Positions 1 to 64,000 of a stretch of 64,000 bases of DNA are shown here, in pieces (the first letter of the stretch is position 1; the number at the start of each line of letters is the position of its first letter). The notes beneath the pieces are model-generated. The model made no database searches. It had not been told where the DNA came from and saw nothing but the letters and a program-made list of their open reading frames with translations. Origin of the DNA: Haloplanus salinus (GTDB lineage: Archaea; Halobacteriota; Halobacteria; Halobacteriales; Haloferacaceae); contig NZ_QPHM01000001.1 of the NCBI RefSeq assembly GCF_003336245.1, forward strand, positions 248,001 through 312,000, given 5' to 3'. The position numbers and the translations under genes are program-made.

Positions 1-55
1 TGTTTCCAGTGGGAGCATAAAACAACCGGCAGGGAGGGGTGTGGGACGCCGCCGA

Positions 56-898
56 CTACAGGTCGAGCCGATCCCCGATTTCGACGGTATCCAGTCGCAC
101 CGGGTAGTCGAAGCTCCGCGCGTGGTGATGTAGGACGGTCGGATCGGCGGTCAACCCCTTCCACATGTCCCAGTGACTCGGAACCAGACGATCCAGTTCG
201 AGCGCGTTGGCCGCGCGGATCACCCCGTTCTCGTCGGCGTACCACTGCGTCCGTTCGGGGTCCCGCGTGTCCTTGTCGGGGAGCATCCCAGCCGATCCGA
301 ACGCGAGGACGCCGAGGTCGATGTCGAACCGATCGGCGAGGGCGGAAAAGGAGTCGGCGGGACGGGTGTCGCCGCCGTGGAAGACGGTTCCGGCGTCGTG
401 TTCGATCACGTAGCCCACCGGGTGGTCGGCGTCGGGGTCGTTCACGGCGACGACGGTGATCGTGAACTCGCCCACCTCGAAGGTCTCGTCCTCGGTGACC
501 GTGACGAGTTGCTCGGCGGCGACGCTCCAGTCGTCGAGCCAGCCCCGTCGGTCGACGACGGCCATACTGGCGTCGGGGGCGTAGTAGTCGGCGCCGGTCG
601 ACGCGAGGATCGGCGCCTGCGTCGGCCCGTGGACGTGATCCGAGTGTTCGTGCGTCGCGAGGACCGCGTCCGCCTCGGACACGTCCGTGGGGTCGAATGG
701 CACGGGGATCATCCGTACCGTCCGCGGCGGGTCGCCGAGGCCACAGTAGGGGTCGATGAAGAGGGTCGTCCCCCCGCCGCCTTTCAACACGAAGCCGTTA
801 CAGCCCAGATACCAGAGCGCAACGCCGTCGGGGTCGGCGTCGGCGACGGTCGTCAGGAGCCAGTCCCCCCAGTCGCTCTCGCCGAGTTCGTGTGCCAT
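56..898 (-). CDS. Metallo-beta-lactamase-fold hydrolase (UlaG-like)
   Basis: 280 aa. The metal site HxHxDH is seen at residues 83-88 (HEHSDH), preceded by the usual strand ending in IDPY. Later metal-ligand candidates are the Asp in GGDTRP and the His in PSHWDMW. This matches the UlaG-like branch of the metallo-beta-lactamase superfamily, cytoplasmic and probably binding two metal ions; the substrate cannot be read from sequence. The ATG at 898 gives a full-length family protein. It is transcribed away from a short spacer and has no obvious operon partner. Family sure, reaction unknown. Confidence 0.85.
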   Translation of the reverse strand: MAHELGESDWGDWLLTTVADADPDGVALWYLGCNGFVLKGGGGTTLFIDPYCGLGDPPRTVRMIPVPFDPTDVSEADAVLATHEHSDHVHGPTQAPILASTGADYYAPDASMAVVDRRGWLDDWSVAAEQLVTVTEDETFEVGEFTITVVAVNDPDADHPVGYVIEHDAGTVFHGGDTRPADSFSALADRFDIDLGVLAFGSAGMLPDKDTRDPERTQWYADENGVIRAANALELDRLVPSHWDMWKGLTADPTVLHHHARSFDYPVRLDTVEIGDRLDL

Positions 899-999
899 AT
901 GATCCCGTGTGACCGGTCGGGTGCTAAGGGTTGCGCTCCGGCCGCCCGGAGTGTGTGTCGTCGGTCGTTCCCGTAGCCGGGCGACCCACCGCTACCCAG

Positions 1000-3408
1000 T
1001 TACTGGGGATCCGATCGCTCGACGGTCACGTCGAAGCGTGCGCCGCCCGTGGCGGATTCCTCGACCGCGATCTCCCAGCCGTGTGCCCGCACGATCCGTT
1101 CGACGACCGCCAGTCCGATGCCGGTGCCGTCGGCGGTCGAGGAGTGTCCGTACTCGAAGATGCGGTCCCGCCTGTCCGGCGGAATCCCGGGACCGTCGTC
1201 GGCGACGTAGAACCCGGTCGCCGCGTCGAGGGGGCCGACCCGGACGGTGACGACTGGATCGGACTCGGCGTCAGTGCGTTCGCGACGTTCGTCCGTGGAG
1301 CCGTGTTCCACGCTGTCGTCGGCGTCGGGCCGACTGCAAGTGGAGCCGTGTTCCACGCTGTCGTCGGCGTCGGGCCGACTGCAAGTGGAGCCGTGTTCCA
1401 CGCTGTCGTCGGCGTCGGGCCGACTGCAAGTGGAGCCGTGTTCCACGCTGTCGTCGGCGTCGGGCCGACTGCAAGTGGAGCCGTGCTCCACGCTGTTCCG
1501 AAACAGGTTCTCGAAGAGTTCCTGCAGTCGACCGCGGTCCGCCCGAACGGTGCCGAGGGCGTCGGAACGGCACAGTCGTGCCGCGTCGGTGTCGACGCTC
1601 CGCCACGCGTCGTCGGCGCAGGCGGCGACGTCGACCGGCGATACCTCCCCGATGGCGTCACCCCGGCGAGCAAGCTGGAGGATGTCGGTGATGATCGCCT
1701 CCATCCGGTCGAGAGCGGATCCGAGGGGCGCGACGTGTTCGTCCGGCGCCCCCTCGGCGTCCGCGAGCAGTTCGAGCCGCCCGGCGGCGATGGTCAGCGG
1801 GTTCCGCAGGTCGTGGGCGACGACGCTCGCGAACTCCTCGAGTCGGTCACGTTCGTTCCGAAGCTCCGCCTCCGCCTCGGCGCGGTCGACGGCCGTCTCG
1901 ACGTGCGAGGCGAAGAGGGCGACCGTCTCGCGGTCGTCCTCGTCGAACGCGCCCGCGTCCGTCGACAGCAGTTGCACGACGCCGTGCCCCCCGATCGGGA
2001 CGCTCAGCAGCGATCGGTAGGTGGGCGCCGACGTCGATCCCGTGTCGGGGGGCGAGCCGCTCCGCACGTCGGTCAGATCGTCGATCATCACGGGGTCGCC
2101 GGAGCGGTGTGTCTCCCCCGCGAACCCGGCGTCGATCGGTTGTGGCGACGGGTCACGGACGGGATCGTCGCCGGCGCTCGCCACGGGCACGAGCCGGTCG
2201 CCGTCGACGGCCGCGATCCGGCAGGCGTCGGCCCCGAACGCCTCGTGACCGCCGTCGGCCGCCCGCTGGAACACCTCTTCGGGGGTGTTGGCCGCAGTGA
2301 TGCCGTTGACGACCCGCAGAAGCCCCTCGACGGTCCGGCTTCGTCGGTCCGCGCGCTCCTCCGCCACCTTCCGTGCCGTGACGTCGCGGAGAAGCAGCGC
2401 GTAGCCGGTCCGATCGCCGATCGTGTCGGGGACCGACGAGAACTGGAGGTCGAACACCCGCTGGCCGTCGGGCGTCTCGATCGTCAGTTCGGAGCGCGTC
2501 TCCTCGGCATCGGCGAGGGCGGCGGGCGTCGGCGCGAGTTCGGGGAGCAAGTCGGAGAGCCGTCGACCGATCGCGTCCGACGCCGGGGCGCCGACGACCC
2601 GCACAGCCCGCTGGTTGAGGTCGACGACCCGCCCGTCCGCGTCGAACACGATCGCCGGATCCACCATCGAACGGAACACCTGATCCCTTGTGATGGGCTT
2701 CAGATCCAGCCACTTGAACCGAACGACGCCGAAGGCGCCGGCGACGGCGGTCACCGCGACGGACAGCGGTCCGAAGTTGAGTCCGGGCAACGGGGCGTAG
2801 CCGAGGAGGTCCAGAAGAGCGGCCCCGCCGGGTAGCGTCGCGAACGACAACAGGACGGCGATCTGCCGGCGGAGGATGCCACGCGCCCCGAGCGCCGCAC
2901 CCGCGAGCAACAGGAGCGACGCGACGAGCAACGCGTAGCCGACGAGGACGTAGCCGACGAAGACGGGGGCGTACGTAACGTCGAGGGCCACGAACGACCC
3001 GAGACGAAGCAACTCCGCGTCGAGAAACAACGTCCGTACCGCCGTGGGGATCGCCGCGACGAGCATCAGGCTCGCGGGGGCGAGCGAGAGGAGGCCGAAC
3101 ACCCGCCGCGAGAGCCACTGCGATCGCCCGGTGTACCAGCAGACGTACGCCAGCCAGACGACCGCCAGAGAGAGGATGGCGGCGGTGGTGACGACGCGCC
3201 ATCGGAGCTTCGCCGCGAGCGTCGTCGCCGACAGCTGAACGGTGAAACAGAACACCCACGCGGCGCCGGCGAGCATCAGGAGCCCACCCAGTGTCGCCCC
3301 CGGCGTCTCGTCCTCGTGGCCGAGATACCGGAGGGACAGGGCGAACGCCGTCAGGAGGCCGCCGACGGACAGCAGAGCGAGTGTGTACGGGGTCGATTGA
3401 ACTCCCAT
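1000..3408 (-). CDS. Membrane sensor histidine kinase (7TM-PAS-GAF-HisKA-HATPase) with internal repeat
   Basis: 802 aa. Residues 1-230 hold about seven hydrophobic helices of the histidine-kinase N-terminal 7TM type. A PAS domain follows (about 245-355), then GAF (about 370-510), then the phospho-acceptor helix with VVAHDLRNP (His near 530). The ATPase N-box NLFRNSVEHG lies near 635 and the G boxes DDGPGIP and GTGIGL near the C terminus. Odd feature: just after the N-box, a 15-residue unit (SVEHGSTCSRPDADD) is repeated four times, inserting about 60 residues between N and G1 boxes. The frame stays open, so the kinase may still be functional. No cognate response regulator is adjacent. Signal unknown. 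Confidence 0.9.
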   Translation of the reverse strand: MGVQSTPYTLALLSVGGLLTAFALSLRYLGHEDETPGATLGGLLMLAGAAWVFCFTVQLSATTLAAKLRWRVVTTAAILSLAVVWLAYVCWYTGRSQWLSRRVFGLLSLAPASLMLVAAIPTAVRTLFLDAELLRLGSFVALDVTYAPVFVGYVLVGYALLVASLLLLAGAALGARGILRRQIAVLLSFATLPGGAALLDLLGYAPLPGLNFGPLSVAVTAVAGAFGVVRFKWLDLKPITRDQVFRSMVDPAIVFDADGRVVDLNQRAVRVVGAPASDAIGRRLSDLLPELAPTPAALADAEETRSELTIETPDGQRVFDLQFSSVPDTIGDRTGYALLLRDVTARKVAEERADRRSRTVEGLLRVVNGITAANTPEEVFQRAADGGHEAFGADACRIAAVDGDRLVPVASAGDDPVRDPSPQPIDAGFAGETHRSGDPVMIDDLTDVRSGSPPDTGSTSAPTYRSLLSVPIGGHGVVQLLSTDAGAFDEDDRETVALFASHVETAVDRAEAEAELRNERDRLEEFASVVAHDLRNPLTIAAGRLELLADAEGAPDEHVAPLGSALDRMEAIITDILQLARRGDAIGEVSPVDVAACADDAWRSVDTDAARLCRSDALGTVRADRGRLQELFENLFRNSVEHGSTCSRPDADDSVEHGSTCSRPDADDSVEHGSTCSRPDADDSVEHGSTCSRPDADDSVEHGSTDERRERTDAESDPVVTVRVGPLDAATGFYVADDGPGIPPDRRDRIFEYGHSSTADGTGIGLAVVERIVRAHGWEIAVEESATGGARFDVTVERSDPQ
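1295..1496 (-). repeat. 45-bp tandem repeat, four identical copies plus part of a fifth
   Basis: Units at 1295-1339, 1340-1384, 1385-1429 and 1430-1474 are identical at the DNA level. A partial fifth copy (1475-1496), one base different, is the original kinase N-box. The unit is 45 bp, so each gain or loss keeps the reading frame. Identity of all four copies implies recent expansion by slippage or unequal crossing-over. Confidence 0.97.
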
Positions 3409-3583
3409 TGGATGTCAAGTCCGGTGGACCGGTCCGGGGGGAAGACACCGAATCCGCTCGGTACGTTCATTTCTGCTAGCTCGTATGTAAAGTCACGGGA
3501 GGCGAGCCAACGGAGGTTCGGTGCCGTGACGCGAGCGCGGCCGGCTGGGAAGGCTTTTGCCCGTGGCTCCGCGAGAGCGACCA

Positions 3584-4060
3584 ATGAGTCAGCTGGACAC
3601 CGAACTCGCTCGTCTGCGGACGGTCGCCGACTACCAGTTCGGCGCCGGAGCCGGCGCGGCGCTGTTCCCTCGCGACGACACCCTCGACGTGACCCACTCG
3701 ACCGGGGGGCGGCCGCGACAGATCCGCGCCGAGGGGGGACGGGTCGTCTCCTACGGGGTCGACGGTCGGTTCACCCTCGGGTTGGAGGGGGGCCGTCGAC
3801 TCGTCGCAGCGCTGGCCACGCCCGCGGCCCGCGTCGTCGTCGGCTCCGAGAGCGAACCCTTCGTCCGCGACGGAAAGAACGCCTTCGCCAAGTTCGTCCG
3901 GGGCGTCGACGGCGACGTACGGCCGGGCGACGAGGTGGCCGTCGTCGACGGCGACGACGACGTGTTGGCCGTGGGCCGGGCCGAACTCGCCGCGTCGGCG
4001 ATGCGTGATTTCGAGACGGGGATGGCGGTGAAGGTGCGGGCGGGCGCCGGGGCGGACTAG
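3584..4060 (+). CDS. PUA-domain protein
   Basis: 158 aa. The C-terminal half (about residues 75-150) has a PUA-like pattern: VVVGSESEPFVRDGKNAFAK, then GDEVAVVDGDDDVLAVGRA, ending MAVKVR. PUA domains bind RNA and are found in tRNA/rRNA modification enzymes; no catalytic domain is visible here, so an RNA-binding accessory role is inferred. The ATG at 3584 is chosen over an upstream alternative at 3557 because a T-rich TATA-like box (3551-3558) lies about 28 bases ahead. Its TAG stop overlaps the stop of the convergent PSH gene inside one CTAG (4057-4060). Confidence 0.75.
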   Translation: MSQLDTELARLRTVADYQFGAGAGAALFPRDDTLDVTHSTGGRPRQIRAEGGRVVSYGVDGRFTLGLEGGRRLVAALATPAARVVVGSESEPFVRDGKNAFAKFVRGVDGDVRPGDEVAVVDGDDDVLAVGRAELAASAMRDFETGMAVKVRAGAGAD

Positions 4061-5085
4061 AGATACGCGGCCAGCCCGAGTGCTCGAACGAGCGGAACGC
4101 CTGCGAGAACGGAGCCGAGGAGGTAGCCGCCGATTGCGCCGCCGTTCAGCAGCGGAAGACCGGCGTGGGCACGCCCCTTCAGCACCGCCCACAGGAGGAC
4201 GCCGAGGCCGAGGAACGTGCCGACCATCGACAGGAGCGCGGGGAGGTTGAGCGCGGGGAGACCCGCGAGGCCGAGCGACGCCGCCGGCGAAAAGAAGGCG
4301 CCGCTGGCGACCATGACCGTCGGCATGACGGCGTCGCCGAGGCCGATGAAGAAGGCGTCGCGGGTGGGGTCGGTCGCGTCGCCGCCGGTCACGTCGCCGT
4401 CGTCCGCGTCGTCGACCGGCGCTCCGTCCCCGTCGGTCACGGCCGCCGACCCCTCCTCGTGAACCTCGTTCGCCCCCGAGAAGTCGTCGGCGAGGAGGGA
4501 GTAGGAGAGCGAGAGCGGGACGACGAGGATGACCGGAATGCGTAGCTCCATGACGCCCTCCGCGAGACTGAGCATGTGGCGGGTGCCGTAGACGCTGATG
4601 GCGTCGTAGACGGCGAGCACCGAGAGGAGGAGGATGGCCGGGAGGAGACCGAAGCTGATGCCGAAGAGGGCGCCAGCGCCGATGCCCATCACCACCCCGG
4701 CGGCGTCGACGACGTACCACTCGGGATAGAGCAAGAGGGCGACGGCGACGGCGATAGAGAGCGCGACGGCGACGACGTTGACCGGGCCGACGGTGAGAAG
4801 CGGCGGCGTGACGACGGCGAAGACGTACCACGAGACGAGGGCACTGGAGAGCAAGACGACGGCCTTGACCGCCCGCTCGAAGGCGTATTTGAATGCCGCG
4901 AGCATCAGCGCCGTGGCGACGAGGATGGCGGCGATGTAGACGAGGCTGTTGGTCGGGTCGGAGGGGTCCTCGACGGCCTGGTAGCCCGCCGTCTCGAAGG
5001 GACCGACCATCGCGAGCGCACCGACCTGGACGAACAAGAAGAGCGTCGCGGCGACGGCGGCGCCACGAACCTCGCGCGCGTTCAT
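4057..5085 (-). CDS. Presenilin-like intramembrane aspartyl protease (PSH, A22 family)
   Basis: 342 aa with about nine hydrophobic segments. The three signature motifs of presenilin/signal-peptide-peptidase homologues are visible: YD at 160-161 (AVYDAIS), GLGD at 248-251, and PAL at 282-284. The two Asp residues (161, 251) form the active site that cuts peptide bonds within the membrane. An acidic hydrophilic loop (about 205-243) lies between them, as in other family members. Natural substrates in haloarchaea are not known. The stop overlaps the convergent PUA gene by four bases. Confidence 0.93.
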   Translation of the reverse strand: MNAREVRGAAVAATLFLFVQVGALAMVGPFETAGYQAVEDPSDPTNSLVYIAAILVATALMLAAFKYAFERAVKAVVLLSSALVSWYVFAVVTPPLLTVGPVNVVAVALSIAVAVALLLYPEWYVVDAAGVVMGIGAGALFGISFGLLPAILLLSVLAVYDAISVYGTRHMLSLAEGVMELRIPVILVVPLSLSYSLLADDFSGANEVHEEGSAAVTDGDGAPVDDADDGDVTGGDATDPTRDAFFIGLGDAVMPTVMVASGAFFSPAASLGLAGLPALNLPALLSMVGTFLGLGVLLWAVLKGRAHAGLPLLNGGAIGGYLLGSVLAGVPLVRALGLAAYL

Positions 5086-5134
5086 GACCGTCGCTTAGTG
5101 GAGGGTCGGTTTGGAGGTTGTGACTTCCGGTCCA

Positions 5135-5365
5135 TCAGCGGGCGTACAGCGTCGTCCCGAGTAGGTCCGGCAGACGGACGCGATCCGCGGGCGAGACGGC
5201 GAGATACGGGCGGGAGACGGGGCCGAACACGTCGACGACGCGTCCGACGTCCGAGAGCGATTCGTCGAGGGCACCCGTGCCGATGTCGGGCACGCCGTCG
5301 CCCTCGTCACAGCGGACGATGGCCAGCCCGCCGGCGGTCCGGGTGACGGTGCCGAGGCGGCGCAT
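5135..5365 (-). CDS. gar1: H/ACA RNP subunit Gar1
   Basis: 76 aa small beta-barrel protein. The sequence MRRLGTVTR...GLAIVRC...GTGALDE...VGRVVDVFGPVSRPYLAV has the Gar1/Naf1 barrel pattern. Gar1 joins Cbf5, Nop10 and L7Ae in guide-RNA-directed pseudouridylation of rRNA. The ATG at 5363-5365 overlaps the TGA stop of srp19 by one base (TGATG), so the two are very likely cotranscribed and translationally coupled. Length is normal for archaeal Gar1. Confidence 0.88.
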   Translation of the reverse strand: MRRLGTVTRTAGGLAIVRCDEGDGVPDIGTGALDESLSDVGRVVDVFGPVSRPYLAVSPADRVRLPDLLGTTLYAR

Positions 5366-5643
5366 CACTCGCGGAGGATACCCACGTAGGCCGCGATAGC
5401 CTGCACGAGGTCGTTTTTCGTGGCGTCGTCGGCCCCCTGCACCAGGACGCGCCCGCGGGATTCGAACTCCCGGGAGTAGGTCTTGTCGCGTTCGATGACC
5501 GCGTCGTAGCCGACTTGCTGGACGGCTTCGGCGATCTCGTCGACCGTCGGGTCGTCGACCGCCTCGCCGCGGGGGACGCGCCGCCCCTCGGCGCGCGTCT
5601 TCGACGCGTCGAGATAGGCGGGCCAAATGACGTTCTCCACCAT
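5365..5643 (-). CDS. srp19: Signal recognition particle subunit SRP19
   Basis: 92 aa. The N terminus [20 protein letters not shown] is diagnostic for SRP19, followed by [24 protein letters not shown]. It binds the tips of helices 6 and 8 of 7S RNA and helps load SRP54, thus acting in membrane targeting of proteins. It is the first gene of a two-gene unit with gar1 (one-base overlap), a pairing that joins two RNA-binding proteins. No 7S RNA gene was recognised in this window. Confidence 0.95.
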
Positions 5644-5720
5644 ACGCCTACCCGGCGGGCCGGGCGTAATACGGTTTTGGATGGCCGGCGGCCGTCGACG
5701 CGGCCCGCGGATGCAACAAA

Positions 5721-5728
5721 TACTTATC
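5721..5728 (+). promoter_or_regulatory. TATA-like box of btuC
   Basis: The AT-rich TACTTATC lies 25-32 bases ahead of the ATG at 5753. The spacing suggests a leaderless btuCD transcript and decides the start against longer upstream alternatives. Confidence 0.55.
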
Positions 5729-5752
5729 TACTGCAAGCACGGCTGTAACGTG

Positions 5753-6763
5753 ATGCACACGAGCGTGCGGACGGGCGCGTGGGTCGTCGGGTTGGCCGGG
5801 GCGCTCGTCGCCGTGACGCTCGTCAGCGCCACCATCGGGCCGGTCGCGATCGGCGTCCGGAGCGTCGCCGACATCGCCCTCGCGGCACTGTTCGGCGGTA
5901 CGGCCGGAGCGCCGGAGGGCCACCGAACGATCGTCGTCTCGATCCGCCTCCCGCGTATCGTCTTGGGGGCGATCGTCGGCTTCGCCCTCGCGACGGCGGG
6001 GACGGTGATGCAGGGGTTCTTCCGGAACCCGATGGCCGATCCCTCCATCGTCGGCGTCTCCGCGGGCGCGGCGACGGGGGCGGTGGCGACCATCGTCGCC
6101 CCGGTCGCCATCCCGGTCGCGCTCCCCGTCGCCGCGTTCGCCGGCGCCCTCGTCGCCGCCTTCGGCGTCTACGCCCTCGCCTCCGAGGGCGGGCGAACGC
6201 CCGTAGGGACGCTCCTGCTCGCCGGCGTGGCCGTCCAGACCTTCCTCGGTGCCGTCGTCTCCTTCATGCTCGTCAGCTCCGGGCGGGACCTGCGCGAGGC
6301 CGTCTACTGGTTGATGGGCCATCTCCAGCACAGCACGTGGACCGAGGCCGGCGTCGCCGCCGCCGTCGTCGTTCCCGGCTTTCTCGGCCTCCTCGTGTAC
6401 GCACGCGACCTGAACGTCCTCCTCCTCGGCGAGGAGGACGCGGGCTCGCTCGGCATCGAGGTCGAGCGGAGCAAACGCCTCCTGCTCGCCGTGTCGAGCC
6501 TCCTCACCGCCGCGGCGGTGGCCGTCGCTGGCGTCATCGGCTTCGTCGGCCTCGTCGTCCCCCACATTATGCGCCTGCTCGTCGGCCCGGATCACCGAAT
6601 CCTCCTCCCGACGAGCGCACTCGCCGGCGCGGCGTTCCTCGTGGCGACCGACACCGTCGCGCGCTCCGGCCCCGCGGAACTCCCAGTGGGCATCGTCACC
6701 GCCGCGGTCGGCGCCCCCTTCTTTCTCTACCTGCTCCGCAACCGGGAGGTGCGGACGCCGTGA
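5753..6763 (+). CDS. btuC: Cobalamin/iron-complex ABC transporter permease (FecCD/BtuC)
   Basis: 336 aa, highly hydrophobic, about ten membrane segments. FecCD hallmarks: the [22 protein letters not shown] stretch near residues 65-85, then [15 protein letters not shown], and the cytoplasmic coupling helix region [19 protein letters not shown]. The partner ATPase gene btuD starts inside the stop codon (GTGA at 6760-6763). By analogy with halobacterial BtuCD it probably imports vitamin B12, but iron-siderophore permeases look alike. No substrate-binding protein gene is adjacent. Start set by the TATA spacing; a GTG at 5750 is also possible. Confidence 0.87.
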
Positions 6764-8052
6764 CGACCGCTATCGACGTCGACGGCGTCTCCGTCTCGCT
6801 CGGCGGCGTGGCCGTCCTCGATGCCGTATCGACCACCGTCGAGGACGGACAGTTCGTCGGCCTCGTCGGGCCGAACGGCGCCGGCAAGACGACGTTGCTC
6901 CGGACGATCAACGGCGCGCTCGACCCGGACGAAGGGGCGGTCCACGTCGCGGGCGCGGACGTGTCCGACATCGGCTCGCGCGCGACGAGTCGACTCGTCG
7001 CGACCGTCCCGCAGTCGACCGCGGTCGCCTTCGAGTTCCCCGTCCGCCACGTCGTCGAGATGGGACGGACGCCTCACATCGGCCGGTTCGGCACCCGGAC
7101 GGCGGCGGACCGCGAGGCCGTCGACGCGGCGATGGAGCGGGCGGCCGTCACGGACCTCGCGGATCGCCCCGTAACGGAGGTAAGCGGCGGCGAACGACAG
7201 CGCGTCTTCCTCGCCCGCGCGCTCGCCCAGGACACGCCCGTCCTCCTGCTCGATGAACCCACCTCCGATCTCGACGTGAACCACCAGGTCCGGACGCTCG
7301 ACATCGTGTCCGACCTCGTCGCGGAGGGCCGAACCGTCGTCGCCGCCATCCACGACCTCGACCTCGCGGCGCGGTACTGCGACGAACTCCGTCTCCTCTA
7401 CGACGGGCAGATCGAGGCGGCCGGTCCGCCGGCGTCGGTCCTCACCGATGCGACCGTCGAGGCGGCGTTCGGCGCGCGGGCGCGGGTCGTCGAACACCCG
7501 GTCACGGAATCGATGTCCGTCACCGCGTTCGGCACCGACGCGACGGGGGCGGACGGACGCGTCCACGTCGTCGGCGGTGGCGGGGCCGCGACGCCGCTGC
7601 TCCACCGCCTCGACGCCGCCGGCTTCGAGTGCTCCGTCGGCGCCGTGAGCGCGGACGATCCGGACGCCGAGACGGCGCGGGCGATCGGCGCCGATCTCGT
7701 GACCGTCCCGCCGTACGCGCCCGTCGACGACGAAGCGTGTGCCGCCGTCGCCGACCGACTCCGCCGGGCAGACGCCGTCGTCGTCGCCGACGTGACCGTG
7801 GCGCCGGGGAACCGTGCCGTCCTCGACGCCGTCCACGGGAGCGACGCGCCGGTCGTCGTCGTCGACGGCCGACCCATCGGCGACCGAAACCTCGCGGGCG
7901 CTGCGGGGCGGCGACTCGACGCGCGGCTCCGGACGCGGGGGCGTGTCGTGGACGACGACCCGGCGGCCGTCGTCGCGGCGGTGCGGCGAGCCGTCGGATC
8001 GAAGGCGGACGACAAGGAGCGCCGGACCGCCGAAACCGACCCACGACCGTAG
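6760..8052 (+). CDS. btuD: Cobalamin-type ABC transporter ATPase with C-terminal extension
   Basis: 430 aa. Residues 1-250 are a complete ABC ATPase: Walker [10 protein letters not shown] near 35-43, a Q-loop VPQST, signature VSGGERQR near 140, Walker [12 protein letters not shown] and switch His in [12 protein letters not shown]. Residues about 255-405 form a second domain with a Rossmann-like pattern (VHVVGGGG...[19 protein letters not shown]...DAPVVVVDG). A similar extension is known in halobacterial BtuD, but its job is unclear. The GTG start overlaps the btuC stop, so the two subunits are translated as a pair. Confidence 0.88.
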
Positions 8053-8091
8053 GTCGACACGCTTACTCGCGCGGACGGCGAGTCGTCGTGT

Positions 8092-9099
8092 ATGAAACGG
8101 CCCTGTGTGCGCGTGCCTCGCGAGGCGGGTGAGGGGACGCGACGGGCGCTCGCCGAAGCGGGACTCCTCGACGACGGGTACGAAATCGTCGTCGAGGACG
8201 GTCGGCTCTACCTCCCGGTGGCCGACCGCGAGGTGGTAGACGAGGAGTACGACGTCGTCACCCGCGACGTGCCGGCCCACGACACCCAGCAGACGCCGGC
8301 CGACCGCCTCGGCTTCGATCCCTCGTACGAACGTCTCGGCGACGTGGCCATCCTCGACGAGGACGATCCCGAACGGGCACGCGAGATCGCGACGGCCATC
8401 CTCGACTCGGACCTACCCGTCCGGGCCGTGATCGACCGCGCCTCGAAAGTGAAAGGCGACCTCCGCGTCCGCGACTGGACGGTCGTCGCGCGGGCCGACG
8501 ACGGCGGGAGCGACCGCCCGGTCACCGAGACCGTCCACCGCGAGTACGGGTTCGAGTACCTGCTCGACCTCTCGCAGGTCTACTTCTCGCCCCGCCTCGC
8601 GACCGAGCGCCATCGCGTCACGGAGGGAGTGGCGGCGGGCGAGCACGCGGTCGACATGTTCGCCGGCGTCGGTCCGTTCGCCGTGCCGATGGCGGCCCGC
8701 GGGGCGACCGTCGTCGGCGTCGACCTCAACCCTGCGGCCGTCGAATACCTCCAGGAGAACGCCCGCCGGAACGGCGTCGGCGACCGCGTGACCGCTATCG
8801 AAGGCGACGTGCGCGACGTCGCTGCCGACTACGCCGACTGGGCCGACCGGATCGTGATGAATCTGCCTCACAGCGCCGACGAGTTCCTCGACGTCGCCGT
8901 CACCCTCGCCGCCGCCGACTGTGTGATTCACTACTACGACATTCAACACGAGGACGACCCGTTCGGGCCGGGCGAGCGGGCGATCCGCGAGGCGGCGACG
9001 CCGGCGGGCTACGACGTGGACGTGCTGACCCGGCACGTCGTGCGGTCGTACGCCCCCCACGAGCTGAACGTCTGTCTCGACGTTCGTCTGACACGGTAG
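8092..9099 (+). CDS. trm5: tRNA (guanine37-N1)-methyltransferase Trm5
   Basis: 335 aa. The N-terminal domain (about 1-95) and a middle RNA-binding part lead to a class I SAM-methyltransferase fold. Visible motifs: SAM loop DMFAGVGPFAVP near 185, acidic strand GVDLNP, catalytic motif NLPHSADEFLD near 255, and the C-terminal VRSYAPHELNVCLDV typical of Trm5. It methylates N1 of G37 next to the anticodon, preventing frameshifts and feeding wyosine synthesis. It lies 50 bases before a tRNA gene. Confidence 0.93.
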   Translation: MKRPCVRVPREAGEGTRRALAEAGLLDDGYEIVVEDGRLYLPVADREVVDEEYDVVTRDVPAHDTQQTPADRLGFDPSYERLGDVAILDEDDPERAREIATAILDSDLPVRAVIDRASKVKGDLRVRDWTVVARADDGGSDRPVTETVHREYGFEYLLDLSQVYFSPRLATERHRVTEGVAAGEHAVDMFAGVGPFAVPMAARGATVVGVDLNPAAVEYLQENARRNGVGDRVTAIEGDVRDVAADYADWADRIVMNLPHSADEFLDVAVTLAAADCVIHYYDIQHEDDPFGPGERAIREAATPAGYDVDVLTRHVVRSYAPHELNVCLDVRLTR

Positions 9100-9113
9100 G
9101 GGCGTTTCGGAAC

Positions 9114-9122
9114 CCTTATTTG
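9114..9122 (+). promoter_or_regulatory. TATA-like box of tRNA-Thr
   Basis: CTTATTTGA lies 27-35 bases ahead of the mature tRNA 5' end, consistent with its own archaeal promoter between trm5 and the tRNA. Confidence 0.5.
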
Positions 9123-9148
9123 AACGATGGCAGTACGAACGAATGCGT

Positions 9149-9221
9149 GCCGGAGTAGCTCAGCTGGCAGAGCGATTCCTTCGTAAGGAATAGGCCGAGG
9201 GTTCAAATCCCTCCTCCGGCT
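9149..9221 (+). tRNA. tRNA-Thr (anticodon CGT)
   Basis: 73 bases forming a complete cloverleaf. The acceptor stem pairs GCCGGAG with CTCCGGC; the D stem is GCTC/GAGC. The anticodon stem ATTCC/GGAAT carries loop TTCGTAA with CGT at 9182-9184. The T stem is GAGGG/CCCTC with loop TTCAAAT. The discriminator is T; CCA is not encoded, and there is no intron. It reads ACG codons, which suits this GC-rich genome. Confidence 0.96.
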
Positions 9222-9245
9222 CTTCTAACGGAACGAAGTGGGGCC

Positions 9246-9271
9246 GAAGAGCCGTGGGAGGGATTCGAACC
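9246..9271 (-). repeat. Inverted partial copy of a tRNA 3' end
   Basis: Read on the minus strand, these 26 bases match 9200-9225 (T-arm, acceptor 3' strand and the following CTTC) with three differences. It includes a canonical GGTTCGAATCC T-arm. The two copies face each other 20 bases apart. It may be a remnant of another tRNA or of an integration site; alternatively the pair folds as a hairpin that ends the tRNA transcript. Confidence 0.7.
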
Positions 9272-9530
9272 AAGGCACAGCGTGCTGCGGCCGCGGTTCA
9301 CGGGGAGTACGCGGGACACGCTGTGGCTCCCGGGGAGTCCGGCGAGTTTGATCCGGTGATCGTGAACGACATACGGCGGCGTGGTGTAGCCCTATCGATC
9401 CCGTCTTCCGTGGTGTTCCCGCGACCGTCGACTGAGTCTCCGAGCCGCTCTGCCCTCGTCGGTCGAGCGTTTTGCCGATCGGATCGACCGGGTACGGGAC
9501 GACGTCACGCACCGGACGTCGACGGGGCGA
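9272..9530. other. Spacer without recognisable gene
   Basis: About 260 bases between the inverted tRNA piece and the 3' end of the ABC importer operon. Open frames here have atypical, Arg/Ser/Pro-rich composition and no family signature. I see no RNA gene. Confidence 0.6.
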
Positions 9531-10349
9531 TCAGGCGTCGGTCGCGAGCCGTTCGATCCCCGCGAGCGCCGTGCCGACAAGCACCAGTAACACCACCGCC
9601 GCCAGCAGGATCGTCGACACCACGCTCACCAGCGGGTCGAGGCTCTGTCTGAGCGAGTTCCACGCCTGGACCGGCACGGTCCGTGTGTCGGGTCCCGAGA
9701 GAAACAGCGCCATCACGAACTCCTGGAGGCTGACGATGAACGCGACGAGCGCCGCGACGACCAGTCCCGTCCGCACCTCGGGGACGACGACGGCCCGGAA
9801 CGCGACGAGTCTCGATGCCCCGAGGTCGCGGGCGGCCTCGTGGCGCCGCCAGTCGAACCGGGCGAACGACGACTGCATCACGGAGAAGGTGAGCGGCGTC
9901 GCCCACAGCGAGTGTGCCAACACGAGCGCGAGATAGCTCTGCTGGAGGCCGAACACGCTGAAGAAGGTCAACAGGCTCACCCCGATGACGACGCCGGGGA
10001 CGAGCAGGGGTAGCAGCGCGAGGCCGACGAGCGCTCCTCGGAACCGCCCGCCGTACCGGCGGAGGCCGAGCGCCGCCGTCGTGCCGACGAGCATCGAGAG
10101 CGCGCTCGTTCCTGTGGCGACGACGAGGCTGTTGAGAAGCGACCGGAGCCACGTCGGCGAGGCCAGCAGTTCGCCGAACCACCGTCCCGAGAGTTCGGTC
10201 GGCGGGAAGACGACGGCGCTCGAAGCGTCGAAGGCCGTCGCGACGACGATGCCCAGCGGGAGCACGAGCAGACAGAACAGGGTCGCGATCAGCCCCCTGA
10301 ACAGCCAGCCACGGACCGTACGTCCTTCGATCTCAACCAAGGAGTTCAC
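9531..10349 (-). CDS. ABC importer permease (PotC-like)
   Basis: 272 aa with six predicted membrane helices. It carries the binding-protein-dependent permease coupling motif: EAARDLGASRLVAFRAVVVP near residues 165-185. Last gene of a four-gene minus-strand operon (binding protein, ATPase, permease, permease); its ATG lies 17 bases inside the upstream permease gene. The family imports spermidine/putrescine, Fe(III), thiamine, or phosphonates; the sequence does not tell which. Confidence 0.85.
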   Translation of the reverse strand: MNSLVEIEGRTVRGWLFRGLIATLFCLLVLPLGIVVATAFDASSAVVFPPTELSGRWFGELLASPTWLRSLLNSLVVATGTSALSMLVGTTAALGLRRYGGRFRGALVGLALLPLLVPGVVIGVSLLTFFSVFGLQQSYLALVLAHSLWATPLTFSVMQSSFARFDWRRHEAARDLGASRLVAFRAVVVPEVRTGLVVAALVAFIVSLQEFVMALFLSGPDTRTVPVQAWNSLRQSLDPLVSVVSTILLAAVVLLVLVGTALAGIERLATDA

Positions 10350-11229
10350 CCCCGTCGTCGAGTCGCCACAGGCCGGCGAGCAGCGCCGCCAACACGACGG
10401 CCACGGTGACCACCGCGAGGGCGGCGGCGGCGGGCCAGTCGAACTCGGCCAGTAGGAGCTGCGAGACTAGGATGGCGTTGGTCTGCTCGCTTCCCGATCC
10501 GACCAACAGCGGGGCGGGGTAGGCGCCGACCGACCAGGTGAAGCTGATCACCGCGGCGACGGCGACGCCGGGCCGGGCGTGTGGAACCACCACCTCGCGG
10601 AAGACGGCGGGACCGTCGGCTCCTAAGTCACGAGCCGCCTCGGCGAGGTGGTCGTCGAGCGTCGAGAGCACCGCGTACACCGCGAGGACGGCGTAGGGAA
10701 CGACGATGTACAGTTGCGCGATGACGGCGCCGACGGGGTTGTCCACCAACAGGAGGGGTTCGGTGAGGACCCCGGCGCCGACGAGGAGGTCGTTGAGAAC
10801 GCCCCGCGGCGAGAACACGAGGACGACCGCGAACAGCTTGACGACGATGGTCGTAAACAGCGAGAGGACCGCCCCGGCGAGCAACGCCGTCCGCCACCAC
10901 CCGGTCGCCCGCCAGGCTGCGTAGGCGTAGGCGACGGCCACCGCCACCGCGAGCGCCGTCACGAGGACGGCAAAACCCATCGTGAACGCGAATATCTCGT
11001 GGACGAGGGGCGTCTCGGCGACGTACTCGTAGCCCGAGAGCGACCACGACCCCTCGACGAACGCGCCGCCGGTCGTTCGCTCGGCGAGGCTCAGCCGGAA
11101 CAGATAGCCCATCGGGACGAGAAAGACGACCCCATCGAGGATCAACAGCGGTGCCAACAGGGCGACGGTCCGCCACCGAGCGGGAAGCGCGGCGAACGCA
11201 CGGGTCCAGCGAGCGTCGCTCAGCGACAT
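10333..11229 (-). CDS. ABC importer permease (PotB-like)
   Basis: 298 aa, about six membrane helices. The cytoplasmic loop motif EAARDLGADGPAVFREVVVP (near residues 200-220) marks the contact with the ATPase. It overlaps both neighbours: its start lies within the end of the ATPase gene and its end within the start of the second permease. Together the two permeases should form the heterodimeric channel of a PotABCD-type importer. Confidence 0.85.
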   Translation of the reverse strand: MSLSDARWTRAFAALPARWRTVALLAPLLILDGVVFLVPMGYLFRLSLAERTTGGAFVEGSWSLSGYEYVAETPLVHEIFAFTMGFAVLVTALAVAVAVAYAYAAWRATGWWRTALLAGAVLSLFTTIVVKLFAVVLVFSPRGVLNDLLVGAGVLTEPLLLVDNPVGAVIAQLYIVVPYAVLAVYAVLSTLDDHLAEAARDLGADGPAVFREVVVPHARPGVAVAAVISFTWSVGAYPAPLLVGSGSEQTNAILVSQLLLAEFDWPAAAALAVVTVAVVLAALLAGLWRLDDGGELLG

Positions 11230-12332
11230 CGGCCCCCGGACGCGTCGAAGTACCGCGCCTCGCTCGGCGCGAACCGGACCGTCAGCCGGTCGCCGGGTGC
11301 GACGCCCGGCGCCGACGCGACCGAGGGCTCGACGAACAGGGTCGTCTCCCCGGCCGAGAGCCGAATCCGGACGTCCGATCCGCGGTAGACGGTCTCCTCG
11401 ACCCTGGTGGTGACGGAGACGGTCGCCTCGCCGCCGTCGCCGACCGCCTGTGAGTTGGCGCCGACCCGCCCGGCGGGCGCGAACGAGAGCCGTTCCGGCC
11501 GTAGCGAGACGACGACGGCGTCGCCGGTCGCGAGCCCCGCGCCGTCGATGGGCGCCTCGAAGTCGACGCCGAACGGGGTCCCGAGCGTCGGCCCTCGTTC
11601 GTCGACGACCCTGCAGTCGACGAAGTTCGTCGTTCCGAGAAACGACTCGACGAACCGATCGGTCGGATCGTCGTAGACCGTCTCGGGTGCGTCGAGCTGG
11701 ACGAGTCGCCCGTCGTTCATCACGCCGAGTCGCTCGCCGAGCGTGAACGCCTCGTCCTGGTCGTGCGTGACGTAGAGCATCGTCGTTCCGACGCGGTCGT
11801 GGATGCGCTTGAGTTCGAGCTGCATCGTCTCGCGGAGCCGTCGGTCGAGATTCGACAGCGGCTCGTCCAACAACAGGAGATCCGGGTCGAGGGCGAGCGA
11901 GCGGGCCAGCGCCACCCGCTGTTTCTGTCCGCCGCTCAGCTGTGCCGGCCGTGAGTCGCCGTATCCGGCCATCTCGACGAGTTCGAGCATTTCGTCGGTG
12001 CGGGCGTCACGCTCCGTGGCCGGCACGCCGTCCATCTTCAGCCCGAACTCGACGTTCTCACGCACGCTCCGGTAGGGGAACAGTGCCCAGTCCTGAAACA
12101 CCATCGAACAGTCGCGCTCGTTCGGCGGCCGCTCGGTGACGTCGGCGCCGTCGAGCCGGATCCGCCCGGCCGCCGGCGTCTCGAACCCCGACACCGCCCG
12201 GAGCACCGTCGACTTTCCCGAGCCGCTCGGGCCGAGCAGACAGCAGAACTCCCCTTCCGCCACGGTGAACGAGACGTCGTCGACGGCCGTCAGGTCGCCG
12301 TAGGTGACGGTGAGTCCGTCGAGTTCGAGCAT
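11220..12332 (-). CDS. ABC importer ATPase (PotA-like) with TOBE domain
   Basis: 370 aa. ATPase core residues 1-235: Walker A GPSGSGKST near 34-42, signature LSGGQKQR near 135, Walker B LLLLDEPLSNLD, switch THDQDEA. The MVFQDWALFPYRSVREN stretch is typical of the PotA/FbpC/MalK group. A C-terminal TOBE-like barrel (about 245-365) follows, where such transporters may sense substrate. Its ATG follows the TAG of the binding-protein gene with no gap (TAGATG), so coupling is expected. Confidence 0.9.
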   Translation of the reverse strand: MLELDGLTVTYGDLTAVDDVSFTVAEGEFCCLLGPSGSGKSTVLRAVSGFETPAAGRIRLDGADVTERPPNERDCSMVFQDWALFPYRSVRENVEFGLKMDGVPATERDARTDEMLELVEMAGYGDSRPAQLSGGQKQRVALARSLALDPDLLLLDEPLSNLDRRLRETMQLELKRIHDRVGTTMLYVTHDQDEAFTLGERLGVMNDGRLVQLDAPETVYDDPTDRFVESFLGTTNFVDCRVVDERGPTLGTPFGVDFEAPIDGAGLATGDAVVVSLRPERLSFAPAGRVGANSQAVGDGGEATVSVTTRVEETVYRGSDVRIRLSAGETTLFVEPSVASAPGVAPGDRLTVRFAPSEARYFDASGGRCR

Positions 12333-13427
12333 CTAGTTGTCCTGGACGAACGATCGGAACCGCTCGCTCATCTCGCCGGAGAACTCCGCGACGCCGGCGA
12401 AGTTCTGGAACGCGATCCGGTCGAGTTCGTCGTTCGTCGTCGGCAGCTCCGCGGCGGTTTCGTCCGGATAGGTCGTCTCCGCGTGTGAGAACCCGAGGTT
12501 GAACGCGTCCGCGTAGGCGGTCTGGACCTCCGGGTCGAGCAGGAAGTCGATGAACTCCGTCGCCATCGCCTCCTTCGAGGTGCCCCGGACGATCTGGTAG
12601 TAGTCGATGTAGCCCGTCGTCGGCTCCGGGACCGTGACGCCGATGGGATACTCGTCGGTGTCCCGTGCCTTGCGCAGCCCGTACGCGAAAAAGTAGTGAC
12701 CGACGTCGGCCAGCCCCTCCGAGAGGGCAGTCCAAAGCTGCTGAGTCCCCTGATAGAACGTCGACACTGGGAGGCCCTCGATGACCTCGAACAGCCCGTC
12801 CATGTACCGACGGTCGTACACCTCGTCGGCCATGGGCTCGTCGTCGGCCAGCAACGCCGCCATCATGAACAGTTTGAGCCAGAAGTCGCTGGGTAGCGCG
12901 ACGTTCGCCGCCGCCGCCGACCGAAGGTCGGTCCACGTCTCGGGCGTCCACGACGCCGCCGCCTCGTTGTAGACGTACGCGTGGGCGCCGTACGCGACGG
13001 GGACGCCCACCTCGGCCATTCGGTACTGGCGGAGGTTGGACTTGATTCCGCCCGCGTTCGAGAGGTCGGCGTATTCGACCGGGATCCAGAGGTCGTCCTG
13101 CTGGCCGCGGTGGTTCGTCCGCCCGACGCCGACGGTGACGTCGAACGGCGGGTCGTCCTCCGGCGACTGCCGGATCTTCGAGAGAATCCCCTGCCAGTTG
13201 CCACTCAGTTCGAGCGTGTTGCCGGTTCGGTCCTCGTACAGCGGCTTGATGGTCTCGCGGAACACCGTCTCGTTGGTGCCGCTCCACACCGACACCCTGA
13301 GGACGTCCCCTCCGGACGATCCGAACACGCCGGCACAACCGCTCAGTGCCGTCGTCGCAGCCACGCCGCCGGCGAGAAAGCCCCGCCGGCCGACCGTACG
13401 GCCCCGCTCCGCATCCCGCTTGGGCAT
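12333..13427 (-). CDS. ABC importer substrate-binding lipoprotein (PotD-like, Tat-exported)
   Basis: 364 aa. The N terminus has a twin-arginine signal (GRRGFLAGGVAATTALSG) ending in a lipobox LSGC at about residue 30, so the protein should be exported folded and anchored by lipid. The mature part resembles type-2 periplasmic binding proteins of the PotD/Fe(III)/thiamine group (LRVSVWSGTNE, FDVTVGV, NEAAASWTPETWTDL, FIDFLLDPEVQTAYAD). First gene of the operon; a TTTTATT box on the minus strand (13448-13457) lies about 25 bases upstream. Ligand unknown. Confidence 0.87.
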   Translation of the reverse strand: MPKRDAERGRTVGRRGFLAGGVAATTALSGCAGVFGSSGGDVLRVSVWSGTNETVFRETIKPLYEDRTGNTLELSGNWQGILSKIRQSPEDDPPFDVTVGVGRTNHRGQQDDLWIPVEYADLSNAGGIKSNLRQYRMAEVGVPVAYGAHAYVYNEAAASWTPETWTDLRSAAAANVALPSDFWLKLFMMAALLADDEPMADEVYDRRYMDGLFEVIEGLPVSTFYQGTQQLWTALSEGLADVGHYFFAYGLRKARDTDEYPIGVTVPEPTTGYIDYYQIVRGTSKEAMATEFIDFLLDPEVQTAYADAFNLGFSHAETTYPDETAAELPTTNDELDRIAFQNFAGVAEFSGEMSERFRSFVQDN

Positions 13428-14133
13428 AGTCGTGATTAGGACGAGGCCAATAAAAGCTGCCGGAACGTGGTATCGGTTCCCGTCCGTCCGGACGCAGCGC
13501 CGCCGTCGAAGCGGGTCTCCCCTCCGATCACGGCGGAAGTCTCCCGCCGGCTTGGCTTAGAAGGGACGCCCACGTTCTGTGGCTGGTTGGGACCCGGCGT
13601 GGGTGGGACGGCTACTGCGGCTTGGCGCTCTCGGCCGTATTCGTCGAAGTCCCCGTTCGTACGGCGCGCTAGCTATCGGCAATAGTGGCGGCGTTCGTCT
13701 ACGCGTTCAGCCGGACGCAGGTCCGGGTCCCGTGCCGGCCTCACGACTCCCCACGCACGAACGGAGACACCAGCCACCCTATGGAGTCGGGGGCGGCTGG
13801 TTCTGTCGGACGCGACGTGTGGAGACGGGGGGTGGATCGGTGGTCATCGACCGACCGCACGGCCGGATCGTTCCTCCATCGTGAACGTCCATGCGTTGGG
13901 GTTCCCTTGGAGTTCGCACGTCGAAAGGAGTCCCGATTGATACGCGTTGTCGGCCGTGGCCTCGGGTGCGGTATCCCACTCGTCGACCGTAAGTCGTACC
14001 GAGGAGTACTACCGATTCGTGGGTACACGGCGTGGGGGCGATTCCGGACGGCTGAGACGCGTCGACGGGGCCGGAGCTTATGCGCCGGGACCCCGAAGCC
14101 GTTCGCAGGAGTCGCCGGCCCGTACCACCACGT
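13428..14133. other. 0.7 kb stretch without recognisable gene
   Basis: Apart from the importer promoter at the left edge, no frame shows haloarchaeal coding composition. Long open frames here are rich in Arg, Ser and Pro with few acidic residues, and none matches a family I know. No tRNA or other RNA motif was seen. It could be decayed coding DNA. Confidence 0.6.
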
Positions 14134-14511
14134 ATGAACGCCCGAACGCCGGCTCTTAGCGTCGCCTGTGGCATCACGATCCTCCTTCTGGTGGGAGCTT
14201 CGAGCATCGCGTTCCTCAGTAGCCAGTACGGCGACGGCCCCGGTGTCGGTATCTTGGGAGTGGTCAGTGGGCTGGTTGCGGGCCTGCTGGCCGCAGTCGT
14301 CGTCGGGGTCACGGCCGACCGCACCGAGGGCTGGCTAGCGACTGCGCTCGTCGCTTACGGAACGTTCGGTGCCACGTTCCTGGGCATTGGGGGCTTACAG
14401 TACCGCAACGTCCCCGGCGCGGACGGCCTGTTCCCGTTCCGGATCCACCTGCTGACGAGCGTACTACTCGCAGTCGTAGCCGCAGGAGTCGATCATCGGG
14501 GGCGGGGGTAG
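14134..14511 (+). CDS. Small membrane protein of unknown function
   Basis: 125 aa. Four hydrophobic segments are visible: about 8-27, 37-60, 70-95 and 105-122. It ends with a short basic tail DHRGRG. I do not recognise the family. The ATG at 14134 is preferred over an upstream start because the added residues would be Arg-rich and non-membrane. It stands alone between a gene-poor stretch and a convergent transporter gene. Confidence 0.6.
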   Translation: MNARTPALSVACGITILLLVGASSIAFLSSQYGDGPGVGILGVVSGLVAGLLAAVVVGVTADRTEGWLATALVAYGTFGATFLGIGGLQYRNVPGADGLFPFRIHLLTSVLLAVVAAGVDHRGRG

Positions 14512-14625
14512 CCGGACGGCTGAACGGATCGTCCGGGGCGGGCTGGACGCCGCGGCCGAGCGGCAAGCACCACGGCACCGGGGACGGTGGATCTTGCTAC
14601 CACCGACGCGCCCGGAAACGGGTTC

Positions 14626-15537
14626 TCAGGGGAACAGTCGCGCCAGTTCGGCGGCGACGACCCGGCGTTCGAGGAGGGCGACGCCGGCGACGACGACGCA
14701 GAAGCCGACGGCCGTCGCGGGCGTGACCGGTTCACCGAGCAGGAGCCACCCGGTGAGTGCGGCGACGATGGGGACGACGTACGCGACGAGGTTCGTGCGA
14801 ACCGGTCCGATCCGGCGGATGAGCGTGAAGTAGATGGGGTATGCGGCCGCGGTCGAGGGGATGGCGACGGCGAGAATCGCCGCCACGACCGTCGGTGTCG
14901 GGGTGGTCCCCGCCGCCGACTCGCCGATTGCGAGGCTCCAGGCGTGGAGGAGGACGGCGCCGAGGCCCATCGCCCACGCGGTCATCGGGATGCTCTCGAC
15001 GGTCGCCTCGATACGTCGCGTGAGGACGCTCCCGAGGGCGATGACCACCGCCGCGGCGAGGACGTAGAGTTGCCCGACCGTCGATCCGGACGTGAGCGTC
15101 TCGGGGGACGGCTGGACGATCACGACGACGCCGACCAGTCCGAGGAGGATGCCGACGATGCCCCGCACGTCGAGTCGTTGACCGAGCAGTAGGAACGCGA
15201 ACGCGGGCGAGAGGATGGGGTTGAGCCCGTACATCACGGACGCGGCGGCAGGGGTGATCGTCCGTTGCCCGAGAAAGAGGAGACCGTTGTTGACGGCGAC
15301 GATAGTGAGGGCGCCGACGACGAGACTCAAGACGTCGGGGCGGGTCCGCGGAATCCAGTCGTCGTAGCGGACGGCGGCGTAGACGAGCAGAAGCGGTGCC
15401 GCCACGTCGAACCGAAGGGCGGCGAAAAAGACCGGCGGCAGGACGTCGAGACCGGCCTTGATCGCCACGAAGGAGCCGCCGAAGAGGACTCCCAGCAGGA
15501 CGAACAGGCCGGCGTTTCGGTAACGGCCGGGGAACAC
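14626..15537 (-). CDS. EamA/DMT-family transporter
   Basis: 303 aa from a GTG at 15537. It has ten hydrophobic helices arranged as two EamA repeats (first with GGSFVAIKAGL and AAASVMYGLNPILSPAFAFLLL; second with TNLVAYVVPIVAALTGWLLL). Members export or take up amino acids, nucleosides, or small metabolites; no substrate can be assigned. The frame stays open back to an ATG at 15633, but the extra residues are not hydrophobic and run into the promoter of the divergent methyltransferase gene, so the shorter form is favoured. Confidence 0.8.
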   Translation of the reverse strand: MFPGRYRNAGLFVLLGVLFGGSFVAIKAGLDVLPPVFFAALRFDVAAPLLLVYAAVRYDDWIPRTRPDVLSLVVGALTIVAVNNGLLFLGQRTITPAAASVMYGLNPILSPAFAFLLLGQRLDVRGIVGILLGLVGVVVIVQPSPETLTSGSTVGQLYVLAAAVVIALGSVLTRRIEATVESIPMTAWAMGLGAVLLHAWSLAIGESAAGTTPTPTVVAAILAVAIPSTAAAYPIYFTLIRRIGPVRTNLVAYVVPIVAALTGWLLLGEPVTPATAVGFCVVVAGVALLERRVVAAELARLFP

Positions 15538-15642
15538 GCTCGCCGCTTCGCTGCCGGGGGGAATGTGTGTGTCGGTCCGCAGGCGGGTGGATCCGCCGGT
15601 GAACGGGGGAGGCTTAACCAGCCCGGGACCCACGACCGATCC

Positions 15643-16254
15643 GTGACCGACGACCGCGAGCGCTGGAACGAGAAGTACAGCACGGACGAGGAGTTCGAGT
15701 TGCCGGACGACCCGATTCCGGAACTGGCCAGACGGATCGAGACGCTCCCGACGGGGCGGGCGCTCGACGTGGCGACGGGGACGGGGCGGAACGCCCGCTT
15801 TCTGGCGAGCGAGGGGTACGACGTGGACGCCGTCGACGTCTCCGACGAAGCGCTCGACCGCGCCGCGCGGGCGGCCGACCGCGAGGGCGTCGACGTGAAC
15901 TGGATTCGCTCGGACGTCGACGACTTCGCGTTCGAGGACGGCGCGTACGACGTGCTCACGGTGAGTTTCTTCGCCGCGCTGGACCGGCTTCCGGACCTAC
16001 TCGGCGCGCTCGCGCCAGGGGGCGTCCTCGTCTACGAACACCACATTCGGTCGAGCGACCCCATCGAAATCGGGCCGTCGAACCGCTACCGCTACCCGTC
16101 GAATCACCTGCTCCGATCCTGCCTCGGGCTGACGATCCTGCACTACGAGGAACGGACGCGACTCGACGGCGAGGGCCGGACGCAGGCGGTGGCGACGCTG
16201 GTCGGGCGGAACACGTCGGGGGATGCGCAGTCGTATCCGCGGCTGTCGACGTGA
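15643..16254 (+). CDS. SAM-dependent methyltransferase (TehB/UbiE-like)
   Basis: 203 aa from GTG. The start ERWNEKYST and the SAM-binding loop ALDVATGTGRNARFLA (near residues 40-55), acidic motif VDAVDVSD, and motif DVLTVSFFAALDRL identify a class I methyltransferase. The substrate is not evident; thiopurine/tellurite-type enzymes share this start. A box GGCTTAAC (15611-15618) lies about 28 bases upstream and fixes the GTG as start of a leaderless message. Confidence 0.82.
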   Translation: MTDDRERWNEKYSTDEEFELPDDPIPELARRIETLPTGRALDVATGTGRNARFLASEGYDVDAVDVSDEALDRAARAADREGVDVNWIRSDVDDFAFEDGAYDVLTVSFFAALDRLPDLLGALAPGGVLVYEHHIRSSDPIEIGPSNRYRYPSNHLLRSCLGLTILHYEERTRLDGEGRTQAVATLVGRNTSGDAQSYPRLST

Positions 16255-16264
16255 GAGTGAGCGA

Positions 16265-16666
16265 CTAGTCCGAGACGCCGTCGAATAGGGTTTTGTCCAC
16301 TTTGACGCCGAACGTGAAGTAGTTGGGCGGGACGAACTGGTAGGTCCGCACGGTGACGCTCGGGTTGACGCTCGTCTGGATGTACGCCGCTCGTTCGCCG
16401 AATCCGTGCTCGTCGATTATCTCGGCCATCGTGGCCTCGAAACAGGCGTCGAGGGCGGCGCTGGGGCTTCCGGCGTTTTTTGCGGAGTCGACGTGGATGA
16501 TCGCGTCGTCGGTCTCGATGCGGAAGACGCCCGGAACGGCGTGGTCGACGACGCGGGCTGCCCGTTCGCGCCGCGGTGTCCGGAGGCGACGGCGGAGTGT
16601 GAGACGGCCGAGATGGGACTGGAACCGTTCGAGGGCGACCGGGCTCACTTGGTTGACTGTATCCAC
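16265..16666 (-). CDS. Hypothetical protein, start uncertain
   Basis: 133 aa as drawn. The C-terminal 90 residues (FRIETDDAIIHVDSAKN ... YIQTSVNPSVTVRTYQF ... FGVKVDKTLF) have normal haloarchaeal composition and look translated. The N-terminal 43 residues are unusually basic and lie antisense to an oligopeptide-ABC relic (16547-16672), so they may not be native coding sequence. The gene may be a truncated remnant fused to a chance start. I do not recognise the family. Confidence 0.4.
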   Translation of the reverse strand: MDTVNQVSPVALERFQSHLGRLTLRRRLRTPRRERAARVVDHAVPGVFRIETDDAIIHVDSAKNAGSPSAALDACFEATMAEIIDEHGFGERAAYIQTSVNPSVTVRTYQFVPPNYFTFGVKVDKTLFDGVSD

Positions 16667-16672
16667 CGGTAG
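16547..16672 (+). pseudogene. Relic of the C terminus of an oligopeptide ABC ATPase (OppD/DppD type)
   Basis: 42 codons read DDAGCPFAPRCPEATAEC, then ETAEMGLEPFEGDRAHLVDC, then IHR and a stop. The GCPFxxRCPxA...C...C cysteine pattern is the signature of the C-terminal oligopeptide-transporter domain found after the ATPase core. Upstream in the same frame there is no ATPase sequence, so only the tail of the gene survives. Seen: the motif and stop. Inferred: deletion of the rest. Confidence 0.65.
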
Positions 16673-16677
16673 CGACG

Positions 16678-17085
16678 CTACCCGACGGCCACGTCCGCGT
16701 CACCATCGTACTCGTGTGCCACCAGCGTCGAGAACGGCACCTCCTCCAGCACTGCCTCGTTGGTCGCCTCGAGGACGACCGGCGGGGCGACGCCCTCCTC
16801 GACGGCCTCCACCCACCGGCCGAGACAGAGACACCAGCGGTCACCGGGGTCGAGGCCGGGGAAGTCGAGTTGCGGTCGGGGCGTGATCAGATCGTTACCC
16901 TGTGCCTTCGAGAACTGGAGGAACGCTTCGGTCATCACGGCACAGACTTCGTGACGGCCGCGGTCAGATTCGAGGTGGTGACAGCAGCCGTCCCGCAGGT
17001 AACCGGTCGTGGGGTCGGTGCTGCAGGGTTCGAGGTCGGTGCCAAGGGCGTTCGATTCGGCCGGCTCGTCCGATTCACGTGCCAT
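16678..17085 (-). CDS. DUF2237 family protein
   Basis: 135 aa. The family pattern is clear: NALGTDLEPCSTDPTTGYLRDGCC, then GRHEVCAVMTEAFLQFSKAQGNDL, then DRWCLCLGRWVEA and APPVVLEATNEAVLEEVP. Six cysteines are conserved in character. DUF2237 proteins are widespread in bacteria and haloarchaea and have no established function. Length is normal. Neighbours give no functional hint. Confidence 0.88.
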   Translation of the reverse strand: MARESDEPAESNALGTDLEPCSTDPTTGYLRDGCCHHLESDRGRHEVCAVMTEAFLQFSKAQGNDLITPRPQLDFPGLDPGDRWCLCLGRWVEAVEEGVAPPVVLEATNEAVLEEVPFSTLVAHEYDGDADVAVG

Positions 17086-17127
17086 GGCGGAGGGACGAAC
17101 GCGACGGGGGAGAACGTTGGGGTCTGA

Positions 17128-17228
17128 TAGTGATTACCGTAGGGATTCGTAGCGTTTCCGGAGTCGGAATCGGAAGTCCATCCGCAGTTGGCGGAGACGA
17201 GACATCGGGCTGGCTACGATAATCACTA
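17128..17228. repeat. 101-bp element with 15-bp terminal inverted repeats
   Basis: TAGTGATTACCGTAG at 17128-17142 and the inverse of TAGTGATTATCGTAG at 17214-17228 match at 14 of 15 bases. It lies exactly between the HEAT-repeat gene stop and the DUF2237 promoter region. It could be a miniature transposable element or a terminator/regulatory hairpin. One end resembles that of the element at 24232-24312. Confidence 0.55.
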
Positions 17229-18449
17229 CTACGCGGTCGGTTCGACCGACAGCGCGTCGGCGGCCTGGCTCGCCTCGTGCTGGACGAGGTAGGCACGGTC
17301 GTCGGCGTAGTCGGCGGCCGCGGCGAGTGCGCGCTCGGTACCGATCTGTCGGAGCGCCCACGCGGCCGCGGCGCGGGTCTCGTCGGTATCGGCGTCGGCC
17401 AGCGCGTCCGCCAGCGGGTCGATGGCTCGCGTATCGCCGATGAGGCCGAGGGCGCGGGCGGCGTAGGGGCGGATCTGCTCGTTCTCGGCGGCGAGTTTGT
17501 TGGCGAGCGGTCCGGTCGCCTCGTCGCTCCCGATTTCGCCGAGCGCCTTGAACGTCACCTTCTGGAGGCCGGGGTCGGAGTCGGCGTCGACGTACTCCAA
17601 CAGCGTTTCGACGGCGTCCTCGGCGCCCATCTTGCCGATCGCTTTGATGCCTGGCTTGTCGCGCTTCCCCGCGCGCTGGTGCATGGCGTCGAACGCCGCC
17701 TCGTCGTTCATGCGCGTGAGGGCTTCGAGGCAGTGCCGTTCCATGAACTCCGACTGAAAGCTGTCGAGAGCCAGGAGGACCATCTCGACGTTGCCGCGCT
17801 GTTCCCACTCCTTGAGCGCGGCCCACTCGGGCGGGAAGTCCTTGTAGTGGCCGAGCACGTCGTAGTAGCCCTGCGCCCGCAGTTTCTCGTGGGTTTCGAG
17901 GTCGTCCCACTCCTCGGCGTCGTCCAATCCGGCTTCGAGCGCGTCGGTCGCCTCCAGCAGTGCCGCGATGGTTTCGGCGTCGTCGTCGGGGTTGAGACCC
18001 GCGTCGGCGACGGCCGCGGCGGCGGCGTCGAGGGCGGCGGCGTCGTCGCCCGAGAGGTCGGTGTCGAGCGTCTCGGTCACGTCCGCGACGAAGGTTTCCA
18101 CGGCCGCGGCGGCCTCCCCCTCGCCCGTCTCGGTCCAGCGGGTGTCGGCGAGCGTCGCCGTCGCGTCCTCGACGGCGTCGGTCACGTCCGAGGCGTAGGG
18201 CCCGCGGGCGGCCGCCAGATCCTCGCGGAGTGAGTCGAGCCGGTCGGCGAGTTCCGCGGCGGGGTCCTCGTCGTCCTCGTCGTCCTCGTCGGGGACCGCG
18301 TCGATGTCCTCGGCGATGGCGTCCACCTGCTCCTCGACGGCGTCGAGGTCAGCTTCGGTCTCGGCGGCGTCGAGCACCTCGGCCGCCTCGTCCAGGCGGG
18401 AGTCGAGGGTCTCGGCTGGGAGGTCGGTCTCGTCGTCCCCGTCGGTCAT
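17229..18449 (-). CDS. HEAT-repeat protein
   Basis: 406 aa. The N-terminal half (1-220) is very acidic and Ala-rich, probably coiled-coil (LDEAAEVLDAAETEADLDAVEEQ). A middle segment LETHEKLRAQGYYDVLGHYKDFPPEW is followed by HEAT-like repeats from about 250 to 400 (ALGEIGSDEATGPLANKL, ARALGLIGDTRAIDPLADAL, AWALRQIGTERALAAAADY). Such repeats bind proteins; PBS-lyase HEAT proteins are common in haloarchaea with unknown partners. The ATG at 18447-18449 begins the acidic part; farther upstream sequence has basic composition. Confidence 0.8.
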   Translation of the reverse strand: MTDGDDETDLPAETLDSRLDEAAEVLDAAETEADLDAVEEQVDAIAEDIDAVPDEDDEDDEDPAAELADRLDSLREDLAAARGPYASDVTDAVEDATATLADTRWTETGEGEAAAAVETFVADVTETLDTDLSGDDAAALDAAAAAVADAGLNPDDDAETIAALLEATDALEAGLDDAEEWDDLETHEKLRAQGYYDVLGHYKDFPPEWAALKEWEQRGNVEMVLLALDSFQSEFMERHCLEALTRMNDEAAFDAMHQRAGKRDKPGIKAIGKMGAEDAVETLLEYVDADSDPGLQKVTFKALGEIGSDEATGPLANKLAAENEQIRPYAARALGLIGDTRAIDPLADALADADTDETRAAAAWALRQIGTERALAAAADYADDRAYLVQHEASQAADALSVEPTA

Positions 18450-18546
18450 ACGCCCACACTCGGTGTGACTGTCAAAAGAGCGTTTCCATTCGGGCAGGGC
18501 GGTCCCCGCGAAAGCCACATGACGCCGGCGCGCGAACGCCGAGCGT

Positions 18547-19482
<936 letters not shown>

Positions 19483-19575
19483 CACACCCGCCGTCGGCGA
19501 CCAGCCGGCCGCATCCGGAGCCGACAGAGGGGATCGACGGGGGCATATATCCGCGTCCGGCTCTAGTCACTACGC

Positions 19576-20190
19576 ATGTCCAGCCGAGACGACGAGGAAC
19601 TGGCGGACCTGTTGGCCGACCTGGAGCGGACGCTGACGGACCTACGGGAGGCGGTCGACGAGGACGTCCGGGGGGGACGTGGCCGCCCGTCCCGCCGGCG
19701 CCCGCCCACGCCCGGGGAGATACTCAAGTTCACCGAGGAGTACACGCTCCCGACGGTCATCGCGCTGCTCGAAGCGACGGTACAGTCGCTGGAACTCCTG
19801 CGGGCGGTGCTTCGCCTCGCCGGGCCGGCGTCGAGCGCGGGCGAACTCCGTGATCGGCTGGAGTCGCGGGACGGACCCGAGACGGCGGCGCTTCGCGACG
19901 CGCTGGCCGACCTGCGCGACGCGCTGACCGGCGCGGACCTGCCCGAAGACTCGGCGGCACGGTCGATCCTGACCGACGCCAGGGAGTTGACCGCGGAGAT
20001 AGACGACCGCCTCGACGGGGCGGCGGGCGACCGACGTCGGGAGCAGCAGCGGGATCGCCCGTCGGGACGGGGCGTCGCCATCGACGTCGAGGAGGCGGAC
20101 GACGCCGTCGACGTGGACGCGGAGCTGGAATCGATCAAGGAGTCGATGGCCGAGGAGGCCGCGGACGACGCGGACGGCTCGGCGGAGTAG
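19576..20190 (+). CDS. Acidic helical protein of unknown function
   Basis: 204 aa. The N terminus (DDEELADLLADLERTLTDLREAVDE) is a predicted coiled coil. A basic, Pro-rich patch follows (GGRGRPSRRRPPTP), then a helical central region (FTEEYTLPTVIALLEATVQSLELLRAVL) and an acidic tail. It resembles conserved haloarchaeal DUF proteins that I cannot name with certainty. A CATATAT box (19543-19550) about 28 bases upstream supports the ATG at 19576. Confidence 0.65.
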   Translation: MSSRDDEELADLLADLERTLTDLREAVDEDVRGGRGRPSRRRPPTPGEILKFTEEYTLPTVIALLEATVQSLELLRAVLRLAGPASSAGELRDRLESRDGPETAALRDALADLRDALTGADLPEDSAARSILTDARELTAEIDDRLDGAAGDRRREQQRDRPSGRGVAIDVEEADDAVDVDAELESIKESMAEEAADDADGSAE

Positions 20191-20212
20191 ACGAGCGGAG
20201 AGCTGCCCCGGC

Positions 20213-20455
20213 CTACGACGCTTGCGCGGCGACGTACTCGTCCTCGACGCGCTCGATCAGACCGCGCTCCGAGAGCGTGTCGAGGACCGGGAACAACGAA
20301 ATCTTCTTGATGTCCAGGGCGGTCTGCAGGTCGTCGACCGTCGCGCCGTCGGAGACGGCGACGAACAGGTAGACCAGCTTCGAGTCGGCGGCGGTGAGGT
20401 CGTCGGGCAGGTCGAGTCGGTCCGTGGTCCGCGCGATCGTCTGGGTCGTACTCAT
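20213..20455 (-). CDS. Small winged-helix transcription regulator
   Basis: 80 aa. After a short arm, LTAADSKLVYLFVAVSDGATVDDLQTALDI forms the helix-turn-helix part and KKISLFPVLDTLSERGLIERVEDEYVAA the recognition helix and wing, as in TrmB/MarR-like mini-regulators. No ligand domain is present, so it may act as a bare DNA-binding dimer. An 11-bp palindrome (20476-20486) lies next to its TATA box, suggesting self-regulation. It ends close to the convergent helical-protein gene. Confidence 0.72.
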   Translation of the reverse strand: MSTTQTIARTTDRLDLPDDLTAADSKLVYLFVAVSDGATVDDLQTALDIKKISLFPVLDTLSERGLIERVEDEYVAAQAS

Positions 20456-20475
20456 CGTTCGATCGAAATGTCCAC

Positions 20476-20486
20476 TTACTAAGTAA
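20476..20486. promoter_or_regulatory. Palindrome at the promoter of the HTH gene
   Basis: TTACTAAGTAA is a perfect palindrome 21-31 bases ahead of the HTH start codon and overlaps the left part of its TATTAC/TTTATT box (20481-20493 on the plus strand). Its place fits a repressor site blocking TBP/TFB binding. Confidence 0.5.
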
Positions 20487-20612
20487 TAAACCCTTCCAAC
20501 GTATGCATCATATTCTGAAAACTCCTAATATGTGATGGTGTCTCAAGCTATACTTCACGTTCGTAAGTATGAAACCGTCTACCACGATCCGAGGGCGCGG
20601 GGGCCCGTCGCG

Positions 20613-21995
20613 TTACGACGTTCGTCCGCCCGCGGCGTCGATCCATCCGCGGATCCGACCCTCGTCGATGTCGGTGTCGGCCGCGACGACGGCCGGTTCG
20701 GCGTCCGCGAGCGTCTCGACGGTGCCGATGCCGGCCGCTTCGAGGCGGGAGGCGTACGCGGGGCCGATCCCGTCGAGTTCCTGCAGATCGGTGCCGGCGA
20801 CGTCGGCGTCGGTCGTCTCAACGTCCTCGGCGATGGCGGCGTCCGGGGTGTCGTCGGTCGCGTCGTCGTCCGTCTCCTCGATGGCTACCTCGACGGCGTC
20901 GTCGTCGACGACGGACCGCTCGGCGAACCACTCGGCCACGTCGGGCCAGAGGTGTTCGTGGCTAGAACTCGACACCGAGAGACCGATGTGGCCCGTCGAG
21001 AACTCCTTGAGTTCGGTGTCGTCGCTGCCGACGACGTCGTTGAACGGCCGACTCGCCTCCGGCGGGATGAGGTGGTCGTACTCGCCCATCACTTGGATCA
21101 CGGGCATCGTGATGTCGTCCAAGTCGACCCGCTCGCCGTTCAGTTCGAGTTCGCTCCGGTAGAGCTTGTTCTCCTGATAGACGTCCTCCAGGAACTGCTG
21201 GTATGCAGCACCGGCTACGTCGATGGGGTCGTTGAGCCACTTCTCCATCCGGGCGAAGTTCTCCACGAAGCCCTCGTCGTCGATGTTGTCGTAGAGGGTG
21301 CCGTACTTCGTGACGTAGTTGGTCACGGGATCCATCAGCGCGAACCCGACGTCCAAGAACTCCGCGGGCACGTTGCCGAAGGTGTCGGTGATGGCGCCAG
21401 GGGTGAAAAACTCCTCGTCGCCCCACATCTCGAGGATGCCGCCGGTGCCGTCGAAGCAGAGGCCGGCCGCCATCAGACCCAGATTGCGGACCTTCTCGGG
21501 GTGGAGCGCGGCGTACATGACGCTCATCGTCCCGCCCATGCAGTAGCCCATGAGGTTGATCGCGTCTTGGCCGGAGCGTTCGCGCACCGCGTCGACACAG
21601 TTGTCGATGTAGCGGTTGACGTAGTCGTGAAGCGATAGTGACGCATCGAGGTCCGAGGGCTCGCCCCAGTCGATCATGTACACGTCGAAGCCGGCTTCGA
21701 GCATCCGACGGATGACGCTCCGATCCGGCTGGAGGTCGAGGATGTACGGCCGGTTGATGAGCGCGTAGACGAACAGGAGCGGTACGTCGTGGCGCTCCTC
21801 CTCCGGCACCAAGGGTTCGTAGTGGTGGAGTTCGAGTTTGTTCTCTTCGTACACTACCTCGCTCGGCGTCGCTCCCACCTCGACGTTGGCCATCGTCTCC
21901 AGCCCGTCCGGGATGGAACCGACGGACCCCGCGTCGTCGGCGGCGCGTTCCCAGAGGTTACGCTGGGCGTCCAGCGGGAAGGTGAATGGGTTCAT
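20613..21995 (-). CDS. phaC: Class III polyhydroxyalkanoate synthase PhaC with HhH tail
   Basis: 460 aa. It joins (R)-3-hydroxyacyl-CoA into polyester on granules together with PhaE. The lipase-like box GYCMGG carries the nucleophile Cys152; the other triad members are Asp307 (GEYDHL) and His336 (TGHIGL). After an acidic linker (365-400), residues 402-455 ([20 protein letters not shown]...GRIRGWID) form a helix-hairpin-helix-like tail, known from DNA-binding proteins and absent from bacterial class III enzymes. The start overlaps the phaE stop (ATGA), so the two subunits are coupled. Confidence 0.95.
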
Positions 21996-22534
21996 AGCTG
22001 TTCGAGCACCTGATCGAGCTTCCGCTCGATCGAGTGTTGCCGACGTTCGAGTTCGACGAGTCGTTCCCCGACTTCGCGCACGTCGCCGACGGTGGCGAAA
22101 TTGAGCGCGTGGAGCGTCTCCTCGGAGGCCTCGTCGATGTTCTGGCGCATGTCCATCGCCTCCTCGACGGTCTGACCGGTCGCCGCCGCGAACGCCGTCG
22201 TCGTCATCATCTCCTTGAACGCCTCGTTGGCCGAGGAGAGCCAGATGTCACGGAACTCCTCGGGGTCGACGTCTTCGCCCTGCATGGCGCTGCCCATGCG
22301 CTCGAAGGAGGTTTCGGCGGCGTCCATCCACGCCTCGTAGGCGCGCATCGACCCCTCGTACCCCTCCTGGATACGCTTCTCGGAGAGGTTGTCCTCCATC
22401 GAATCCATCCAGGCGTCCATGAAGGCCGACTGGGCGTCGAGGTTCCGGTCGAGGGCGTTCATATACGTCTCCGTCATGCGTTCCAGGAACGCGTCCATCT
22501 GTCCGTCGAACGTACCGCTGGCTTCGTTGGTCAT
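21992..22534 (-). CDS. phaE: PHA synthase subunit PhaE
   Basis: 180 aa, helical, rich in Met, Glu and aromatic residues ([55 protein letters not shown]). The C-terminal coiled coil [23 protein letters not shown] fits haloarchaeal PhaE, which is shorter than bacterial PhaE and needed for PhaC activity. The ATG at 22534 is used rather than a TTG nine bases upstream. It overlaps phaC by four bases and follows phaP by 39 bases. Confidence 0.9.
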
Positions 22535-22573
22535 CGTATGCAAATAGGGGGATCGGGGGTGAAAACGCTCCGG

Positions 22574-23044
22574 TTAGGCCGACTCCGCCATTTCCTCGGC
22601 GGACGCGACGACCTCTTCGGTCGTCTCCGCGGCGTCGGACTGCAGCTGCTCGAAGGCGTCGAAGCTCTCGGCGAGCATCTCGAGTTGCATCTCGGTCATC
22701 TCGTCGTAAGTCGCCTCGGCCTCGTCGAGGCCCTCGAGGAAGGACCGCCACGCGTCCTCGTGAATCTCGTCGGCGGCCTCGAACTGCTCGTCGACGGCGG
22801 CTTCGAGCTCCGCGACGGACTCCTCGGGGAACATCGTCGTCATCCCGTCGAGGGACGCCTCGATGGCCGACTTCGAGAGCATGACGCCGCTCTTCTGGAC
22901 GGACTTGGCCGACTCGAAGGAGCCGAACCAGGTCTCCACGGCGGCGCGCTGGGCGTCGATGCCCGTCTCCATCGCGCGGCGGCTCTGGTCGATCATGGTA
23001 CGCTGCAACTCGAAGGCCGAACTGAAGGGGTTGGAAGCACTCAT
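22574..23044 (-). CDS. phaP: Phasin PhaP (PHA granule coat protein)
   Basis: 156 aa, almost entirely helical and amphipathic: NPFSSAFELQRTMIDQSRRAMETG, then a long stretch with EASLDGMTTMFPEESVAELEAAVDEQF. It closely fits the haloarchaeal phasin type described in Haloferax, which coats granules and controls their size and number. The ATG at 23042-23044 is chosen; the frame stays open upstream but into phaR with basic composition. Encoded directly after phaR (4-base gap), so probably one phaRP transcript. Confidence 0.87.
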   Translation of the reverse strand: MSASNPFSSAFELQRTMIDQSRRAMETGIDAQRAAVETWFGSFESAKSVQKSGVMLSKSAIEASLDGMTTMFPEESVAELEAAVDEQFEAADEIHEDAWRSFLEGLDEAEATYDEMTEMQLEMLAESFDAFEQLQSDAAETTEEVVASAEEMAESA

Positions 23045-23048
23045 TGTA

Positions 23049-23363
23049 TCACTCCGAATTTCGTTTGACGGGGATGACGATTGTCTGGACGATGTCGCCG
23101 TCCTCGATGTCGAGCGTCTCGCGCTCGGCATCGGGAATGCTGATGCGACCCCCGCTCTGCACGCGGGTCTTGAACATGGCCGTGCCCATACTCATCGCGC
23201 CGAGCTGCGAGAACCCGTCGAATCCGCTCCCGGCGCCCGCCGACATGAACTGCTTGAACAGCTTCATCTGCCGTTCGACGGCGTCTTCGCTCGCGTCCTG
23301 AAACTGCTGGGCAAAGGGCATCCCCGGCCACATCGGCGCACCACCGTCCTCGTCTTGCGTCAT
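23049..23363 (-). CDS. phaR: PHA regulator PhaR with AbrB-type DNA-binding domain
   Basis: 104 aa. The C-terminal part (FKTRVQSGGRISIPDAERETLDIEDGDIVQTIVIPV) is a SpoVT/AbrB swapped-hairpin domain that binds DNA as a dimer. The N-terminal half (PFAQQFQDASEDAVERQMKLFKQFM) is an amphipathic helix like a phasin, so the protein can sit on granules. In Haloferax mediterranei the matching PhaR represses phaRP and is titrated by PHA. The same gene order here supports the same role. Its promoter faces the MaoC gene. Confidence 0.85.
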   Translation of the reverse strand: MTQDEDGGAPMWPGMPFAQQFQDASEDAVERQMKLFKQFMSAGAGSGFDGFSQLGAMSMGTAMFKTRVQSGGRISIPDAERETLDIEDGDIVQTIVIPVKRNSE

Positions 23364-23515
23364 CCTTGCTCCAACTGATGGCGGCCAGAGGCATAAACTT
23401 TACTTTTGTTACCATCCTATACCATTCAAAGACATCGAACGGCTTTAGTCGGAGACGCCCGGCCACGAAAGCGACCAGTCTTTAAGCAATCACTCCCAAC
23501 AAACACCAACAAACG
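23364..23515. promoter_or_regulatory. Divergent phaR / maoC promoter region
   Basis: This AT-richer spacer holds AAGTTTATGC (minus strand, 23391-23400), 28-37 bases before phaR, and CTTTAAGC (23480-23487), about 30 bases before maoC. PhaR is the obvious candidate to bind here, based on its Haloferax counterpart. Confidence 0.6.
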
Positions 23516-24175
23516 ATGCAGGACCGAACCACCACGTCGATGAGCGAGGTCACGGATACGTGGCTTCAGTCGCAGAAACACCTCTCGAACAGCGTCGAAC
23601 ACTTCTACAACAGCATGATGGCCGCGAACCGGGCGATGTTCCCGACGTTCGCCGATGGTGCGGACGACGCGGACGACCGTCAGCCCGCGCCCGCTCCCGA
23701 ACTCACCTACTCGAAGTCGGAGTGGACGTTCGAACGCTCCGACGAAGGCGACGGGGTGGTTAGCGTCGGCGACCGCATCCGGTTCTCGAAGCGCCTCACC
23801 GAGGAGGAGATCCGGGTGTTCGCGGACGCCAGCGGTGACACGAACCGACTCCACCTCGACTCGGACTTCGCCGAACGGACTCGGTTCGGCCGACAGATCG
23901 TTCACGGAACGCTCGTCTCCGGCGTCATCAGCGCCGCGCTCGCGCGCCTCCCCGGGCTGACGATCTATCTGTCGCAGGACCTCCAGTTCCTCGGCCCCGT
24001 CGACATCGGCGAGACGGTCACCGCCATCTGCGAAGTGGTCGAGGACCTCGGCGACGGCCGCTACCGGCTGACGACCGTCGTCGAAGACGAGGACGGCGAG
24101 ACGGTTATCGACGGCGAGGCCATCGTCCTCATCGACGAGGTACCCGAGGACGCCCTTGACGAAGTCGACGCGTAG
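23516..24175 (+). CDS. MaoC-family (R)-specific enoyl-CoA hydratase (PhaJ-like) with granule-type N terminus
   Basis: 219 aa. Residues 75-210 are a hot-dog-fold hydratase with the hydratase-2 motif FADASGDTNRLHLD...FGRQIVHGTL (catalytic Asp and His). It can convert trans-enoyl-CoA to (R)-3-hydroxyacyl-CoA, the PhaC substrate. Residues 10-45 (VTDTWLQSQKHLSNSVEHFYNSMM) form an extra amphipathic helix like that of phasins and PhaE, which may target the enzyme to granules. Divergent from phaR. An internal ATG at 23540 would give a slightly shorter form. Confidence 0.88.
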   Translation: MQDRTTTSMSEVTDTWLQSQKHLSNSVEHFYNSMMAANRAMFPTFADGADDADDRQPAPAPELTYSKSEWTFERSDEGDGVVSVGDRIRFSKRLTEEEIRVFADASGDTNRLHLDSDFAERTRFGRQIVHGTLVSGVISAALARLPGLTIYLSQDLQFLGPVDIGETVTAICEVVEDLGDGRYRLTTVVEDEDGETVIDGEAIVLIDEVPEDALDEVDA

Positions 24176-24231
24176 CTGCTTCTCGCCGTCCCCGGCGCCC
24201 CGGACCGCTGCCGGGAGAGAACCCCGCCGTC

Positions 24232-24312
24232 ATACGGGTCATTGTAAGTCGGTACCGGTGGTTCGCCGACCGTCCGGGCGAACCACCGGGAAACAGTTAC
24301 AATAATCCGTAT
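24232..24312. repeat. 81-bp inverted-repeat element between maoC and the thiolase operon
   Basis: 16-bp ends (24232-24247 and 24297-24312) are inverted repeats with two mismatches. Inside is a perfect 13-bp hairpin, CCGGTGGTTCGCC (24255-24267) with its complement at 24277-24289 and a 9-base loop. It fills the gap between two convergent genes and covers the last base of the right-hand stop codon. It could end transcription from both sides or be a MITE. The end motif resembles the element at 17128-17228. Confidence 0.65.
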
Positions 24313-24671
24313 CAGACCGGCTCGAACCGGTAGCCGTCCCACTCCTGACTGTCGGGCTCGCGGATACCGGCCCCCGGCTCCCGGAGTTCCTCGACGTACA
24401 CCGGCCGCACCTCGTCGCCGATGGCAACCTCGTCGCCCGTCGTCACGCCACCGATGGCACGGACGGGTTCGCCGTCGACGTCGAACTCGACGATTGCGAG
24501 CGTGTTCGGTTCGCGGACGCCCGGCGGCGCCGCCGTACTCGTCGTCCACGTGATCACCTCGGCGGTGTAGTCGCTGAGGTCGACCGTATCGACCGGTTCC
24601 TCTCCACCCGGGCCGATCGGGTGGCCGGGGTACGTGATGCTGCCGTCGGGGTAGCGGTACGCTTCCATCAT
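24312..24671 (-). CDS. OB-fold (DUF35-type) thiolase partner subunit
   Basis: 119 aa. Residues about 30-112 form a DUF35 OB-fold: VDTVDLSDYTAEVITWTTSTAAPPGVREPNTLAIVEFDVDGEPVRAIGGV...IGDEVRPVYVEEL. The zinc-ribbon cysteines common in DUF35 proteins are missing. In Haloferax the beta-ketothiolases PhaA and BktB consist of a catalytic alpha and an OB-fold beta subunit; this is the beta subunit by position. Its start overlaps the thiolase stop (TAATG). A second ATG three bases later is equally possible. Confidence 0.85.
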   Translation of the reverse strand: MMEAYRYPDGSITYPGHPIGPGGEEPVDTVDLSDYTAEVITWTTSTAAPPGVREPNTLAIVEFDVDGEPVRAIGGVTTGDEVAIGDEVRPVYVEELREPGAGIREPDSQEWDGYRFEPV

Positions 24672-25825
24672 TAGTTGGCCTCCATGAGGGTAGTGATGAC
24701 GCAGTTGCCGAAGCCGCCGACGTTACACGCCAAGCCGGTGTCGGCGTCGCCGACCTGTCGCTTGCCGGCCTCGCCCATCAGCTGTTCGTAGATTTCGTAC
24801 ACCTGTGCGACGCCGCTGGCACCCAGCGGATGCCCCTTCGACTTCAGGCCGCCCGAGGGGTTGATCGGCATGTCGCCGCCCATCTCCGTGCGACCCTCCT
24901 CGATTGCCTTCCAGCCCTCGCCTTTCTCGAAGAAGCCGAGGTCCTCGCTCTGGAGGAACTCGAGGATGGTGAACATGTCGTGGAGTTCGGCCACGTCCAC
25001 GTCGTCGGGACCCACGTCGGCCATGTCGTAGGCGATGCGGCTCGACTCGACGACGCCGCGCATCGTCGTCGGATCCGCGCGCTCGTGGACGACGTGGGTG
25101 TCCGTCGCGCCGCCGACGCCGGGCACGAGGACGTAGTCGTCGGTGTACTCCTTCGCGACCGACTCGGGACAGAACATGAGCGCCGCGCTCCCGTCCGTGA
25201 TCGGACAGAAGTCGTACAATCGGAGCGGGTCGGCCACGATGGGCGACTCGAGCACCGTGTCGAGGTCGACTTCCTTCCGGAACTGGGCGTGCGGATTGTG
25301 GACGCCGTGTTTGTGGTTTTTCACCGCCACCTTCCCCAGACTCTCCCGGGGTGCGTCGTACGTATCGAGGTAGAGCCGCGCCGTCAGCCCCGCGAAACTC
25401 GGGAGGGTCACGCCGTGTTTGTACTCGACGGGATGGGTGATGGAGGCGATGACGTCCGTCGCCTCCGGGGTCGTCCGGTGGGTCATCTTCTCCGCGCCCA
25501 CGAGGAGCGTCATGTCGCTGGCGCCGGAGGCGACCGATTGCCAGGCGTGTTTGACGCCCGCGCCGCCGCTCGAACTCGTCTGGTCGATGCGAGCGGTGTA
25601 CGCCGGCATCGCCGCGAGGTCGTGGGCGATGGCGTTCATGATCCCCGTCTGCCCCTCGAACTCGCCGCTCGCCATGTTCGAGACGTAGAGGTGATCGACG
25701 GCGTCCGGCGACACTCCCGCGTCGTCCAGACAGGCCGTGCCGGCCTCGGAGAGGAGATCCAGCACCCACCCGTCCCGTCGGCCGAACTGGGTCATCGACG
25801 CGCCGATGATCGCTACGTTCTCCAT
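24671..25825 (-). CDS. Haloarchaeal-type beta-ketothiolase, catalytic alpha subunit (Ser nucleophile)
   Basis: 384 aa thiolase fold. The usual active-site Cys is replaced: the motif reads RIDQTSSSGGAG, putting Ser84 at the nucleophile position. The His motifs AELHDMFT and HPLGASGVAQ remain, giving the Ser-His-His site described for haloarchaeal thiolases. It condenses or cleaves acyl-CoA, supplying ketoacyl-CoA for PHA or degrading fatty acids. Overlaps its OB-fold partner. A 7-bp inverted repeat lies just upstream (25837-25853). Confidence 0.88.
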   Translation of the reverse strand: MENVAIIGASMTQFGRRDGWVLDLLSEAGTACLDDAGVSPDAVDHLYVSNMASGEFEGQTGIMNAIAHDLAAMPAYTARIDQTSSSGGAGVKHAWQSVASGASDMTLLVGAEKMTHRTTPEATDVIASITHPVEYKHGVTLPSFAGLTARLYLDTYDAPRESLGKVAVKNHKHGVHNPHAQFRKEVDLDTVLESPIVADPLRLYDFCPITDGSAALMFCPESVAKEYTDDYVLVPGVGGATDTHVVHERADPTTMRGVVESSRIAYDMADVGPDDVDVAELHDMFTILEFLQSEDLGFFEKGEGWKAIEEGRTEMGGDMPINPSGGLKSKGHPLGASGVAQVYEIYEQLMGEAGKRQVGDADTGLACNVGGFGNCVITTLMEAN

Positions 25826-25836
25826 ACGCCTTCCGC

Positions 25837-25853
25837 GTAAGCCACCGGCTTAC
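25837..25853. promoter_or_regulatory. Inverted repeat in the thiolase promoter
   Basis: GTAAGCC and GGCTTAC separated by ACC lie 12-28 bases ahead of the thiolase ATG, next to a GGTAAAC box on the minus strand. The position fits an operator over the transcription start, within a 41-base gap after ctaB. Confidence 0.45.
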
Positions 25854-25866
25854 CGTTTACCCTTTT

Positions 25867-27273
25867 TTAGATCACCAACGTGTCGACGACGACCGCGAGG
25901 AGGAGTGCGCCGAGGTAGGCGTTCGAGGCGTGGAACGCGCGGAACGCCGCGGATTCGGTTCGATCGATGTGCAGGCGAACGACGGCCCACAGGAAAGCGG
26001 CGCCGAGGACGACGGCCGTCGCGACGTAGAGCCACCCGAGGGCGCTCCAGGTCGCCAACACGCCCGCGCCGACGAACGTCGCGCCGAGCCACCAGAGGAT
26101 ATGCTTTCGCGTCTCCGTCTCGCCCCGCACGACGGGCATCATCGGGAACCCACCCCGGGCGTAGTCGTCCTTGTACGCGAGCGCGAGGTTGTAGAAGTGG
26201 GCGGGCGTCCAGAGGAAGATGACTGCAGCGAGCACGAGACCCCCGAGGCCAACCTCGCCCGTCACCGCCGCCCAGCCGATCAGCGCCGGGAGCGCGCCGG
26301 CCGCACCGCCGAGGGCCGTGTTCTGGACCGTGTTCGGCTTCAACACGAGCGTGTAGATCACGCTGTAGAAGACGATGGCGACGAGGCCGAGGACGGCGAC
26401 CAGCCAGTTGACTGCGGCGAAGGCGACGAGCGACCCCACGGTCAGCAGGGCGCCGAAGGCGAGGGCGTTACGCACCGACACCACGTCCGTTGCGAGCGGG
26501 CGGTCGCTCGTCCGCGACATCCGCCGGTCCACGTCGCGTTCGAGGACGTGGTTGAACGTCCCGCTCGCGCCGATGGAAAGGACGCCGCCGAGAAGCGTGA
26601 GCGCCACCGTCCGCGCCGAGAGGGCCGTACCCGCGGCCAGCCCCATCCCCGCGGAGGCGACGAGACAGAGCAGCCACATCAGCCGTGGCTTCATGAGTCG
26701 GAAGTACGCCCCGGCGACGGTACGGAGTCGGGCGACCGGATCGTCGGGCAACGACGGCCGCTGGACGGGATCCGCGGGCGCTTCGGGCGGCGAGAGCGCG
26801 TCGGGATCCGTGACGGGCCCGTCCGAGGGGTCACCCATTTCGGCTTCGAGCGTCCACGCGAGCGCCACAACGAGCCCGCCGAAGATCACCATGCCGACGA
26901 ACAGGTGGGCGGCGGGGAAGAGGCCGACCGCCCCGGTGGTGGCGACGACGGCGCCGAGGGCGGCCTGCACGGGGTAGCAGACGAGCGAGACGCCGAGGGC
27001 GGCGTGGACGCGGCGTCGCGCGCCACCTCGCCACGCGGCGATGCCGGCGGCGAGGACGAGGAGGCCGACGACGACGGCCGCGAGACGGTGGCCGACGACG
27101 AGGGCGCCCGCGGCGGTGGTCGGGAGCGCGAACCCGTCGCCACAGGCCGGCCACGCGGCGCACGTCTCGACCGCGTCGGTAACGGCGATAGTCGTCCCGA
27201 CGAGCAAGAGCAAGTAGACGCCCATAGCGCTCGCGGCGAGGAGCCCCGGGAAGCGGTCGGTCACGTCTCGCAC
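25867..27273 (-). CDS. ctaB: Fused heme A synthase-like (half CtaA) / heme O synthase (CtaB)
   Basis: 468 aa from GTG. The first 165 residues have four membrane helices with CtaA/COX15 features: a Cys pair (ETCAAWPACGDG), VVGHRLAAVVV and FPAAHLFVGM. This is only half the usual eight-helix CtaA. After a Pro-rich linker (about 170-200) comes full-length CtaB with the polyprenyl-diphosphate motif NHVLERDVDRRM and second motif YKDDYARGGFPMMP. It farnesylates heme b to heme O for oxidases; whether the half CtaA makes heme A alone is unclear. Divergent from oxidase subunit II. Confidence 0.88.
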   Translation of the reverse strand: MRDVTDRFPGLLAASAMGVYLLLLVGTTIAVTDAVETCAAWPACGDGFALPTTAAGALVVGHRLAAVVVGLLVLAAGIAAWRGGARRRVHAALGVSLVCYPVQAALGAVVATTGAVGLFPAAHLFVGMVIFGGLVVALAWTLEAEMGDPSDGPVTDPDALSPPEAPADPVQRPSLPDDPVARLRTVAGAYFRLMKPRLMWLLCLVASAGMGLAAGTALSARTVALTLLGGVLSIGASGTFNHVLERDVDRRMSRTSDRPLATDVVSVRNALAFGALLTVGSLVAFAAVNWLVAVLGLVAIVFYSVIYTLVLKPNTVQNTALGGAAGALPALIGWAAVTGEVGLGGLVLAAVIFLWTPAHFYNLALAYKDDYARGGFPMMPVVRGETETRKHILWWLGATFVGAGVLATWSALGWLYVATAVVLGAAFLWAVVRLHIDRTESAAFRAFHASNAYLGALLLAVVVDTLVI

Positions 27274-27469
27274 GGATCGATCACTACACGGCGATTGGAA
27301 ACCCGCGTATTTATGCGCCCCGCTTTTTCCCACTCGACGACGGCGGCACACCGGTCCGGCCGTCCCGAGCGGAGGCCGACGGCCGGGGCGCGGAATCGGG
27401 GCGTGACCGGGCGTGCGATACACCCTATCAGTAGGTATTTACGGAGGAGATACTAACTGCGCATAGAGT
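27274..27469. promoter_or_regulatory. Divergent ctaB / coxB promoter region
   Basis: Minus-strand TATA-like GCATAAATACG (27306-27316) serves ctaB; plus-strand GGTATTTACGG (27434-27444) lies about 30 bases before coxB. Head-to-head placement suggests coordinated expression of heme supply and oxidase. Confidence 0.5.
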
Positions 27470-28270
27470 ATGAAACGGTCGCGCCTCGTGCTGGCGTCGC
27501 TGCTCTCGGCGGTGGCTCTCTCCCTCGCTGCCGACCCCGTGGCGGCCCAGACGTCAGTGTCCGCAGAGCTAATCAACGGTCTGAACGAGAAGCTGTTGCT
27601 CGTCGCCATCCCGATCACCCTCCTCGTCGAAGGCATTCTGATCTACACGGTGTACCGGTTCAAAGACGCCGACGAAGCCAAGCCGACCAAGGAGAACCGT
27701 CGCCTCGAAATCACGTGGACGGTGGCGACGGCGATCATCCTCCTGTTCGTCGGTGTCGCGTCCTACGGCGTGCTCGCGAACGAGAACATCTCCTTCGAAC
27801 AGGACGAACAGGAAATCGCCCCCGAAGAGGGTGACGTCGTCGTCCACATGGAAGCGTTCCAGTGGGGCTGGCAGGCGAGCTACCCCCAGGAGGACACGGA
27901 GCTCGCGAGTACGGCGCCGACGGTGGTGATACCCGCCGGAGAGGACGTCTACTTCAACATCACGTCGAGTGACGTGTTACACGCGTTCCACGTGCCCGAA
28001 CTCGGTCTGAAGCAGGACGCGATGCCGGGACAGTCGAACGTCATCAAGACGGTCGCTCTCGAGGAGGGAACGTACCAGGGCTACTGCGCCGAGTTCTGTG
28101 GCGTCGCCCACTCGCAGATGTACTTCGAGATTCAGGTCGTCTCGCAGGACGAGTACCAACAGTTCATCGCGGAACAACAAGGCGACGGGGCGTCGAGTGA
28201 CCTCGACGCCGACGAGGACGTGGTCCGCGCTCACGACGAAACGCTGTCGCAGGCGCCGATCCGGGCGTAG
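27470..28270 (+). CDS. coxB: Cytochrome c oxidase subunit II
   Basis: 266 aa. A signal peptide (1-26, ending VAAQ) is followed by two membrane helices (about 43-62 and 82-105). The extracellular cupredoxin domain (125-235) holds the whole CuA site: His in LHAFHVPELG and the cluster YCAEFCGVAHSQM (two Cys, His, Met). It accepts electrons from a membrane-linked donor, probably halocyanin in haloarchaea, and passes them to subunit I, which is not in this window. An acidic tail follows. Confidence 0.93.
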   Translation: MKRSRLVLASLLSAVALSLAADPVAAQTSVSAELINGLNEKLLLVAIPITLLVEGILIYTVYRFKDADEAKPTKENRRLEITWTVATAIILLFVGVASYGVLANENISFEQDEQEIAPEEGDVVVHMEAFQWGWQASYPQEDTELASTAPTVVIPAGEDVYFNITSSDVLHAFHVPELGLKQDAMPGQSNVIKTVALEEGTYQGYCAEFCGVAHSQMYFEIQVVSQDEYQQFIAEQQGDGASSDLDADEDVVRAHDETLSQAPIRA

Positions 28271-28329
28271 GCTCCTCGACAGTTAGTTCCGCTGCCGCTC
28301 AACACCCGTGAGCGACGGCTGTCTTCCGC

Positions 28330-28755
28330 TCAGCACCGCCGCTCGACGATCCGGTCGATGATCCGTCCCGTCGAACAGAGTTCGTCCTCGTCCGTTTCGC
28401 GCGGCGACGCTCGCCGGATCCCGCAGTCGATGCCGCGGTCACGGAGTGCCCGCCGGAGGCTCGCCTCGTCGTGGTGTTGGTCGTAGCCGAGCGCGATGAC
28501 GTCTGGATCGATGCGTTCGATAGGGACGAAGATGTCCTCGGGGTGGCCGAGATGTGCCTCGTCGACGACGGCGAGGGCGTCGACCATCGCCCGCCGCTGT
28601 CGTCCCGAGAGGATGGGAGCGGGTTTGTGCGTGACGTTCTCGCCACGGGCGACGATGACGTGGAGGCAGTCGCCCATCGACGCCGCGTCGGAGAGGTAGT
28701 GGACGTGGCCGGGGTGGAGGATGTCGAACGTACCCTGTGCGACGACCGTCGTCAT
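28330..28755 (-). CDS. ribL: FAD synthetase RibL (cytidylyltransferase-like)
   Basis: 141 aa. The nucleotidyltransferase motif [14 protein letters not shown] is at residues 8-21 (HxGH), and [11 protein letters not shown] at the C terminus takes the place of the second conserved motif. Size and sequence fit archaeal RibL, which adenylates FMN to FAD; glycerol-3-phosphate cytidylyltransferases share the fold. Four cysteines occur near the middle and C terminus (GIDCGI, ELCSTG, ERRC), typical of RibL. Single-gene unit. Confidence 0.85.
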
Positions 28756-28903
28756 GCGTCACCCTCCGTGCACGGGTGGTCGACGGCGCCGGCGAGGGGT
28801 TCCGACCGCATGTATTCGAGTCGGGGGCGTCTCCTTCTAAGCGTTCCGGATGTGCGTCGGAACGGCCGGGACCCCGTTCGGCCCGGGCGACGGATTCTGC
28901 AAG

Positions 28904-28911
28904 GCTTAACT
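28904..28911 (+). promoter_or_regulatory. TATA-like box of the RecJ-like gene
   Basis: GCTTAACT is centred 28 bases before the ATG at 28935 and selects that start over an open upstream extension. Confidence 0.5.
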
Positions 28912-28934
28912 TCGGTCACCTATCACACAACAGT

Positions 28935-30842
28935 ATGACCGCAGGGACTGCCGGGGATTCCGGCACCGACGCGGGCGAGAGTTCTCGTCCCATCGTCTAC
29001 GATCTCGCGCCCGACTGCACGGCCGACGACGTCGACGTCGGCGACCACTACCACGCCGTCGTCAACGGCGTCGTCGCCTACGGCGTCTTCGTCGACGTCT
29101 CGGACGACGTCTCGGGACTCGTTCACGAGTCGAACTTGACCGGCGACTACGACGTCGGCGACCGACTGCTCGTCCGACTCGACGAGATTCGGGAGAACGG
29201 CGACGTCGCCTTCGCGGAGGCGACCCTCGACGATTACCGGACCGTCGCGGTCGACCACCGACCGACCGTGACGCCGGTCGACGACCTCGAAACCGGCGAG
29301 ACGGTGACGGTCGAGGCGACGGTCAGTCAGATCAAACAGACCGCCGGGCCGACCGTGTTCCGGTGTCGCGACGCCACCGGTATCGTCGCCTGCACCGCCT
29401 TCGAGGACGCGGGTGTGCGCGCCTACCCCGAGGTAGAAATCGACGACGCCGTCCGGATCGCGGGCACGGTCGAGGAACACGAGGGGAGCCCACAGATCGA
29501 AGTGGAGTCGCTCGCGCGCCTGACCGGCGAGGCGGCCGAAGCGGTGCGGGAGCGCGTCGGTGCGGGGCTCGACGAGCGCGCCGAGCCCCACGACGTCGAC
29601 CCGCTGGTCGAGTGGGACGCCTTCGAAAAACTGCGTCCCGACCTCCGTGCCGTGGCCACGCAACTCCGGCGGACGGTCCTCGAAGGGCGCCCGATCCGGG
29701 TCCGCCACCACGCCGACGGCGACGGCATGTGTGCCTCCCTCCCCGTGCAGGTGGCGCTCGAACGCTTCATCCGAGCGGTGCACGACGACGACGACGCGCC
29801 CCGACACCTCATCAAGCGCCTGCCGAGCAAGGCGCCGTACTACGAGATGGAGGACGTAACCCGCGACCTCAACTTCGCGCTCGAAGGCCGTGAGCGCCAC
29901 GGACAGAAGCTCCCGCTCCTGCTCATGCTCGACAACGGGAGTACCGAGGAGGACGTGCCCGCTTACGAGAACCTCGCCCACTACGACGTGCCGATAGTCG
30001 TCGTCGACCACCACCATCCCGACCCGGACGCGGTGGACCACCTGCTCGACGCGCACGTCAACCCCTACCTCGCCGACGAGGACTACCGCATCACCACGGG
30101 CATGATGTGTGTCGAACTCGCGCGGATGATCGACCCGGATATAACTGACGAACTCCGGCACGTCCCCGCCGTGGCCGGGCTCGCCGACCGCTCGAAGGCC
30201 GAGGCGATGAACGACTTCGTCGACCTGGCGGACGCGGGGGGGTACGGCCGCGACGACCTCGTCCGCATCGGCGAGGCGCTCGACTACGCCGCCCACTGGC
30301 TCCGCTACAGCGAGGGCAAGACGCTCGTGAGCGACGTGCTCAACGTCGACTGCGACGACGAGCGCCGCCACGAGGAACTGGTCGACTTCCTCGCCGACCG
30401 CGCGGAACGCGACATCGACCGCCAGCTCGCCGCGCTCGATCCTCACGTCGAGCACGAGCGACTCGACAACGACGCCCACCTCTACCGGGTCGACCTCGAC
30501 GACTTCGCACACCGCTTCACCTACCCCGCACCGGGAAAGACGACGGGCAATCTCCACGACCGCAAGGTAGAGGAGACGGGCGATCCCGTCATCACCATCG
30601 GCTACGGCCCCGACTTCGCCGTCCTCCGCTCCGACGGCGTCCGCCTCGACATCCCCAAGATGGTGGCGGAACTCGACGACGAAGTCGTCGGCGGCGGCGT
30701 CTCCGGCGGCGGCCACCTCGTCGTCGGCTCGATCAAGTTCGTGAAGGGGATGCGAAGCGAGGTGATCGACGCCCTCGTCGGGAAGATGGCCGACGCGGAG
30801 CTGGACGAGGCGCTGTCGAGCGCGACGGCGCTCGACCCCTAG
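28935..30842 (+). CDS. RecJ-like DHH phosphoesterase with S1 and OB domains
   Basis: 635 aa. An S1 domain is at 35-90 (GDHYHAVVNGVVAYGVFVDV), an OB-fold at about 105-195 (VEATVSQIKQTAGPTVFRCRD). The DHH domain starts near 250 with HHADGDGMCASLP and contains VVVDHHHPDPD (metal ligands). The C-terminal DHHA1 region has GGGVSGGGHLVVGSIKF. Archaeal RecJ-like proteins are single-strand nucleases or phosphatases linked to replication (GINS/GAN) or RNA turnover. The S1-OB-DHH arrangement is typical of haloarchaea. Its stop shares CTAG with the convergent phospholipase gene. Confidence 0.88.
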   Translation: MTAGTAGDSGTDAGESSRPIVYDLAPDCTADDVDVGDHYHAVVNGVVAYGVFVDVSDDVSGLVHESNLTGDYDVGDRLLVRLDEIRENGDVAFAEATLDDYRTVAVDHRPTVTPVDDLETGETVTVEATVSQIKQTAGPTVFRCRDATGIVACTAFEDAGVRAYPEVEIDDAVRIAGTVEEHEGSPQIEVESLARLTGEAAEAVRERVGAGLDERAEPHDVDPLVEWDAFEKLRPDLRAVATQLRRTVLEGRPIRVRHHADGDGMCASLPVQVALERFIRAVHDDDDAPRHLIKRLPSKAPYYEMEDVTRDLNFALEGRERHGQKLPLLLMLDNGSTEEDVPAYENLAHYDVPIVVVDHHHPDPDAVDHLLDAHVNPYLADEDYRITTGMMCVELARMIDPDITDELRHVPAVAGLADRSKAEAMNDFVDLADAGGYGRDDLVRIGEALDYAAHWLRYSEGKTLVSDVLNVDCDDERRHEELVDFLADRAERDIDRQLAALDPHVEHERLDNDAHLYRVDLDDFAHRFTYPAPGKTTGNLHDRKVEETGDPVITIGYGPDFAVLRSDGVRLDIPKMVAELDDEVVGGGVSGGGHLVVGSIKFVKGMRSEVIDALVGKMADAELDEALSSATALDP

Positions 30843-32437
30843 TCGAATCGGAGCGTCTTCCGGGCGACGACGAGGGCGAGCACCAGCGCCGCGAGCGCGC
30901 CGGCGACGACGACCCACGTCGCCCGGCCGACGTCCCGGCCGCCCCGCCAGTCCGCCGCGAACGACTCCCGGAAGTACGTCGCCAGCGCCTCGCTCCGGAC
31001 GGCGAGTGCTACCTCGCGGTTCTCCGAGACGGCGTTTTCGTTCCAGTTGAGACTCCCGACGACGACGACGCCGTCCGCGACGACGCCTTTGGCGTGAATC
31101 TTCTCGTAACGCCCCGCCGGCTCGGCGACCCGGGCGGTGAGCGGCAGGTCACGTCGCGTCGCGACGCCGTTCAGCCACTCGACGAGCGCGGCGTTCTCCT
31201 CCGCGACGTACCACGCCCCCGAGACGAGTACGCGGACCGTGACGCCGCGCTCGGCGGCACGGATCGTCGCGCGGAGGAGCGGGCCGTCGCGCCGACCGAT
31301 CGACGGTTGGATCACGTCGACGCGCCGGTCGGCGCCGTCGACGACGCCGACTAACGCCGACTCGGCGTTGCCCGGTGCGGTGAGGACGCGCACCCCAGCG
31401 GCGGTCACGTCGGTCGGCTCGAACCGTGACGGGTAGTCCCCTTCGGCCGGCGTCTCCGTCTCGAACGTCCGTCCACGCCGGTGTCGGCGCCACGGTATCG
31501 CGTCGTTCCACCCGGCGTCGACGCGGAATAGGCCGGCGAGGTCGGCGGCCACGGGCGACGAGTCGACGACGAGGCCCCAGCCGCGGCTACTCTTGCCGCC
31601 GACGCCCGCGGGCTTCCAGTTTTCCGTCAGCACGAGCGCCCGGTCGTCGACGACGGCGTACTTCGGGTGGTGGTAGTCGAACCTGGCTCGCGGCCCACCG
31701 AGCACCCGGACGTCGACGCCGGCGGCCGCGAGGCGGTCGAGCGCCCGCGCGCCCCGGGCCGTCCGTCCGCCGACTGGCTCGGCGTCGACGAGGACGCGAA
31801 CCACGACGCCGCGGCGTTCGGCGGCGATCAGGGCGTCCGCGACCCGTTCGCTCGTGAACGTGTAGCCGGCGAGGAGGATTCGACGGCGGGCGCTCCGGAG
31901 CGTCTCCGCGGGGACCGACGGCGCGTCGGGGAGGAGGAATCCGGTGACGGCCGCGGGACCGTACCGGTGGACGTCGCGGGGGCGGTAGCCGAGGGGCCGC
32001 CACGTGGTCTCGCCGTCGGTGCGGACGAGTCGCTCGCTCTCCGGGGCGTCTTCGTAGTCGAGACGAGCGACGACGGCGCCGTCACGCCGGAGACGGAGGC
32101 GCTCGCCGGCGTTCGACAGCGAGAGGTCGGGAACCGACACGACGGGCGCGTCGGTCAGCCGTCGGGTCGCGTTCGGGTCGTCCGCGACGGCGATTCGGGT
32201 CGCGGGACGGTCGTCGGGGAGGGAGACGACGCGCTCCCCGTCGTCGAGCGTCCAGTTGGCGGTCGACGCGGTCGAAACGCGGACGACGACGAACTCGCCG
32301 GCGTCGCCGTCGGCGACGGGGTTGGGGACGGCGGCGACGATTCTCGCGTCGGTGGCGCCGTCGGCGGTCACACCGACCGGCGCCGCCACCGACAGGAGGA
32401 CGACGGCGACGACGGTGGCGCGAAAGGCTCGGGACAC
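30839..32437 (-). CDS. Secreted, membrane-anchored phospholipase D-like protein
   Basis: 532 aa from GTG. A signal peptide (1-25) and C-terminal helix (about 505-525) place it outside the cell, anchored. Two HKD motifs are present: HHPKYAVVDDRALVLTENW and IHAKGVVADGVVVVGSLNWNEN, making a complete PLD active site. The N-terminal 130 residues are beta-rich and resemble a lamin-tail-type domain. Substrate may be phospholipid or nucleic acid; not decidable here. A minus-strand GTTTATC box (32458-32466) lies about 27 bases upstream. Confidence 0.87.
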   Translation of the reverse strand: MSRAFRATVVAVVLLSVAAPVGVTADGATDARIVAAVPNPVADGDAGEFVVVRVSTASTANWTLDDGERVVSLPDDRPATRIAVADDPNATRRLTDAPVVSVPDLSLSNAGERLRLRRDGAVVARLDYEDAPESERLVRTDGETTWRPLGYRPRDVHRYGPAAVTGFLLPDAPSVPAETLRSARRRILLAGYTFTSERVADALIAAERRGVVVRVLVDAEPVGGRTARGARALDRLAAAGVDVRVLGGPRARFDYHHPKYAVVDDRALVLTENWKPAGVGGKSSRGWGLVVDSSPVAADLAGLFRVDAGWNDAIPWRRHRRGRTFETETPAEGDYPSRFEPTDVTAAGVRVLTAPGNAESALVGVVDGADRRVDVIQPSIGRRDGPLLRATIRAAERGVTVRVLVSGAWYVAEENAALVEWLNGVATRRDLPLTARVAEPAGRYEKIHAKGVVADGVVVVGSLNWNENAVSENREVALAVRSEALATYFRESFAADWRGGRDVGRATWVVVAGALAALVLALVVARKTLRFD

Positions 32438-32504
32438 GGGGTAGGTGGCCGCGGCATCGTTGATAAACGGGAGTATTTTTGTCCCCCTCAGTCACCGTAG
32501 GAGC

Positions 32505-32747
32505 ATGGTCACGGCGGCGAACGCGCTCCGGTTGCTCGGGTCGGCGCTGGGCGCCCTCGGCGGGGCACTGGTGTTCGTCGAGTTCTTCCAGATGCCGAAC
32601 TACGTCGAGTACAACCCGGAGTTCCAGGACTATCGCATCGACACCAACCGCGCGGACGTTCGGGAACACACTTGGATCGGCCGCATCGGCGGACTCTGTC
32701 TCTCGCTGGGGTTCGCGCTCCTGTTCGTCGCGACGTTTCTGGGGTGA
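32505..32747 (+). CDS. Small two-helix membrane protein
   Basis: 80 aa. Helices at about 5-25 and 58-78 flank an acidic/aromatic loop (EFFQMPNYVEYNPEFQDYRIDTNRADVREHTW). I do not recognise the family. The ATG at 32505 is supported by GTATTTTTG (32473-32481) about 28 bases upstream. Divergent from the phospholipase-like gene, with only 67 bases between the two starts. Confidence 0.65.
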   Translation: MVTAANALRLLGSALGALGGALVFVEFFQMPNYVEYNPEFQDYRIDTNRADVREHTWIGRIGGLCLSLGFALLFVATFLG

Positions 32748-32887
32748 CGGCCCGCGGACATCGGGCGAACGGGGGAGTCGGGCGGGGCTGCGACCCCGGT
32801 GAAGGGGCGGCGGGATCGGTTGCGTCCGTGGGGGTATCTGAGGCCCTGAGACGGGGATTTATCAACCTCCGACCCGAAGTATGCCGA

Positions 32888-33091
32888 ATGGCAACGAATA
32901 GCATGAAAGGGAGCACGGCGCTCGACCGTCTCCGACGGCGGTACGAGACGACCGAGAAGAAGTGCCCGGCGTGTGGCTACGTCGACCACGGCGCCAACTG
33001 GACGAGCCGAACCGACGGCCGGCGGGTCGTCTACCGACACGTCTGCCCGTCCTGTGAGGCGAGCCGAGAGCACACGTTCCGACTACGCTGA
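32888..33091 (+). CDS. Small zinc-finger protein (HVO_0649-like)
   Basis: 67 aa. Two CxxC pairs (KKCPACGY and VCPSCEAS) bound one zinc ion, with basic residues around (DRLRRRYETTEKK, SRTDGRRVVYRHV). It fits the small haloarchaeal zinc-finger proteins annotated as the HVO_0649 family; some related micro-proteins affect motility or biofilms, but this one has no known role. GATTTATC (32857-32864) lies 28 bases upstream. The 3' end overlaps the convergent reductase gene by nine bases. Confidence 0.78.
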   Translation: MATNSMKGSTALDRLRRRYETTEKKCPACGYVDHGANWTSRTDGRRVVYRHVCPSCEASREHTFRLR

Positions 33092-33940
33092 GCGTTCCTC
33101 CGAGAGCCGCGCCATCTCGTCGCCGTCGAGGTCGACGTCGGCCGCGGCGACGTTGGCTTCGAGGTGATCCACGGCCGACGTGCCGGGGATGGGGAGGACG
33201 ACCGGCGACCGTTCGAGGAGCCACGCGAGCGCCACTTGCCTGCGCGTGGCGTCGTGGGCCGCCGCCACCTCGTCGAGGACCGCCGCCTTCCCGGCGAGGT
33301 CACCGCCGCCAAGCGGGAAGTAGGGAACGAAGCCGATGTCCCCCTCCTCGCAAACGTCGAGGACGTCGTCGTGGGTGCGGTCGACGACGTTGTACTCGTT
33401 TTGGACCGTCGCGACCGTCACCACGTCGCGGGCGCGGTCGAGTTGCTCGACGGAGACGTTGCTCACGCCGACGTGACGGATCAGCCCGCGATCCTGCAGG
33501 TCGGCGAGCGCCCGCATGGACTCCTCGATGGGGACGTCGGGATCGGGTGCGTGATACTGATACAGGTCGATGGCGTCGACGCCGAGTCGGTCGAGGCTAC
33601 AGAGCGCGGCGTTGCGGAGGTAGTCGGGATCACCGCGGCGGAGCCAGTCGCCGTCCGGCGAGCGCAGGAAGCCGCCCTTCGTGGCGACGACGGCGTCGTC
33701 GGGGACGCCCGCCTCGGCGAGGAGGCGTTCGTTGGTGCCGGGGCCGTAGGCGTCGGCGGTGTCGACGAAGTCGACGCCGAGTTCGAGGGCGCGGGCGAGG
33801 ACGCGACTCGCCTCCGCCGGGTCGTCCGGGTGGCCGAGGACCCCCGGGCCGGTGATCCGCATGGCGCCGAAACCGAGGCGGTTGACGGTCAAGTCGCCGC
33901 CGATGTCGAACGTGTCGTCGATGTCGTCGAGCGAACGCAT
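33083..33940 (-). CDS. Aldo/keto reductase
   Basis: 285 aa TIM-barrel. Catalytic residues fit the family: Asp and Tyr in FVDTADAYGPGTNE, Lys in VVATKGG, His in YQYHAPDP. C-terminal IPGTSAVDHLEANVAA is the NADPH-binding region. It resembles YajO/YghZ-type reductases acting on small aldehydes or sugars; the substrate is unknown. Length is slightly short but complete. No operon partner: the next gene upstream has its own reading start 38 bases away. Confidence 0.9.
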   Translation of the reverse strand: MRSLDDIDDTFDIGGDLTVNRLGFGAMRITGPGVLGHPDDPAEASRVLARALELGVDFVDTADAYGPGTNERLLAEAGVPDDAVVATKGGFLRSPDGDWLRRGDPDYLRNAALCSLDRLGVDAIDLYQYHAPDPDVPIEESMRALADLQDRGLIRHVGVSNVSVEQLDRARDVVTVATVQNEYNVVDRTHDDVLDVCEEGDIGFVPYFPLGGGDLAGKAAVLDEVAAAHDATRRQVALAWLLERSPVVLPIPGTSAVDHLEANVAAADVDLDGDEMARLSEERSA

Positions 33941-33978
33941 GGAGGACGTTGGCCGGCCGCGGGGTTATATCCGCCGCG

Positions 33979-35058
33979 TTACTGTGGCGGCGGTCGTCGG
34001 AACTCGACGACGACTTCGGTTCCCCGCGGCTCGTTATCGTAGGCCGATACGTCCCCGTCGTAGTGGTTCATGAGCGTCTTCACGAGGGCGATGCCCCGGC
34101 CCTCACCGGATTCGATGGCCGAATCGAAGAGGTGTTCTTTCACGTCGTCTCGAATCCCGGGACCGTCGTCGGCGACGTGTACCGTCACCGCTCGGGGGCC
34201 GCGTTCCGTCCACACCGAGACGGTCGGCGCCGGGTCGTCGTGGTGTTCGACGGCGTTCTGCAGGAGGTTGGCGAAGACGGCCGAGGCGGCACCGGTCGCC
34301 ATCACGTGCAGTTCGGGTTGGACGTCGACTTCGAACGTCGCCGCCTCGTGACCCTCGCGGGCGTTCTCGACTTCGCGAAGGAGGGGCGTCGAGATGTCCG
34401 TCGGGACGGGCGTGCGCTCGCCGGAAAAGAGGTCCGCGAGCCGTTTCATGTCCTCGATGAGCGACGCGATGGCGTCGCTGCGGCGTTCGATGGGGTCGAG
34501 ATACTCGTCCGGTTCGTCGTCGCGTTGGCCGAGCAGCGTCGCGTACCCCTGGATGACCTGCGCCGCGTTCAGGACGTTGTGACGGAGGTGGCTGTTCAGA
34601 AAGACGAGTGCGTCGCGGCGGCGGTCGGCCTCGCGGGCCACGCGGTTCGCACGGGCGTAGTAGACGCCGGCGACGCCGCCACCGATGCCGCCCCCCGCCG
34701 CCGTCGCGATGAGACCGAGCGACGCGCCGCCGACGGTTCGCCCCTCTGCGAGCCGGATGCCGACCGTCAGACCCGTCAGGAGGCCGAATCCGATCATTCC
34801 GCCGAGCGACCAGCGGACGACGGTCCACGTCCCGGCGACCGAGAGGTCGCTGGCCGCGAGCCACCGACTCAGGGCGAGCAGCCCGGCCGCCAGCGAGAGA
34901 CAGAGGCCGAGCGAGACGAGGGGCAACGGACCCGGCCCGACCGTCCCGACGTCACGGACGAAGTTCGCGAGCGAGACGGCGGCGACGGCGACGCCGAGCG
35001 TCGCGATCAGCGCGGGGGCGCGACCGGCTAGTTGCCGTTCCCACGCCGAGACGTCCAT
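33979..35058 (-). CDS. Membrane histidine kinase of the haloarchaeal HLRHN type
   Basis: 359 aa. Four membrane helices fill residues 12-135. The phospho-acceptor motif is HLRHNVLNAAQVIQGY near 157, then N-box LLQNAVEHHDD near 270, and DDGPGIRDDV plus GEGRGIALVKTLMNHY. There is no PAS or GAF domain, so sensing must be through the membrane part or a partner. The N-box has no repeat expansion, unlike the kinase at 1.0-3.4 kb. No response regulator is adjacent. Confidence 0.88.
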   Translation of the reverse strand: MDVSAWERQLAGRAPALIATLGVAVAAVSLANFVRDVGTVGPGPLPLVSLGLCLSLAAGLLALSRWLAASDLSVAGTWTVVRWSLGGMIGFGLLTGLTVGIRLAEGRTVGGASLGLIATAAGGGIGGGVAGVYYARANRVAREADRRRDALVFLNSHLRHNVLNAAQVIQGYATLLGQRDDEPDEYLDPIERRSDAIASLIEDMKRLADLFSGERTPVPTDISTPLLREVENAREGHEAATFEVDVQPELHVMATGAASAVFANLLQNAVEHHDDPAPTVSVWTERGPRAVTVHVADDGPGIRDDVKEHLFDSAIESGEGRGIALVKTLMNHYDGDVSAYDNEPRGTEVVVEFRRPPPQ

Positions 35059-35155
35059 ATCTCACGCTGGACGACGATATATAAAACGGTTGGCACAGCT
35101 GACGGACGCGACCGCAGTTCTGTGGATTTACCCGTCTGGGCACCGACCCGTGACT

Positions 35156-37369
35156 ATGCCCCCGACGCCGACGGATCGGAACCGTCTCGACGAGGAAGCC
35201 AGCCCGTATCTAGAACAGCACGCGGACAACCCGGTCAACTGGCAGCCGTGGGACGACGAGGCGCTCGACGCCGCCCGCGAGCACGACGTTCCCGTCTTCC
35301 TCTCCGTCGGATACGCCGCCTGTCACTGGTGTCACGTCATGGAGGACGAAAGCTTCCAGGACAGGGACGTGGCGACCGTCCTCAACGAGCGATTCGTCCC
35401 GATCAAGGTGGACCGCGAGGAGCGCCCGGACGTCGACAGCGTCTACCAGACCATCTGCCAACTCGTCTCCGGCGGCGGGGGGTGGCCGCTCTCCGTCTTT
35501 CTCACTCCGGAGGGGAAGCCGTTCTACGTGGGGACGTACTTCCCGCGCGACCCTCAGCGGGGACGCCCGGGCTTTCTCCAGTTGTTGGAGGACATCTCGA
35601 CGTCCTGGGAAACCGACCGGGGCGGGATCGAGAACCGCGCCGACCAGTGGACGGCAGCGATCACCGACGAACTCGAATCGACGCCCGAGCAGCCGGGCGA
35701 CCCGCCCGAGTCCGACGTACTGGAGACGGCAGCAGCGGCGGCGATCCGGAGCGCCGATCGAACCCACGGCGGCTTCGGCTCCGGCGGCCCGAAGTTCCCT
35801 CAGCCCCGCCGTCTCGACCTGTTGCTCCGGGCGTCGATTCTCGACGGCGACGGGGCGGCCGGCGAGGTGGCTGGGGAGGCTCTCGACGCCATGGCGGCGG
35901 GCGGCCTCTACGACCACGTCGGCGGCGGCTTCCATCGCTACGCCACCGACCGCGAGTGGACGGTGCCCCACTTCGAGAAGATGCTCTACGACAACGCGGA
36001 GCTACCACGAGTGTACTTCGAAGCCGCGGCGGCGACCGGCGACGACCGCTACGCCCGCGTCGCGTCGGAGACGGTCGCCTTCCTCGAACGCGAACTCCAG
36101 CACCCCGAGGGCGGGTTCTACAGCACGCTCGACGCCCAAAGCGCCACGCCAGACACGAGACTCGGCGACGGCGCCGAACCTGCCGACGAGGAGGGCGCCT
36201 ACTACGTCTGGACACCCGCGGAGGTGCGGGACGCGATGGGGGAGACGGCTATCGACGGCGTCGACGCCGAGACGGCGGCCGACCTGTTTTGCGACCGCTA
36301 CGGCGTCACCGACGGCGGCAACTTCGAGGGTGGGACGACGGTGCTCACCGTCGCCGCGAGCTACGCGGATCTAGCCGACGATCACGGTCTCGACGTCGAG
36401 ACGGTCGAACGGACCCTGATCGAGGCCCGGACCCGCGCGTTCGACGGCCGGGCCAATCGCCCGCGGCCCGCCCGCGACGAGAAGGTGCTCGCGGGGTGGA
36501 ACGGCCTCGCCATCTCGGGCATCGCGACGGGCGCACGGACGCTCGATCCGGCGCTCGCCGGGACGGCGACCGATGCGCTCGCGTTCGTCCGGGACCACCT
36601 CTGGGACGCGGACGAACGGCGACTCTCGCGGCGGTACAAAGACGTCTCCGAGCCACGCTCGGAGGCAGACGAGACGGCGTCTCGGCGTGGCGACGTGCAG
36701 GTCGACGGCTACCTCGACGACTACGCCTTTCTCGCGCGCGGCGCGTTCGACTGCTATCAGGTGACTGGCGAGGTGGGGCAGCTCGCCTTCGCGGTCGACC
36801 TCATGCGCGTCGTCCGCGAGGAGTTCTGGGACGAGGAAGCGGGCACCCTCTACTACACGCCGGCGAGCGGCGAGGGGCTAGTAACCCGACCGCAGGAGTT
36901 GAACGACCAGTCGACGCCGTCGAGTCTCGGGGTCGCCGCGGCACTGCTCGACGAGCTCGCCCTCTTCGTCCCCGAGGAAGGGTTCGGCGGGATGACCGAA
37001 CGGCTGCTCGCCACCCACGCCGACCGGGTCCGGGCGAGCCCGCTCGAACACGCGTCGCTCGTCCTCGCGGCGGACGCTCACGCCCGCGGGCCGGTGGAAC
37101 TGACGCTCGCGGCCGACGCGGTGCCCGCGTCGTGGCGAGAGACGCTCGCAGACACGCCGCTCCCGACCGGCGTCGTCGCCCCACGCCCGGCGACCGACGC
37201 CGACTTGGACCCGTGGCTCGACGCGCTCGGCATCGACGAGATTCCGCCCATCTGGGCGAACCGCGAGGCACGGGGCGGCGACCCCACGGCGTACGCCTGC
37301 CGCGACTTCACCTGCTCGCCGCCACGGACGGATCTGGACGCGGCGCTCGACTGGCTCGCGGATCGATAA
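35156..37369 (+). CDS. YyaL/DUF255 protein (thioredoxin-like domain plus six-hairpin domain)
   Basis: 737 aa. Residues 1-165 are the DUF255 thioredoxin-like domain: ASPYLEQHADNPVNWQPW, active site YAACHWCHVME (CxxC), then KVDREERPDVD and GWPLSVFLTPEGKPFYVGTY. The rest is an alpha/alpha barrel like those of N-acylglucosamine epimerases (GGFHRYATDREWTVPHFEKMLYDNAEL). Function in prokaryotes is not established. GGATTTA (35124-35130) lies about 29 bases ahead of the ATG. Convergent with a small thioredoxin gene five bases away. Confidence 0.9.
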   Translation: MPPTPTDRNRLDEEASPYLEQHADNPVNWQPWDDEALDAAREHDVPVFLSVGYAACHWCHVMEDESFQDRDVATVLNERFVPIKVDREERPDVDSVYQTICQLVSGGGGWPLSVFLTPEGKPFYVGTYFPRDPQRGRPGFLQLLEDISTSWETDRGGIENRADQWTAAITDELESTPEQPGDPPESDVLETAAAAAIRSADRTHGGFGSGGPKFPQPRRLDLLLRASILDGDGAAGEVAGEALDAMAAGGLYDHVGGGFHRYATDREWTVPHFEKMLYDNAELPRVYFEAAAATGDDRYARVASETVAFLERELQHPEGGFYSTLDAQSATPDTRLGDGAEPADEEGAYYVWTPAEVRDAMGETAIDGVDAETAADLFCDRYGVTDGGNFEGGTTVLTVAASYADLADDHGLDVETVERTLIEARTRAFDGRANRPRPARDEKVLAGWNGLAISGIATGARTLDPALAGTATDALAFVRDHLWDADERRLSRRYKDVSEPRSEADETASRRGDVQVDGYLDDYAFLARGAFDCYQVTGEVGQLAFAVDLMRVVREEFWDEEAGTLYYTPASGEGLVTRPQELNDQSTPSSLGVAAALLDELALFVPEEGFGGMTERLLATHADRVRASPLEHASLVLAADAHARGPVELTLAADAVPASWRETLADTPLPTGVVAPRPATDADLDPWLDALGIDEIPPIWANREARGGDPTAYACRDFTCSPPRTDLDAALDWLADR

Positions 37370-37374
37370 GACGG

Positions 37375-37734
37375 CTAGTCGTCGGCGTCGGCAGTTATGC
37401 GGGCCGCGAGGGACGCCGCGATGCCGTCCGGCCCGTCCTCGACGAAGCGGGCGATCTCCTCGCCGCCCCGCTCGACGACGACGGTCGGGATGAACTCGAT
37501 ACCGTACGCGTCGACACCCTCGCCGCGTTTGTCGTCGTCGACGGGGAACCGCTCGATGCGATCGGCGGGGACGCCCGCTTCGTCGAGGGCAGCGGCGAAC
37601 TCGGGGAGTTGCTCCCGGCAGTCGCCACACCAGTCCGCGCCCCAGACGCGGTAGGTCAGGCCGTCGCGGCCGAGCGCGTCGCGTACGTCGTCGTCGCCGT
37701 TCCAGTTACCCGGCTCCATGGACTCCAGAGTCAT
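37375..37734 (-). CDS. Thioredoxin-family protein (CGDC site)
   Basis: 119 aa. The redox site is WCGDC in VWGADWCGDCREQLPEF, followed by the cis-Pro loop IEFIPTVVVERGGEEIARFVE. It is a thioredoxin fold with a non-standard CxxC, as in archaeal bacilliredoxin/TlpA-like small proteins. No signal peptide, so cytoplasmic. A second in-frame ATG at 37719 would drop five residues. It lies tail to tail with the YyaL gene, which also carries a CxxC thioredoxin domain. Confidence 0.83.
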   Translation of the reverse strand: MTLESMEPGNWNGDDDVRDALGRDGLTYRVWGADWCGDCREQLPEFAAALDEAGVPADRIERFPVDDDKRGEGVDAYGIEFIPTVVVERGGEEIARFVEDGPDGIAASLAARITADADD

Positions 37735-38012
37735 GCGGGGGGTACCGCGGCCGTGGATTTACGCGTTCCGCTCGATCACCACCGGAACCGGGGCGGAAAC
37801 GCGAGACGACGTCGTGGTCGCGTTTGACCACGATGACCCGGCCCTCGGGCACCCGGTCGCCCGATTCGGGGTGCGGACTCGGCGTACGCGAAAGCAGTGA
37901 AGCGCCGCCGCCGCGGCGGCGGCGAAGGGGGATGACCGTGGCACCGACGACGCCGATGCTCCGACCGAGTCGCTACCTATTCGTGTCCGGCGCTCCCCCC
38001 TTCGACAGCGAG
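37735..38012. other. Spacer upstream of ligA
   Basis: No gene recognised. It includes a perfect 22-bp palindrome of CCG/CGG units (37903-37924) able to form a strong hairpin, and ends with CCTATTC about 28-35 bases before the chosen ligA start. An ATG at 37932 in frame with ligA would add 27 residues of atypical sequence. Confidence 0.5.
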
Positions 38013-40049
38013 ATGGTCGAGGAACCCGCCGACAACCCGTACGTACGCGATCCGGACACGTCGTTCGCGCCGGCCGAAGACCTGAACGCGGCCGACGCCC
38101 GCGAACAGGTGCGTCGTTTGCGCGACGCGATCGAGTATCACGACTATCGGTACTACGTCGCGAACGACCCCGTCGTCGCCGACCGCACCTACGACGCGCT
38201 GTTCGAGCGCTTGCAGGAACTGGAGGACGCGTTCGACCTCCGTGACGAGAACTCGCCGACACAGCGGGTGGGTGGCGAACCGATCGACGAGCTGGAGACG
38301 GTCGAACACGTCGCTCCCCTGTTGAGCCTGCAGTCCTCGGGTGACGCCGACGAGATACGGGCGTTCGACCGTCGCATCCGCGACCGGGTGGCGGACGTGC
38401 GCTACTCCGCCGAACCCAAATTCGACGGGTTCTCGGTCGAAGTCGTCTACGAGGGCGGCGCCTTCGACCGCGCCGTCACCCGCGGCGACGGGCGCGAGGG
38501 TGAGGACGTGTCGGCCAACGTCCGGACCATCGGGAGCGTGCCTCTTCACCTTCCCGACGACGCCCCGGACTTCCTCGCCGTCCGCGGCGAGGTGTACATG
38601 CCACGGTCGGGCTTCCAAGCGCTGAACGAGCGCCGGATCGAACGTGGCGACGACCCCTTCGCCAACCCGCGCAACGCCGCGGCGGGGACGGTCCGCCTCC
38701 TCGATCCCGAGACGGTCGCGGACCGCCCCCTCGACGTCTTCTTCTACGACGTGATCGACACGTCCGCCGACCTCGCCGCACAGACCGGCGCGTTCGACCT
38801 CTTGTGTGAGCTCGGGTTCCGGGTCAACGACGAGACGACCGTGGTCGGCGACGTGGAGGCGGTGATCGACTACCGAGACCGCCTCGCGGACACGCGCGAC
38901 GAACTGGAGTACGAAATCGACGGGGTCGTCGCCAAAGTCGTCGACTTCGACGCCCGGGCGCAGTTGGGCTCGACCGCGCGCCACCCTCGCTGGGCTTTCG
39001 CCTACAAGTTTCCCGCCCGGACCGGCGAGACGACCGTCGAGCGCATCGTCGTGCAGGTTGGGCGGACGGGAAAGCTGACGCCGGTCGCCCTGCTCGACCC
39101 CGTCGACGTGCAGGGCGTCACGATCAGCCGCGCGACCCTCCACAACGCCGCGCAGGTCCGGCGGCTGGGCGTGTGCGAGGGGGCGAGCGTCCGCATCGAG
39201 CGGGCAGGCGACGTGATCCCCGAGGTCGTCGAGGTGATCGAGGGCAGTGATGGCGACTTCGCGATGCCGGAGACTTGTCCCATCTGCGACGGCCACGTGG
39301 TGCAGGAGGGCGAACACCACTACTGTACGAACGCATCGTGCCCGGCGCAGCTGCGACGGTCGCTCCAGCATTTCTGCTCGCGCGACGCGATGGACATCGA
39401 GGGCGTCGGCACCGAGGCGGCGGACCGGCTGGTCGAGGCGGGGCTGGTGGGGTCGCTCGCCGACCTCTACACGCTCGGCCGCGACGAGCTCGTGGCGCTC
39501 GACGGCTGGGGCGAGAGATCCGCCGACAACCTGCTCGCGGAACTGGAGGCGAGCAAGGCGGTCGACCTCGGCACCTTCGTCTACGCCCTCGGCATCCGCC
39601 ACGTCGGGACGGAGCGGGCGCGGGCGCTCGCCGCCGCGTTCTCGCTCGACGACCTGCTGGACGCGAGCGTCGAGGACCTGCGCTCGGTGGAGGACGTGGG
39701 GCCGGAGGTGGCCGAAGCGGTCGCCTCGTACTTCGACGAGGCGGAGAACGTCGAGACGGTGGAACGGCTGCTCGCGGCGGGCGTCTCGCCCGAGCGCCGG
39801 GACCGCGGCGACGAACTCGACGGGCTGACCGTCGTCTTCACCGGGAGCGTCCCGGGATACACCCGTTCGGAGCTAACGGAGCTGCTCGAAACGCACGGCG
39901 CGTCGGTCACGTCGTCGGTCAGCGGCGAGACGGACTACCTCGTCGTCGGGGAGAATCCGGGGACGCGAAAGCGTGAGCAGGCCGACGAGGAGGGCGTGGA
40001 GGCGCTCGACCCCGGGGCGTTCGAGGAGCGGATCCTATCGCGGCTGTGA
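38013..40049 (+). CDS. ligA: NAD-dependent DNA ligase
   Basis: 678 aa. All parts of bacterial LigA are present: domain Ia with HDYRYYVANDPVVADRTYD, adenylation Lys136 in EPKFDGFS, NTase motifs GDGREGEDVSANVRTI and KFPAR, OB-fold (VGRTGKLTPVALLDPV), a four-Cys zinc finger (CPICDG...YCTNASC), helix-hairpin-helix repeats and a C-terminal BRCT (LTVVFTGSVPGYTRSELTELL). It seals nicks using NAD. Most archaea use only ATP ligase; haloarchaea gained this one from bacteria. Start chosen by domain length. Confidence 0.95.
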   Translation: MVEEPADNPYVRDPDTSFAPAEDLNAADAREQVRRLRDAIEYHDYRYYVANDPVVADRTYDALFERLQELEDAFDLRDENSPTQRVGGEPIDELETVEHVAPLLSLQSSGDADEIRAFDRRIRDRVADVRYSAEPKFDGFSVEVVYEGGAFDRAVTRGDGREGEDVSANVRTIGSVPLHLPDDAPDFLAVRGEVYMPRSGFQALNERRIERGDDPFANPRNAAAGTVRLLDPETVADRPLDVFFYDVIDTSADLAAQTGAFDLLCELGFRVNDETTVVGDVEAVIDYRDRLADTRDELEYEIDGVVAKVVDFDARAQLGSTARHPRWAFAYKFPARTGETTVERIVVQVGRTGKLTPVALLDPVDVQGVTISRATLHNAAQVRRLGVCEGASVRIERAGDVIPEVVEVIEGSDGDFAMPETCPICDGHVVQEGEHHYCTNASCPAQLRRSLQHFCSRDAMDIEGVGTEAADRLVEAGLVGSLADLYTLGRDELVALDGWGERSADNLLAELEASKAVDLGTFVYALGIRHVGTERARALAAAFSLDDLLDASVEDLRSVEDVGPEVAEAVASYFDEAENVETVERLLAAGVSPERRDRGDELDGLTVVFTGSVPGYTRSELTELLETHGASVTSSVSGETDYLVVGENPGTRKREQADEEGVEALDPGAFEERILSRL

Positions 40050-40086
40050 CGCCGTCGTGAGGACCCGGCACGTACGGGAACCCCTA

Positions 40087-40345
40087 TCAGTCGTCGCGCT
40101 CTCCGCACGGGAACATCGTCACGCCTCGAATCTCGAAGCGCGCATCCCCGTCGTCGGACTCCCCGGCCCGCAGGGTCCACCCGTGGTTCTCGGCTACTTC
40201 GTGGACGATGCTGAGTCCTCATCCGGTGCCGTCGGCCCCCATCGAGACGCCGTGTTCGAGGAGGTGCTTCGGGTCACGGTCGGGGAGTCCCTCGCCGTCG
40301 TCCGCGATCTAAAAGCCGTCGGCGACGATAGACGGGGGCGGTTCC
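40087..40345 (-). pseudogene. Decayed C-terminal ATPase domain of a histidine kinase
   Basis: Minus-strand reading gives PSIVADGF, stop, IADDGEGLPDRDPKHLLEHG, VSMGADGTG, stop, [18 protein letters not shown], then FEIRG and the natural stop at 40087-40089. This is the G1/F/G2-box half of a haloarchaeal kinase with two in-frame stops (TAG at 40309-40311, TGA at 40219-40221, the latter inside GTGxGLSIV). The upstream half is missing. It clearly no longer encodes an active kinase. Confidence 0.85.
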
Positions 40346-40382
40346 ACCACCGATTTACGCGCCGCTCCCGAATCGAGTGTCC

Positions 40383-41273
40383 ATGCACGACAGTATCCTC
40401 GACACCATCGGTTCGCCGCTGGTTCGGATCGACTCCCCACCGGGAACGGCCGTGGCGGCCAAAATCGACTCGAAGAACCCCGGTGGGTCCACGAAGGACC
40501 GCCCGGCGAAGGCGATGGTCGAGGCGGCGGAGGCGGCGGGCGAACTCGAACCCGGCGACGCCATCGTCGAGCCGACGAGTGGCAATACGGGAATCGGGCT
40601 GGCCGTCGTCGGCGCCGCGAAGGGGTACGACGTGACGGTCGTGATGCCGTCGTCGAAGTCGCCGGAGCGGCGACGGATCATGAAGGCCTACGGCGCCGAG
40701 GTGGAACTCGTCGACGGCGAGATGATGGCGGCGCGGGAGCGCGCCGACGAGTTGGAGGCCGAGGGGATGGTGCAGATGCACCAGTTCGAGAACCCCGCGA
40801 ACCCGCAGTCCCACTACGAGACGACGGGAGCCGAAATCGTCGAGCAGGTGGGCGACCGAACGGTCGACGCCCTCGTCTGTGGCGTCGGCACCGGCGGCAC
40901 CATCTCGGGCACCGGGCGCCGGCTAAAGGAGGCGTTCCCCGACGTGACGGTGGTCGGCGTCCAGCCCGACACCAACCAGTTTCTCACCGGTAACCCCGGC
41001 GCCGACGACTTCCAGGGGATGGGGCCGGGATTCATCGCCGAGAACGTGGACACGGACTTGCTCGACGACGTGGAGAACGTCTCCCTCGACGCCGCGGAGA
41101 CGGAGTGTCGCCGCCTCGCGCGGGAGGAAGGGATCCTCGTGGGACAGTCGAGCGGCGCGTCGAGCGTCGGCGCGAAGCGGGTGGCCGAGCGACTGGACGC
41201 CGCCGATCCGCTGGTCGTGACGGTGTTCTGGGACAGCGGCGAGCGGTACCTGTCCACCGGCCTGTTCGACTAG
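40383..41273 (+). CDS. cysK: Cysteine synthase family (PLP-dependent)
   Basis: 296 aa. PLP Lys38 lies in NPGGSTKDRPA; the substrate loop TSGNTG is at 65-70; the phosphate-binding loop GVGTGGTISGTG is near 170; SSGASSVGA holds the C-terminal PLP Ser. It makes cysteine from O-acetylserine or phosphoserine plus sulfide; cystathionine beta-synthase-like variants share the fold, but there is no CBS tail. CGATTTAC (40351-40358) is 28 bases upstream, which favours ATG 40383 over GTG 40377. The stop overlaps the convergent gene in CTAG. Confidence 0.92.
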   Translation: MHDSILDTIGSPLVRIDSPPGTAVAAKIDSKNPGGSTKDRPAKAMVEAAEAAGELEPGDAIVEPTSGNTGIGLAVVGAAKGYDVTVVMPSSKSPERRRIMKAYGAEVELVDGEMMAARERADELEAEGMVQMHQFENPANPQSHYETTGAEIVEQVGDRTVDALVCGVGTGGTISGTGRRLKEAFPDVTVVGVQPDTNQFLTGNPGADDFQGMGPGFIAENVDTDLLDDVENVSLDAAETECRRLAREEGILVGQSSGASSVGAKRVAERLDAADPLVVTVFWDSGERYLSTGLFD

Positions 41274-41719
41274 CCGAACTCGGCGTCGGTGACGCGAACG
41301 ACGAGCGTGTCGTCGACGTCGCGAAGGTCGTACTCCGGCACCGCTCCGTCGACGCGGGTGGCGAACATCGGTTCGACGAGTTCGTCGCCGTCGAGGCCGT
41401 GTATCCGGAGGAGCCGGTCGGTCGCCTCGGGGGGCAGGTCGCCGTCGCGGACGCGCTCGGCCAGGTCACGGGAGAGCCACTCGTCGGTCGAGACGCTGGG
41501 TTCGCGAACCAGTGCGTAGTCGGCGAAACGGACGAGATACCAGTTCAGATCGTTCAGAAGGGCGACGGCGGCGCCGAGGCTGACGGTGTCGACCGCCACG
41601 GCGTTCGCGAAGGGTTCGTGAAGGTCGTAGGTGGCGAGCGCCGCGCGCGCCGTCTCGCGCGAGAGGAGTTCGTACCGGAGGTCGACGTCGTCGGATCCGA
41701 CCAAGCAGACCTGCGTCAC
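41270..41719 (-). CDS. Conserved haloarchaeal protein (probably DUF5804)
   Basis: 149 aa, acidic and soluble. The opening CLVGSDDVDLRYELLSRETAR and the segment VSLGAAVALLNDLNWYLVRFADYALV look like a conserved haloarchaeal family that I recall as DUF5804; the name should be treated as tentative. No catalytic motif is evident. Four-base stop overlap with cysK. It is followed on the same strand by a small possible gene and metK further upstream, so it may be the last gene of a metK transcript. Confidence 0.7.
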   Translation of the reverse strand: MTQVCLVGSDDVDLRYELLSRETARAALATYDLHEPFANAVAVDTVSLGAAVALLNDLNWYLVRFADYALVREPSVSTDEWLSRDLAERVRDGDLPPEATDRLLRIHGLDGDELVEPMFATRVDGAVPEYDLRDVDDTLVVRVTDAEFG

Positions 41720-41742
41720 GGACGGTGAATCGACTGGCGGGA

Positions 41743-41940
41743 TTAAAGCGGTTGCGCCGGCGGGTCGACGACGCGGCAGTCGTCGACCACGGCCGCAGCC
41801 TGCACCGGAAGGTCGTCGGGCCCTGCGGCTTCGACGGCGGCGCGGTCGGCCGGGCAGGAGACGGCGGCGCGGTCGGCGGCGTTCACGATCACGGAGCCGT
41901 AGGCCGACGGGGTACCACAGCCGTTCGGTCCGGCCGTCAG
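41743..41940 (-). CDS. Possible 65-aa gene starting with CTG, overlapping metK
   Basis: An unannotated-looking frame reads (M)[18 protein letters not shown], then NAADRAAVSCPADRAAVEAA, ending VDDCRVVDPPAQPL and TAA. Codon third positions are about 90 percent G/C with acidic, Ala-rich composition, as in real genes here. No ATG, GTG or TTG is suitably placed; the only sensible start is CTG in CTGA, overlapping the metK stop just as ATGA/GTGA overlaps do elsewhere in this window. Function unknown. It might also be a fragment whose start codon mutated. Confidence 0.5.
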   Translation of the reverse strand: MTAGPNGCGTPSAYGSVIVNAADRAAVSCPADRAAVEAAGPDDLPVQAAAVVDDCRVVDPPAQPL

Positions 41941-43157
41941 AACGTCCGGAGCTCGCCCTCGATCACGTCGCGGGTCACGTCGGTCACGGCGGCGAGTTCG
42001 CGGTCGACGATGGCCTCGACGTCGGTCTCGATGTCACTCAGGGCCACGTCGTCGGCGGTGACCACGAAGGCGTCGGCGACGTGTGGCTGATCGATGGGAC
42101 GGCCGATCTGGGAGAGCAGGCGAACCCGGAAATCGCGGATGCCGGGCACCTCGTCGACGACGGCCTCCGCGATCCGCGTGCTGAGAAGGTTGTAGATCTT
42201 CCCGATGTGGTTGACGGGGTTCTTGCCGCTGGTGGCCTCCATACTCATCGGACGGTTGGGAGTGATGAGGCCGTTCGAGCGGTTGCCGCGCCCGACTGAG
42301 CCGTCGTCACCCTGTTCTGCGCTGGTGCCGGTGGTCGTCAGATAGATGGCGCCGTCGTCGTAGTCGTCGGCCGTGTTGACTTCGACGCCGACGCTCCGAT
42401 CGGTGTACGACTCCGCGAGGTCGGCGACGGCCTCGCGGACGGACGCCACCGCGTCCGTGTAGGCCGCCATACCGTCGAGATAGCGGTCGATCATGGCTGC
42501 AGCCACCGTGAGGTCGATGTGGTCGCCCTCGCGTTTGCCCATGATCTTCACGTCGGGACCGAGTTCGGGGTGGTCGTCGGCGTACGGGCCGTTGAGGTAC
42601 TCCTCGGCTTCGAGGACGATGCGCTCCGTCTCGGTCAGGGGCGCGTGACCGACGCCGAAACTCGTGTCGTTGGCCATGGGGACGGCGGCGCCGTCCTCGC
42701 CAAAGACGGTCTGAAGGTCGCCGCTCCCCTCGCCGAGGCGCACGTCGACCACCACGTCGGTGCCGAACTCGAGTTCGGGGACCGTCTCCGCGAGGTAGTC
42801 GCGGGCGGCCGCGAGCGCCACCGAGTCGACGGGGAGTGTGTACTCGGTGCCGTCGTCGGCCTCGTACTGTTTGGTCGCGCGGCCGACGAGGAGAACGTAG
42901 ATCGGTTCGACGACTTCGCCGCCGCCGAAGGCGGGGGCGGCGTTGCCGGCGGCCAGCTGCGTCTCGTCCGTGTTGTAGTGGAGCACTTCGCCGACGCGGT
43001 CGAGATAGAGGTTCGAGAGGGCGCGGGAGACGCTCTCGGCGATCCCGTCACAGAGGGAGTCGGGGTGGCCGACTCCTTTCCGCTCGACGATCTCCACCTC
43101 TTGATCCTCGACCGCGCGACGGTCGACGGACTCGATACGGATGTTCCGATCGCTCAT
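41937..43157 (-). CDS. metK: Archaeal S-adenosylmethionine synthetase
   Basis: 406 aa, the normal archaeal MAT length. Typical stretches: [21 protein letters not shown] near 22-42, [46 protein letters not shown], and the C-terminal [13 protein letters not shown]. It makes SAM from Met and ATP, distinct in sequence from bacterial MetK. A minus-strand AGTTATAGCA box (43181-43190) lies about 28 bases ahead of the ATG. Its stop overlaps the small downstream candidate gene. Confidence 0.96.
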
Positions 43158-43219
43158 CGACGGACGTTCTCGCCGGCGGGTGCTATAACTTGCGGAAACC
43201 TTTCTCCCCCTGAATATTA

Positions 43220-43759
43220 CTATGAAGAATCGAGCAGGAGGCCGAGATACGACGTGCGGATCTGGTCGTCGGGGTCGAGACCTAAGGAACGGAGGTGTGA
43301 GACGGCGCCCTGGCGGGTAGATTCGACCGCGTCTTCGGGCGCGTCCCGTTCGATTTCGACGAACTCGCCGAGGCCAGCGACCGTATCTAGCGTGACGACG
43401 TAGTCGTCGAGGGCGTAGCGTTCGCGGTCTTTGGTTACCTCCGCGGCGGGCGAGAATCCGAGGGCGGCGAGGATGTCGTCGAAGCGGTCGTGGTCCTCGA
43501 CGCCGGTCTCTATCTCCTCGCGGGTCTTCGACGCCGCCTCGACCAGCGGTCCCTTGTAGGTGACGCGGGTCACCGACTCCCCGCCGCGTTCCTCGCGTCG
43601 GATACGGAGCGCCTCGTCCGTCTCGGCGAAGTCGCGATGCGGGGCGTCGTAGTACGTGTCCACCTGCGAGACGGTTCCGGTGCGCTCGGCGCCCAGGGCG
43701 TCGAGGCGTTCCCGGACCGCGTCGTGGCTCGCCCGAAGCTTCAGTTCGACTTCGTACAT
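43220..43759 (-). CDS. CYTH-domain protein (class IV adenylate cyclase / thiamine triphosphatase-like)
   Basis: 179 aa. The family ExExK motif is at residues 3-7 (EVELK); the remaining barrel residues are in DTYYDAPHRDF, ALRIRRE, RVTYKGP, and FVEIERDAP. CYTH proteins act on triphosphates in a metal-dependent tunnel; archaeal members may be cyclases or triphosphatases, not separable here. The ATG at 43757-43759 gives the motif at the very N terminus, as usual. Divergent from the FKBP gene. Confidence 0.88.
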   Translation of the reverse strand: MYEVELKLRASHDAVRERLDALGAERTGTVSQVDTYYDAPHRDFAETDEALRIRREERGGESVTRVTYKGPLVEAASKTREEIETGVEDHDRFDDILAALGFSPAAEVTKDRERYALDDYVVTLDTVAGLGEFVEIERDAPEDAVESTRQGAVSHLRSLGLDPDDQIRTSYLGLLLDSS

Positions 43760-43844
43760 AGGCGTGGCGTCGCGAGCGACGGTGAAAAACGGCTCGCAAA
43801 CTGGAAACGTGATTCTTAAGAGTCGCACGGAAGTTGTAGGACGT

Positions 43845-44849
43845 ATGAGTGACGAACAGGCCGAATCGACCGACGAACCGGTCGACGCCGATGCGGCCGA
43901 TGACCCCGAAACGGAGCCCGAAACCGAGACCGAAACCGAGGCCGACGAGGCGGCTGGCCTGCAGGACGGCGACTTCGTCCGCATCGACTACACCGTCCGT
44001 ACGGTGGACGACGAGACGGTCGTCGACACGACCGACGAGGACGTGGCCGAAGAGGCCGGCATCGACGAGGAGGGCCACGAGTTCGGCCCCCGAACCATCG
44101 TCGTCGGCGCCGGCCACGTCTTCGAGGCCGTCAACGACGACCTGATCGGGCAGGCGGTTGGCGACGAGAACACCGTCCACATCGACGCCGTCGAGGCCTT
44201 CGGCGAGTTCGATCCCGACGACGTGCGCACCGTCAGCGCCAACAAGATCGACGAGGACGACCGCTACCCCGGTGCCCACGTCAACGTCGACGGCCAGCAG
44301 GGCCACATCGAGACGATCATCGGCGGCCGCGCTCGGGTCGACTTCAACCACCCGCTCGCCGGCGAGGACCTCGAATACGAGTACGAGGTCGTCGAGGCCG
44401 TCGACGACCCCGAGGAACGGGCGCAGGGACTGCTCGGGATGTACCTCGACCACGCCCCCGAGGTGTGGATCCAGACCGACGAGGTCGACGAGGAGGTGCA
44501 GGTAGAGGTCGAGTCCGACGACGAGGACGCCGACCCCGAGTACGAGACCGAGACCCAGACGGTCGAGAAGGAGACGCTGTACATCGAGGCCACGCCGCAG
44601 ATGACGATGAACCAGCAGTGGCTCTTCCAGAAACAGCAGATCGCCCAACAGGTCATGGACCGACTCGACCTCGATCGGGTCATCGTCCAGGAAACCATCG
44701 ACGGCACGGGCGGCATGATGGGCGGTATGGGCGGTATGATGGGTGGCATGGGTGGCGCCGGCGGCGCCGACGTGGAGGAAGCGCTCGAGGACGTCGACGT
44801 CGACGCCGACGAGATCGTCGAGGAACTCGAAGAGGACATCGAGGAGTAA
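43845..44849 (+). CDS. SlyD-type FKBP peptidyl-prolyl isomerase with Gly/Met-rich tail
   Basis: 334 aa. A very acidic leader (1-37) precedes the FKBP domain (GDFVRIDYTVR...GPRTIVVGAGHVFEAVNDDLIGQAVGD) and the inserted IF chaperone domain (VDAVEAFGEFDPDDVRTVSANKI...GHIETIIGGRARVDFNHPLAGEDL). A C-terminal extension (about 220-334) has a helical part and a run of GGMMGGMGGMMGGMGGAGG. It helps folding in the cytoplasm. A TTCTTAAG box (43813-43820) is 28 bases ahead of the start. Confidence 0.92.
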   Translation: MSDEQAESTDEPVDADAADDPETEPETETETEADEAAGLQDGDFVRIDYTVRTVDDETVVDTTDEDVAEEAGIDEEGHEFGPRTIVVGAGHVFEAVNDDLIGQAVGDENTVHIDAVEAFGEFDPDDVRTVSANKIDEDDRYPGAHVNVDGQQGHIETIIGGRARVDFNHPLAGEDLEYEYEVVEAVDDPEERAQGLLGMYLDHAPEVWIQTDEVDEEVQVEVESDDEDADPEYETETQTVEKETLYIEATPQMTMNQQWLFQKQQIAQQVMDRLDLDRVIVQETIDGTGGMMGGMGGMMGGMGGAGGADVEEALEDVDVDADEIVEELEEDIEE

Positions 44850-44885
44850 CCCTCGATTCCTGTCGCGACTCGCGCTTGCCAGATC

Positions 44886-45146
44886 ATGAACGTTCCCGAC
44901 GAGGTAGCGGCCGACCTTCGGGTCGCCGCCGTCGCGGCCGGCTGTACCGTCGCCCTCTCGCTCGCGTTGCAGTACGGTCTCGACGTGTCGGCCGGCCCTC
45001 TCCTCCGTCTTTCACCGATCGCCGTGTACTTCGGCTACCTCTTTCTGGGCAAGGGGTCGACGGGGAGCGCGTTCGAGAACCCCCGGCTCTGGATGCTGTT
45101 GACGGCTGCCGTGACGGTCGGTACCGGCGCCTACGCCGTCGCCTAA
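44886..45146 (+). CDS. Small membrane protein of unknown function
   Basis: 86 aa with three hydrophobic stretches (about 12-30, 37-53, 67-85). I do not recognise the family. It follows the FKBP gene by 36 bases in the same direction and may be cotranscribed. Its TAA stop overlaps the stop of the convergent RAD55-like gene by four bases (CTAA). Confidence 0.68.
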   Translation: MNVPDEVAADLRVAAVAAGCTVALSLALQYGLDVSAGPLLRLSPIAVYFGYLFLGKGSTGSAFENPRLWMLLTAAVTVGTGAYAVA

Positions 45147-45766
45147 GCGATGTCGCGGCTGGTGTCGATCGTGACGCCGTCCGTGAGCTGAAGCTTGATC
45201 GTCTCCTCGAGCGCACTCCCACCGCGGAACTTGGGGACCGCCAGCCGGTTGACGATCTGTGAGCCGTCCGTGTCCGTCCGCAGGTCGAACACCACGTCGG
45301 CCATGTGTTCGGTCAGCCCCCGGTTCGCCGGCGGGTCGCCGTGCATCGCGTGTAACACCGCGATAGAGCCCGTGTTGACCATGTGGGTCTGGAGTTCGTT
45401 GAGGAAGGCCCGATACCGGGTCGAGTCGGCCTCTTCGAGCGGGTCGACGACGTCGACGAGGAGGTTCGAACTTTCGGGGAGTTCCCGCACGAGACGGGTC
45501 GCGTTGTCGATAGGCGGGTAGTCGCCCGCGTCGCGGATCGTCAGCCGGCCGACGCTGCCGCGGTATCGGTCGACGGCGTCCCGGACCGCCTCCTCGGATC
45601 GGACCGTCGTCACGTAGAGCGTCCCCCGGGCACCGGCGATTTCGTACAGCAAGGACTCCGACTGGCTGGCTGGATCGGCGCTCAACAACAGGATACTCCC
45701 CGGCGGGATCCCGCCGTCGAGTTGCCTGTCGAGAACGGAGATGCCCGTCGGCAGACGGTCCGCCAT
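45143..45766 (-). CDS. RAD55/KaiC-like ATPase-fold protein without a proper Walker A
   Basis: 207 aa. The KaiC/RAD55 start LPTGISVLDRQLDGGIPPGSILLLSADPASQSE is clear, but the P-loop GxxxxGKT is replaced by SADPASQSES, so ATP binding is doubtful. A Walker B-like strand NLLVDVVDPLEE and the C-terminal VLHAMHGDPP...GLTEHMADVVFDL are kept. Such haloarchaeal proteins are thought to act in signalling or regulation. It lies 21 bases after the MinD-like gene, probably one transcript. Confidence 0.82.
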   Translation of the reverse strand: MADRLPTGISVLDRQLDGGIPPGSILLLSADPASQSESLLYEIAGARGTLYVTTVRSEEAVRDAVDRYRGSVGRLTIRDAGDYPPIDNATRLVRELPESSNLLVDVVDPLEEADSTRYRAFLNELQTHMVNTGSIAVLHAMHGDPPANRGLTEHMADVVFDLRTDTDGSQIVNRLAVPKFRGGSALEETIKLQLTDGVTIDTSRDIA

Positions 45767-45787
45767 AGTGTACCGGTTCGTGACCGG

Positions 45788-46408
45788 TCATAATAGGTCT
45801 TCTCCCAGCCGCGCGGCGAGTCGGCGATAGGCGGTCCGAACCGTCTCGTCGGCGAGAATCGGAGGGTCGACGGTCGGGATCGACGCCACTACCGGACAGC
45901 CGAGCAAGTCGACGACGGCCTCGGGCGCCGACCGCGTCCGCGTCAACACCACGCCGCGGGGTGGCGCATCGAGCGTGCGGGCCATCGCCGCCGTCTTCGC
46001 CGCGTCCCGCAGCGCCGGCGCACAGAGCGTGGTGACGAGGAGGGTCGCGTCGGCCGCCCGAAGCGGCGTCGCGGCGTCGGGACCGGCGCCCGCGGGGCAG
46101 TCGACGACTACCGGCCGACCGCTTCGGGCCAGTCGATCGAGCGACCGGTCGAGGCCGCCCGCGTCGTCGATTCGGGGAGCGGGGAGGACGTTCACGCCCG
46201 ACTCGGGGAGCGACTGCGCGACTGTGCTCGGGTCACGACCGTCGAGGGACGAAAGCGTCGGTTCGCGGTCGACGCCCGCGAGGGCGTGGAGGTCGGGCAT
46301 GTCCGGGTCGGCGTCGGCCGCGACGACCGGCGCATCGAGCGCGGCCGAGAGCCCGAGGGTCGTCGTCGTCTTTCCCGCGCCGCCTTTGCCTCCGGCGATG
46401 GCGAGCAT
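45788..46408 (-). CDS. MinD/ParA-like ATPase
   Basis: 206 aa. The deviant Walker A GGKGGAGKTTTT is at residues 6-17; VVAADADPDMPDLHAL is the A' motif; VVVDCPAGAGPDA is Walker B. No C-terminal amphipathic helix for membrane binding is evident. MinD-like ATPases in haloarchaea act in positioning of chemoreceptors, archaella, and cell-shape factors rather than in Min oscillation. The ATG at 46406-46408 is used; the frame upstream is open but has non-haloarchaeal composition. It heads a two-gene unit with the RAD55-like gene. Confidence 0.87.
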   Translation of the reverse strand: MLAIAGGKGGAGKTTTTLGLSAALDAPVVAADADPDMPDLHALAGVDREPTLSSLDGRDPSTVAQSLPESGVNVLPAPRIDDAGGLDRSLDRLARSGRPVVVDCPAGAGPDAATPLRAADATLLVTTLCAPALRDAAKTAAMARTLDAPPRGVVLTRTRSAPEAVVDLLGCPVVASIPTVDPPILADETVRTAYRRLAARLGEDLL

Positions 46409-46653
46409 GGGACGGGGTAGCCGCCCGACCGGGTTTGAACCCTCGGAGCGTAATCCGACACATAGTAATCTGCGAGCGGCCGGTGCGCTCGCGCGACGAA
46501 ACGGCAAAGTCTCACGGGGACGGCTCGGCGGTTCGGCTCCGCCGGGGAGTTCCGTCGCAAGGAGGCCGAACGACATCGCGGGGGAGTTCGACCGTTCGTG
46601 GCGGACGGTGCTCGTGGCGGCGGGGACGGTGGGAGACGCCCCCATCAACGCCG
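46409..46653. other. Spacer between MinD-like and YlbF genes
   Basis: 245 bases. It contains ATTACTATGTGTCGG-like AT-richer sequence on the minus strand (46450-46470) about 45-60 bases before the MinD-like start, a possible promoter. The rest has open frames without family likeness. Confidence 0.4.
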
Positions 46654-47028
46654 TCAGTCCTGACAGCACCCGCCCGCTTCCCCGCCGAAGTCGACGGAGA
46701 GCGGCTCCGAAATCGCCACGTTGATCGCCTCTAGCTGGCTCTGGAGCGCCTCCTGGGCGTTCAGATACTCGACCATCACGTCCATCGAGTGGAGGTCGTT
46801 CTGGGCCGCCTGGAGCTTCGCGACGTGTTCCTGGGTCGCCGCCCCCGTCTCGCGGGCGGAGACGAACTCGTCGCGCAGGCGTTCGACCTCCGCGATCTTC
46901 GCCTGTGCGTCGTCGTCGTCCTGGACGGCCGCGCGCGCCGCCTCGAACCGCTCGTAGGCCGGCGTGTCGGCGATGGCGTCGCCGAGTTTCCGTCCCATCT
47001 CTTCCAGCTCTGACACCTGCGTGCTCAT
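46654..47028 (-). CDS. YlbF/YmcA family protein
   Basis: 124 aa, all-helical: LGDAIADTPAYERFEAARAAV, AKIAEVERLRDEF, LHSMDVMVEYLNAQEALQSQLEAIN. This is the YlbF fold, which in Bacillus forms a complex guiding RNase Y and sporulation/competence; in archaea the role is unknown. The C terminus ends in a flexible GGEAGGCCQD with a vicinal Cys pair, suggesting metal or redox binding. Divergent from hyuA. Confidence 0.83.
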   Translation of the reverse strand: MSTQVSELEEMGRKLGDAIADTPAYERFEAARAAVQDDDDAQAKIAEVERLRDEFVSARETGAATQEHVAKLQAAQNDLHSMDVMVEYLNAQEALQSQLEAINVAISEPLSVDFGGEAGGCCQD

Positions 47029-47110
47029 GAACTCCCTTACGGGTCCGGTCGCTTCAATTTGCCGCCATCGGGCAACCGGGATTTATGAGTCCCAGTGCCG
47101 TGCCCCCGGT

Positions 47111-49150
47111 ATGGAAACCGACGTACGGGTCGGGGTCGACGTCGGCGGCACGTTCACCGACGTGGTCGTCGCCGGCGGGTCCGGTCTCACGATGCTCAAG
47201 GTACCCTCGACGCCCGACGCGCCGGATCGGGGTGTCCTCGACGGCCTGGACGCCGCGACCGAGCGCGCCGACTTCGCGCCCGCGGACGCCACCTTCTTCG
47301 GTCACGGGACTACCGTCGCCACGAACGCCCTCATCGAACGCGAGTGGGCGGCGACGGCGCTCGTGACGACCGAGGGCTTCCGCGACGCGGTCGAAATCGG
47401 CCGGCAGACCCGCCCCGATCTGTACGATCTACGGGCGGAGAAGCCCGATCCGATCGTCGACCGCGACCGGCGCTTCGAGGTGCCCGAACGCCTCGACCGA
47501 CGGGGCGAGGTCGTCGAACCGTTCGACGAGGACGCCGCCCGTGCCGTCGCGCGCACCGTCGCCGACGCCGACGTCGAGAGCGTCGCCGTCGCCTTCCTCT
47601 TCGCATTCGAGAACGACGCCCACGAGCGACGGATGCGTGAGGTCCTTCGCGAGGAGGGCGTCGACGCCGAGATATCGTTGTCGAGCGACGTGCTCCCCGA
47701 GATCCGGGAGTACGAACGCTCGCTCGCGACGAGCATCAACGCCGCGCTCAAGCCGGTGATGAATCGGTATCTCGGCCGCCTAGAGACGGGCGTCGCCGAC
47801 GCCGGCGTCCCGACGGGGGTGAAGGTGATGCAGTCCAACGGGGGGATGGCGTCGGCGACGGCCACCCGCGAACGGCCGGTGAACACCCTGCTCTCCGGCC
47901 CGGCCGCGGGCGTCCGCGGCGCTGCCCACGTCGCCGGCGAGAGCGGCGTCGACGACGTGCTGACGATGGACATGGGCGGTACCTCCTGTGACGTGTCGCT
48001 GGTCCAGGACGGCGATCCCGTGGTCACGACGGAGGGGCAGGTGGGCGACTACCCCGTCACCGTCCCGATGGTCGACGTCCACACCATCGGCGCCGGCGGC
48101 GGCTCCATCGCCTGGGTGGACGAGGGCGAAAGCCTCCGCGTCGGCCCCCGATCAGCGGGGGCCGACCCGGGCCCCATCTGTTACGGCCGCGGCGGGACGG
48201 AACCGACGGTCACCGACGCCCACCTGTTGCTCGGGCGAATCGACCCCGCCGCCTTCTTCGAGGGGAGCGCGGACGAGGCGGCGGTGCGTGCGGCGGTCCG
48301 CGAACGGGTGGCCGACCCCCTCGGCCTGAGCGTCGAAGCGGCGGCTCAGGGAATCGTCGACGTCGCAAACGCGAATATGGAGCGTGCCCTGCGGGTCGTC
48401 TCCGTCGAACGCGGCCACGACCCCCGCGACTTCTCGCTCGTGGCCTACGGCGGCGCCGGCCCCCTGCACGCCGCGGAACTCGCGGCGGAACTCGACGTGC
48501 CGCGGGTCGTGGTGCCCCGATCGGCCGGCGTCCTCTCGGCGCTCGGCCTCCTCATCAGCGACGCGGCTTACGAGGAGGGCGTCTCCGCGGTGCGTCCCTG
48601 GGCCGAAGTGGACCCCGCGGACCTGACCGAGCGCTTCGAGACGATGGAAGCCGAGGGGCGGGAGCGGCTGGCGTCGGAGGGCTACGGTCCCGACCGCCGA
48701 CGGTTCGAACGCGCGGTCGACCTGCGATACCGCGGCCAGTCGTTCGACCTCCGCGTGTCGATGCCGGAGGGTCGTCTCGACGCCGAGTCGCTTCGGGCCG
48801 CCGCCGACCGCTTCCACGAGCGCCACAAACGTCGGTACGGTCACGCCTCGCCGAACGAGCCGGTCGAACTCGTGACGGTACGCCTGCGCTCGCGGGGCGT
48901 CGTCGACCCACCCACGCTGTCGGTAGCGGAGGGGAACGGGACCGACGCCGAGGCGACGCCACGGACGACGCGGCCGGCGACGTTCGGCGGCGAGACGGAT
49001 GAGACGCCCGTCTACGACCGGGAGACGCTGGAACCGGGTGCGGAACTCGACGGCCCCGCGGTCGTCGAGGGCGTCGAGAGCACGGCCGTCGTCCCACCGG
49101 GCGCCGGCGCGCACGTCGACGACTCGGGGAACGTGGTGATCGAGCCATGA
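47111..49150 (+). CDS. hyuA: Hydantoinase/5-oxoprolinase subunit A
   Basis: 679 aa. The ASKHA-type ATP site is visible: GVDVGGTFTDVV near residues 7-18, GTTVATNALIER, VLTMDMGGTSCDVSLV, VHTIGAGGGSIAWVD, and YGRGGTEPTVTDA. It pairs with HyuB to open cyclic amides such as N-methylhydantoin or 5-oxoproline using ATP; acetone carboxylases share the fold. ATTTATG (47081-47087) is about 27 bases ahead of the ATG at 47111. Its stop overlaps the hyuB start (ATGA). Confidence 0.93.
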   Translation: METDVRVGVDVGGTFTDVVVAGGSGLTMLKVPSTPDAPDRGVLDGLDAATERADFAPADATFFGHGTTVATNALIEREWAATALVTTEGFRDAVEIGRQTRPDLYDLRAEKPDPIVDRDRRFEVPERLDRRGEVVEPFDEDAARAVARTVADADVESVAVAFLFAFENDAHERRMREVLREEGVDAEISLSSDVLPEIREYERSLATSINAALKPVMNRYLGRLETGVADAGVPTGVKVMQSNGGMASATATRERPVNTLLSGPAAGVRGAAHVAGESGVDDVLTMDMGGTSCDVSLVQDGDPVVTTEGQVGDYPVTVPMVDVHTIGAGGGSIAWVDEGESLRVGPRSAGADPGPICYGRGGTEPTVTDAHLLLGRIDPAAFFEGSADEAAVRAAVRERVADPLGLSVEAAAQGIVDVANANMERALRVVSVERGHDPRDFSLVAYGGAGPLHAAELAAELDVPRVVVPRSAGVLSALGLLISDAAYEEGVSAVRPWAEVDPADLTERFETMEAEGRERLASEGYGPDRRRFERAVDLRYRGQSFDLRVSMPEGRLDAESLRAAADRFHERHKRRYGHASPNEPVELVTVRLRSRGVVDPPTLSVAEGNGTDAEATPRTTRPATFGGETDETPVYDRETLEPGAELDGPAVVEGVESTAVVPPGAGAHVDDSGNVVIEP

Positions 49151-50838
49151 GCGGCGTCGACCCAGTCACCCTCGAGGTCCTGCGTAACGCCTGCGTCGCG
49201 GTGGCCGAGGAGATGAACGCGACGCTCGTGCGGACGAGCTACTCCCCCAACATCAAGGACCGCCGCGACTGCTCGTGTGCGCTGTTCGACGTGATCGCGG
49301 ACGGCACGGCCGAGATGATCAGCCAAGCGGAGAACATCCCGGTGCATCTCGGCGCGATGCCGTACTCCGTGGCGGCGGCCATCGAGGCGTTCCCGCCCGC
49401 GGAGCTGAACGACGGCGACGCGATCCTCCTGAACGACCCGTTCCACGGCGGCGCCCATCTACCCGACATGACGCTCGTGACGCCGGTGTTCGTCGGCGAC
49501 GAGCTAGTGGCCGTCGCGGCCAACCGCGCCCACCACGCCGACGTGGGCGGGGGGCGCGCGGGGAGCGTCGCCGCCGACTCCACCGAAATCTACCAGGAGG
49601 GGCTGCGCGTCCCGCCGGTGAAACTGTACGAGGGTGGGGAGCCGGTCGAAGCCGTCTTCGACCTGCTGCTGACGAACGTGCGGACGCCGGACGAGCGTCG
49701 GGGCGACTTCCGCGCCCAGCGGGCGGCCAACCGGACGGCCGTCGAACGGGTGCGTGCCCTCGCGGACCGACACGGCCTCGACACCCTCCGGGACGCGACG
49801 AGCGAGATCAAAGCCTACGCGGAACGGCGGATGCGCGCCGAGATTTCGGAGCTACCGGACGGGACCGTCACCTTCGACGACCACCTCGACGACGACGGGC
49901 AGGGCACCGACGACGTACGGATCGCCGTCGCGGTGACGGTGGACGACGACGAACTCGTCGTCGACTTCGAGGGGACGAGCGAGCAGGTGCCGGGCGCGAT
50001 CAACGCCCCCCTCGCGGTGACGGCGTCGGCGACGTACTACGCGGTGCGTTGCGTGACCGATCCGGACGTGCCGCCGAACGCGGGGACGTACCGCCCGGTG
50101 GAGATTCGGGCGCCGGCGGGAACCGTGGTCAACGCCCGGCCGCCGGCCGCGGTGGTCGGCGGTAACCTCGAAATCTCTCAGCGGGCGACCGACGCCCTCC
50201 TCGGCGCGTTCGGCGAGGAGGCGCCAGAGCGCTCCGTCGCGGCCGCTCAGGGGACGATGAACAGCGTCACCTTCGGCGGGACGGACCGGGCGGGCGAGGC
50301 GTTCGCCTTCTACGAAACCATCGGCGGGGGGTACGGCGGCCGCGCGGGCGCCGACGGTATGGACGGCGTCCACGCCCACATGAGCAACACGCTCAACACG
50401 CCCGCCGAGGTGCTAGAGACCGTCTATCCCGTCCGCGTCCTGCGCTACGAGTATCGTCCCGACACCGGCGGCGCGGGCGCGTATCGTGGCGGCCTCGGCC
50501 TCCGGCGGGACGTGGAGGTCCTCGCCGACGACGTGGCGTTCAGCCTGCTAGCGGACCGTCGGCGCCACCCGCCCTACGGCCTCGCGGGCGGCGACCCCGG
50601 CGCGCCCGGCGAGGACTACCTGACGCGGGGCAACGGCGACGCCGAGCGAATCCCGGGCAAGTCGACCCACGACCTGCACGCGGGCGACGTGGTGAGCGTT
50701 CGGACGCCGGGGGGCGGCGGGTTCGGCGACCCGACCGACCGGGACCCGGAGGCCGTCGCCCGTGACCTACGTCTCGGCAAGGTGTCCGGGGACGCGGTCC
50801 GGCGGGAGTACGGGCTGGACCCGTCCGAGCTGGATTAG
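49147..50838 (+). CDS. hyuB: Hydantoinase/5-oxoprolinase subunit B
   Basis: 563 aa. Family landmarks: EEMNATLVRTSYSPNIKDRRDCSCALFD, GDAILLNDPFHGGAHLPDMTLV, ANRAHHADVGGGRAGS, NGGFG-like GGGFGDPTDRDPEAVARDL at the C terminus. Its conserved His/Asp/Cys residues form the hydrolytic site partnered with the ATP-using HyuA. Complete in length. The TAG stop overlaps the convergent RAD55-like gene (TTAG, 50835-50838). Confidence 0.92.
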   Translation: MSGVDPVTLEVLRNACVAVAEEMNATLVRTSYSPNIKDRRDCSCALFDVIADGTAEMISQAENIPVHLGAMPYSVAAAIEAFPPAELNDGDAILLNDPFHGGAHLPDMTLVTPVFVGDELVAVAANRAHHADVGGGRAGSVAADSTEIYQEGLRVPPVKLYEGGEPVEAVFDLLLTNVRTPDERRGDFRAQRAANRTAVERVRALADRHGLDTLRDATSEIKAYAERRMRAEISELPDGTVTFDDHLDDDGQGTDDVRIAVAVTVDDDELVVDFEGTSEQVPGAINAPLAVTASATYYAVRCVTDPDVPPNAGTYRPVEIRAPAGTVVNARPPAAVVGGNLEISQRATDALLGAFGEEAPERSVAAAQGTMNSVTFGGTDRAGEAFAFYETIGGGYGGRAGADGMDGVHAHMSNTLNTPAEVLETVYPVRVLRYEYRPDTGGAGAYRGGLGLRRDVEVLADDVAFSLLADRRRHPPYGLAGGDPGAPGEDYLTRGNGDAERIPGKSTHDLHAGDVVSVRTPGGGGFGDPTDRDPEAVARDLRLGKVSGDAVRREYGLDPSELD

Positions 50839-51500
50839 TACGGGAACGGCGTCCATTCGGGGGGAACGTCCAACGGACCCCGGACGCGGAGTTCCCGGTC
50901 GCCGTCCCGTTCTCGGATCTCGATGGCGGCGTCGAAGATGGAGGTGACGACGTTGACGAAGCGGTCCTCGTGGGTCGTCGGGTCGATGCTGTAGACGCCG
51001 AGGTAGCCGGCGGCGCTCGTCCGCCGGGAGAGGACGTGCAGGAACGAGAACGCGCGCTCGGCGTCGACGTACTGGAGGAGCGTCGAGATGGAGACGAAGC
51101 CGAGTCTGAGGCGGTCGGGCGTCCCCATCTCGTCGACCGCCTGGGTGAAGGCGACGCCCATCCGCGTGAGGTCGGCGGGCGAGGAGACGCGGTGGACGGC
51201 CGGCTCCGAATCCCCCGGCGCGCCCGTCGCGTCGACGACGCGGAACGTCGTCGGGTCGAACCGGACGCCGCGGTCCTCGAACCCCGTCCGGATGCGCGAC
51301 GCGGGGTCGTCGGTCGTCATCGCGACGACAGGGTCGGCGGTGACGCCAGTAGGGGCGAGGAGGTCGAACACCAACTGGCGTTTGCCGGACATCGAAGGGC
51401 CGGACACCAACACGTTCGTCCCCGGGTCGAGGTCTGCGAGGTCGACCGGCAACGCGTCCGCGAGGGGGTAGCAGTCGGCCCTGGCGTCGCCTTCAGCCAT
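50835..51500 (-). CDS. RAD55-like ATPase of a regulatory pair
   Basis: 221 aa. The P-loop GPSMSGKRQLVFDLL is at 33-47 with the Lys kept but Thr/Ser replaced by Arg. A Walker B-like strand LRLGFVSISTLLQYVD and the C-terminal TSIFDAAIEIRERDGDRELRVRG fit haloarchaeal RAD55/KaiC-related regulators. The start lies within the end of the HalX response regulator gene, so the two are coupled and probably work in one signal path. Confidence 0.8.
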   Translation of the reverse strand: MAEGDARADCYPLADALPVDLADLDPGTNVLVSGPSMSGKRQLVFDLLAPTGVTADPVVAMTTDDPASRIRTGFEDRGVRFDPTTFRVVDATGAPGDSEPAVHRVSSPADLTRMGVAFTQAVDEMGTPDRLRLGFVSISTLLQYVDAERAFSFLHVLSRRTSAAGYLGVYSIDPTTHEDRFVNVVTSIFDAAIEIRERDGDRELRVRGPLDVPPEWTPFPY

Positions 51501-52098
51501 CGGCGTCCTCCCGTGTCGCCGCGGTGTCGATGGCGCGGAGCGTCGCGACGAACCGCGAGTCGTCGACCAGTCGCTCCGCTTCGTCGTCGAGCGTCGCTTC
51601 GAGGTCGGAAATCCGTGATTCGAGGTCGGTGTACGCGCGGTTCTCGTCGAGTTCGTACGTCGACTTCCCCTCGCGGAGCGCGGCGGCCTTCACGAGCAAC
51701 GAGTGGTACTGCCGCACGTCGACGGCGTGTTGATCCAGTTCGAGGAGGCTCGCGACCGTCCGGCGGAGTTCGTCGCGGGTCGTCGGTTTGGTGACGTAGT
51801 CGTCGAACCCCATGTCGACGATGTCGAAGTCGGGGTCGATGGCGGTCACCATCGCCACGCGAACGTCGTACCCGTCCTCGCGGATGCGGTCGAGCACCTC
51901 CCGACCGGACGGACCGGGCATCAGTCGGTCGAGCAGGACGACGTCGACGTCGTCGTCGTCGTCGAGTTCGTCCAGGGCCGCCTCTCCGCCGTACGCCTCG
52001 CGGATCGTGTACGTCTCGTCGAGATAGCGCCGGTAGGTACGTACCACCTCTCGGTCGTCGTCGACGATGAGCACGGTCCCCCCCTCGCTCGCGGTCAT
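51493..52098 (-). CDS. HalX-type response regulator
   Basis: 201 aa. The receiver domain (8-122) has the acidic pocket DDD in VLIVDDDREV, the phospho-acceptor Asp in VVLLDRLMPGPSG near 56, the Thr/Ser switch in VAMVTA, and the Lys in DYVTKPTTRDEL. The C-terminal HalX domain (about 125-195, LLVKAAALREGKSTYELDENRAYTDLESRI) replaces a DNA-binding domain. GGTTTAATTA (minus strand, 52131-52140) lies about 37 bases ahead of ATG 52098; an earlier start at 52143 would precede that box. Confidence 0.92.
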   Translation of the reverse strand: MTASEGGTVLIVDDDREVVRTYRRYLDETYTIREAYGGEAALDELDDDDDVDVVLLDRLMPGPSGREVLDRIREDGYDVRVAMVTAIDPDFDIVDMGFDDYVTKPTTRDELRRTVASLLELDQHAVDVRQYHSLLVKAAALREGKSTYELDENRAYTDLESRISDLEATLDDEAERLVDDSRFVATLRAIDTAATREDADG

Positions 52099-52234
52099 GA
52101 TCGAGTCAACTGTATACTCCGAGTCGACGATAATTAAACCCACCTGTCACACGCACGGATGGCGGAGACGCCGCCGCCGTGGGCGACCGTCGTGAGCCGT
52201 TCCCGATGACCCGACGAGACGGCGACGCCACGTC

Positions 52235-53368
52235 TCAGCCGAGTTCCTCGCGAACGAGGTCGGCTGCACGGCTGATCGCGCCGACCGAGGAGAGGTGGCC
52301 GGCGCCGACGGTGGCTTTCATCGTCCGCGCCGCCGCGCCGGTGAACACCTTCGGCCCGACCGTCGCGACGGCGTCGTCGCCGACGGAGGCGATCCACCCT
52401 GGTGCGTCGAACCGGAAGGGATCGAGCTTGGGTGTGAACCCCTCGGCCGCGTCGCCGCCGTCCAGCTCCCAGCGGACGAGGCGATCGACGTTCGTCGCGA
52501 CGGTCCGGGCCTCCCGGATCGCGGCGGCGGCGCTCGCAGGGACCGCCTCGCCGTCGGCGTCGACCACCCGCGCTGCGTCGCCGACGGCGAAGGTGTGATC
52601 GTCGAGTCGCAGGTCGCCCCGGACGACGGGGCGGTCGCTCCCGAGGGCGTCCGGGCCGCGGATGCCGCCGGTCCAGACGAACGCGTCGTAGGGGACGGTT
52701 CGGTCGTCGAGTTCGACCGCCTCGGCCGTCGCGCCGGTGACCCGGGCGTTCGTGTGGACCGTCACCCCGGCGGCGTCGAGGGCGTCGTGGACGGCGGACT
52801 GGAACGCGTCGGGGAAGGCGGGGGCGACCGAATCGAGGCGTTCGAGCACGGTCACGTCCAGGTCGGCGCCGCGCTCGTCGGCTAACGCCGCGAGTTCGCC
52901 CGCCACCTGGACGCCGGAGAGGCCGGCGCCGCCGACGACGGCGCGGCCGTCGACCGCGCAGGCATCGAGGACGGCGTCGCGGATGCGGTGGGCGTGCGCC
53001 AGTCGCTTCAGCGGGATGCCGTGCTCGTCGACGCCGGGGAGGTCGTAAAACGCCGTTTGGGCGCCGAGACAGACGGCGGCGTAGTCGTAGTCGAGGGTTC
53101 CGTCACGGAGGTAGACGCGGCGGGAATCACGGTCGAGGTCCTCGACGCGGGTGGCCCGGATCGTCGCGCGGTCCAGGGCGTCGCGGAGGGGGACGGTGAT
53201 GGCGTCTTCGACCGCCGGCCGTCGGATGACGCGGTGGAGTTCGTGCTGGACGAGATGCTGGTCCGCCTCGTCGACGACGACGAGATCGACCGTCTCCGGA
53301 AGTTTGGATTCGAGGCGACGGGCGAGGGTGAGACCGGCGTACCCGGCACCGAGGACGACGACGCGCAT
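52235..53368 (-). CDS. FAD-dependent NADH dehydrogenase (type II-like)
   Basis: 377 aa. FAD-binding GAGYAGLTLARRL sits at the N terminus (residues 7-19). The NAD-binding Rossmann loop GGAGLSGVQVAGEL is near 150. The second FAD contact DDHTFAVGDAARV is near 265. No membrane helix. Type II NADH dehydrogenases pass electrons to menaquinone without pumping protons; sulfide:quinone reductases are related, but the paired Cys they need are absent. Upstream extension is open but lacks family sequence, so ATG 53366-53368 is chosen. Confidence 0.87.
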   Translation of the reverse strand: MRVVVLGAGYAGLTLARRLESKLPETVDLVVVDEADQHLVQHELHRVIRRPAVEDAITVPLRDALDRATIRATRVEDLDRDSRRVYLRDGTLDYDYAAVCLGAQTAFYDLPGVDEHGIPLKRLAHAHRIRDAVLDACAVDGRAVVGGAGLSGVQVAGELAALADERGADLDVTVLERLDSVAPAFPDAFQSAVHDALDAAGVTVHTNARVTGATAEAVELDDRTVPYDAFVWTGGIRGPDALGSDRPVVRGDLRLDDHTFAVGDAARVVDADGEAVPASAAAAIREARTVATNVDRLVRWELDGGDAAEGFTPKLDPFRFDAPGWIASVGDDAVATVGPKVFTGAAARTMKATVGAGHLSSVGAISRAADLVREELG

Positions 53369-53455
53369 ACCGGCAGTTAGTTCCCAAGGCAAAGAAGAAC
53401 GGGGATCGGCGTGGGGCCGGTAACTATACGTCCGCGCCCCGTCACGGCCGACTCG

Positions 53456-53989
53456 ATGGACATCGAGGGGTTCGTCTGTTGGACGGCACACGCCGTCGAC
53501 GACCCGGCCGAGTTGCGCCGCGTCCTCGACGCGCAACTTCCCGAGCGCGGGAGTCGCGCCGTCGCCGACGCGCAGGGTGCGGGGTTACTGGAGGGGACGG
53601 CACTCCGTCCCGCCGGTCTCGCCGCGGCTCACGCGTTCGCCGAGCGGAGCGGGTTGCCGATGGGGGGACCGACCGACGCAATCGCGGACTTCGGCGCCCT
53701 CGTCGACGCCCTCGACGCGGCCGAGCGTCGCGACGGCCGCCTCGACGCCGGCGCCGTGCCCGAGGGGTTCGAGACGGTGACGCCGACCGTGGATCGATTC
53801 GATCGGTCCTACCACACGGTCAACGTCGCGCGGGAGTACCCTTCCGGCGCGACGGTCGAACTCAACTACCGGTCGCGGGATCCGAGCCACCCCGGTGAAC
53901 CGCGGGCCAACCGATCGAGCGCGGTCCTGTGGCTGCGGGAAGGCGGCGCGACGACGTACGAACACCGGGTGGAGTGGGACGAACGCTAA
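53456..53989 (+). CDS. Conserved hypothetical protein
   Basis: 177 aa, soluble, acidic, beta-rich near the end (YHTVNVAREYPSGATVELNYRSRD...SAVLWLREGGATTYEHRVEW). No motif I recognise. AACTATAC (53422-53429) is about 30 bases ahead of the ATG. It is divergent from the NADH dehydrogenase gene and overlaps the convergent mevalonate gene by four bases (CTAA). Confidence 0.65.
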   Translation: MDIEGFVCWTAHAVDDPAELRRVLDAQLPERGSRAVADAQGAGLLEGTALRPAGLAAAHAFAERSGLPMGGPTDAIADFGALVDALDAAERRDGRLDAGAVPEGFETVTPTVDRFDRSYHTVNVAREYPSGATVELNYRSRDPSHPGEPRANRSSAVLWLREGGATTYEHRVEWDER

Positions 53990-54954
53990 AAGAGGGCGTC
54001 CGATTCGGGGCGGATCTCGGCCGGGCCGCCGACCTCCCAGACGTCGGTCTCGAGGCCGCAGTCGGCGACGGCCGACTCCACGCGGTCGACGTACTCGGCG
54101 GTCGTGTTGACGTAGACGCTCGCGCCGGTGTCGGTCGAGAAGTAGACCGGGACGCCCTCCTTCCGGAGCGCACGGACCGCGTTGAAGACGGCGATGGTCC
54201 GGGGTTGCCAGTACACCCAGCCCGCGGGACCGGTCATGGTCGTCGCGGCGAGCGAGAGCGAGTCGTGTTCGGCGAGTTCGAAGACGCGGTCGAACGCCGC
54301 CGACCGGAGCGCGTCGCGCATCTCCGCGATCTGTCCGTGGACGTGGGCCATCCGCGCCTGGAACATGTGGCTGTCCGCGGCCTCCTCGTGGGCCTGTTCG
54401 GTCTCCTTGTAGGAGGGGACGAGAGCGGCGACGATCCGTAGATCCTCCTCAAGCGACGTCTCGATGCGCTCGGACCGGCAGTCGTGGTCGTTGAGGCCGG
54501 CGTAGAGGTGGGAGAACGCGCCGGTGACGGCACGGGCCGCGGAGGAGGAGCCGCGGCGGGCAACGGTGGAGATTTCGGGGCGCGTAAGATCGAGCCCCGC
54601 CGCCTCGGTGAGCGCCATCGCGGCGGCGGCAAAGCCCGACGAGGAGGAGCCGAAGCCGACGTTGGACTGGAAGGAGTTCTCGCTCTCCAGCCGGACGGGG
54701 GCGTCGAGGTCCGCGAGGGCACGGACGTGGTCGACGACGGCGTCGATGCGCTCGGCGCCGCGCCCCGCGGCGCGCTCACCGTCGATCACGTACACGTCCT
54801 CGTCGGCTGCGCCGAACTCGACGGTCGTGATCGTTCGGCTCGGCGCGGTACAGACGCTGATGCTGTCGTGATACGGGAGGCGAAGCTCCGGGTCGCGCAT
54901 GCCGTGATACTTCACCAACCCCTGGATGGGATGGGCCGTCGCGGTCGCTTTCAT
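53986..54954 (-). CDS. Phosphomevalonate decarboxylase (mevalonate-diphosphate decarboxylase family)
   Basis: 322 aa GHMP-kinase-fold protein. Family stretches: AHPIQGLVKYHGMRDPELRLPYHDSIS, ENSFQSNVGFGSSSSGFAAAAMA (phosphate-binding loop near 95-115), ARRGSSSAARAVTGAFS, VYFSTDTGASVYVN. In Haloferax volcanii the matching enzyme decarboxylates mevalonate 5-phosphate to isopentenyl phosphate, a step in the archaeal lipid pathway. The ATG at 54952-54954 starts the conserved region; upstream sequence is basic and unlike the family. Confidence 0.9.
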   Translation of the reverse strand: MKATATAHPIQGLVKYHGMRDPELRLPYHDSISVCTAPSRTITTVEFGAADEDVYVIDGERAAGRGAERIDAVVDHVRALADLDAPVRLESENSFQSNVGFGSSSSGFAAAAMALTEAAGLDLTRPEISTVARRGSSSAARAVTGAFSHLYAGLNDHDCRSERIETSLEEDLRIVAALVPSYKETEQAHEEAADSHMFQARMAHVHGQIAEMRDALRSAAFDRVFELAEHDSLSLAATTMTGPAGWVYWQPRTIAVFNAVRALRKEGVPVYFSTDTGASVYVNTTAEYVDRVESAVADCGLETDVWEVGGPAEIRPESDALF

Positions 54955-55123
54955 GCTCGAACGGGGGGCGGACGGGCGCATAAACGTCCCGAAACGGACG
55001 GGGGTAGGGAGGAGCCGTGCCGACCTGCGGGTCGGACGCCACGCGCCCTCGGAACGGGCGTACCCGCCGGCTGTTCGGCAGACGGCGACGACCACGGCCG
55101 TCGGACGCCGGCGCCGGCCGACG

Positions 55124-55132
55124 GTTTAAATA
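55124..55132 (+). promoter_or_regulatory. TATA box of the DUF655 gene
   Basis: GTTTAAATA, a near-consensus haloarchaeal TATA box, is centred 28 bases ahead of the ATG at 55156, giving a leaderless message. Confidence 0.65.
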
Positions 55133-55155
55133 GTCCGTTACCGTACACGTCTGGT

Positions 55156-55764
55156 ATGACGACCTCCGAGAGCGAAGAGGCTGGCGACGACGGGAGCGTC
55201 GACGCCGCGGAGGGAGTGGAGCGATCCTACGCGGTGGTTCTCGACTCCCTCCCTCACGGACGGCCGGGTGACGACCGCCCGCAGTACAAGAAGTCGCCGC
55301 TGGCGTACGCGCTCGGGGAATCGGACTTCCAGTTGCTCGAGCTCACACTCGCCGAGGACGCCGACGTGAGCATCGGCGACCGTATCGTCCTCGCGCCGGA
55401 CGACGAGCGGGAGGCAGTGGGCCGTATCCGCGAGGTGGCGTACGACGACCTCTCGAACGCCGCCCACTCGGAACTGGAGTACGTGGTCGAGGAGGTGGTC
55501 GACCGCAACGAGCGGCGGTTCGTCGACTTCTACAACGAGGCACAGCCGATCACGCTCCGGCTCCACCAACTCAACCTCCTGCCGGGAATCGGGAAGAAAC
55601 TCCGGAACGACGTGCTCGACGAGCGCAAGCGTGCGCCCTTCGAGAGCTTCGCGGAACTGGAGGAGCGGATCTCCGGGCTTCACGATCCGAAGGGCGTCCT
55701 CGTCGACCGGATTCTGGAGGAACTCCGGGACGAGGACCTCAAATACCGGACGTTCGTGGAGTAG
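55156..55764 (+). CDS. DUF655 RNA/DNA-binding protein with helix-hairpin-helix
   Basis: 202 aa. After an acidic leader, residues 25-110 form an OB-like domain (YAVVLDSLPHGRPGD, SIGDRIVLAPDDERE). Residues 130-202 hold a helix-hairpin-helix (LHQLNLLPGIGKKLRNDVLDERKR) and conserved C terminus. DUF655 proteins are archaeal and generally lie directly upstream of rsmA, as nearly happens here: rsmA follows 785 bases later beyond one opposite-strand gene. A role in RNA metabolism is inferred. Confidence 0.87.
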   Translation: MTTSESEEAGDDGSVDAAEGVERSYAVVLDSLPHGRPGDDRPQYKKSPLAYALGESDFQLLELTLAEDADVSIGDRIVLAPDDEREAVGRIREVAYDDLSNAAHSELEYVVEEVVDRNERRFVDFYNEAQPITLRLHQLNLLPGIGKKLRNDVLDERKRAPFESFAELEERISGLHDPKGVLVDRILEELRDEDLKYRTFVE

Positions 55765-55780
55765 CCCCCGCGACGGGCGA

Positions 55781-56443
55781 TCAGCCGTCGCGCCGGCGCC
55801 GGAGACCGACGAGGACGAGAGTTAGCACCGCGAAGCCGGCGACGACGACGGCGGCGGTCCAGTCGAGGAAGCGTAAGGACGGACCCAGCAACCGGTCGAC
55901 GACGGGCACGAACGCGCGGACGTCGAGAACGACGACGGCGACGGCGCCGACGACGTCGACGGCCAGATCGACGAGCGTGTCGCGCCGGCCGTAGTGGACG
56001 AGCACCGGTTCGATCTCGAGCGCCTCGCCTAGCTCGCGCGCGACCAGTTCGAGGAGTTCCCACCACAGGCCGGCGACGAACGTCAAAAGAACCGCCGTGA
56101 CCGCGGGCCACGGAACGTCGCCGACGAGGGCACCGGCGTACCACAGTGCGGCGACGAACGACGCCGACACGAAGTGGGTGACGGTGTCCCACCACCGGAC
56201 CGAATCGTAGGGCCCGAGCATACCGACGGCGTGGAGGAGGGCGGCGACCGCGAGCCACAGCGCGAGCGTCGTCGGGGCGCCCGGACCGGCGACGGCTGGC
56301 AGGACGAAAGGGACGGCGACGACGGCGACGGCGACGACGGAATTGATCGCGGCGGCGACGTCACGTCGGCGGACGGCGACGACGAGCGTCAGGAGGATGG
56401 CGGCCAGGAGAACCGCCGTGACGGCGGAGCGAGGATCGATCAT
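55781..56443 (-). CDS. Membrane protein (YjdF/DUF2238-like)
   Basis: 220 aa with about six membrane helices. The segment YDSVRWWDTVTHFVSASFVAALWYAGAL and GLWWELLELVARELGEALEIEP resembles YjdF/DUF2238 proteins, whose function is unknown. Conserved Asp/His within membrane helices are visible. The ATG at 56441-56443 is used; a longer start overlaps rsmA. The gene is inserted on the opposite strand between DUF655 and rsmA genes. Confidence 0.75.
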   Translation of the reverse strand: MIDPRSAVTAVLLAAILLTLVVAVRRRDVAAAINSVVAVAVVAVPFVLPAVAGPGAPTTLALWLAVAALLHAVGMLGPYDSVRWWDTVTHFVSASFVAALWYAGALVGDVPWPAVTAVLLTFVAGLWWELLELVARELGEALEIEPVLVHYGRRDTLVDLAVDVVGAVAVVVLDVRAFVPVVDRLLGPSLRFLDWTAAVVVAGFAVLTLVLVGLRRRRDG

Positions 56444-56549
56444 CGGTGCCGACGTGGGGCACGTGGATCGCGGGCGGATATGACTCTTCGGGGAGCGGCG
56501 CAGCCCCGGAAACGGGAAATTTACCACGACGCGCGCGCTATCGGGGACG

Positions 56550-57398
56550 ATGACAGCGTCGCGCAACCCGGATCGACTGCTCCAGCGGGCGGGCGTGAGC
56601 GGGAACCCCGACCGCGATCAGCATTTCCTCGTCGACGAGCGTGTCCTCGACCGGTTGCCGACGTACCTCCCCGACGACGCCGACCGGAGTCACGTACTCG
56701 AAATCGGCGGCGGGACCGGCGCGCTCACCGACCGGCTACTGGCGACGAGCGATCGGGTGACCGTGATCGAACGCGACCCCGACCTCGCCGCCTTCCTCCG
56801 GCGGGAGTTCGCCGACGAACGGACGGCGGGGCGGCTGACCGTGATCGAGGGCGACGCGCTGGAGCGCGACCTGCCGACGGACGTGACCGCGAGCGTCTCG
56901 AACCTGCCGTACGGCGTCTCCAGCGAGATCACGTTCCGACTCCTGCCCCTCGGAGTGCCGACCGTCCTGATGTTCCAGCGGGAGTTCGCGGAGCGCATGG
57001 CCGCCGACTCGGGAACGGGCGAGTACGGTCGCCTGTCGGTGAGCGCGGGCCACTACGCCGACGTGGCGGTCGTGGAGCCAGTGCCGCCGACGGCGTTCTC
57101 GCCGCCGCCGGCGGTCGAGAGCGCCGTCGTGCGGACGACGCCCCGCGATCCCGACTACGAGGTGGCGGACGAGGACTTCTTCCTGCGGTTCGTGAAGGCG
57201 GTGTTCACCCAGCGCCGCAAGACGGTGCGAAACGCGATCCGCAACACCGCCCACATCTCCGGACTCGCCGACCCGGACGCCGTCGTCGACGCGGCGGCGG
57301 AGGCGACCATGTCGAAGCGAGCAGGCGACCTGACGCCGGACGACTTCGCCGTGCTCGCCGGCCTCGCCCTCGAACACGGGGTGGGGGCGGATGGTTGA
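56550..57398 (+). CDS. rsmA: 16S rRNA dimethyladenosine transferase RsmA (KsgA/Dim1)
   Basis: 282 aa. DQHFLVD near 23 opens the fold; SAM loop EIGGGTGALTDRL near 52-64 (usual GxG pattern); acidic VIERDPDLA; catalytic NLPY in VSNLPYGVSSEI near 118; and FTQRRKTVRNAI in the C-terminal rRNA-binding domain. It dimethylates two adjacent adenines near the 3' end of 16S rRNA. AAATTTACC (56517-56525) is about 28 bases upstream. Its 3' end overlaps mscS by eight bases. Confidence 0.95.
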   Translation: MTASRNPDRLLQRAGVSGNPDRDQHFLVDERVLDRLPTYLPDDADRSHVLEIGGGTGALTDRLLATSDRVTVIERDPDLAAFLRREFADERTAGRLTVIEGDALERDLPTDVTASVSNLPYGVSSEITFRLLPLGVPTVLMFQREFAERMAADSGTGEYGRLSVSAGHYADVAVVEPVPPTAFSPPPAVESAVVRTTPRDPDYEVADEDFFLRFVKAVFTQRRKTVRNAIRNTAHISGLADPDAVVDAAAEATMSKRAGDLTPDDFAVLAGLALEHGVGADG

Positions 57399-58542
57399 GC
57401 CGCTAGCGACGGTGGAGGCGACGCTGGCGGGCCGGGGGATCGCAACGCTTCTGATCGTCGCCCTCGTCCTGGGCGTTCGCTACGCCGTGCGGCGACTTCG
57501 GCGGCGGTGGGGGTCGACGGCCGAGCGGTCGCGGACGACGCTTACGGTGTCGGCCGTGGTCACGCTGGTGACTGCCGGCGGTATCGTCGCCATCGTCCTC
57601 CTGTGGGACCTGATCGGGCCGCTGGAGCGATCGTATCGGAGCCTCGGACTGGAGGACCTAGCGGGGCGGCTGCTGCTCTCGGTCGTCGTTCTCTCCGCGA
57701 CGTACGCCCTGACCGGCTTCGTCGGCCGGGTGATCGGCGAGTTCACGGGCAAGCGATCGACCATCAGCGAGCACCAGCGTGAGATCGTCTACCGACTCAC
57801 GCAGGTGACGCTCTACACGCTGGCGTTACTGGTGGTCGTGGGCCTGTTCACGCGGAACCTCGGCAGCCTCCTCGTCGGGGCCGGCTTCCTCGGCATCGTG
57901 GTCGGGATGGCGGCCCGGCAGACCCTCGGGGCCGTCCTCGCGGGCTTCGTCCTCATGTTCTCGCGGCCGTTCGAAATCGGCGATTGGGTCGAGATCGGCG
58001 AGCGCGAGGGCATCGTCACCGACATCACCATCGTCACCACGCGCATCCAGACCTTCGACGGGGAGTACGTGATGCTCCCGAACGACGAGGTGAGCGGCCA
58101 GCCGATCACCAATCGAACGCGCAAGGGACGGCTCCGCATCGAAGTGGAGGTCGGCGTCGACTACGACCACGACCCCGGTAACGCGGCCAAAATCGCTCGC
58201 GAGGCGGTTCGAGGACTGGACGAGATTCTGCAGGTGCCGACGCCACAGGTGGTGGGCAAACGCTTCGGCGACTCCGCCATCGTCCTCGGGGTGCGGGTGT
58301 GGATCGACAACCCGAGCGCCCGCCGACTGTGGCGGGCGCGAACGGCGGTCATCGGGGCCGTCACCGACGCCTTCGACCGGGAGGGGATCAAGATCCCCTT
58401 CCCGCAGCGCGAACTCATGGGCCGAACCGAGGAAGGTGGCTTCGCCATCGCGGGGGGCGAGCGGCCGGCGCCGGCGCCGACGCCCGACGGGGGCGGGGGT
58501 GGGGGTGGGGGTGGGGGTGGGGGTGGGGACGCCGATGACTGA
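57391..58542 (+). CDS. MscS-family mechanosensitive channel with poly-Gly tail
   Basis: 383 aa. Three or four membrane helices come first (14-30, 50-72, 90-115, 140-165), followed by pore helix GAGFLGIVVGMAARQTLGAVLAGF and the beta domain FEIGDWVEIGEREGIVTDITIVTTRI...VMLPNDEV. A C-terminal alpha/beta part ends near 360. The tail is GGERPAPAPTPDG then a run of 14 Gly and DADD, encoded by GGGGGT repeats. It releases solutes on osmotic downshift. Part of rsmA-mscS-hemK. Confidence 0.92.
   Translation: MVEPLATVEATLAGRGIATLLIVALVLGVRYAVRRLRRRWGSTAERSRTTLTVSAVVTLVTAGGIVAIVLLWDLIGPLERSYRSLGLEDLAGRLLLSVVVLSATYALTGFVGRVIGEFTGKRSTISEHQREIVYRLTQVTLYTLALLVVVGLFTRNLGSLLVGAGFLGIVVGMAARQTLGAVLAGFVLMFSRPFEIGDWVEIGEREGIVTDITIVTTRIQTFDGEYVMLPNDEVSGQPITNRTRKGRLRIEVEVGVDYDHDPGNAAKIAREAVRGLDEILQVPTPQVVGKRFGDSAIVLGVRVWIDNPSARRLWRARTAVIGAVTDAFDREGIKIPFPQRELMGRTEEGGFAIAGGERPAPAPTPDGGGGGGGGGGGGGDADD
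58490..58530 (+). repeat. GGGGGT microsatellite
   Basis: About six to seven units of GGGGGT (first unit GGGGGC) code for alternating GGG GGT glycine codons at the end of the channel gene. A six-base unit keeps frame when it slips. Such G-runs can also form G-quadruplexes on the plus strand. Confidence 0.9.
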
Positions 58543-59125
58543 CGGCGCCGACACCCGGGCGGACCTCGCCGACCGCCGGGGGCTGGAGCGGGACGTCTAC
58601 CAACCGGCCGAGGACTCCCGCCTCCTCGCCGAGGCGGCGGTCGAACACGCCCGGGGACGGACGTTGGAAGTAGGGACGGGGTCGGGCTGGGTCGCCGAGC
58701 GCGTCGCGACCGAGACGGACGCCGAGGTGGTGGCCAGCGACTACGTCCCCGACGCCTGCCGGCAAGCCCGCGGGCGCGGGTTGCAGGTCGTCCGTGCGGA
58801 CCTCGTCGCCCCGTTCCGCGACGGAAGCTTCGACACCGTGGCGTTCAACCCGCCTTACCTTCCGACCGACCCCGACAACGAGTGGGGCGACTCGATGGAG
58901 CGAGCGCTCTCGGGCGGCGAGTCGGGACGGGCGGTCATCGACCCGTTTCTCGATACGGTCGGGCGGGTCCTCCGACCCGGCGGGGTCGTCCTCCTGCTCG
59001 TGAGCAGCCTCACCGGCTTCGACGCCGTGGTCGACCGTGCGGAGCGCCGGGGGTTCGCCGTCTCGACGGTCCGGCAGGAGTCGTACCCGTTCGAGGTGCT
59101 GTCGATCCTCCGACTCGACACATAA
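58535..59125 (+). CDS. HemK2/Mtq2-type protein methyltransferase
   Basis: 196 aa. VYQPAEDSRLLAEAA opens the family; the SAM loop TLEVGTGSGWVAERV is near 44-58; the catalytic AFNPPYLPTDPDNEW (NPPY) is near 108. Lacking the N-terminal domain of bacterial PrmC, it fits the archaeal/eukaryotic HemK2 group, which methylates the Gln of the GGQ motif in release factor aRF1. The ATG overlaps the mscS stop by eight bases, so it is coupled to that operon. Confidence 0.9.
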   Translation: MTDGADTRADLADRRGLERDVYQPAEDSRLLAEAAVEHARGRTLEVGTGSGWVAERVATETDAEVVASDYVPDACRQARGRGLQVVRADLVAPFRDGSFDTVAFNPPYLPTDPDNEWGDSMERALSGGESGRAVIDPFLDTVGRVLRPGGVVLLLVSSLTGFDAVVDRAERRGFAVSTVRQESYPFEVLSILRLDT

Positions 59126-59150
59126 CCTCGGGACATATTTTGGTTTAGCA

Positions 59151-59159
59151 AATATTAAG
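59151..59159 (+). promoter_or_regulatory. TATA box of the metE pair
   Basis: AATATTAAG is centred 28 bases ahead of the ATG at 59183, preceded by the AT-rich TATTTTGGTTTAG. Strong, leaderless promoter for the two MetE-family genes. Confidence 0.6.
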
Positions 59160-59182
59160 CGACGGCATTACGAAGTCGGACT

Positions 59183-60175
59183 ATGACCGAACTGGTCGCC
59201 ACGACACCGGGACTGTATCCACTTCCCGACTGGGCGAAAGGCGAGCTGTCGGACCTGAAGGGACATCAGAAGGGCGATCTGATCACCGGCGACGAAGGGC
59301 CGGAGGTCGTCGATGTCTACGACCGCGCGCGGGCCGAAGTCGTCGACGCGCAGGTCGACGCCGGACTCGACCGCGTCGTCGAGGGACAGCCTCGGTGGGA
59401 CGACGTACTCGCCCACCCGCTGACGGTCCACGAAAACGTCGAGACGGGCGGCATCGTCCGCTACTACGACAACAACAACTTCTACCGTGACCCGCAGGTG
59501 CAGGGTGAACTCACGCCGTCGGGTGACGTGGCCGCCGAACTCGCGGCGGTCGACGTGGACGCCGACGCCCTGCAAGCCGTCCTTCCCGGTCCGTACTCGC
59601 TGGCCGACCTCGCCACCGACGACCATTACGGCGACGAGGCGGACTTCCTCGACGCCGTCGCGGACTTCCTCGCCGGCGAAGTCGAGGCGTTCCCGGGTCA
59701 CGAGACGCTGTTCCTGCTCGAACCCTCGCTGGTCGAGAGCCCGCCGGGCGACGACGCGAACGAACGCGCGAGCGACGCCATCGACCGCGTGGCCGCCGCC
59801 ACCGACGCCGACGTGGTCGTTCACACTTACTGGGGGGCCGTGCCCGAGAAGACGTACGCCTACTTGATGGACGCGGACGTCGAGGCCATCGGCTTCGACT
59901 TCGTGACCGAAACCGAGGACGCCCTCTACAACATCAACGAGTACGGCACCAAGGATCAGGTGGCACTGGGACTGGTCGACGGGCAGAACACGCTCGTCGA
60001 GTCGCCGGAGACGATCCGGGACCGCGTCGAGTGGGTCGACGAGCGCACCCACACCGACTTCGAGCGGGCGTACGTCACGTCCAACACCGAACTGTACTAT
60101 CTGCCCGTGAACAAGTTCGAGGAGAAGCTGCAGGCGCTCGGTGACGCCGCCGCGCTCGCGGAGGTGGACGCATGA
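59183..60175 (+). CDS. MetE-family protein lacking zinc Cys ligands
   Basis: 330 aa TIM-barrel protein of the UROD/MetE-like group (TTPGLYPLPDWAKGELSDLKGHQKGDL, VEGQPRWDDVLAHPLTVHENVETGGIVRYYDNNNFYR). The zinc-binding Cys residues of methionine synthase are not visible: the region equivalent to HVCYG reads VHTYWG. It thus probably does not activate homocysteine itself and may bind the methyl donor or work with the next gene, whose start overlaps its stop (ATGA). Annotated elsewhere in haloarchaea as metE1-type. Confidence 0.8.
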   Translation: MTELVATTPGLYPLPDWAKGELSDLKGHQKGDLITGDEGPEVVDVYDRARAEVVDAQVDAGLDRVVEGQPRWDDVLAHPLTVHENVETGGIVRYYDNNNFYRDPQVQGELTPSGDVAAELAAVDVDADALQAVLPGPYSLADLATDDHYGDEADFLDAVADFLAGEVEAFPGHETLFLLEPSLVESPPGDDANERASDAIDRVAAATDADVVVHTYWGAVPEKTYAYLMDADVEAIGFDFVTETEDALYNINEYGTKDQVALGLVDGQNTLVESPETIRDRVEWVDERTHTDFERAYVTSNTELYYLPVNKFEEKLQALGDAAALAEVDA

Positions 60176-61236
60176 GCGAGCACAACCGCGAGCAGTTCCG
60201 CCCCGACGACCACCCGAACGATCACTTCCTGCTCACCTCCATCGTCGGCAGCTATCCCAAGCCGAAGTGGGTCAACCGGGTGTCCGACCTGGCCGACGAC
60301 CCCGATTCGAAGTTCACCGAGGAACACCTCCACGAGGCCCACGACGACGCCTGTCGCGTCATCGTCGACGAACACGAGCGGACGGGCCTCGACACCGTCT
60401 CCGACGGCGAGATGCGCCGCAACGAGATGGTGGAGTTCTTCGCCGACCGCATCGACGGCTACGAGTTCAACGGGCCGGTGAAGGTCTGGGGTCACAACTA
60501 CTTCGACAAGCCCTCGGTCGTCAACGACGTGGCGTACGGCGAGTCGTGGCTAGTCGACGAGTTCGAGTTCACGAACGCCGCCGCGAGCAAGCCGGTGAAG
60601 GTGCCCATCACCGGCCCCTACACCCTCGCCTCGTGGTCGTTCAACGAGGCCTACGACGACGACGCCGACCTCTCCTACGCCCTCGCGGACCTGGTAAACG
60701 AGGAGGTCGAGGCGCTGGTCGAGGCGGGCGCCCGGTATATCCAGATCGACGAGCCGGCGCTGGCGACGACGCCCGACGACCACGCCATCGTCGGCGAGTG
60801 TCTCGACCGCATCGTCGCGGGGATTCCCGACGAGGTGCGGATCGGCCTGCACGTCTGTTACGGCGACTACTCCCGTATCTACCCCGAACTGCTCGAGTAT
60901 CCCATCGACGAGTTCGACGTCGAGCTCTGTAACGGCGACTACGAACAGATCGACGTGTTCACCGATCCCGAGTTCACGACCGACCTCGCGCTCGGCGTCG
61001 TCGACGTCCACACCACGGACGTAGAGAGCGTCGAGGAGATCAAGGCGAACATCCGGGAGGGCTTCAAGATCGTGCCCCCCGAGCGCCTGACGGTCAGTCC
61101 GGACTGTGGCGTGAAGCTCTTGCCACGTGAAGTCGCCCGGCAGAAGATCGAGAACATGGTCACGGCGACCCGCGAGATCGAGGCCGAACTCGACGCCGGC
61201 GAGATCGACCTCGGGCCGGAAGTCAGCGCCGACTAG
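60172..61236 (+). CDS. metE: Cobalamin-independent methionine synthase, catalytic (MetE C-terminal type)
   Basis: 354 aa, like the C-terminal catalytic half of bacterial MetE. Zinc ligands are in LHVCYGDY (His, Cys), an intervening Glu (FDVELCNGDYE) and SPDCGVKLLP (Cys). The substrate site ITGPYTLASWSF and YIQIDEPALAT are present. It transfers a methyl group to homocysteine to give methionine; archaeal enzymes may use methylcobalamin or a pterin donor. Coupled to the preceding MetE-like gene by ATGA overlap. Confidence 0.92.
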   Translation: MSEHNREQFRPDDHPNDHFLLTSIVGSYPKPKWVNRVSDLADDPDSKFTEEHLHEAHDDACRVIVDEHERTGLDTVSDGEMRRNEMVEFFADRIDGYEFNGPVKVWGHNYFDKPSVVNDVAYGESWLVDEFEFTNAAASKPVKVPITGPYTLASWSFNEAYDDDADLSYALADLVNEEVEALVEAGARYIQIDEPALATTPDDHAIVGECLDRIVAGIPDEVRIGLHVCYGDYSRIYPELLEYPIDEFDVELCNGDYEQIDVFTDPEFTTDLALGVVDVHTTDVESVEEIKANIREGFKIVPPERLTVSPDCGVKLLPREVARQKIENMVTATREIEAELDAGEIDLGPEVSAD

Positions 61237-61339
61237 CCTTCGGTCTCGACCATCGCCTCGGTTGGCTTGATCACGGCGTTGAGTTCCTTCCTCTCGTCGA
61301 CGCCGAGGCGGTCGGCCGGTCCGGGCGTGACGACCGCCG

Positions 61340-61783
61340 TTACTCGCCGTCGGCGAGCAGGACGTAGGCCAGCAGCCCCCACACGACGAACTCGGCGTAA
61401 AACGACGGCGTACCGAGGTAGTGTCGGGCGAACTCGAGCGGCGGAAGGTCGACTGCAGGCGTGTGTTCGATCGACGGCCACGCCAGAAAGAGGACGTCGT
61501 CTGGGCGGCCGTTGAGGAGCATGTGGACCGCGTCGAGGAGGAGATGCGACGCCCACCCGATCCAGAACGGCGTCCACGCTCGGCGGACGAACACGACCGC
61601 GAAGCCGACGACGACGAGAAGTAGTGAGTGGCCGGCCGTCTGATAGAGGTCGACGAACCCGAGGGTCGCCGCCGGCTTGTCGACGAGGTCGGGGAGGGCC
61701 GCCCCCGCAACGAGCGGCGGGACGGACAGGTCCCACCGTCGCCCGAGGACCGACGCCGCGACGAGGTGGGTGGGAAACAGCAT
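61340..61783 (-). CDS. Membrane metal-dependent hydrolase-like protein (DUF457/YdjM type)
   Basis: 147 aa with four hydrophobic segments. LFPTHLVAASVLG at the start, AALPDLVDKP, TAGHSLLLVVVGF, and GWASHLLLDAVHML give the His/Asp pattern of the YdjM/LexA-regulated membrane hydrolase family. Function in archaea is unknown. The ATG starts the conserved motif directly. Stands alone between metE and the ZIP-like gene. Confidence 0.82.
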   Translation of the reverse strand: MLFPTHLVAASVLGRRWDLSVPPLVAGAALPDLVDKPAATLGFVDLYQTAGHSLLLVVVGFAVVFVRRAWTPFWIGWASHLLLDAVHMLLNGRPDDVLFLAWPSIEHTPAVDLPPLEFARHYLGTPSFYAEFVVWGLLAYVLLADGE

Positions 61784-61833
61784 CGAGTGGCGTGTCGTCG
61801 GAGTGTGGGGCGTATAGCCCTTGCCCCTGCCGG

Positions 61834-62586
61834 CTACGCCGCGCTGATCGACCGCCGACCGGCGTAGCGGCGGTAGCCCTCGCGGGTCCCGACCGCGAGG
61901 AGGACGCCCCCGACGAGTGCCAGTACGCTAGCGTCCACAGCCGGTGGCACGGCGCCGACGACGCCCCGACCGGCGGCGACGCCGCCGACGAAGCCGGCCT
62001 GGGCGAGGCAGACGGCGGCGACGGCGTGACGCTTGGTGGCGGCGTACAGCGAGCCGACGGCGGCCGTCTCGGCGGCGGCGTGGACCGCCAGGACGCCCGC
62101 GCCGAAGAGGCCGAGGGCCGCGTCCGTGGCGTAGACGGTGGCGAGGACGACGCCCTCGAGGCCGCGGTGAAGCGTCACGGCGCCGAGAGTCGCGTCGGCA
62201 CAGGCGCCGCAGTCCGTGAGCGGGTGTTCCCGCGCGAGGGTGGCGACGGCCGCACCCGCGACGCCGCCGAGCGTCGCACCGACGGGGGCGTCGGCTGCGG
62301 CGACCGAAAGGGAGAGGCCGCCGAGCGCGAGCAACAGGAGGGGGATACCCAGCCGCGAGCGGGGGAGACGATCGACCGCCACGAGGACGAGGCCACCGCC
62401 GAGCAGGCTCACGACGATGGAGCCGGCGACGACGGCCGGGAGCGCGACGCCGGCGGTTCGGACGGCCGGGCCGTGTGCGGCCGCCGGCGTCGCGAGCAGC
62501 GCCGTGCCGAGGAGTGCGGCCGCGGACGGTCCCGGGCACCGGCGGAACGGCGCGAGCGGCAGGCGGCGGCTCGATCCATCAGGCAT
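61834..62586 (-). CDS. ZIP-like metal transporter family protein
   Basis: 250 aa with about seven membrane helices. Two ZIP-type metal motifs are visible: LHRGLEGVVLATVYA (HxxxEG) and VHAAAETAAVGSLYA (HxxxE). The loop between helices carries DCGACADAT with two Cys. It may move Zn or another divalent ion; ZIP membership is inferred from the paired motifs. The N terminus (about 1-35) could be a signal sequence ending AAAHG. Confidence 0.68.
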   Translation of the reverse strand: MPDGSSRRLPLAPFRRCPGPSAAALLGTALLATPAAAHGPAVRTAGVALPAVVAGSIVVSLLGGGLVLVAVDRLPRSRLGIPLLLLALGGLSLSVAAADAPVGATLGGVAGAAVATLAREHPLTDCGACADATLGAVTLHRGLEGVVLATVYATDAALGLFGAGVLAVHAAAETAAVGSLYAATKRHAVAAVCLAQAGFVGGVAAGRGVVGAVPPAVDASVLALVGGVLLAVGTREGYRRYAGRRSISAA

Positions 62587-62622
62587 GTGATATGCGCGGG
62601 CGGGAGCGAGAGCCCGTGGGCG

Positions 62623-62970
62623 TCAGACCGCCTCGGGGCCGGTCTTGCCGGTCCGAACCTGGACGGCGTCGTCGACGGGCAGGATGAATATCTTCCCGTC
62701 GCCGGGGTCGCCAGTGTGGGCCGCCTCACGGATGGCCTCGGCGACGTCGTGGCCGTCCACGTCCGCGACGACGCACTCGACTTTCGTTTTCTGGTGGAGG
62801 TCGACGGTGTACTCCTCGCCGCGCCACTGGCCCGTTTTCGCGGACTGGGAGCCGCGGCCGGAGACGTTCGACACCGTGACCGAGGGCGCCCCGGCCTCGG
62901 CAACCGCCTGCTTGACCGCACCGAGCGTGTCCGGGCGGATGTACGCGACCACCATCTCGATATCAGTCAT
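62623..62970 (-). CDS. glnK: Nitrogen regulatory protein PII (GlnK type)
   Basis: 115 aa. PII pattern: [35 protein letters not shown]-loop [16 protein letters not shown], and ATP-binding [25 protein letters not shown]. The Tyr uridylylated in enteric PII is Trp here (WRG instead of YRG), so control by uridylylation at this residue is excluded; sensing of ATP/ADP and 2-oxoglutarate remains possible. The ATG overlaps the end of amtB by eight bases, the usual amtB-glnK pairing that gates ammonium uptake. Confidence 0.93.
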
Positions 62971-64000
62971 CGCTGGAGACACCCCCATCGGCGGCGGTCG
63001 TATCCGGCGCCCGCCCCGGCGATCCGACCGAGTTGTCGCCGAACTCGGGGTAGGTGACGATGCCGTGCTCCGAGGAATCGAGCCCTTCACGCTCGTGTTT
63101 GGCGCTCACCCGCGCCCAGCCGAGTGCCTTCAGCAGGCCGTAGACGGCAAGGGTGATGCCGGCCGCCCAAGCCGCGAGGACGGCGACGCCAACGACCTGG
63201 ATACCGAGCTGGGAGACGGAGAACGCCGACGTGGTGTTCACGAAGGGGTAGGCGAGAGCGCTCAGCGCGCCGGCGGAGCCGTGAACCGGGAAGACGGCAC
63301 ACACGTCGTCGATGCCGACTTTCTCCAGCAGGTCGAAGACGAGGACGACCTGCACGCCGGCGAGGAAGCCGACGACGAGCGTCGCGGGCCAGCTTGCTAC
63401 CGCCGCGATTGAACAGACCGAGACGAGGCCGGCCAACAGGCCGTTCGCGGTCATGAGGCTGTCGACCTTGCCGCTCCGGAGGACGCTGATCGCCGCGGCG
63501 CCGATGCTACCGGTGCCCATGACGAGGGCGGTGTTGATTGCGACCCGGCCGGCGTAGGCGTAGTCGGCGAGGGCCAGTTCGCCGGCGTCGGTGACCTGAA
63601 AGACGTTGACCGCGGTGCCGACGTTGAATCCGTACCAGCCGAACGCGAGGATGAGCGTCCCGAGGATGGCGTAGGGGAGGGAGTGGCCGGGGATGACGTT
63701 CGGTGTGCCGTCGTCGTCGAACTTGTCCACCCGCGGACCGACGATGTAGGCGGCGACGAGGCCGCAGACCCCGCCGGTCATGTGAACGACTGCCGCGCCG
63801 GCAAAGTCTTGGAAGCCGAGCGTCGAAAGGAAGCCACCACCCCACGTTAGCCCCGTGGCGACGGGGTAGATGAGCGCCCCGACCAGAACGGTGAAAACGA
63901 GGTAGCCGCGCAGTTGAGCGCGTTCGGCAACCGCGCCCGAGACGATGGACGCGGCAACCATCGAGAACGCGGCGCCGAAGAGGATGCTCGCCCACGCCGT
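62963..64000 (-). CDS. amtB: Ammonium transporter AmtB (5' end outside window)
   Basis: 345 residues of the C-terminal part are visible; the frame continues past the window edge. Conserved pore residues: His in [15 protein letters not shown] (first of the twin His) and [16 protein letters not shown] (second). Helices carry [12 protein letters not shown] and [17 protein letters not shown]. The cytoplasmic tail (about 45 residues, acidic end VSSDD) interacts with PII in homologues. It moves ammonium across the membrane; coupled to glnK downstream. Confidence 0.94.

Follow-up and report, generated by a model that had tools for sequence, protein, structure and literature searches.

A 45-nucleotide two-hairpin element, probably mobile, in the N-box of haloarchaeal sensor kinases

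The ends of IS200/IS605 elements follow a model that combines an unduplicated target in the 5' flank, a hairpin near each end, guide motifs and a cleavage site. REP and REPIN sequences are short hairpins dispersed by a Y1 transposase. PARCELs are tandem coding repeats of palindromic DNA that spread within a genome; their 75-bp unit encodes an amphipathic domain of 25 residues, and as of the PARCEL paper none was found in archaea. In Haloquadratum walsbyi, palindrome-associated transposable elements (PATEs) and 52-bp IS605 derivatives that consist of the termini only are apparently mobile (PMC3119063). Rickettsia palindromic elements (RPEs) are inserted in protein genes and occur in RNA genes too (PMC2229807).

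Here we analyse a 64,000-nt stretch of the Haloplanus salinus genome (the window), in which a 45-nt unit is repeated in tandem within a histidine kinase gene. Like PATEs, the unit is haloarchaeal, has palindromes near its ends and no terminal inverted repeats, follows a 5' target of a few bases that is not duplicated, and is too short to encode a transposase; PATE ends that are fused to each other, at about 50 bp, also seem to move (PMC3119063). What sets it apart from PATEs is its length of 45 nt, an RAC target, an in-frame position within many protein genes, its occurrence in tandem arrays, variable stems that covary and mimicry of a protein motif; coding insertions do not feature in the available part of the PATE description (PMC3119063). 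With RPEs it shares palindromic, in-frame insertions in unrelated and conserved protein genes that are tolerated in the protein (PMC2229807). RPEs, however, are bacterial (Rickettsiales), measure 105–146 bp and have terminal inverted repeats, whereas the present element measures 45–51 nt, contains two separate hairpins, forms tandem arrays at an RAC target, favours a site in the kinase N-box and is confined to Halobacteria among the matches listed. PARCELs resemble it in their tandem coding organization and within-genome spread, but the haloarchaeal unit encodes 15–17 hydrophilic residues that are predicted to be disordered. Its layout resembles that of an IS200/IS605 end pair without the core, with a 5' target, guide-like motifs before the hairpins and a cleavage-like 3' GAC. 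It differs from such elements in lacking an internal transposase, in having no linked tnpA that we could find, in its 3-nt rather than 4–5-nt target and in the lack of conservation of its hairpin sequence. REPs are extragenic and carry a GTAG- or CGTC-type tag (PMC3733652), whereas the 45-nt element is largely coding and has no such tag. It represents a new family of elements, akin to PATEs and to the RPEs of Rickettsia (PMC2229807), and a literature search found no published description of the repeat.

The array in the window

An earlier note on the window's sequence had described four identical copies of a 45-bp unit directly after the N-box of a sensor kinase, lengthening the protein in frame. 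TRF reports a 45-bp unit in 4.5 copies at 1295–1496, with 99% matches and a score of 397, far above that of every other array in the window. The array proper consists of four 45-bp copies at 1315–1494 on the minus strand and encodes the peptide SVEHGSTCSRPDADD four times, followed by SVEHGSTDERRERTD. Copies 2–4 share one sequence, from which copy 1 departs by a single synonymous change (GAG in place of GAA); the count of four holds, and the claim that all are identical does not. The described position is correct, as the insert lies right behind the Asn of FENLFRN and ahead of the next beta strand. So is the in-frame lengthening: in an ORF and domain search of the window, the 802-aa minus-strand frame runs uninterrupted through the array. 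The features below include matches to R1, a covariance model of the element whose E-values are rough.

1000..3408, minus strand: histidine kinase gene (802 aa) that carries the array; domains HisKA_7TM, PAS, GAF, HisKA and HATPase_c
1495..1497, minus strand: AAC codon of the N-box Asn (FENLFRN), the RAC target before the first element
1450..1494, minus strand: element copy 1 (R1 match 1456–1497, E 4.8e-12)
1405..1449, minus strand: element copy 2 (R1 match 1411–1452, E 3.4e-13)
1360..1404, minus strand: element copy 3, same as copy 2 (R1 match)
1315..1359, minus strand: element copy 4, same as copy 2 (R1 match)
1270..1314, minus strand: displaced original N-box end (SVEHGST...) and/or decayed fifth copy (weaker R1 match 1270–1317, E 8.4e-10)

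Copy 1 is made up of AGC, hairpin A (GTGGAGC-ACG-GCTCCAC), TTGCA, hairpin B (GTCGGCC-CGA-CGCCGAC) and GAC. In the segment at 1270..1314, hairpin A is intact and hairpin B is missing. As read from the sequence, the working SVEHGS of the N-box appears to be supplied by copy 1; the leading copies would provide the N-box, with the last VEHG as the displaced original. AlphaFold models of the catalytic region (22 sequences) give a pLDDT of about 96 for the N-box helix and about 95 for the next strand; array residues 158–231 have values of about 44–50 and no secondary structure. The array is thus predicted to be a disordered loop between that helix and strand, and the simplest reading is tolerance rather than tuning of kinase activity.

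Elsewhere in the window, a degenerate Pro/Thr-rich coding repeat at 19212–19397 (periods 6, 30, 48 and 60 bp) is unrelated to the element. General hairpin enrichment in coding DNA was rejected as a cause of the arrays, because 7-bp arms are only about 1.4-fold enriched in the window.

Distribution, anatomy and target of the unit

We searched for N-box arrays as two GTNGARCAYGG motifs 18–48 nt apart, with the reversed pattern as control. The window's genome has 10 matches, in four kinases, and the pattern is present in 188 of 391 haloarchaeal genomes and 56 of 86 genera, where the control gave almost none; similar repeats in other haloarchaeal kinases, which the earlier note had tentatively mentioned, are thus real. 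Some 85,000 bacterial and archaeal species yielded at least 118 stretches, and 117 of the 118 matches listed are haloarchaeal. The one exception among them, from the Phycisphaerae (L129), was set aside as a chance match. Viral contigs gave no match to the N-box pattern, and a virus origin of the element was rejected. The arrays of 125 kinase regions begin directly behind the N-box Asn. R1, with its rough E-values, has 13–54 matches per Haloplanus genome, and also matches a genome without an N-box pair (G334); no Rfam family matched in the array-bearing kinase.

The unit lies immediately 3' of RAC (GAC or AAC) and reads RSC, hairpin A, NNGCA, hairpin B, GAC, each hairpin being 3 nt from an element end and the ends, RSC and GAC, forming no terminal inverted repeats. 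Hairpin A (GTNGARC-NNN-GYTCNAC) has a 7-bp stem and a 3-nt loop, the latter being AYG in array units (GTNGARC-AYG-GYTCNAC). A set of 173 units comprises 92 of 45 nt, 60 of 48 nt and 13 of 51 nt; the remainder have other lengths divisible by 3. These lengths go with different forms of hairpin B: 7 bp and a 3-nt loop in 45-nt units, 10 bp and 3 nt in 51-nt units, and about 6 bp and 10 nt in 48-nt units. The encoded peptide is hydrophilic and 15–17 residues long. One array unit with a period of 50, through a 2-bp insertion, causes a frameshift inside its kinase array (G381:C44:33502-33562). A subfamily at six loci (L377, L378, L393, L398, L406 and L409), in kinases and other genes, has hairpin-A arms of GAGGGAC/GAGGAAC instead of GTNGARC and encodes SEGxxPSG and EERSS. 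Strings of further, unrelated hairpins (GAGGGATCnnnGATCCCTC, GACGGCGAAGCCGTC) adjoin elements at L191, in an N-box region, and at L192 and L380; these are possibly other element families.

The arms of both hairpins covary. Among 238 distinct units, the Val and Ser codons have complementary third positions (V3-S3) in 87%, against 44% expected, and the Glu and Gly codons (E3-G3) in 89%, against 49%. These are purely synonymous positions, and such complementarity was reached in none of 2,000 shuffles, which ignore sequence relatedness. The same comparisons across neighbouring hairpins, made as a control, gave 28% and 35%. Both values lie below expectation, so that arms identical to those of the next copy tend to be avoided. 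In adjacent array hairpins the third base of the Val codon is identical 75 times, against 106 expected, a deficit such as loss of identical neighbours, or selection against them, would produce. Stem B covaries too; positions 28–34, for example, are paired in 94% of cases against 34% expected. A test of the named structure gave a covariation score of 0.398, compared with 0.144 for shuffled sequences and 0.04–0.08 for slid structures.

Two further features bear on what maintains these arms. Mismatches of the A.C type in stem B are at least as frequent as G.U on the sense strand, where G.U is not in excess, which argues against folding of the sense mRNA and for a process at the DNA level. Loops also co-occur with their own reverse complements (0.042, against 0.027 +/- 0.003 from independent columns). 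Template switching creates and maintains perfect hairpins (PMC8794818), and this excess is the footprint expected of it. A DNA-level process would thus fit the perfect, covarying arms better than mRNA folding does.

All 162 first N-box copies follow AAC or AAT, all 124 downstream copies follow GAC, GAT, AAC or AAT, and 35 of 44 other copies follow GAC or AAC. Because the element itself ends in GAC, the target is recreated and head-to-tail arrays can form. In N-box copies, hairpin A encodes V-E-H-G-S-T, and its loop (AYG or AYA) gives rise to a His codon in 160 of 162 first copies and in 123 of 124 downstream VEH copies; off the N-box the loops are diverse (GGA, GTA, CAC, AAC, GAC, GCG and others). 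Many of these off-box sites keep the N-box-like arm GTNGARC, so an origin of the element from the N-box is possible.

Insertions at other sites

The earlier note had taken the repeat for a duplication of the kinase's own N-box. That origin is unsupported: the 45-nt unit also occupies many sites outside kinases and lies 3' of tnpB, clean empty counterparts exist, and it is thus a dispersed mobile element that resembles or mimics the N-box. We scanned 464 kb of the window's genome for adjacent hairpins with no reference to the N-box, and recovered the same double hairpin in the PAS domain of another array-bearing kinase (C1:88415), 1.3 kb upstream. At this PAS site, the 45 nt distinguish two Haloplanus species, which have them, from seven without; the flanks are intact. 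The PAS-domain loop EWHNRVVTD is a second hot spot, where elements of different types have inserted independently in two species of Haloplanus (L340/L372, G172:C1:194071-194208; and G000:C1:87113-87160).

With a relaxed pattern, a NUDIX gene, the end of a ThiD-like gene and the region downstream of tnpB also yielded copies. At the 3' end of the ThiD-like gene are two tandem elements (L395/L299, G000:C1:1753900-1753976), and it is the element that terminates the protein, through a stop codon in the A loop (VE*). Further hosts off the N-box are MFS, metallophosphoesterase, Pyr_redox, SelR, NUDIX, abhydrolase, TPP-enzyme (MenD-like), AFOR and flavoprotein genes, and head-to-tail arrays are seen there too. 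In 40 sampled loci, coding copies have the same sense and phase, with RSC as a codon. The flavoprotein copy (L380) has an orthologue without the element; it was rejected as a clean empty site because the region is too diverged.

The tnpB region is the decisive evidence for the element's mobility. Exactly 45 nt are present in the 3' regions of 6 tnpB-linked sequences and absent from 13 related ones, with the empty-site junction CCAGCCGTC|GTTGACGCC. These 45 nt run in reverse orientation to tnpB. At L288 (G000:C1 near 2403600), L291 (C3:86985-87032) and L309–L313, the element lies between the stop codon of an IS605-type tnpB and an Rfam sot0042-like (omega-RNA) stretch. The orthologous copies L288 and L309 have inverted loops, TAC and GTA. 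Rfam finds only sot0042 and HgcC at tnpB, below their cut-offs and outside the 45-nt unit, and the unit was rejected as an integral part of the omega-RNA because 13 related 3' regions lack it. Judged on these alignments, the tnpB-linked copies appear to be insertions and not ends of the tnpB element. The PAS and tnpB empty sites both differ from the filled sites by exactly 45 nt, without target duplication, although 2–3 nt would be indistinguishable at the GAC flank.

The units have also spread within genomes. For spacers from different genes of Haloplanus, identity reaches 90% or more in 20.5% of pairs within a genome and in 0.7% of pairs between genomes (permutation p = 0.0005), and host kinases that share near-identical units are themselves only 34–50% identical. 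Orthologues of the window kinase have different units and fewer copies. Clear copies number 3/1/1/0/0 and 2/1/0 in two more groups of orthologues, and decayed forms occur in others. The earlier note had proposed variation between strains; in a comparison between species, with one genome for each, copy number is variable.

Origin of the array and mobilization of the unit

We consider that the window's array represents four tandem insertions of a non-autonomous, two-hairpin mobile element of 45 nt (variants of 48 and 51 nt), with a probability of about 0.8; that the unit as such is a mobile palindromic element is very probable. We infer a mechanism of transposition. Each insertion would regenerate the target, and the next element could then enter behind the Asn or behind the previous copy to build a head-to-tail array; for identical copies, such as the window's four, replication slippage or unequal recombination is an alternative. 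Where the element enters the N-box AAC, its own RSC-GTNGARC-AYG would code for S/A-V-E-H-G and leave the N-box intact, and the rest would do no harm as a disordered loop that separates the N-box helix from the strand behind it. As a safe site, the N-box would thus let kinases accumulate copies. Insertions there may be neutral, and mimicry may be the cause of the N-box preference.

The process would act on DNA, as a substrate for IS200/IS605-type single-strand transposition and/or as template-switch repair of palindromes. That the mobilization is specifically of the IS200/IS605 type seems to us a little less than an even bet. No convincing autonomous partner with the A and B hairpins around a longer core, and no parent IS605 element for the 45-nt unit, was identified in the loci examined. 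A search for the Y1 transposase (PF01797) was positive for only 267 of 391 haloarchaeal genomes and negative for several that have arrays (for example G289, G006, G009, G011 and G015), so a simple dependence on the presence of TnpA is unsupported. More tentatively, the units may form a class-wide Halobacteria family of minimal (45–51 nt) single-strand-DNA mobile elements under dual selection. In such a family, the palindromes would pair for mobility, and the reading frame would have converged on the N-box, with the result that an insertion restores the motif that it interrupts; the mobilizer would be a new or unrecognized activity, possibly linked to TnpB.

Exchange between paralogous kinases, by gene conversion or microhomology recombination through their shared N-box DNA and without transposition, would account for the N-box direct repeats that flank units and for concerted evolution inside genomes. 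It leaves the insertions in the PAS domain, in metabolic-enzyme genes and 3' of tnpB unexplained, where the flanks have only RAC in common, and as the whole explanation it is unlikely; part of the spread among kinases is probably due to gene conversion between their N-boxes. The palindromes could instead be kept solely by template-switch mutation during replication, with no mobile-element function. The excess of reverse-complementary loops, the lack of a G.U preference and the published precedent for making and keeping perfect hairpins (PMC8794818) fit this account, but the fixed two-hairpin architecture, the RAC target and the exact 45-nt gains do not follow from it. We regard it as distinctly improbable on its own, and template switching is likely to come on top of another process, not to take its place.

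Local tandem duplication of the N-box, by slippage or unequal recombination, with the array retained, as the earlier note had suggested, as a contingency locus for the tuning of kinase activity, would explain why copies 2–4 are identical and why orthologues differ in copy number (3/1/1/0/0 and 2/1/0). The unit nevertheless occurs outside N-boxes with clean empty sites and in unrelated proteins, distant paralogues have near-identical units in common, hairpin B has no counterpart in the N-box and no data require a switch; there is little likelihood of this origin. Still less probable are hairpins selected as functional mRNA structure in the kinase transcript, for translation pausing or RNA processing. 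The strong covariation, synonymous sites included, is what such selection would produce, but G.U pairs on the sense strand are not above A.C mismatches (rather the reverse), loops are inverted between copies, and copies lie in unrelated genes and in reverse to the tnpB transcript. An assembly artefact, to which identical short tandem copies are prone, is scarcely credible given a frame open across 802 aa and such arrays in 188 of 391 independent assemblies.

Repeated insertion of a mobile element, the reading we prefer, means that annotation of haloarchaeal kinases, N-box alignments and tnpB/omega-RNA boundaries should be used with caution, as they include element sequence. It makes directly testable both the minimal size of mobile DNA and what moves elements that consist of termini only. 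Protein-coding palindromic mobile elements, best known from Rickettsia, would pervade a whole archaeal class at near-minimal size, and one favoured landing site would be the catalytic ATP-binding motif of sensor kinases, preferred because the element re-encodes that motif.

Follow-up and report, generated by a model that had tools for sequence, protein, structure and literature searches.

A tRNA-Thr(CGT) 3' end and its inverted copy in Haloplanus salinus as a possible relic of a haloarchaeal repeat unit

Closest described systems

CIMEs, as presented in the accessible part of PMC5704250, have attachment-like direct repeats at their flanks, contain no recombination gene and accrete in tandem. 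The haloarchaeal units discussed here have, when intact, four parts: hairpin hA, the T-arm in inverted orientation (I), another hairpin (hB) and a directly repeated tRNA end (D2). These follow in this order directly behind the last 22 nt of a tRNA gene (D1). They resemble CIMEs in being bounded by the 22-nt direct repeats D1 and D2, with no room for a gene, and differ from them in their size (80-152 bp among the units analysed), their conserved folded core and the recurrence of their types at many tRNAs. When the ends of integrase-bearing elements in two relatives (G003 and G011) were inspected by eye, no larger element from which the units might derive came to light.

The attC sites of integrons are strand-selective imperfect palindromes with a variable tip, according to the accessible text of PMC8946536. 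Like integron and CALIN arrays, as far as that text describes them, the units stand in tandem and in one orientation, each ending in a one-strand imperfect palindrome, the likeness being judged by the fold. In contrast to those arrays, the units analysed hold no genes, their platform is a tRNA gene and their fold is conserved on the tRNA-sense strand. An integron integrase (TIGR02249) above the 265-bit cut-off is present in none of 40 genomes, the best match having 59.6 bits, and the units are therefore not filed as an integron. The accessible portion of PMC9668308, which deals with archaeal integrons, contains the terms "Halobacter", "haloarchaea" and "tRNA" 0 times.

PATEs, MITEs and small mobile repeats of Haloquadratum walsbyi appear in the accessible part of PMC3119063 as small, non-coding sequences with palindromes or inverted repeats, and to that extent the units are similar. 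The table of that paper, in the part available, gives no tie to tRNA ends, whereas all 18 matches to the core motif CAGGGA-N8-38-GACCGTGGTTC in the H. salinus genome (reversed pattern, 0) lie within 450 nt downstream of a same-strand tRNA. Likewise, 24 of the 25 matches of R1, a covariance model of the I-hB-D2 part, are located within 450 nt behind tRNAs. D being repeated as well, this is not the genome-wide spread with no repeated target that marks PATE or IS605-type elements.

Archaeal elements that integrate at tRNAs by means of tyrosine integrases (SNJ2, pNOB8 and other types) provide a further comparison. The D of this very tRNA-Thr(CGT) is occupied in G003 and G011 by elements of ~9.8 kb that encode a Phage_integrase (PF00589). 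SNJ2/pNOB8-type elements are kilobases long and carry an integrase gene, whereas the units are tiny and gene-less. No description of these units was found in the literature searched, most subscription journals being outside its reach.

The tRNA-Thr(CGT) locus

The window, that is, the whole stretch of 64,000 nt that was analysed, contains two arms (9200-9225 and 9246-9271) of 26 nt each, which a repeat search shows to match inverted at 23 of 26 positions (88% complementary) across a 20-nt spacer. The coordinates, length and three differences given for this pair in the preliminary description were all reproduced. So was its statement that the pair takes in the T-arm and bases beyond the tRNA, the first arm being the tRNA 3' end plus four trailer bases. 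The features of the locus are collected in Table 1.

Table 1. Features of the tRNA-Thr(CGT) locus in window coordinates
Feature	Position	Strand	Basis or remark
tRNA-Thr(CGT) gene	9149-9221	+	Rfam RF00005 at C1:257149-257221; ARAGORN gives 9149-9222
D1, last 22 nt of the tRNA	9200-9221	+	same segment repeated in intact units, at other tRNAs
Content of D1: end of the T-stem 5' strand, T-loop, 3' strands of T-stem and acceptor, discriminator	9200-9221	+	
hA, trailer hairpin between the arms	9222-9245	+	sequence and folding
I, inverted tRNA 3' end with four trailer bases	9246-9271	-	23/26
hB, decayed second hairpin	9272-9294	+	can be aligned with the G002 hB
D2 remnant, first 8 nt GGTTCACG	9295-9302	+	matches the second direct copy of G002; remainder unrecognisable

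Comparison with the relative G002, which has an intact unit, allows the tRNA end, hA, I, hB and the start of D2 to be aligned in order. With 9120-9400 as the query, the G002 alignment is 89% identical over query positions 1-183, base 183 corresponding to 9302. The tip of hA, GGAACGAAGTGG (9230-9241), is a degenerate version of the GARC-N-GYGA tip motif, and its G002 counterpart reads CGAACGAAGTGAG. The T-loop part of I matches at 10 of 11 positions; the window's I is exceptional in that the acceptor part is retained too. Its inverted-match score of 16 is the highest among the 44 scored loci of its own genome. The inverted arm would stand out here because the unit appears to be reduced, with much of hB and most of D2 gone. 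The decayed state is seen also with R1, which has no match in the window at E <= 10 and, with filters off, gives 6.1 bits at 9267-9299 (E 0.11 in 301 nt). The RNA fold of 9149-9310 and the DNA fold of 9198-9310 are more stable than those of shuffled sequences (z -4.39 and -3.56, respectively), and in the predicted minimum-energy RNA fold the inverted copy would pair with the 3' strand of the T-arm and acceptor, leaving the cloverleaf unclosed. A search of 8 loci with Rfam 15 revealed nothing besides RF00005 (tRNA) at E <= 0.1.

The gene preceding the tRNA (8092-9099) encodes a Trm5/TYW2-like methyltransferase, and a similar ORF precedes the tRNA in G003 and G011. The importer operon noted earlier downstream is indeed an ABC importer operon (9531-13427, minus strand); no link between it and the repeat was found. 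A second short inverted pair (9273-9284 and 9317-9328; 12 nt, 92% complementary) overlaps the decayed hB. Elsewhere in the window, 1295-1519 is a tandem repeat with a 45-nt period and several consecutive identical copies.

Matches to 9120-9400 reach across the inverted copy in several relatives, one of them (G028) of another family. The common plan downstream is D1, hA, I, hB and D2. It is wholly or partly present, with differing hB, at tRNA-Thr(CGT) in 10 of 29 relatives' loci (L034, L035, L036, L037, L041, L045, L046, L048, L051 and L057); the tRNAs in these first comparisons were partly selected by pattern, and the unbiased sample is the three-genome census alone. The preliminary description had held that the same pair in distant haloarchaea would favour a terminator over integration. 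The pair does occur in at least three families, yet it comes as part of a variable repeat unit. The choice between terminator and integration is incomplete, because the pair belongs to a unit that has differing hB types, is missing in some relatives and is often tandem at other tRNAs. The inverted pair is probably neither a lone terminator nor the end of a provirus.

Distribution, anatomy and fold of the units

The census covered 130 tRNA loci of H. salinus, G002 and G004 (44, 44 and 42, respectively), three close relatives, and 44 of the 60 tRNA entries of H. salinus, the other 16 belonging to a tRNA cluster on contig C3. A D copy (score of at least 15 of 22) was found within 330 nt downstream of 55 of the 130 tRNAs (20 of 44 in H. 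salinus, 21 of 44 in G002 and 14 of 42 in G004), with 0 of 130 both upstream and in reversed sequence; 77 tRNAs are without a D copy at 18 of 22. An inverted match to the tRNA's last 22 nt (score of at least 12) occurs downstream of 27 of the 130, with none upstream or in reversed controls. At 18 or more of 22 positions there are 76 D copies at 53 tRNAs, and 15 of the 130 tRNAs have two or more. The Met tRNA of G004 is followed by five D copies at a spacing of 123 bp with identical hA and hB. The C3 cluster (L343, G000:C3:150500-165000) holds fifteen ARAGORN tRNAs at 8367-12175 on the minus strand, 13 of them packed in 10609-12175; it lies on the 409-kb second contig with a weak integrase match ~8 kb away (C3:152598-153254) and looks like a plasmid- or virus-borne tRNA array.

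The core motif is present in 96 of 119 genomes of the family. A scan of GTDB contigs with the same motif gave at least 120 stretches, of which 80 were examined; their titles name haloarchaea or archaeal MAGs. In these 80 loci, 77 of 82 core matches have a same-strand tRNA 36-301 nt upstream, representing 27 tRNA kinds; another four are too close to the locus edge, and one lies behind a D-like copy with no tRNA found. R1, used with stricter filters, has matches in 21 of 24 genomes of the own order and in none of the 124 other genomes of the phylum. With a simpler pattern, a pair of T-loops, the numbers are 21 of 24 and 7 of 124, respectively (reversed pattern, 0). Five genomes of family f33 outside the order (G179, G196, G207, G229 and G238) have one near-identical pair of T-loop and inverted T-loop in common, which is a separate conserved site. 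The one R1 match of H. salinus that is not behind a tRNA (G000:C1:764368-764439, L342; 47.1 bits) is a unit-like I-hB-D2 that follows a T-loop-like sequence, with no tRNA found within 2 kb, being a secondary target or the relic of a lost tRNA. A viral attachment site bearing the hB-D joint was also sought; the single match in viral contigs lies in a contig with no tRNA, inside a 758-aa phage-like ORF, and was taken as chance.

Of the 76 inter-D intervals, 67 measure 40-140 nt. D2 is identical to the tRNA at 0.86-1.0 over 22 positions, a range inflated by the choice of copies at 18 or more of 22. I matches the tRNA from the T-loop to the top of the T-stem, and in most units its acceptor half is near random; the T-loop positions are inflated by a loose initial selection that leaves the acceptor positions unaffected. 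The first criterion for I (at least 6 of 10 after a loose pattern) was dropped as too lax, being passed by 50% of shuffles, 31 of 67 reversed intervals and 50 of 77 tRNAs lacking D2. At 9 or more of 11 positions, I is found in 57 of the 67 intervals, compared to 0 in reversed sequence, 2.2% in dinucleotide shuffles and 23 with another tRNA's D. At 10 or more of 11, it is found in 35 of 67 with the own tRNA's D and in 3 with another's. I thus follows its own tRNA. hB comes in recurring types common to different tRNAs and genomes. In H. salinus, the Ala(CGC) and Asp(GTC) units have hB identical over 45 nt and different hA, and among within-genome pairs of different tRNAs an identity of at least 0.9 is reached by hB in 10 of 480 and by hA in 0 of 480. 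Gene conversion could account for such sharing of hB.

The folded form is kept on the tRNA-sense strand. R1 was built from 20 of 28 candidate sequences with a MAFFT alignment and a structure drawn by hand. In these 20 units, changes affecting both partners of a pair occur in 28 cells, while shuffling gives 9.0 (sd 2.9) and 0 of 500 shuffles attained the observed number; the covariation score is 0.219 against 0.106 for shuffled and at most 0.051 for slid versions. In 42 hB sequences, hand-picked for a fixed frame from the matches listed and our own set, Watson-Crick pairs account for 108 of the 168 cases at the outer four tip positions; shuffling gives 52 (sd 5) and no more than 72 in any of 5000 shuffles. 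The tip motif, GARC-N3-5-GYGA, is capable of tandem G-A pairing; it occurs 97 times in sense and twice in antisense in 5,362 nt of units, as compared to 37 and 39 times in the 64-kb window used as a control. The R-Y combinations of the tip covary in the units (A-T 32, G-C 50, A-C 5, G-T 4; Fisher p 5e-15) and do not in the window control (p 0.59). The minimum free energy is lower on the tRNA-sense strand in 51 of 58 distinct units. Covariation and sense-strand bias therefore indicate present or past selection for a single-stranded form of the sense strand, be it RNA or DNA.

The same tRNA differs by whole units among H. salinus, G002 and G004. In 7 of 55 comparisons between a filled and an empty site, the sequence behind the last D of the filled site can be aligned, starting at base 0, with that behind D1 of the empty one. 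These exact joints are at Glu(CTC) (G002/H. salinus), Gly(CCC) (G002/G004), Leu(CAA) (twice), Leu(GAG) (twice) and Pro (H. salinus/G002). The clearest is at Glu(CTC), with a 101-bp unit and a score of 210 over 250 nt; the Leu(CAA) joint of H. salinus is less clear, its hA itself resembling the flank. The other 48 comparisons show no join from base 0, many of them being without alignable flank. The set excludes pairs with less than 100 nt of flank left, such as L206 of G004, and in its Met(CAT) rows different tRNAs with this anticodon are lumped together. Precise deletion between D direct repeats can give clean empty sites as well as insertion does.

Origin of the units and possible significance

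The reading that we prefer, with a probability of about one half, is that the inverted pair is the fossil of one unit of a haloarchaeal tRNA-3'-end repeat family that turns over by recombination at D, probably through tyrosine recombinases acting in trans. Units would be gained and lost by recombination between D copies, with D as the attachment site. The enzymes would most likely be tRNA-3'-end-specific tyrosine recombinases of resident integrative elements, and the folded I-hB-D2 hairpin may serve as the recognition structure, as attC does in integrons. A recombinase acting in trans at D is favoured because the span of D fits an integrase, integrase elements use this D and the order of parts resembles integron arrays; direct repeats with this extent, T-loop to discriminator, are the expected trace of an integrase acting at tRNA 3' ends. 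The number of integrase genes predicts that of units weakly: core matches and PF00589 genes correlate with a Spearman coefficient of 0.20 (p 0.026, n 119), and within the genus the link is not detectable (0.24, p 0.45, n 12). A more far-reaching version, in which tRNA 3' ends form an attI-like platform where a trans-acting tyrosine recombinase serially captures units as folded single strands, so that the whole would be a gene-less cassette system and an archaeal analogue of integron arrays, found in the majority of haloarchaeal genomes sampled, is in our opinion unlikely.

Somewhat unlikely, too, is the proposal that the units are RNA devices, i.e., structured tRNA trailers acting in 3' end formation, termination or exonuclease blocking, which spread by homologous recombination or gene conversion with no dedicated recombinase. 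It is consistent with the sense-strand-specific folding, with a U-G pair at columns 13-53 in 17 of 20 units and with the presence of the tip motif within the first 80 nt behind 43 of 53 filled tRNAs vs. 11 of 77 empty ones; in addition, a Haloferax volcanii hairpin tested in vivo ended 59% of transcripts, according to the accessible part of PMC7237163. However, it leaves unexplained both the full copy of the tRNA end with its acceptor part (in copies selected at 18 or more of 22) and the exact joints at previously unduplicated tRNAs, and 77 of the 130 tRNAs do without units. Replication template switching, in which the growing strand turns back at hA to copy the tRNA end in inverted orientation and, after a further fold at hB, returns, would yield the order D-hA-I-hB-D in one event and would account for the tRNA-specific I and for the long inverted arm in the window. 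We regard it as improbable: hB types recur across tRNAs and genomes, so hB is not made anew, and most units combine a matching D2 with an I whose acceptor half is near random.

It is very improbable that the inverted copy was left behind by a conventional provirus or plasmid integrated at tRNA-Thr(CGT). The tRNA does serve as an integration site in G003 and G011, as the preliminary description surmised for tRNA 3' ends, but integration is not the source of the inverted copy. In G003, the element sits between the tRNA and a pre-existing hA-I-hB part, which must therefore have been there first and is not the end of that element; a provirus end was rejected as the origin on this ground, and the position of the unit outside the element largely refutes the idea. 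Moreover, many other tRNAs have the same arrangement behind them. The matching copy farther away, for which a search had been suggested, is missing: a genome-wide search with the degenerate consensus of both arms and up to 3 mismatches gave no third copy, which also led us to reject a source tRNA elsewhere in the genome. In another relative (L219 of G018), two tRNA-Thr 3' ends on the minus strand (1209 and 6125) stand ~4.9 kb apart with similar sequence after each, as if elements had integrated in tandem at one tRNA. Chance similarity between T-arm sequences has a negligible probability. Since T-loops resemble one another, a match of T-loop size carries little weight by itself, and another tRNA's D does reach 9/11 in the 23 of 67 intervals mentioned above; nevertheless, the census, pattern, covariation and tRNA-specificity controls refute it.

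If the preferred reading is right, a seemingly undescribed repeat family accompanies a large share of the tRNA genes in most haloarchaeal genomes. A tRNA end found inverted or duplicated in haloarchaea should then not be taken as a provirus border unless a unit has been checked for, and some pre-tRNAs would bear trailers whose predicted fold competes with that of the tRNA. In addition, the units may mark or seed integration hot spots, and they may throw light on archaeal recombination at folded single-stranded sites.
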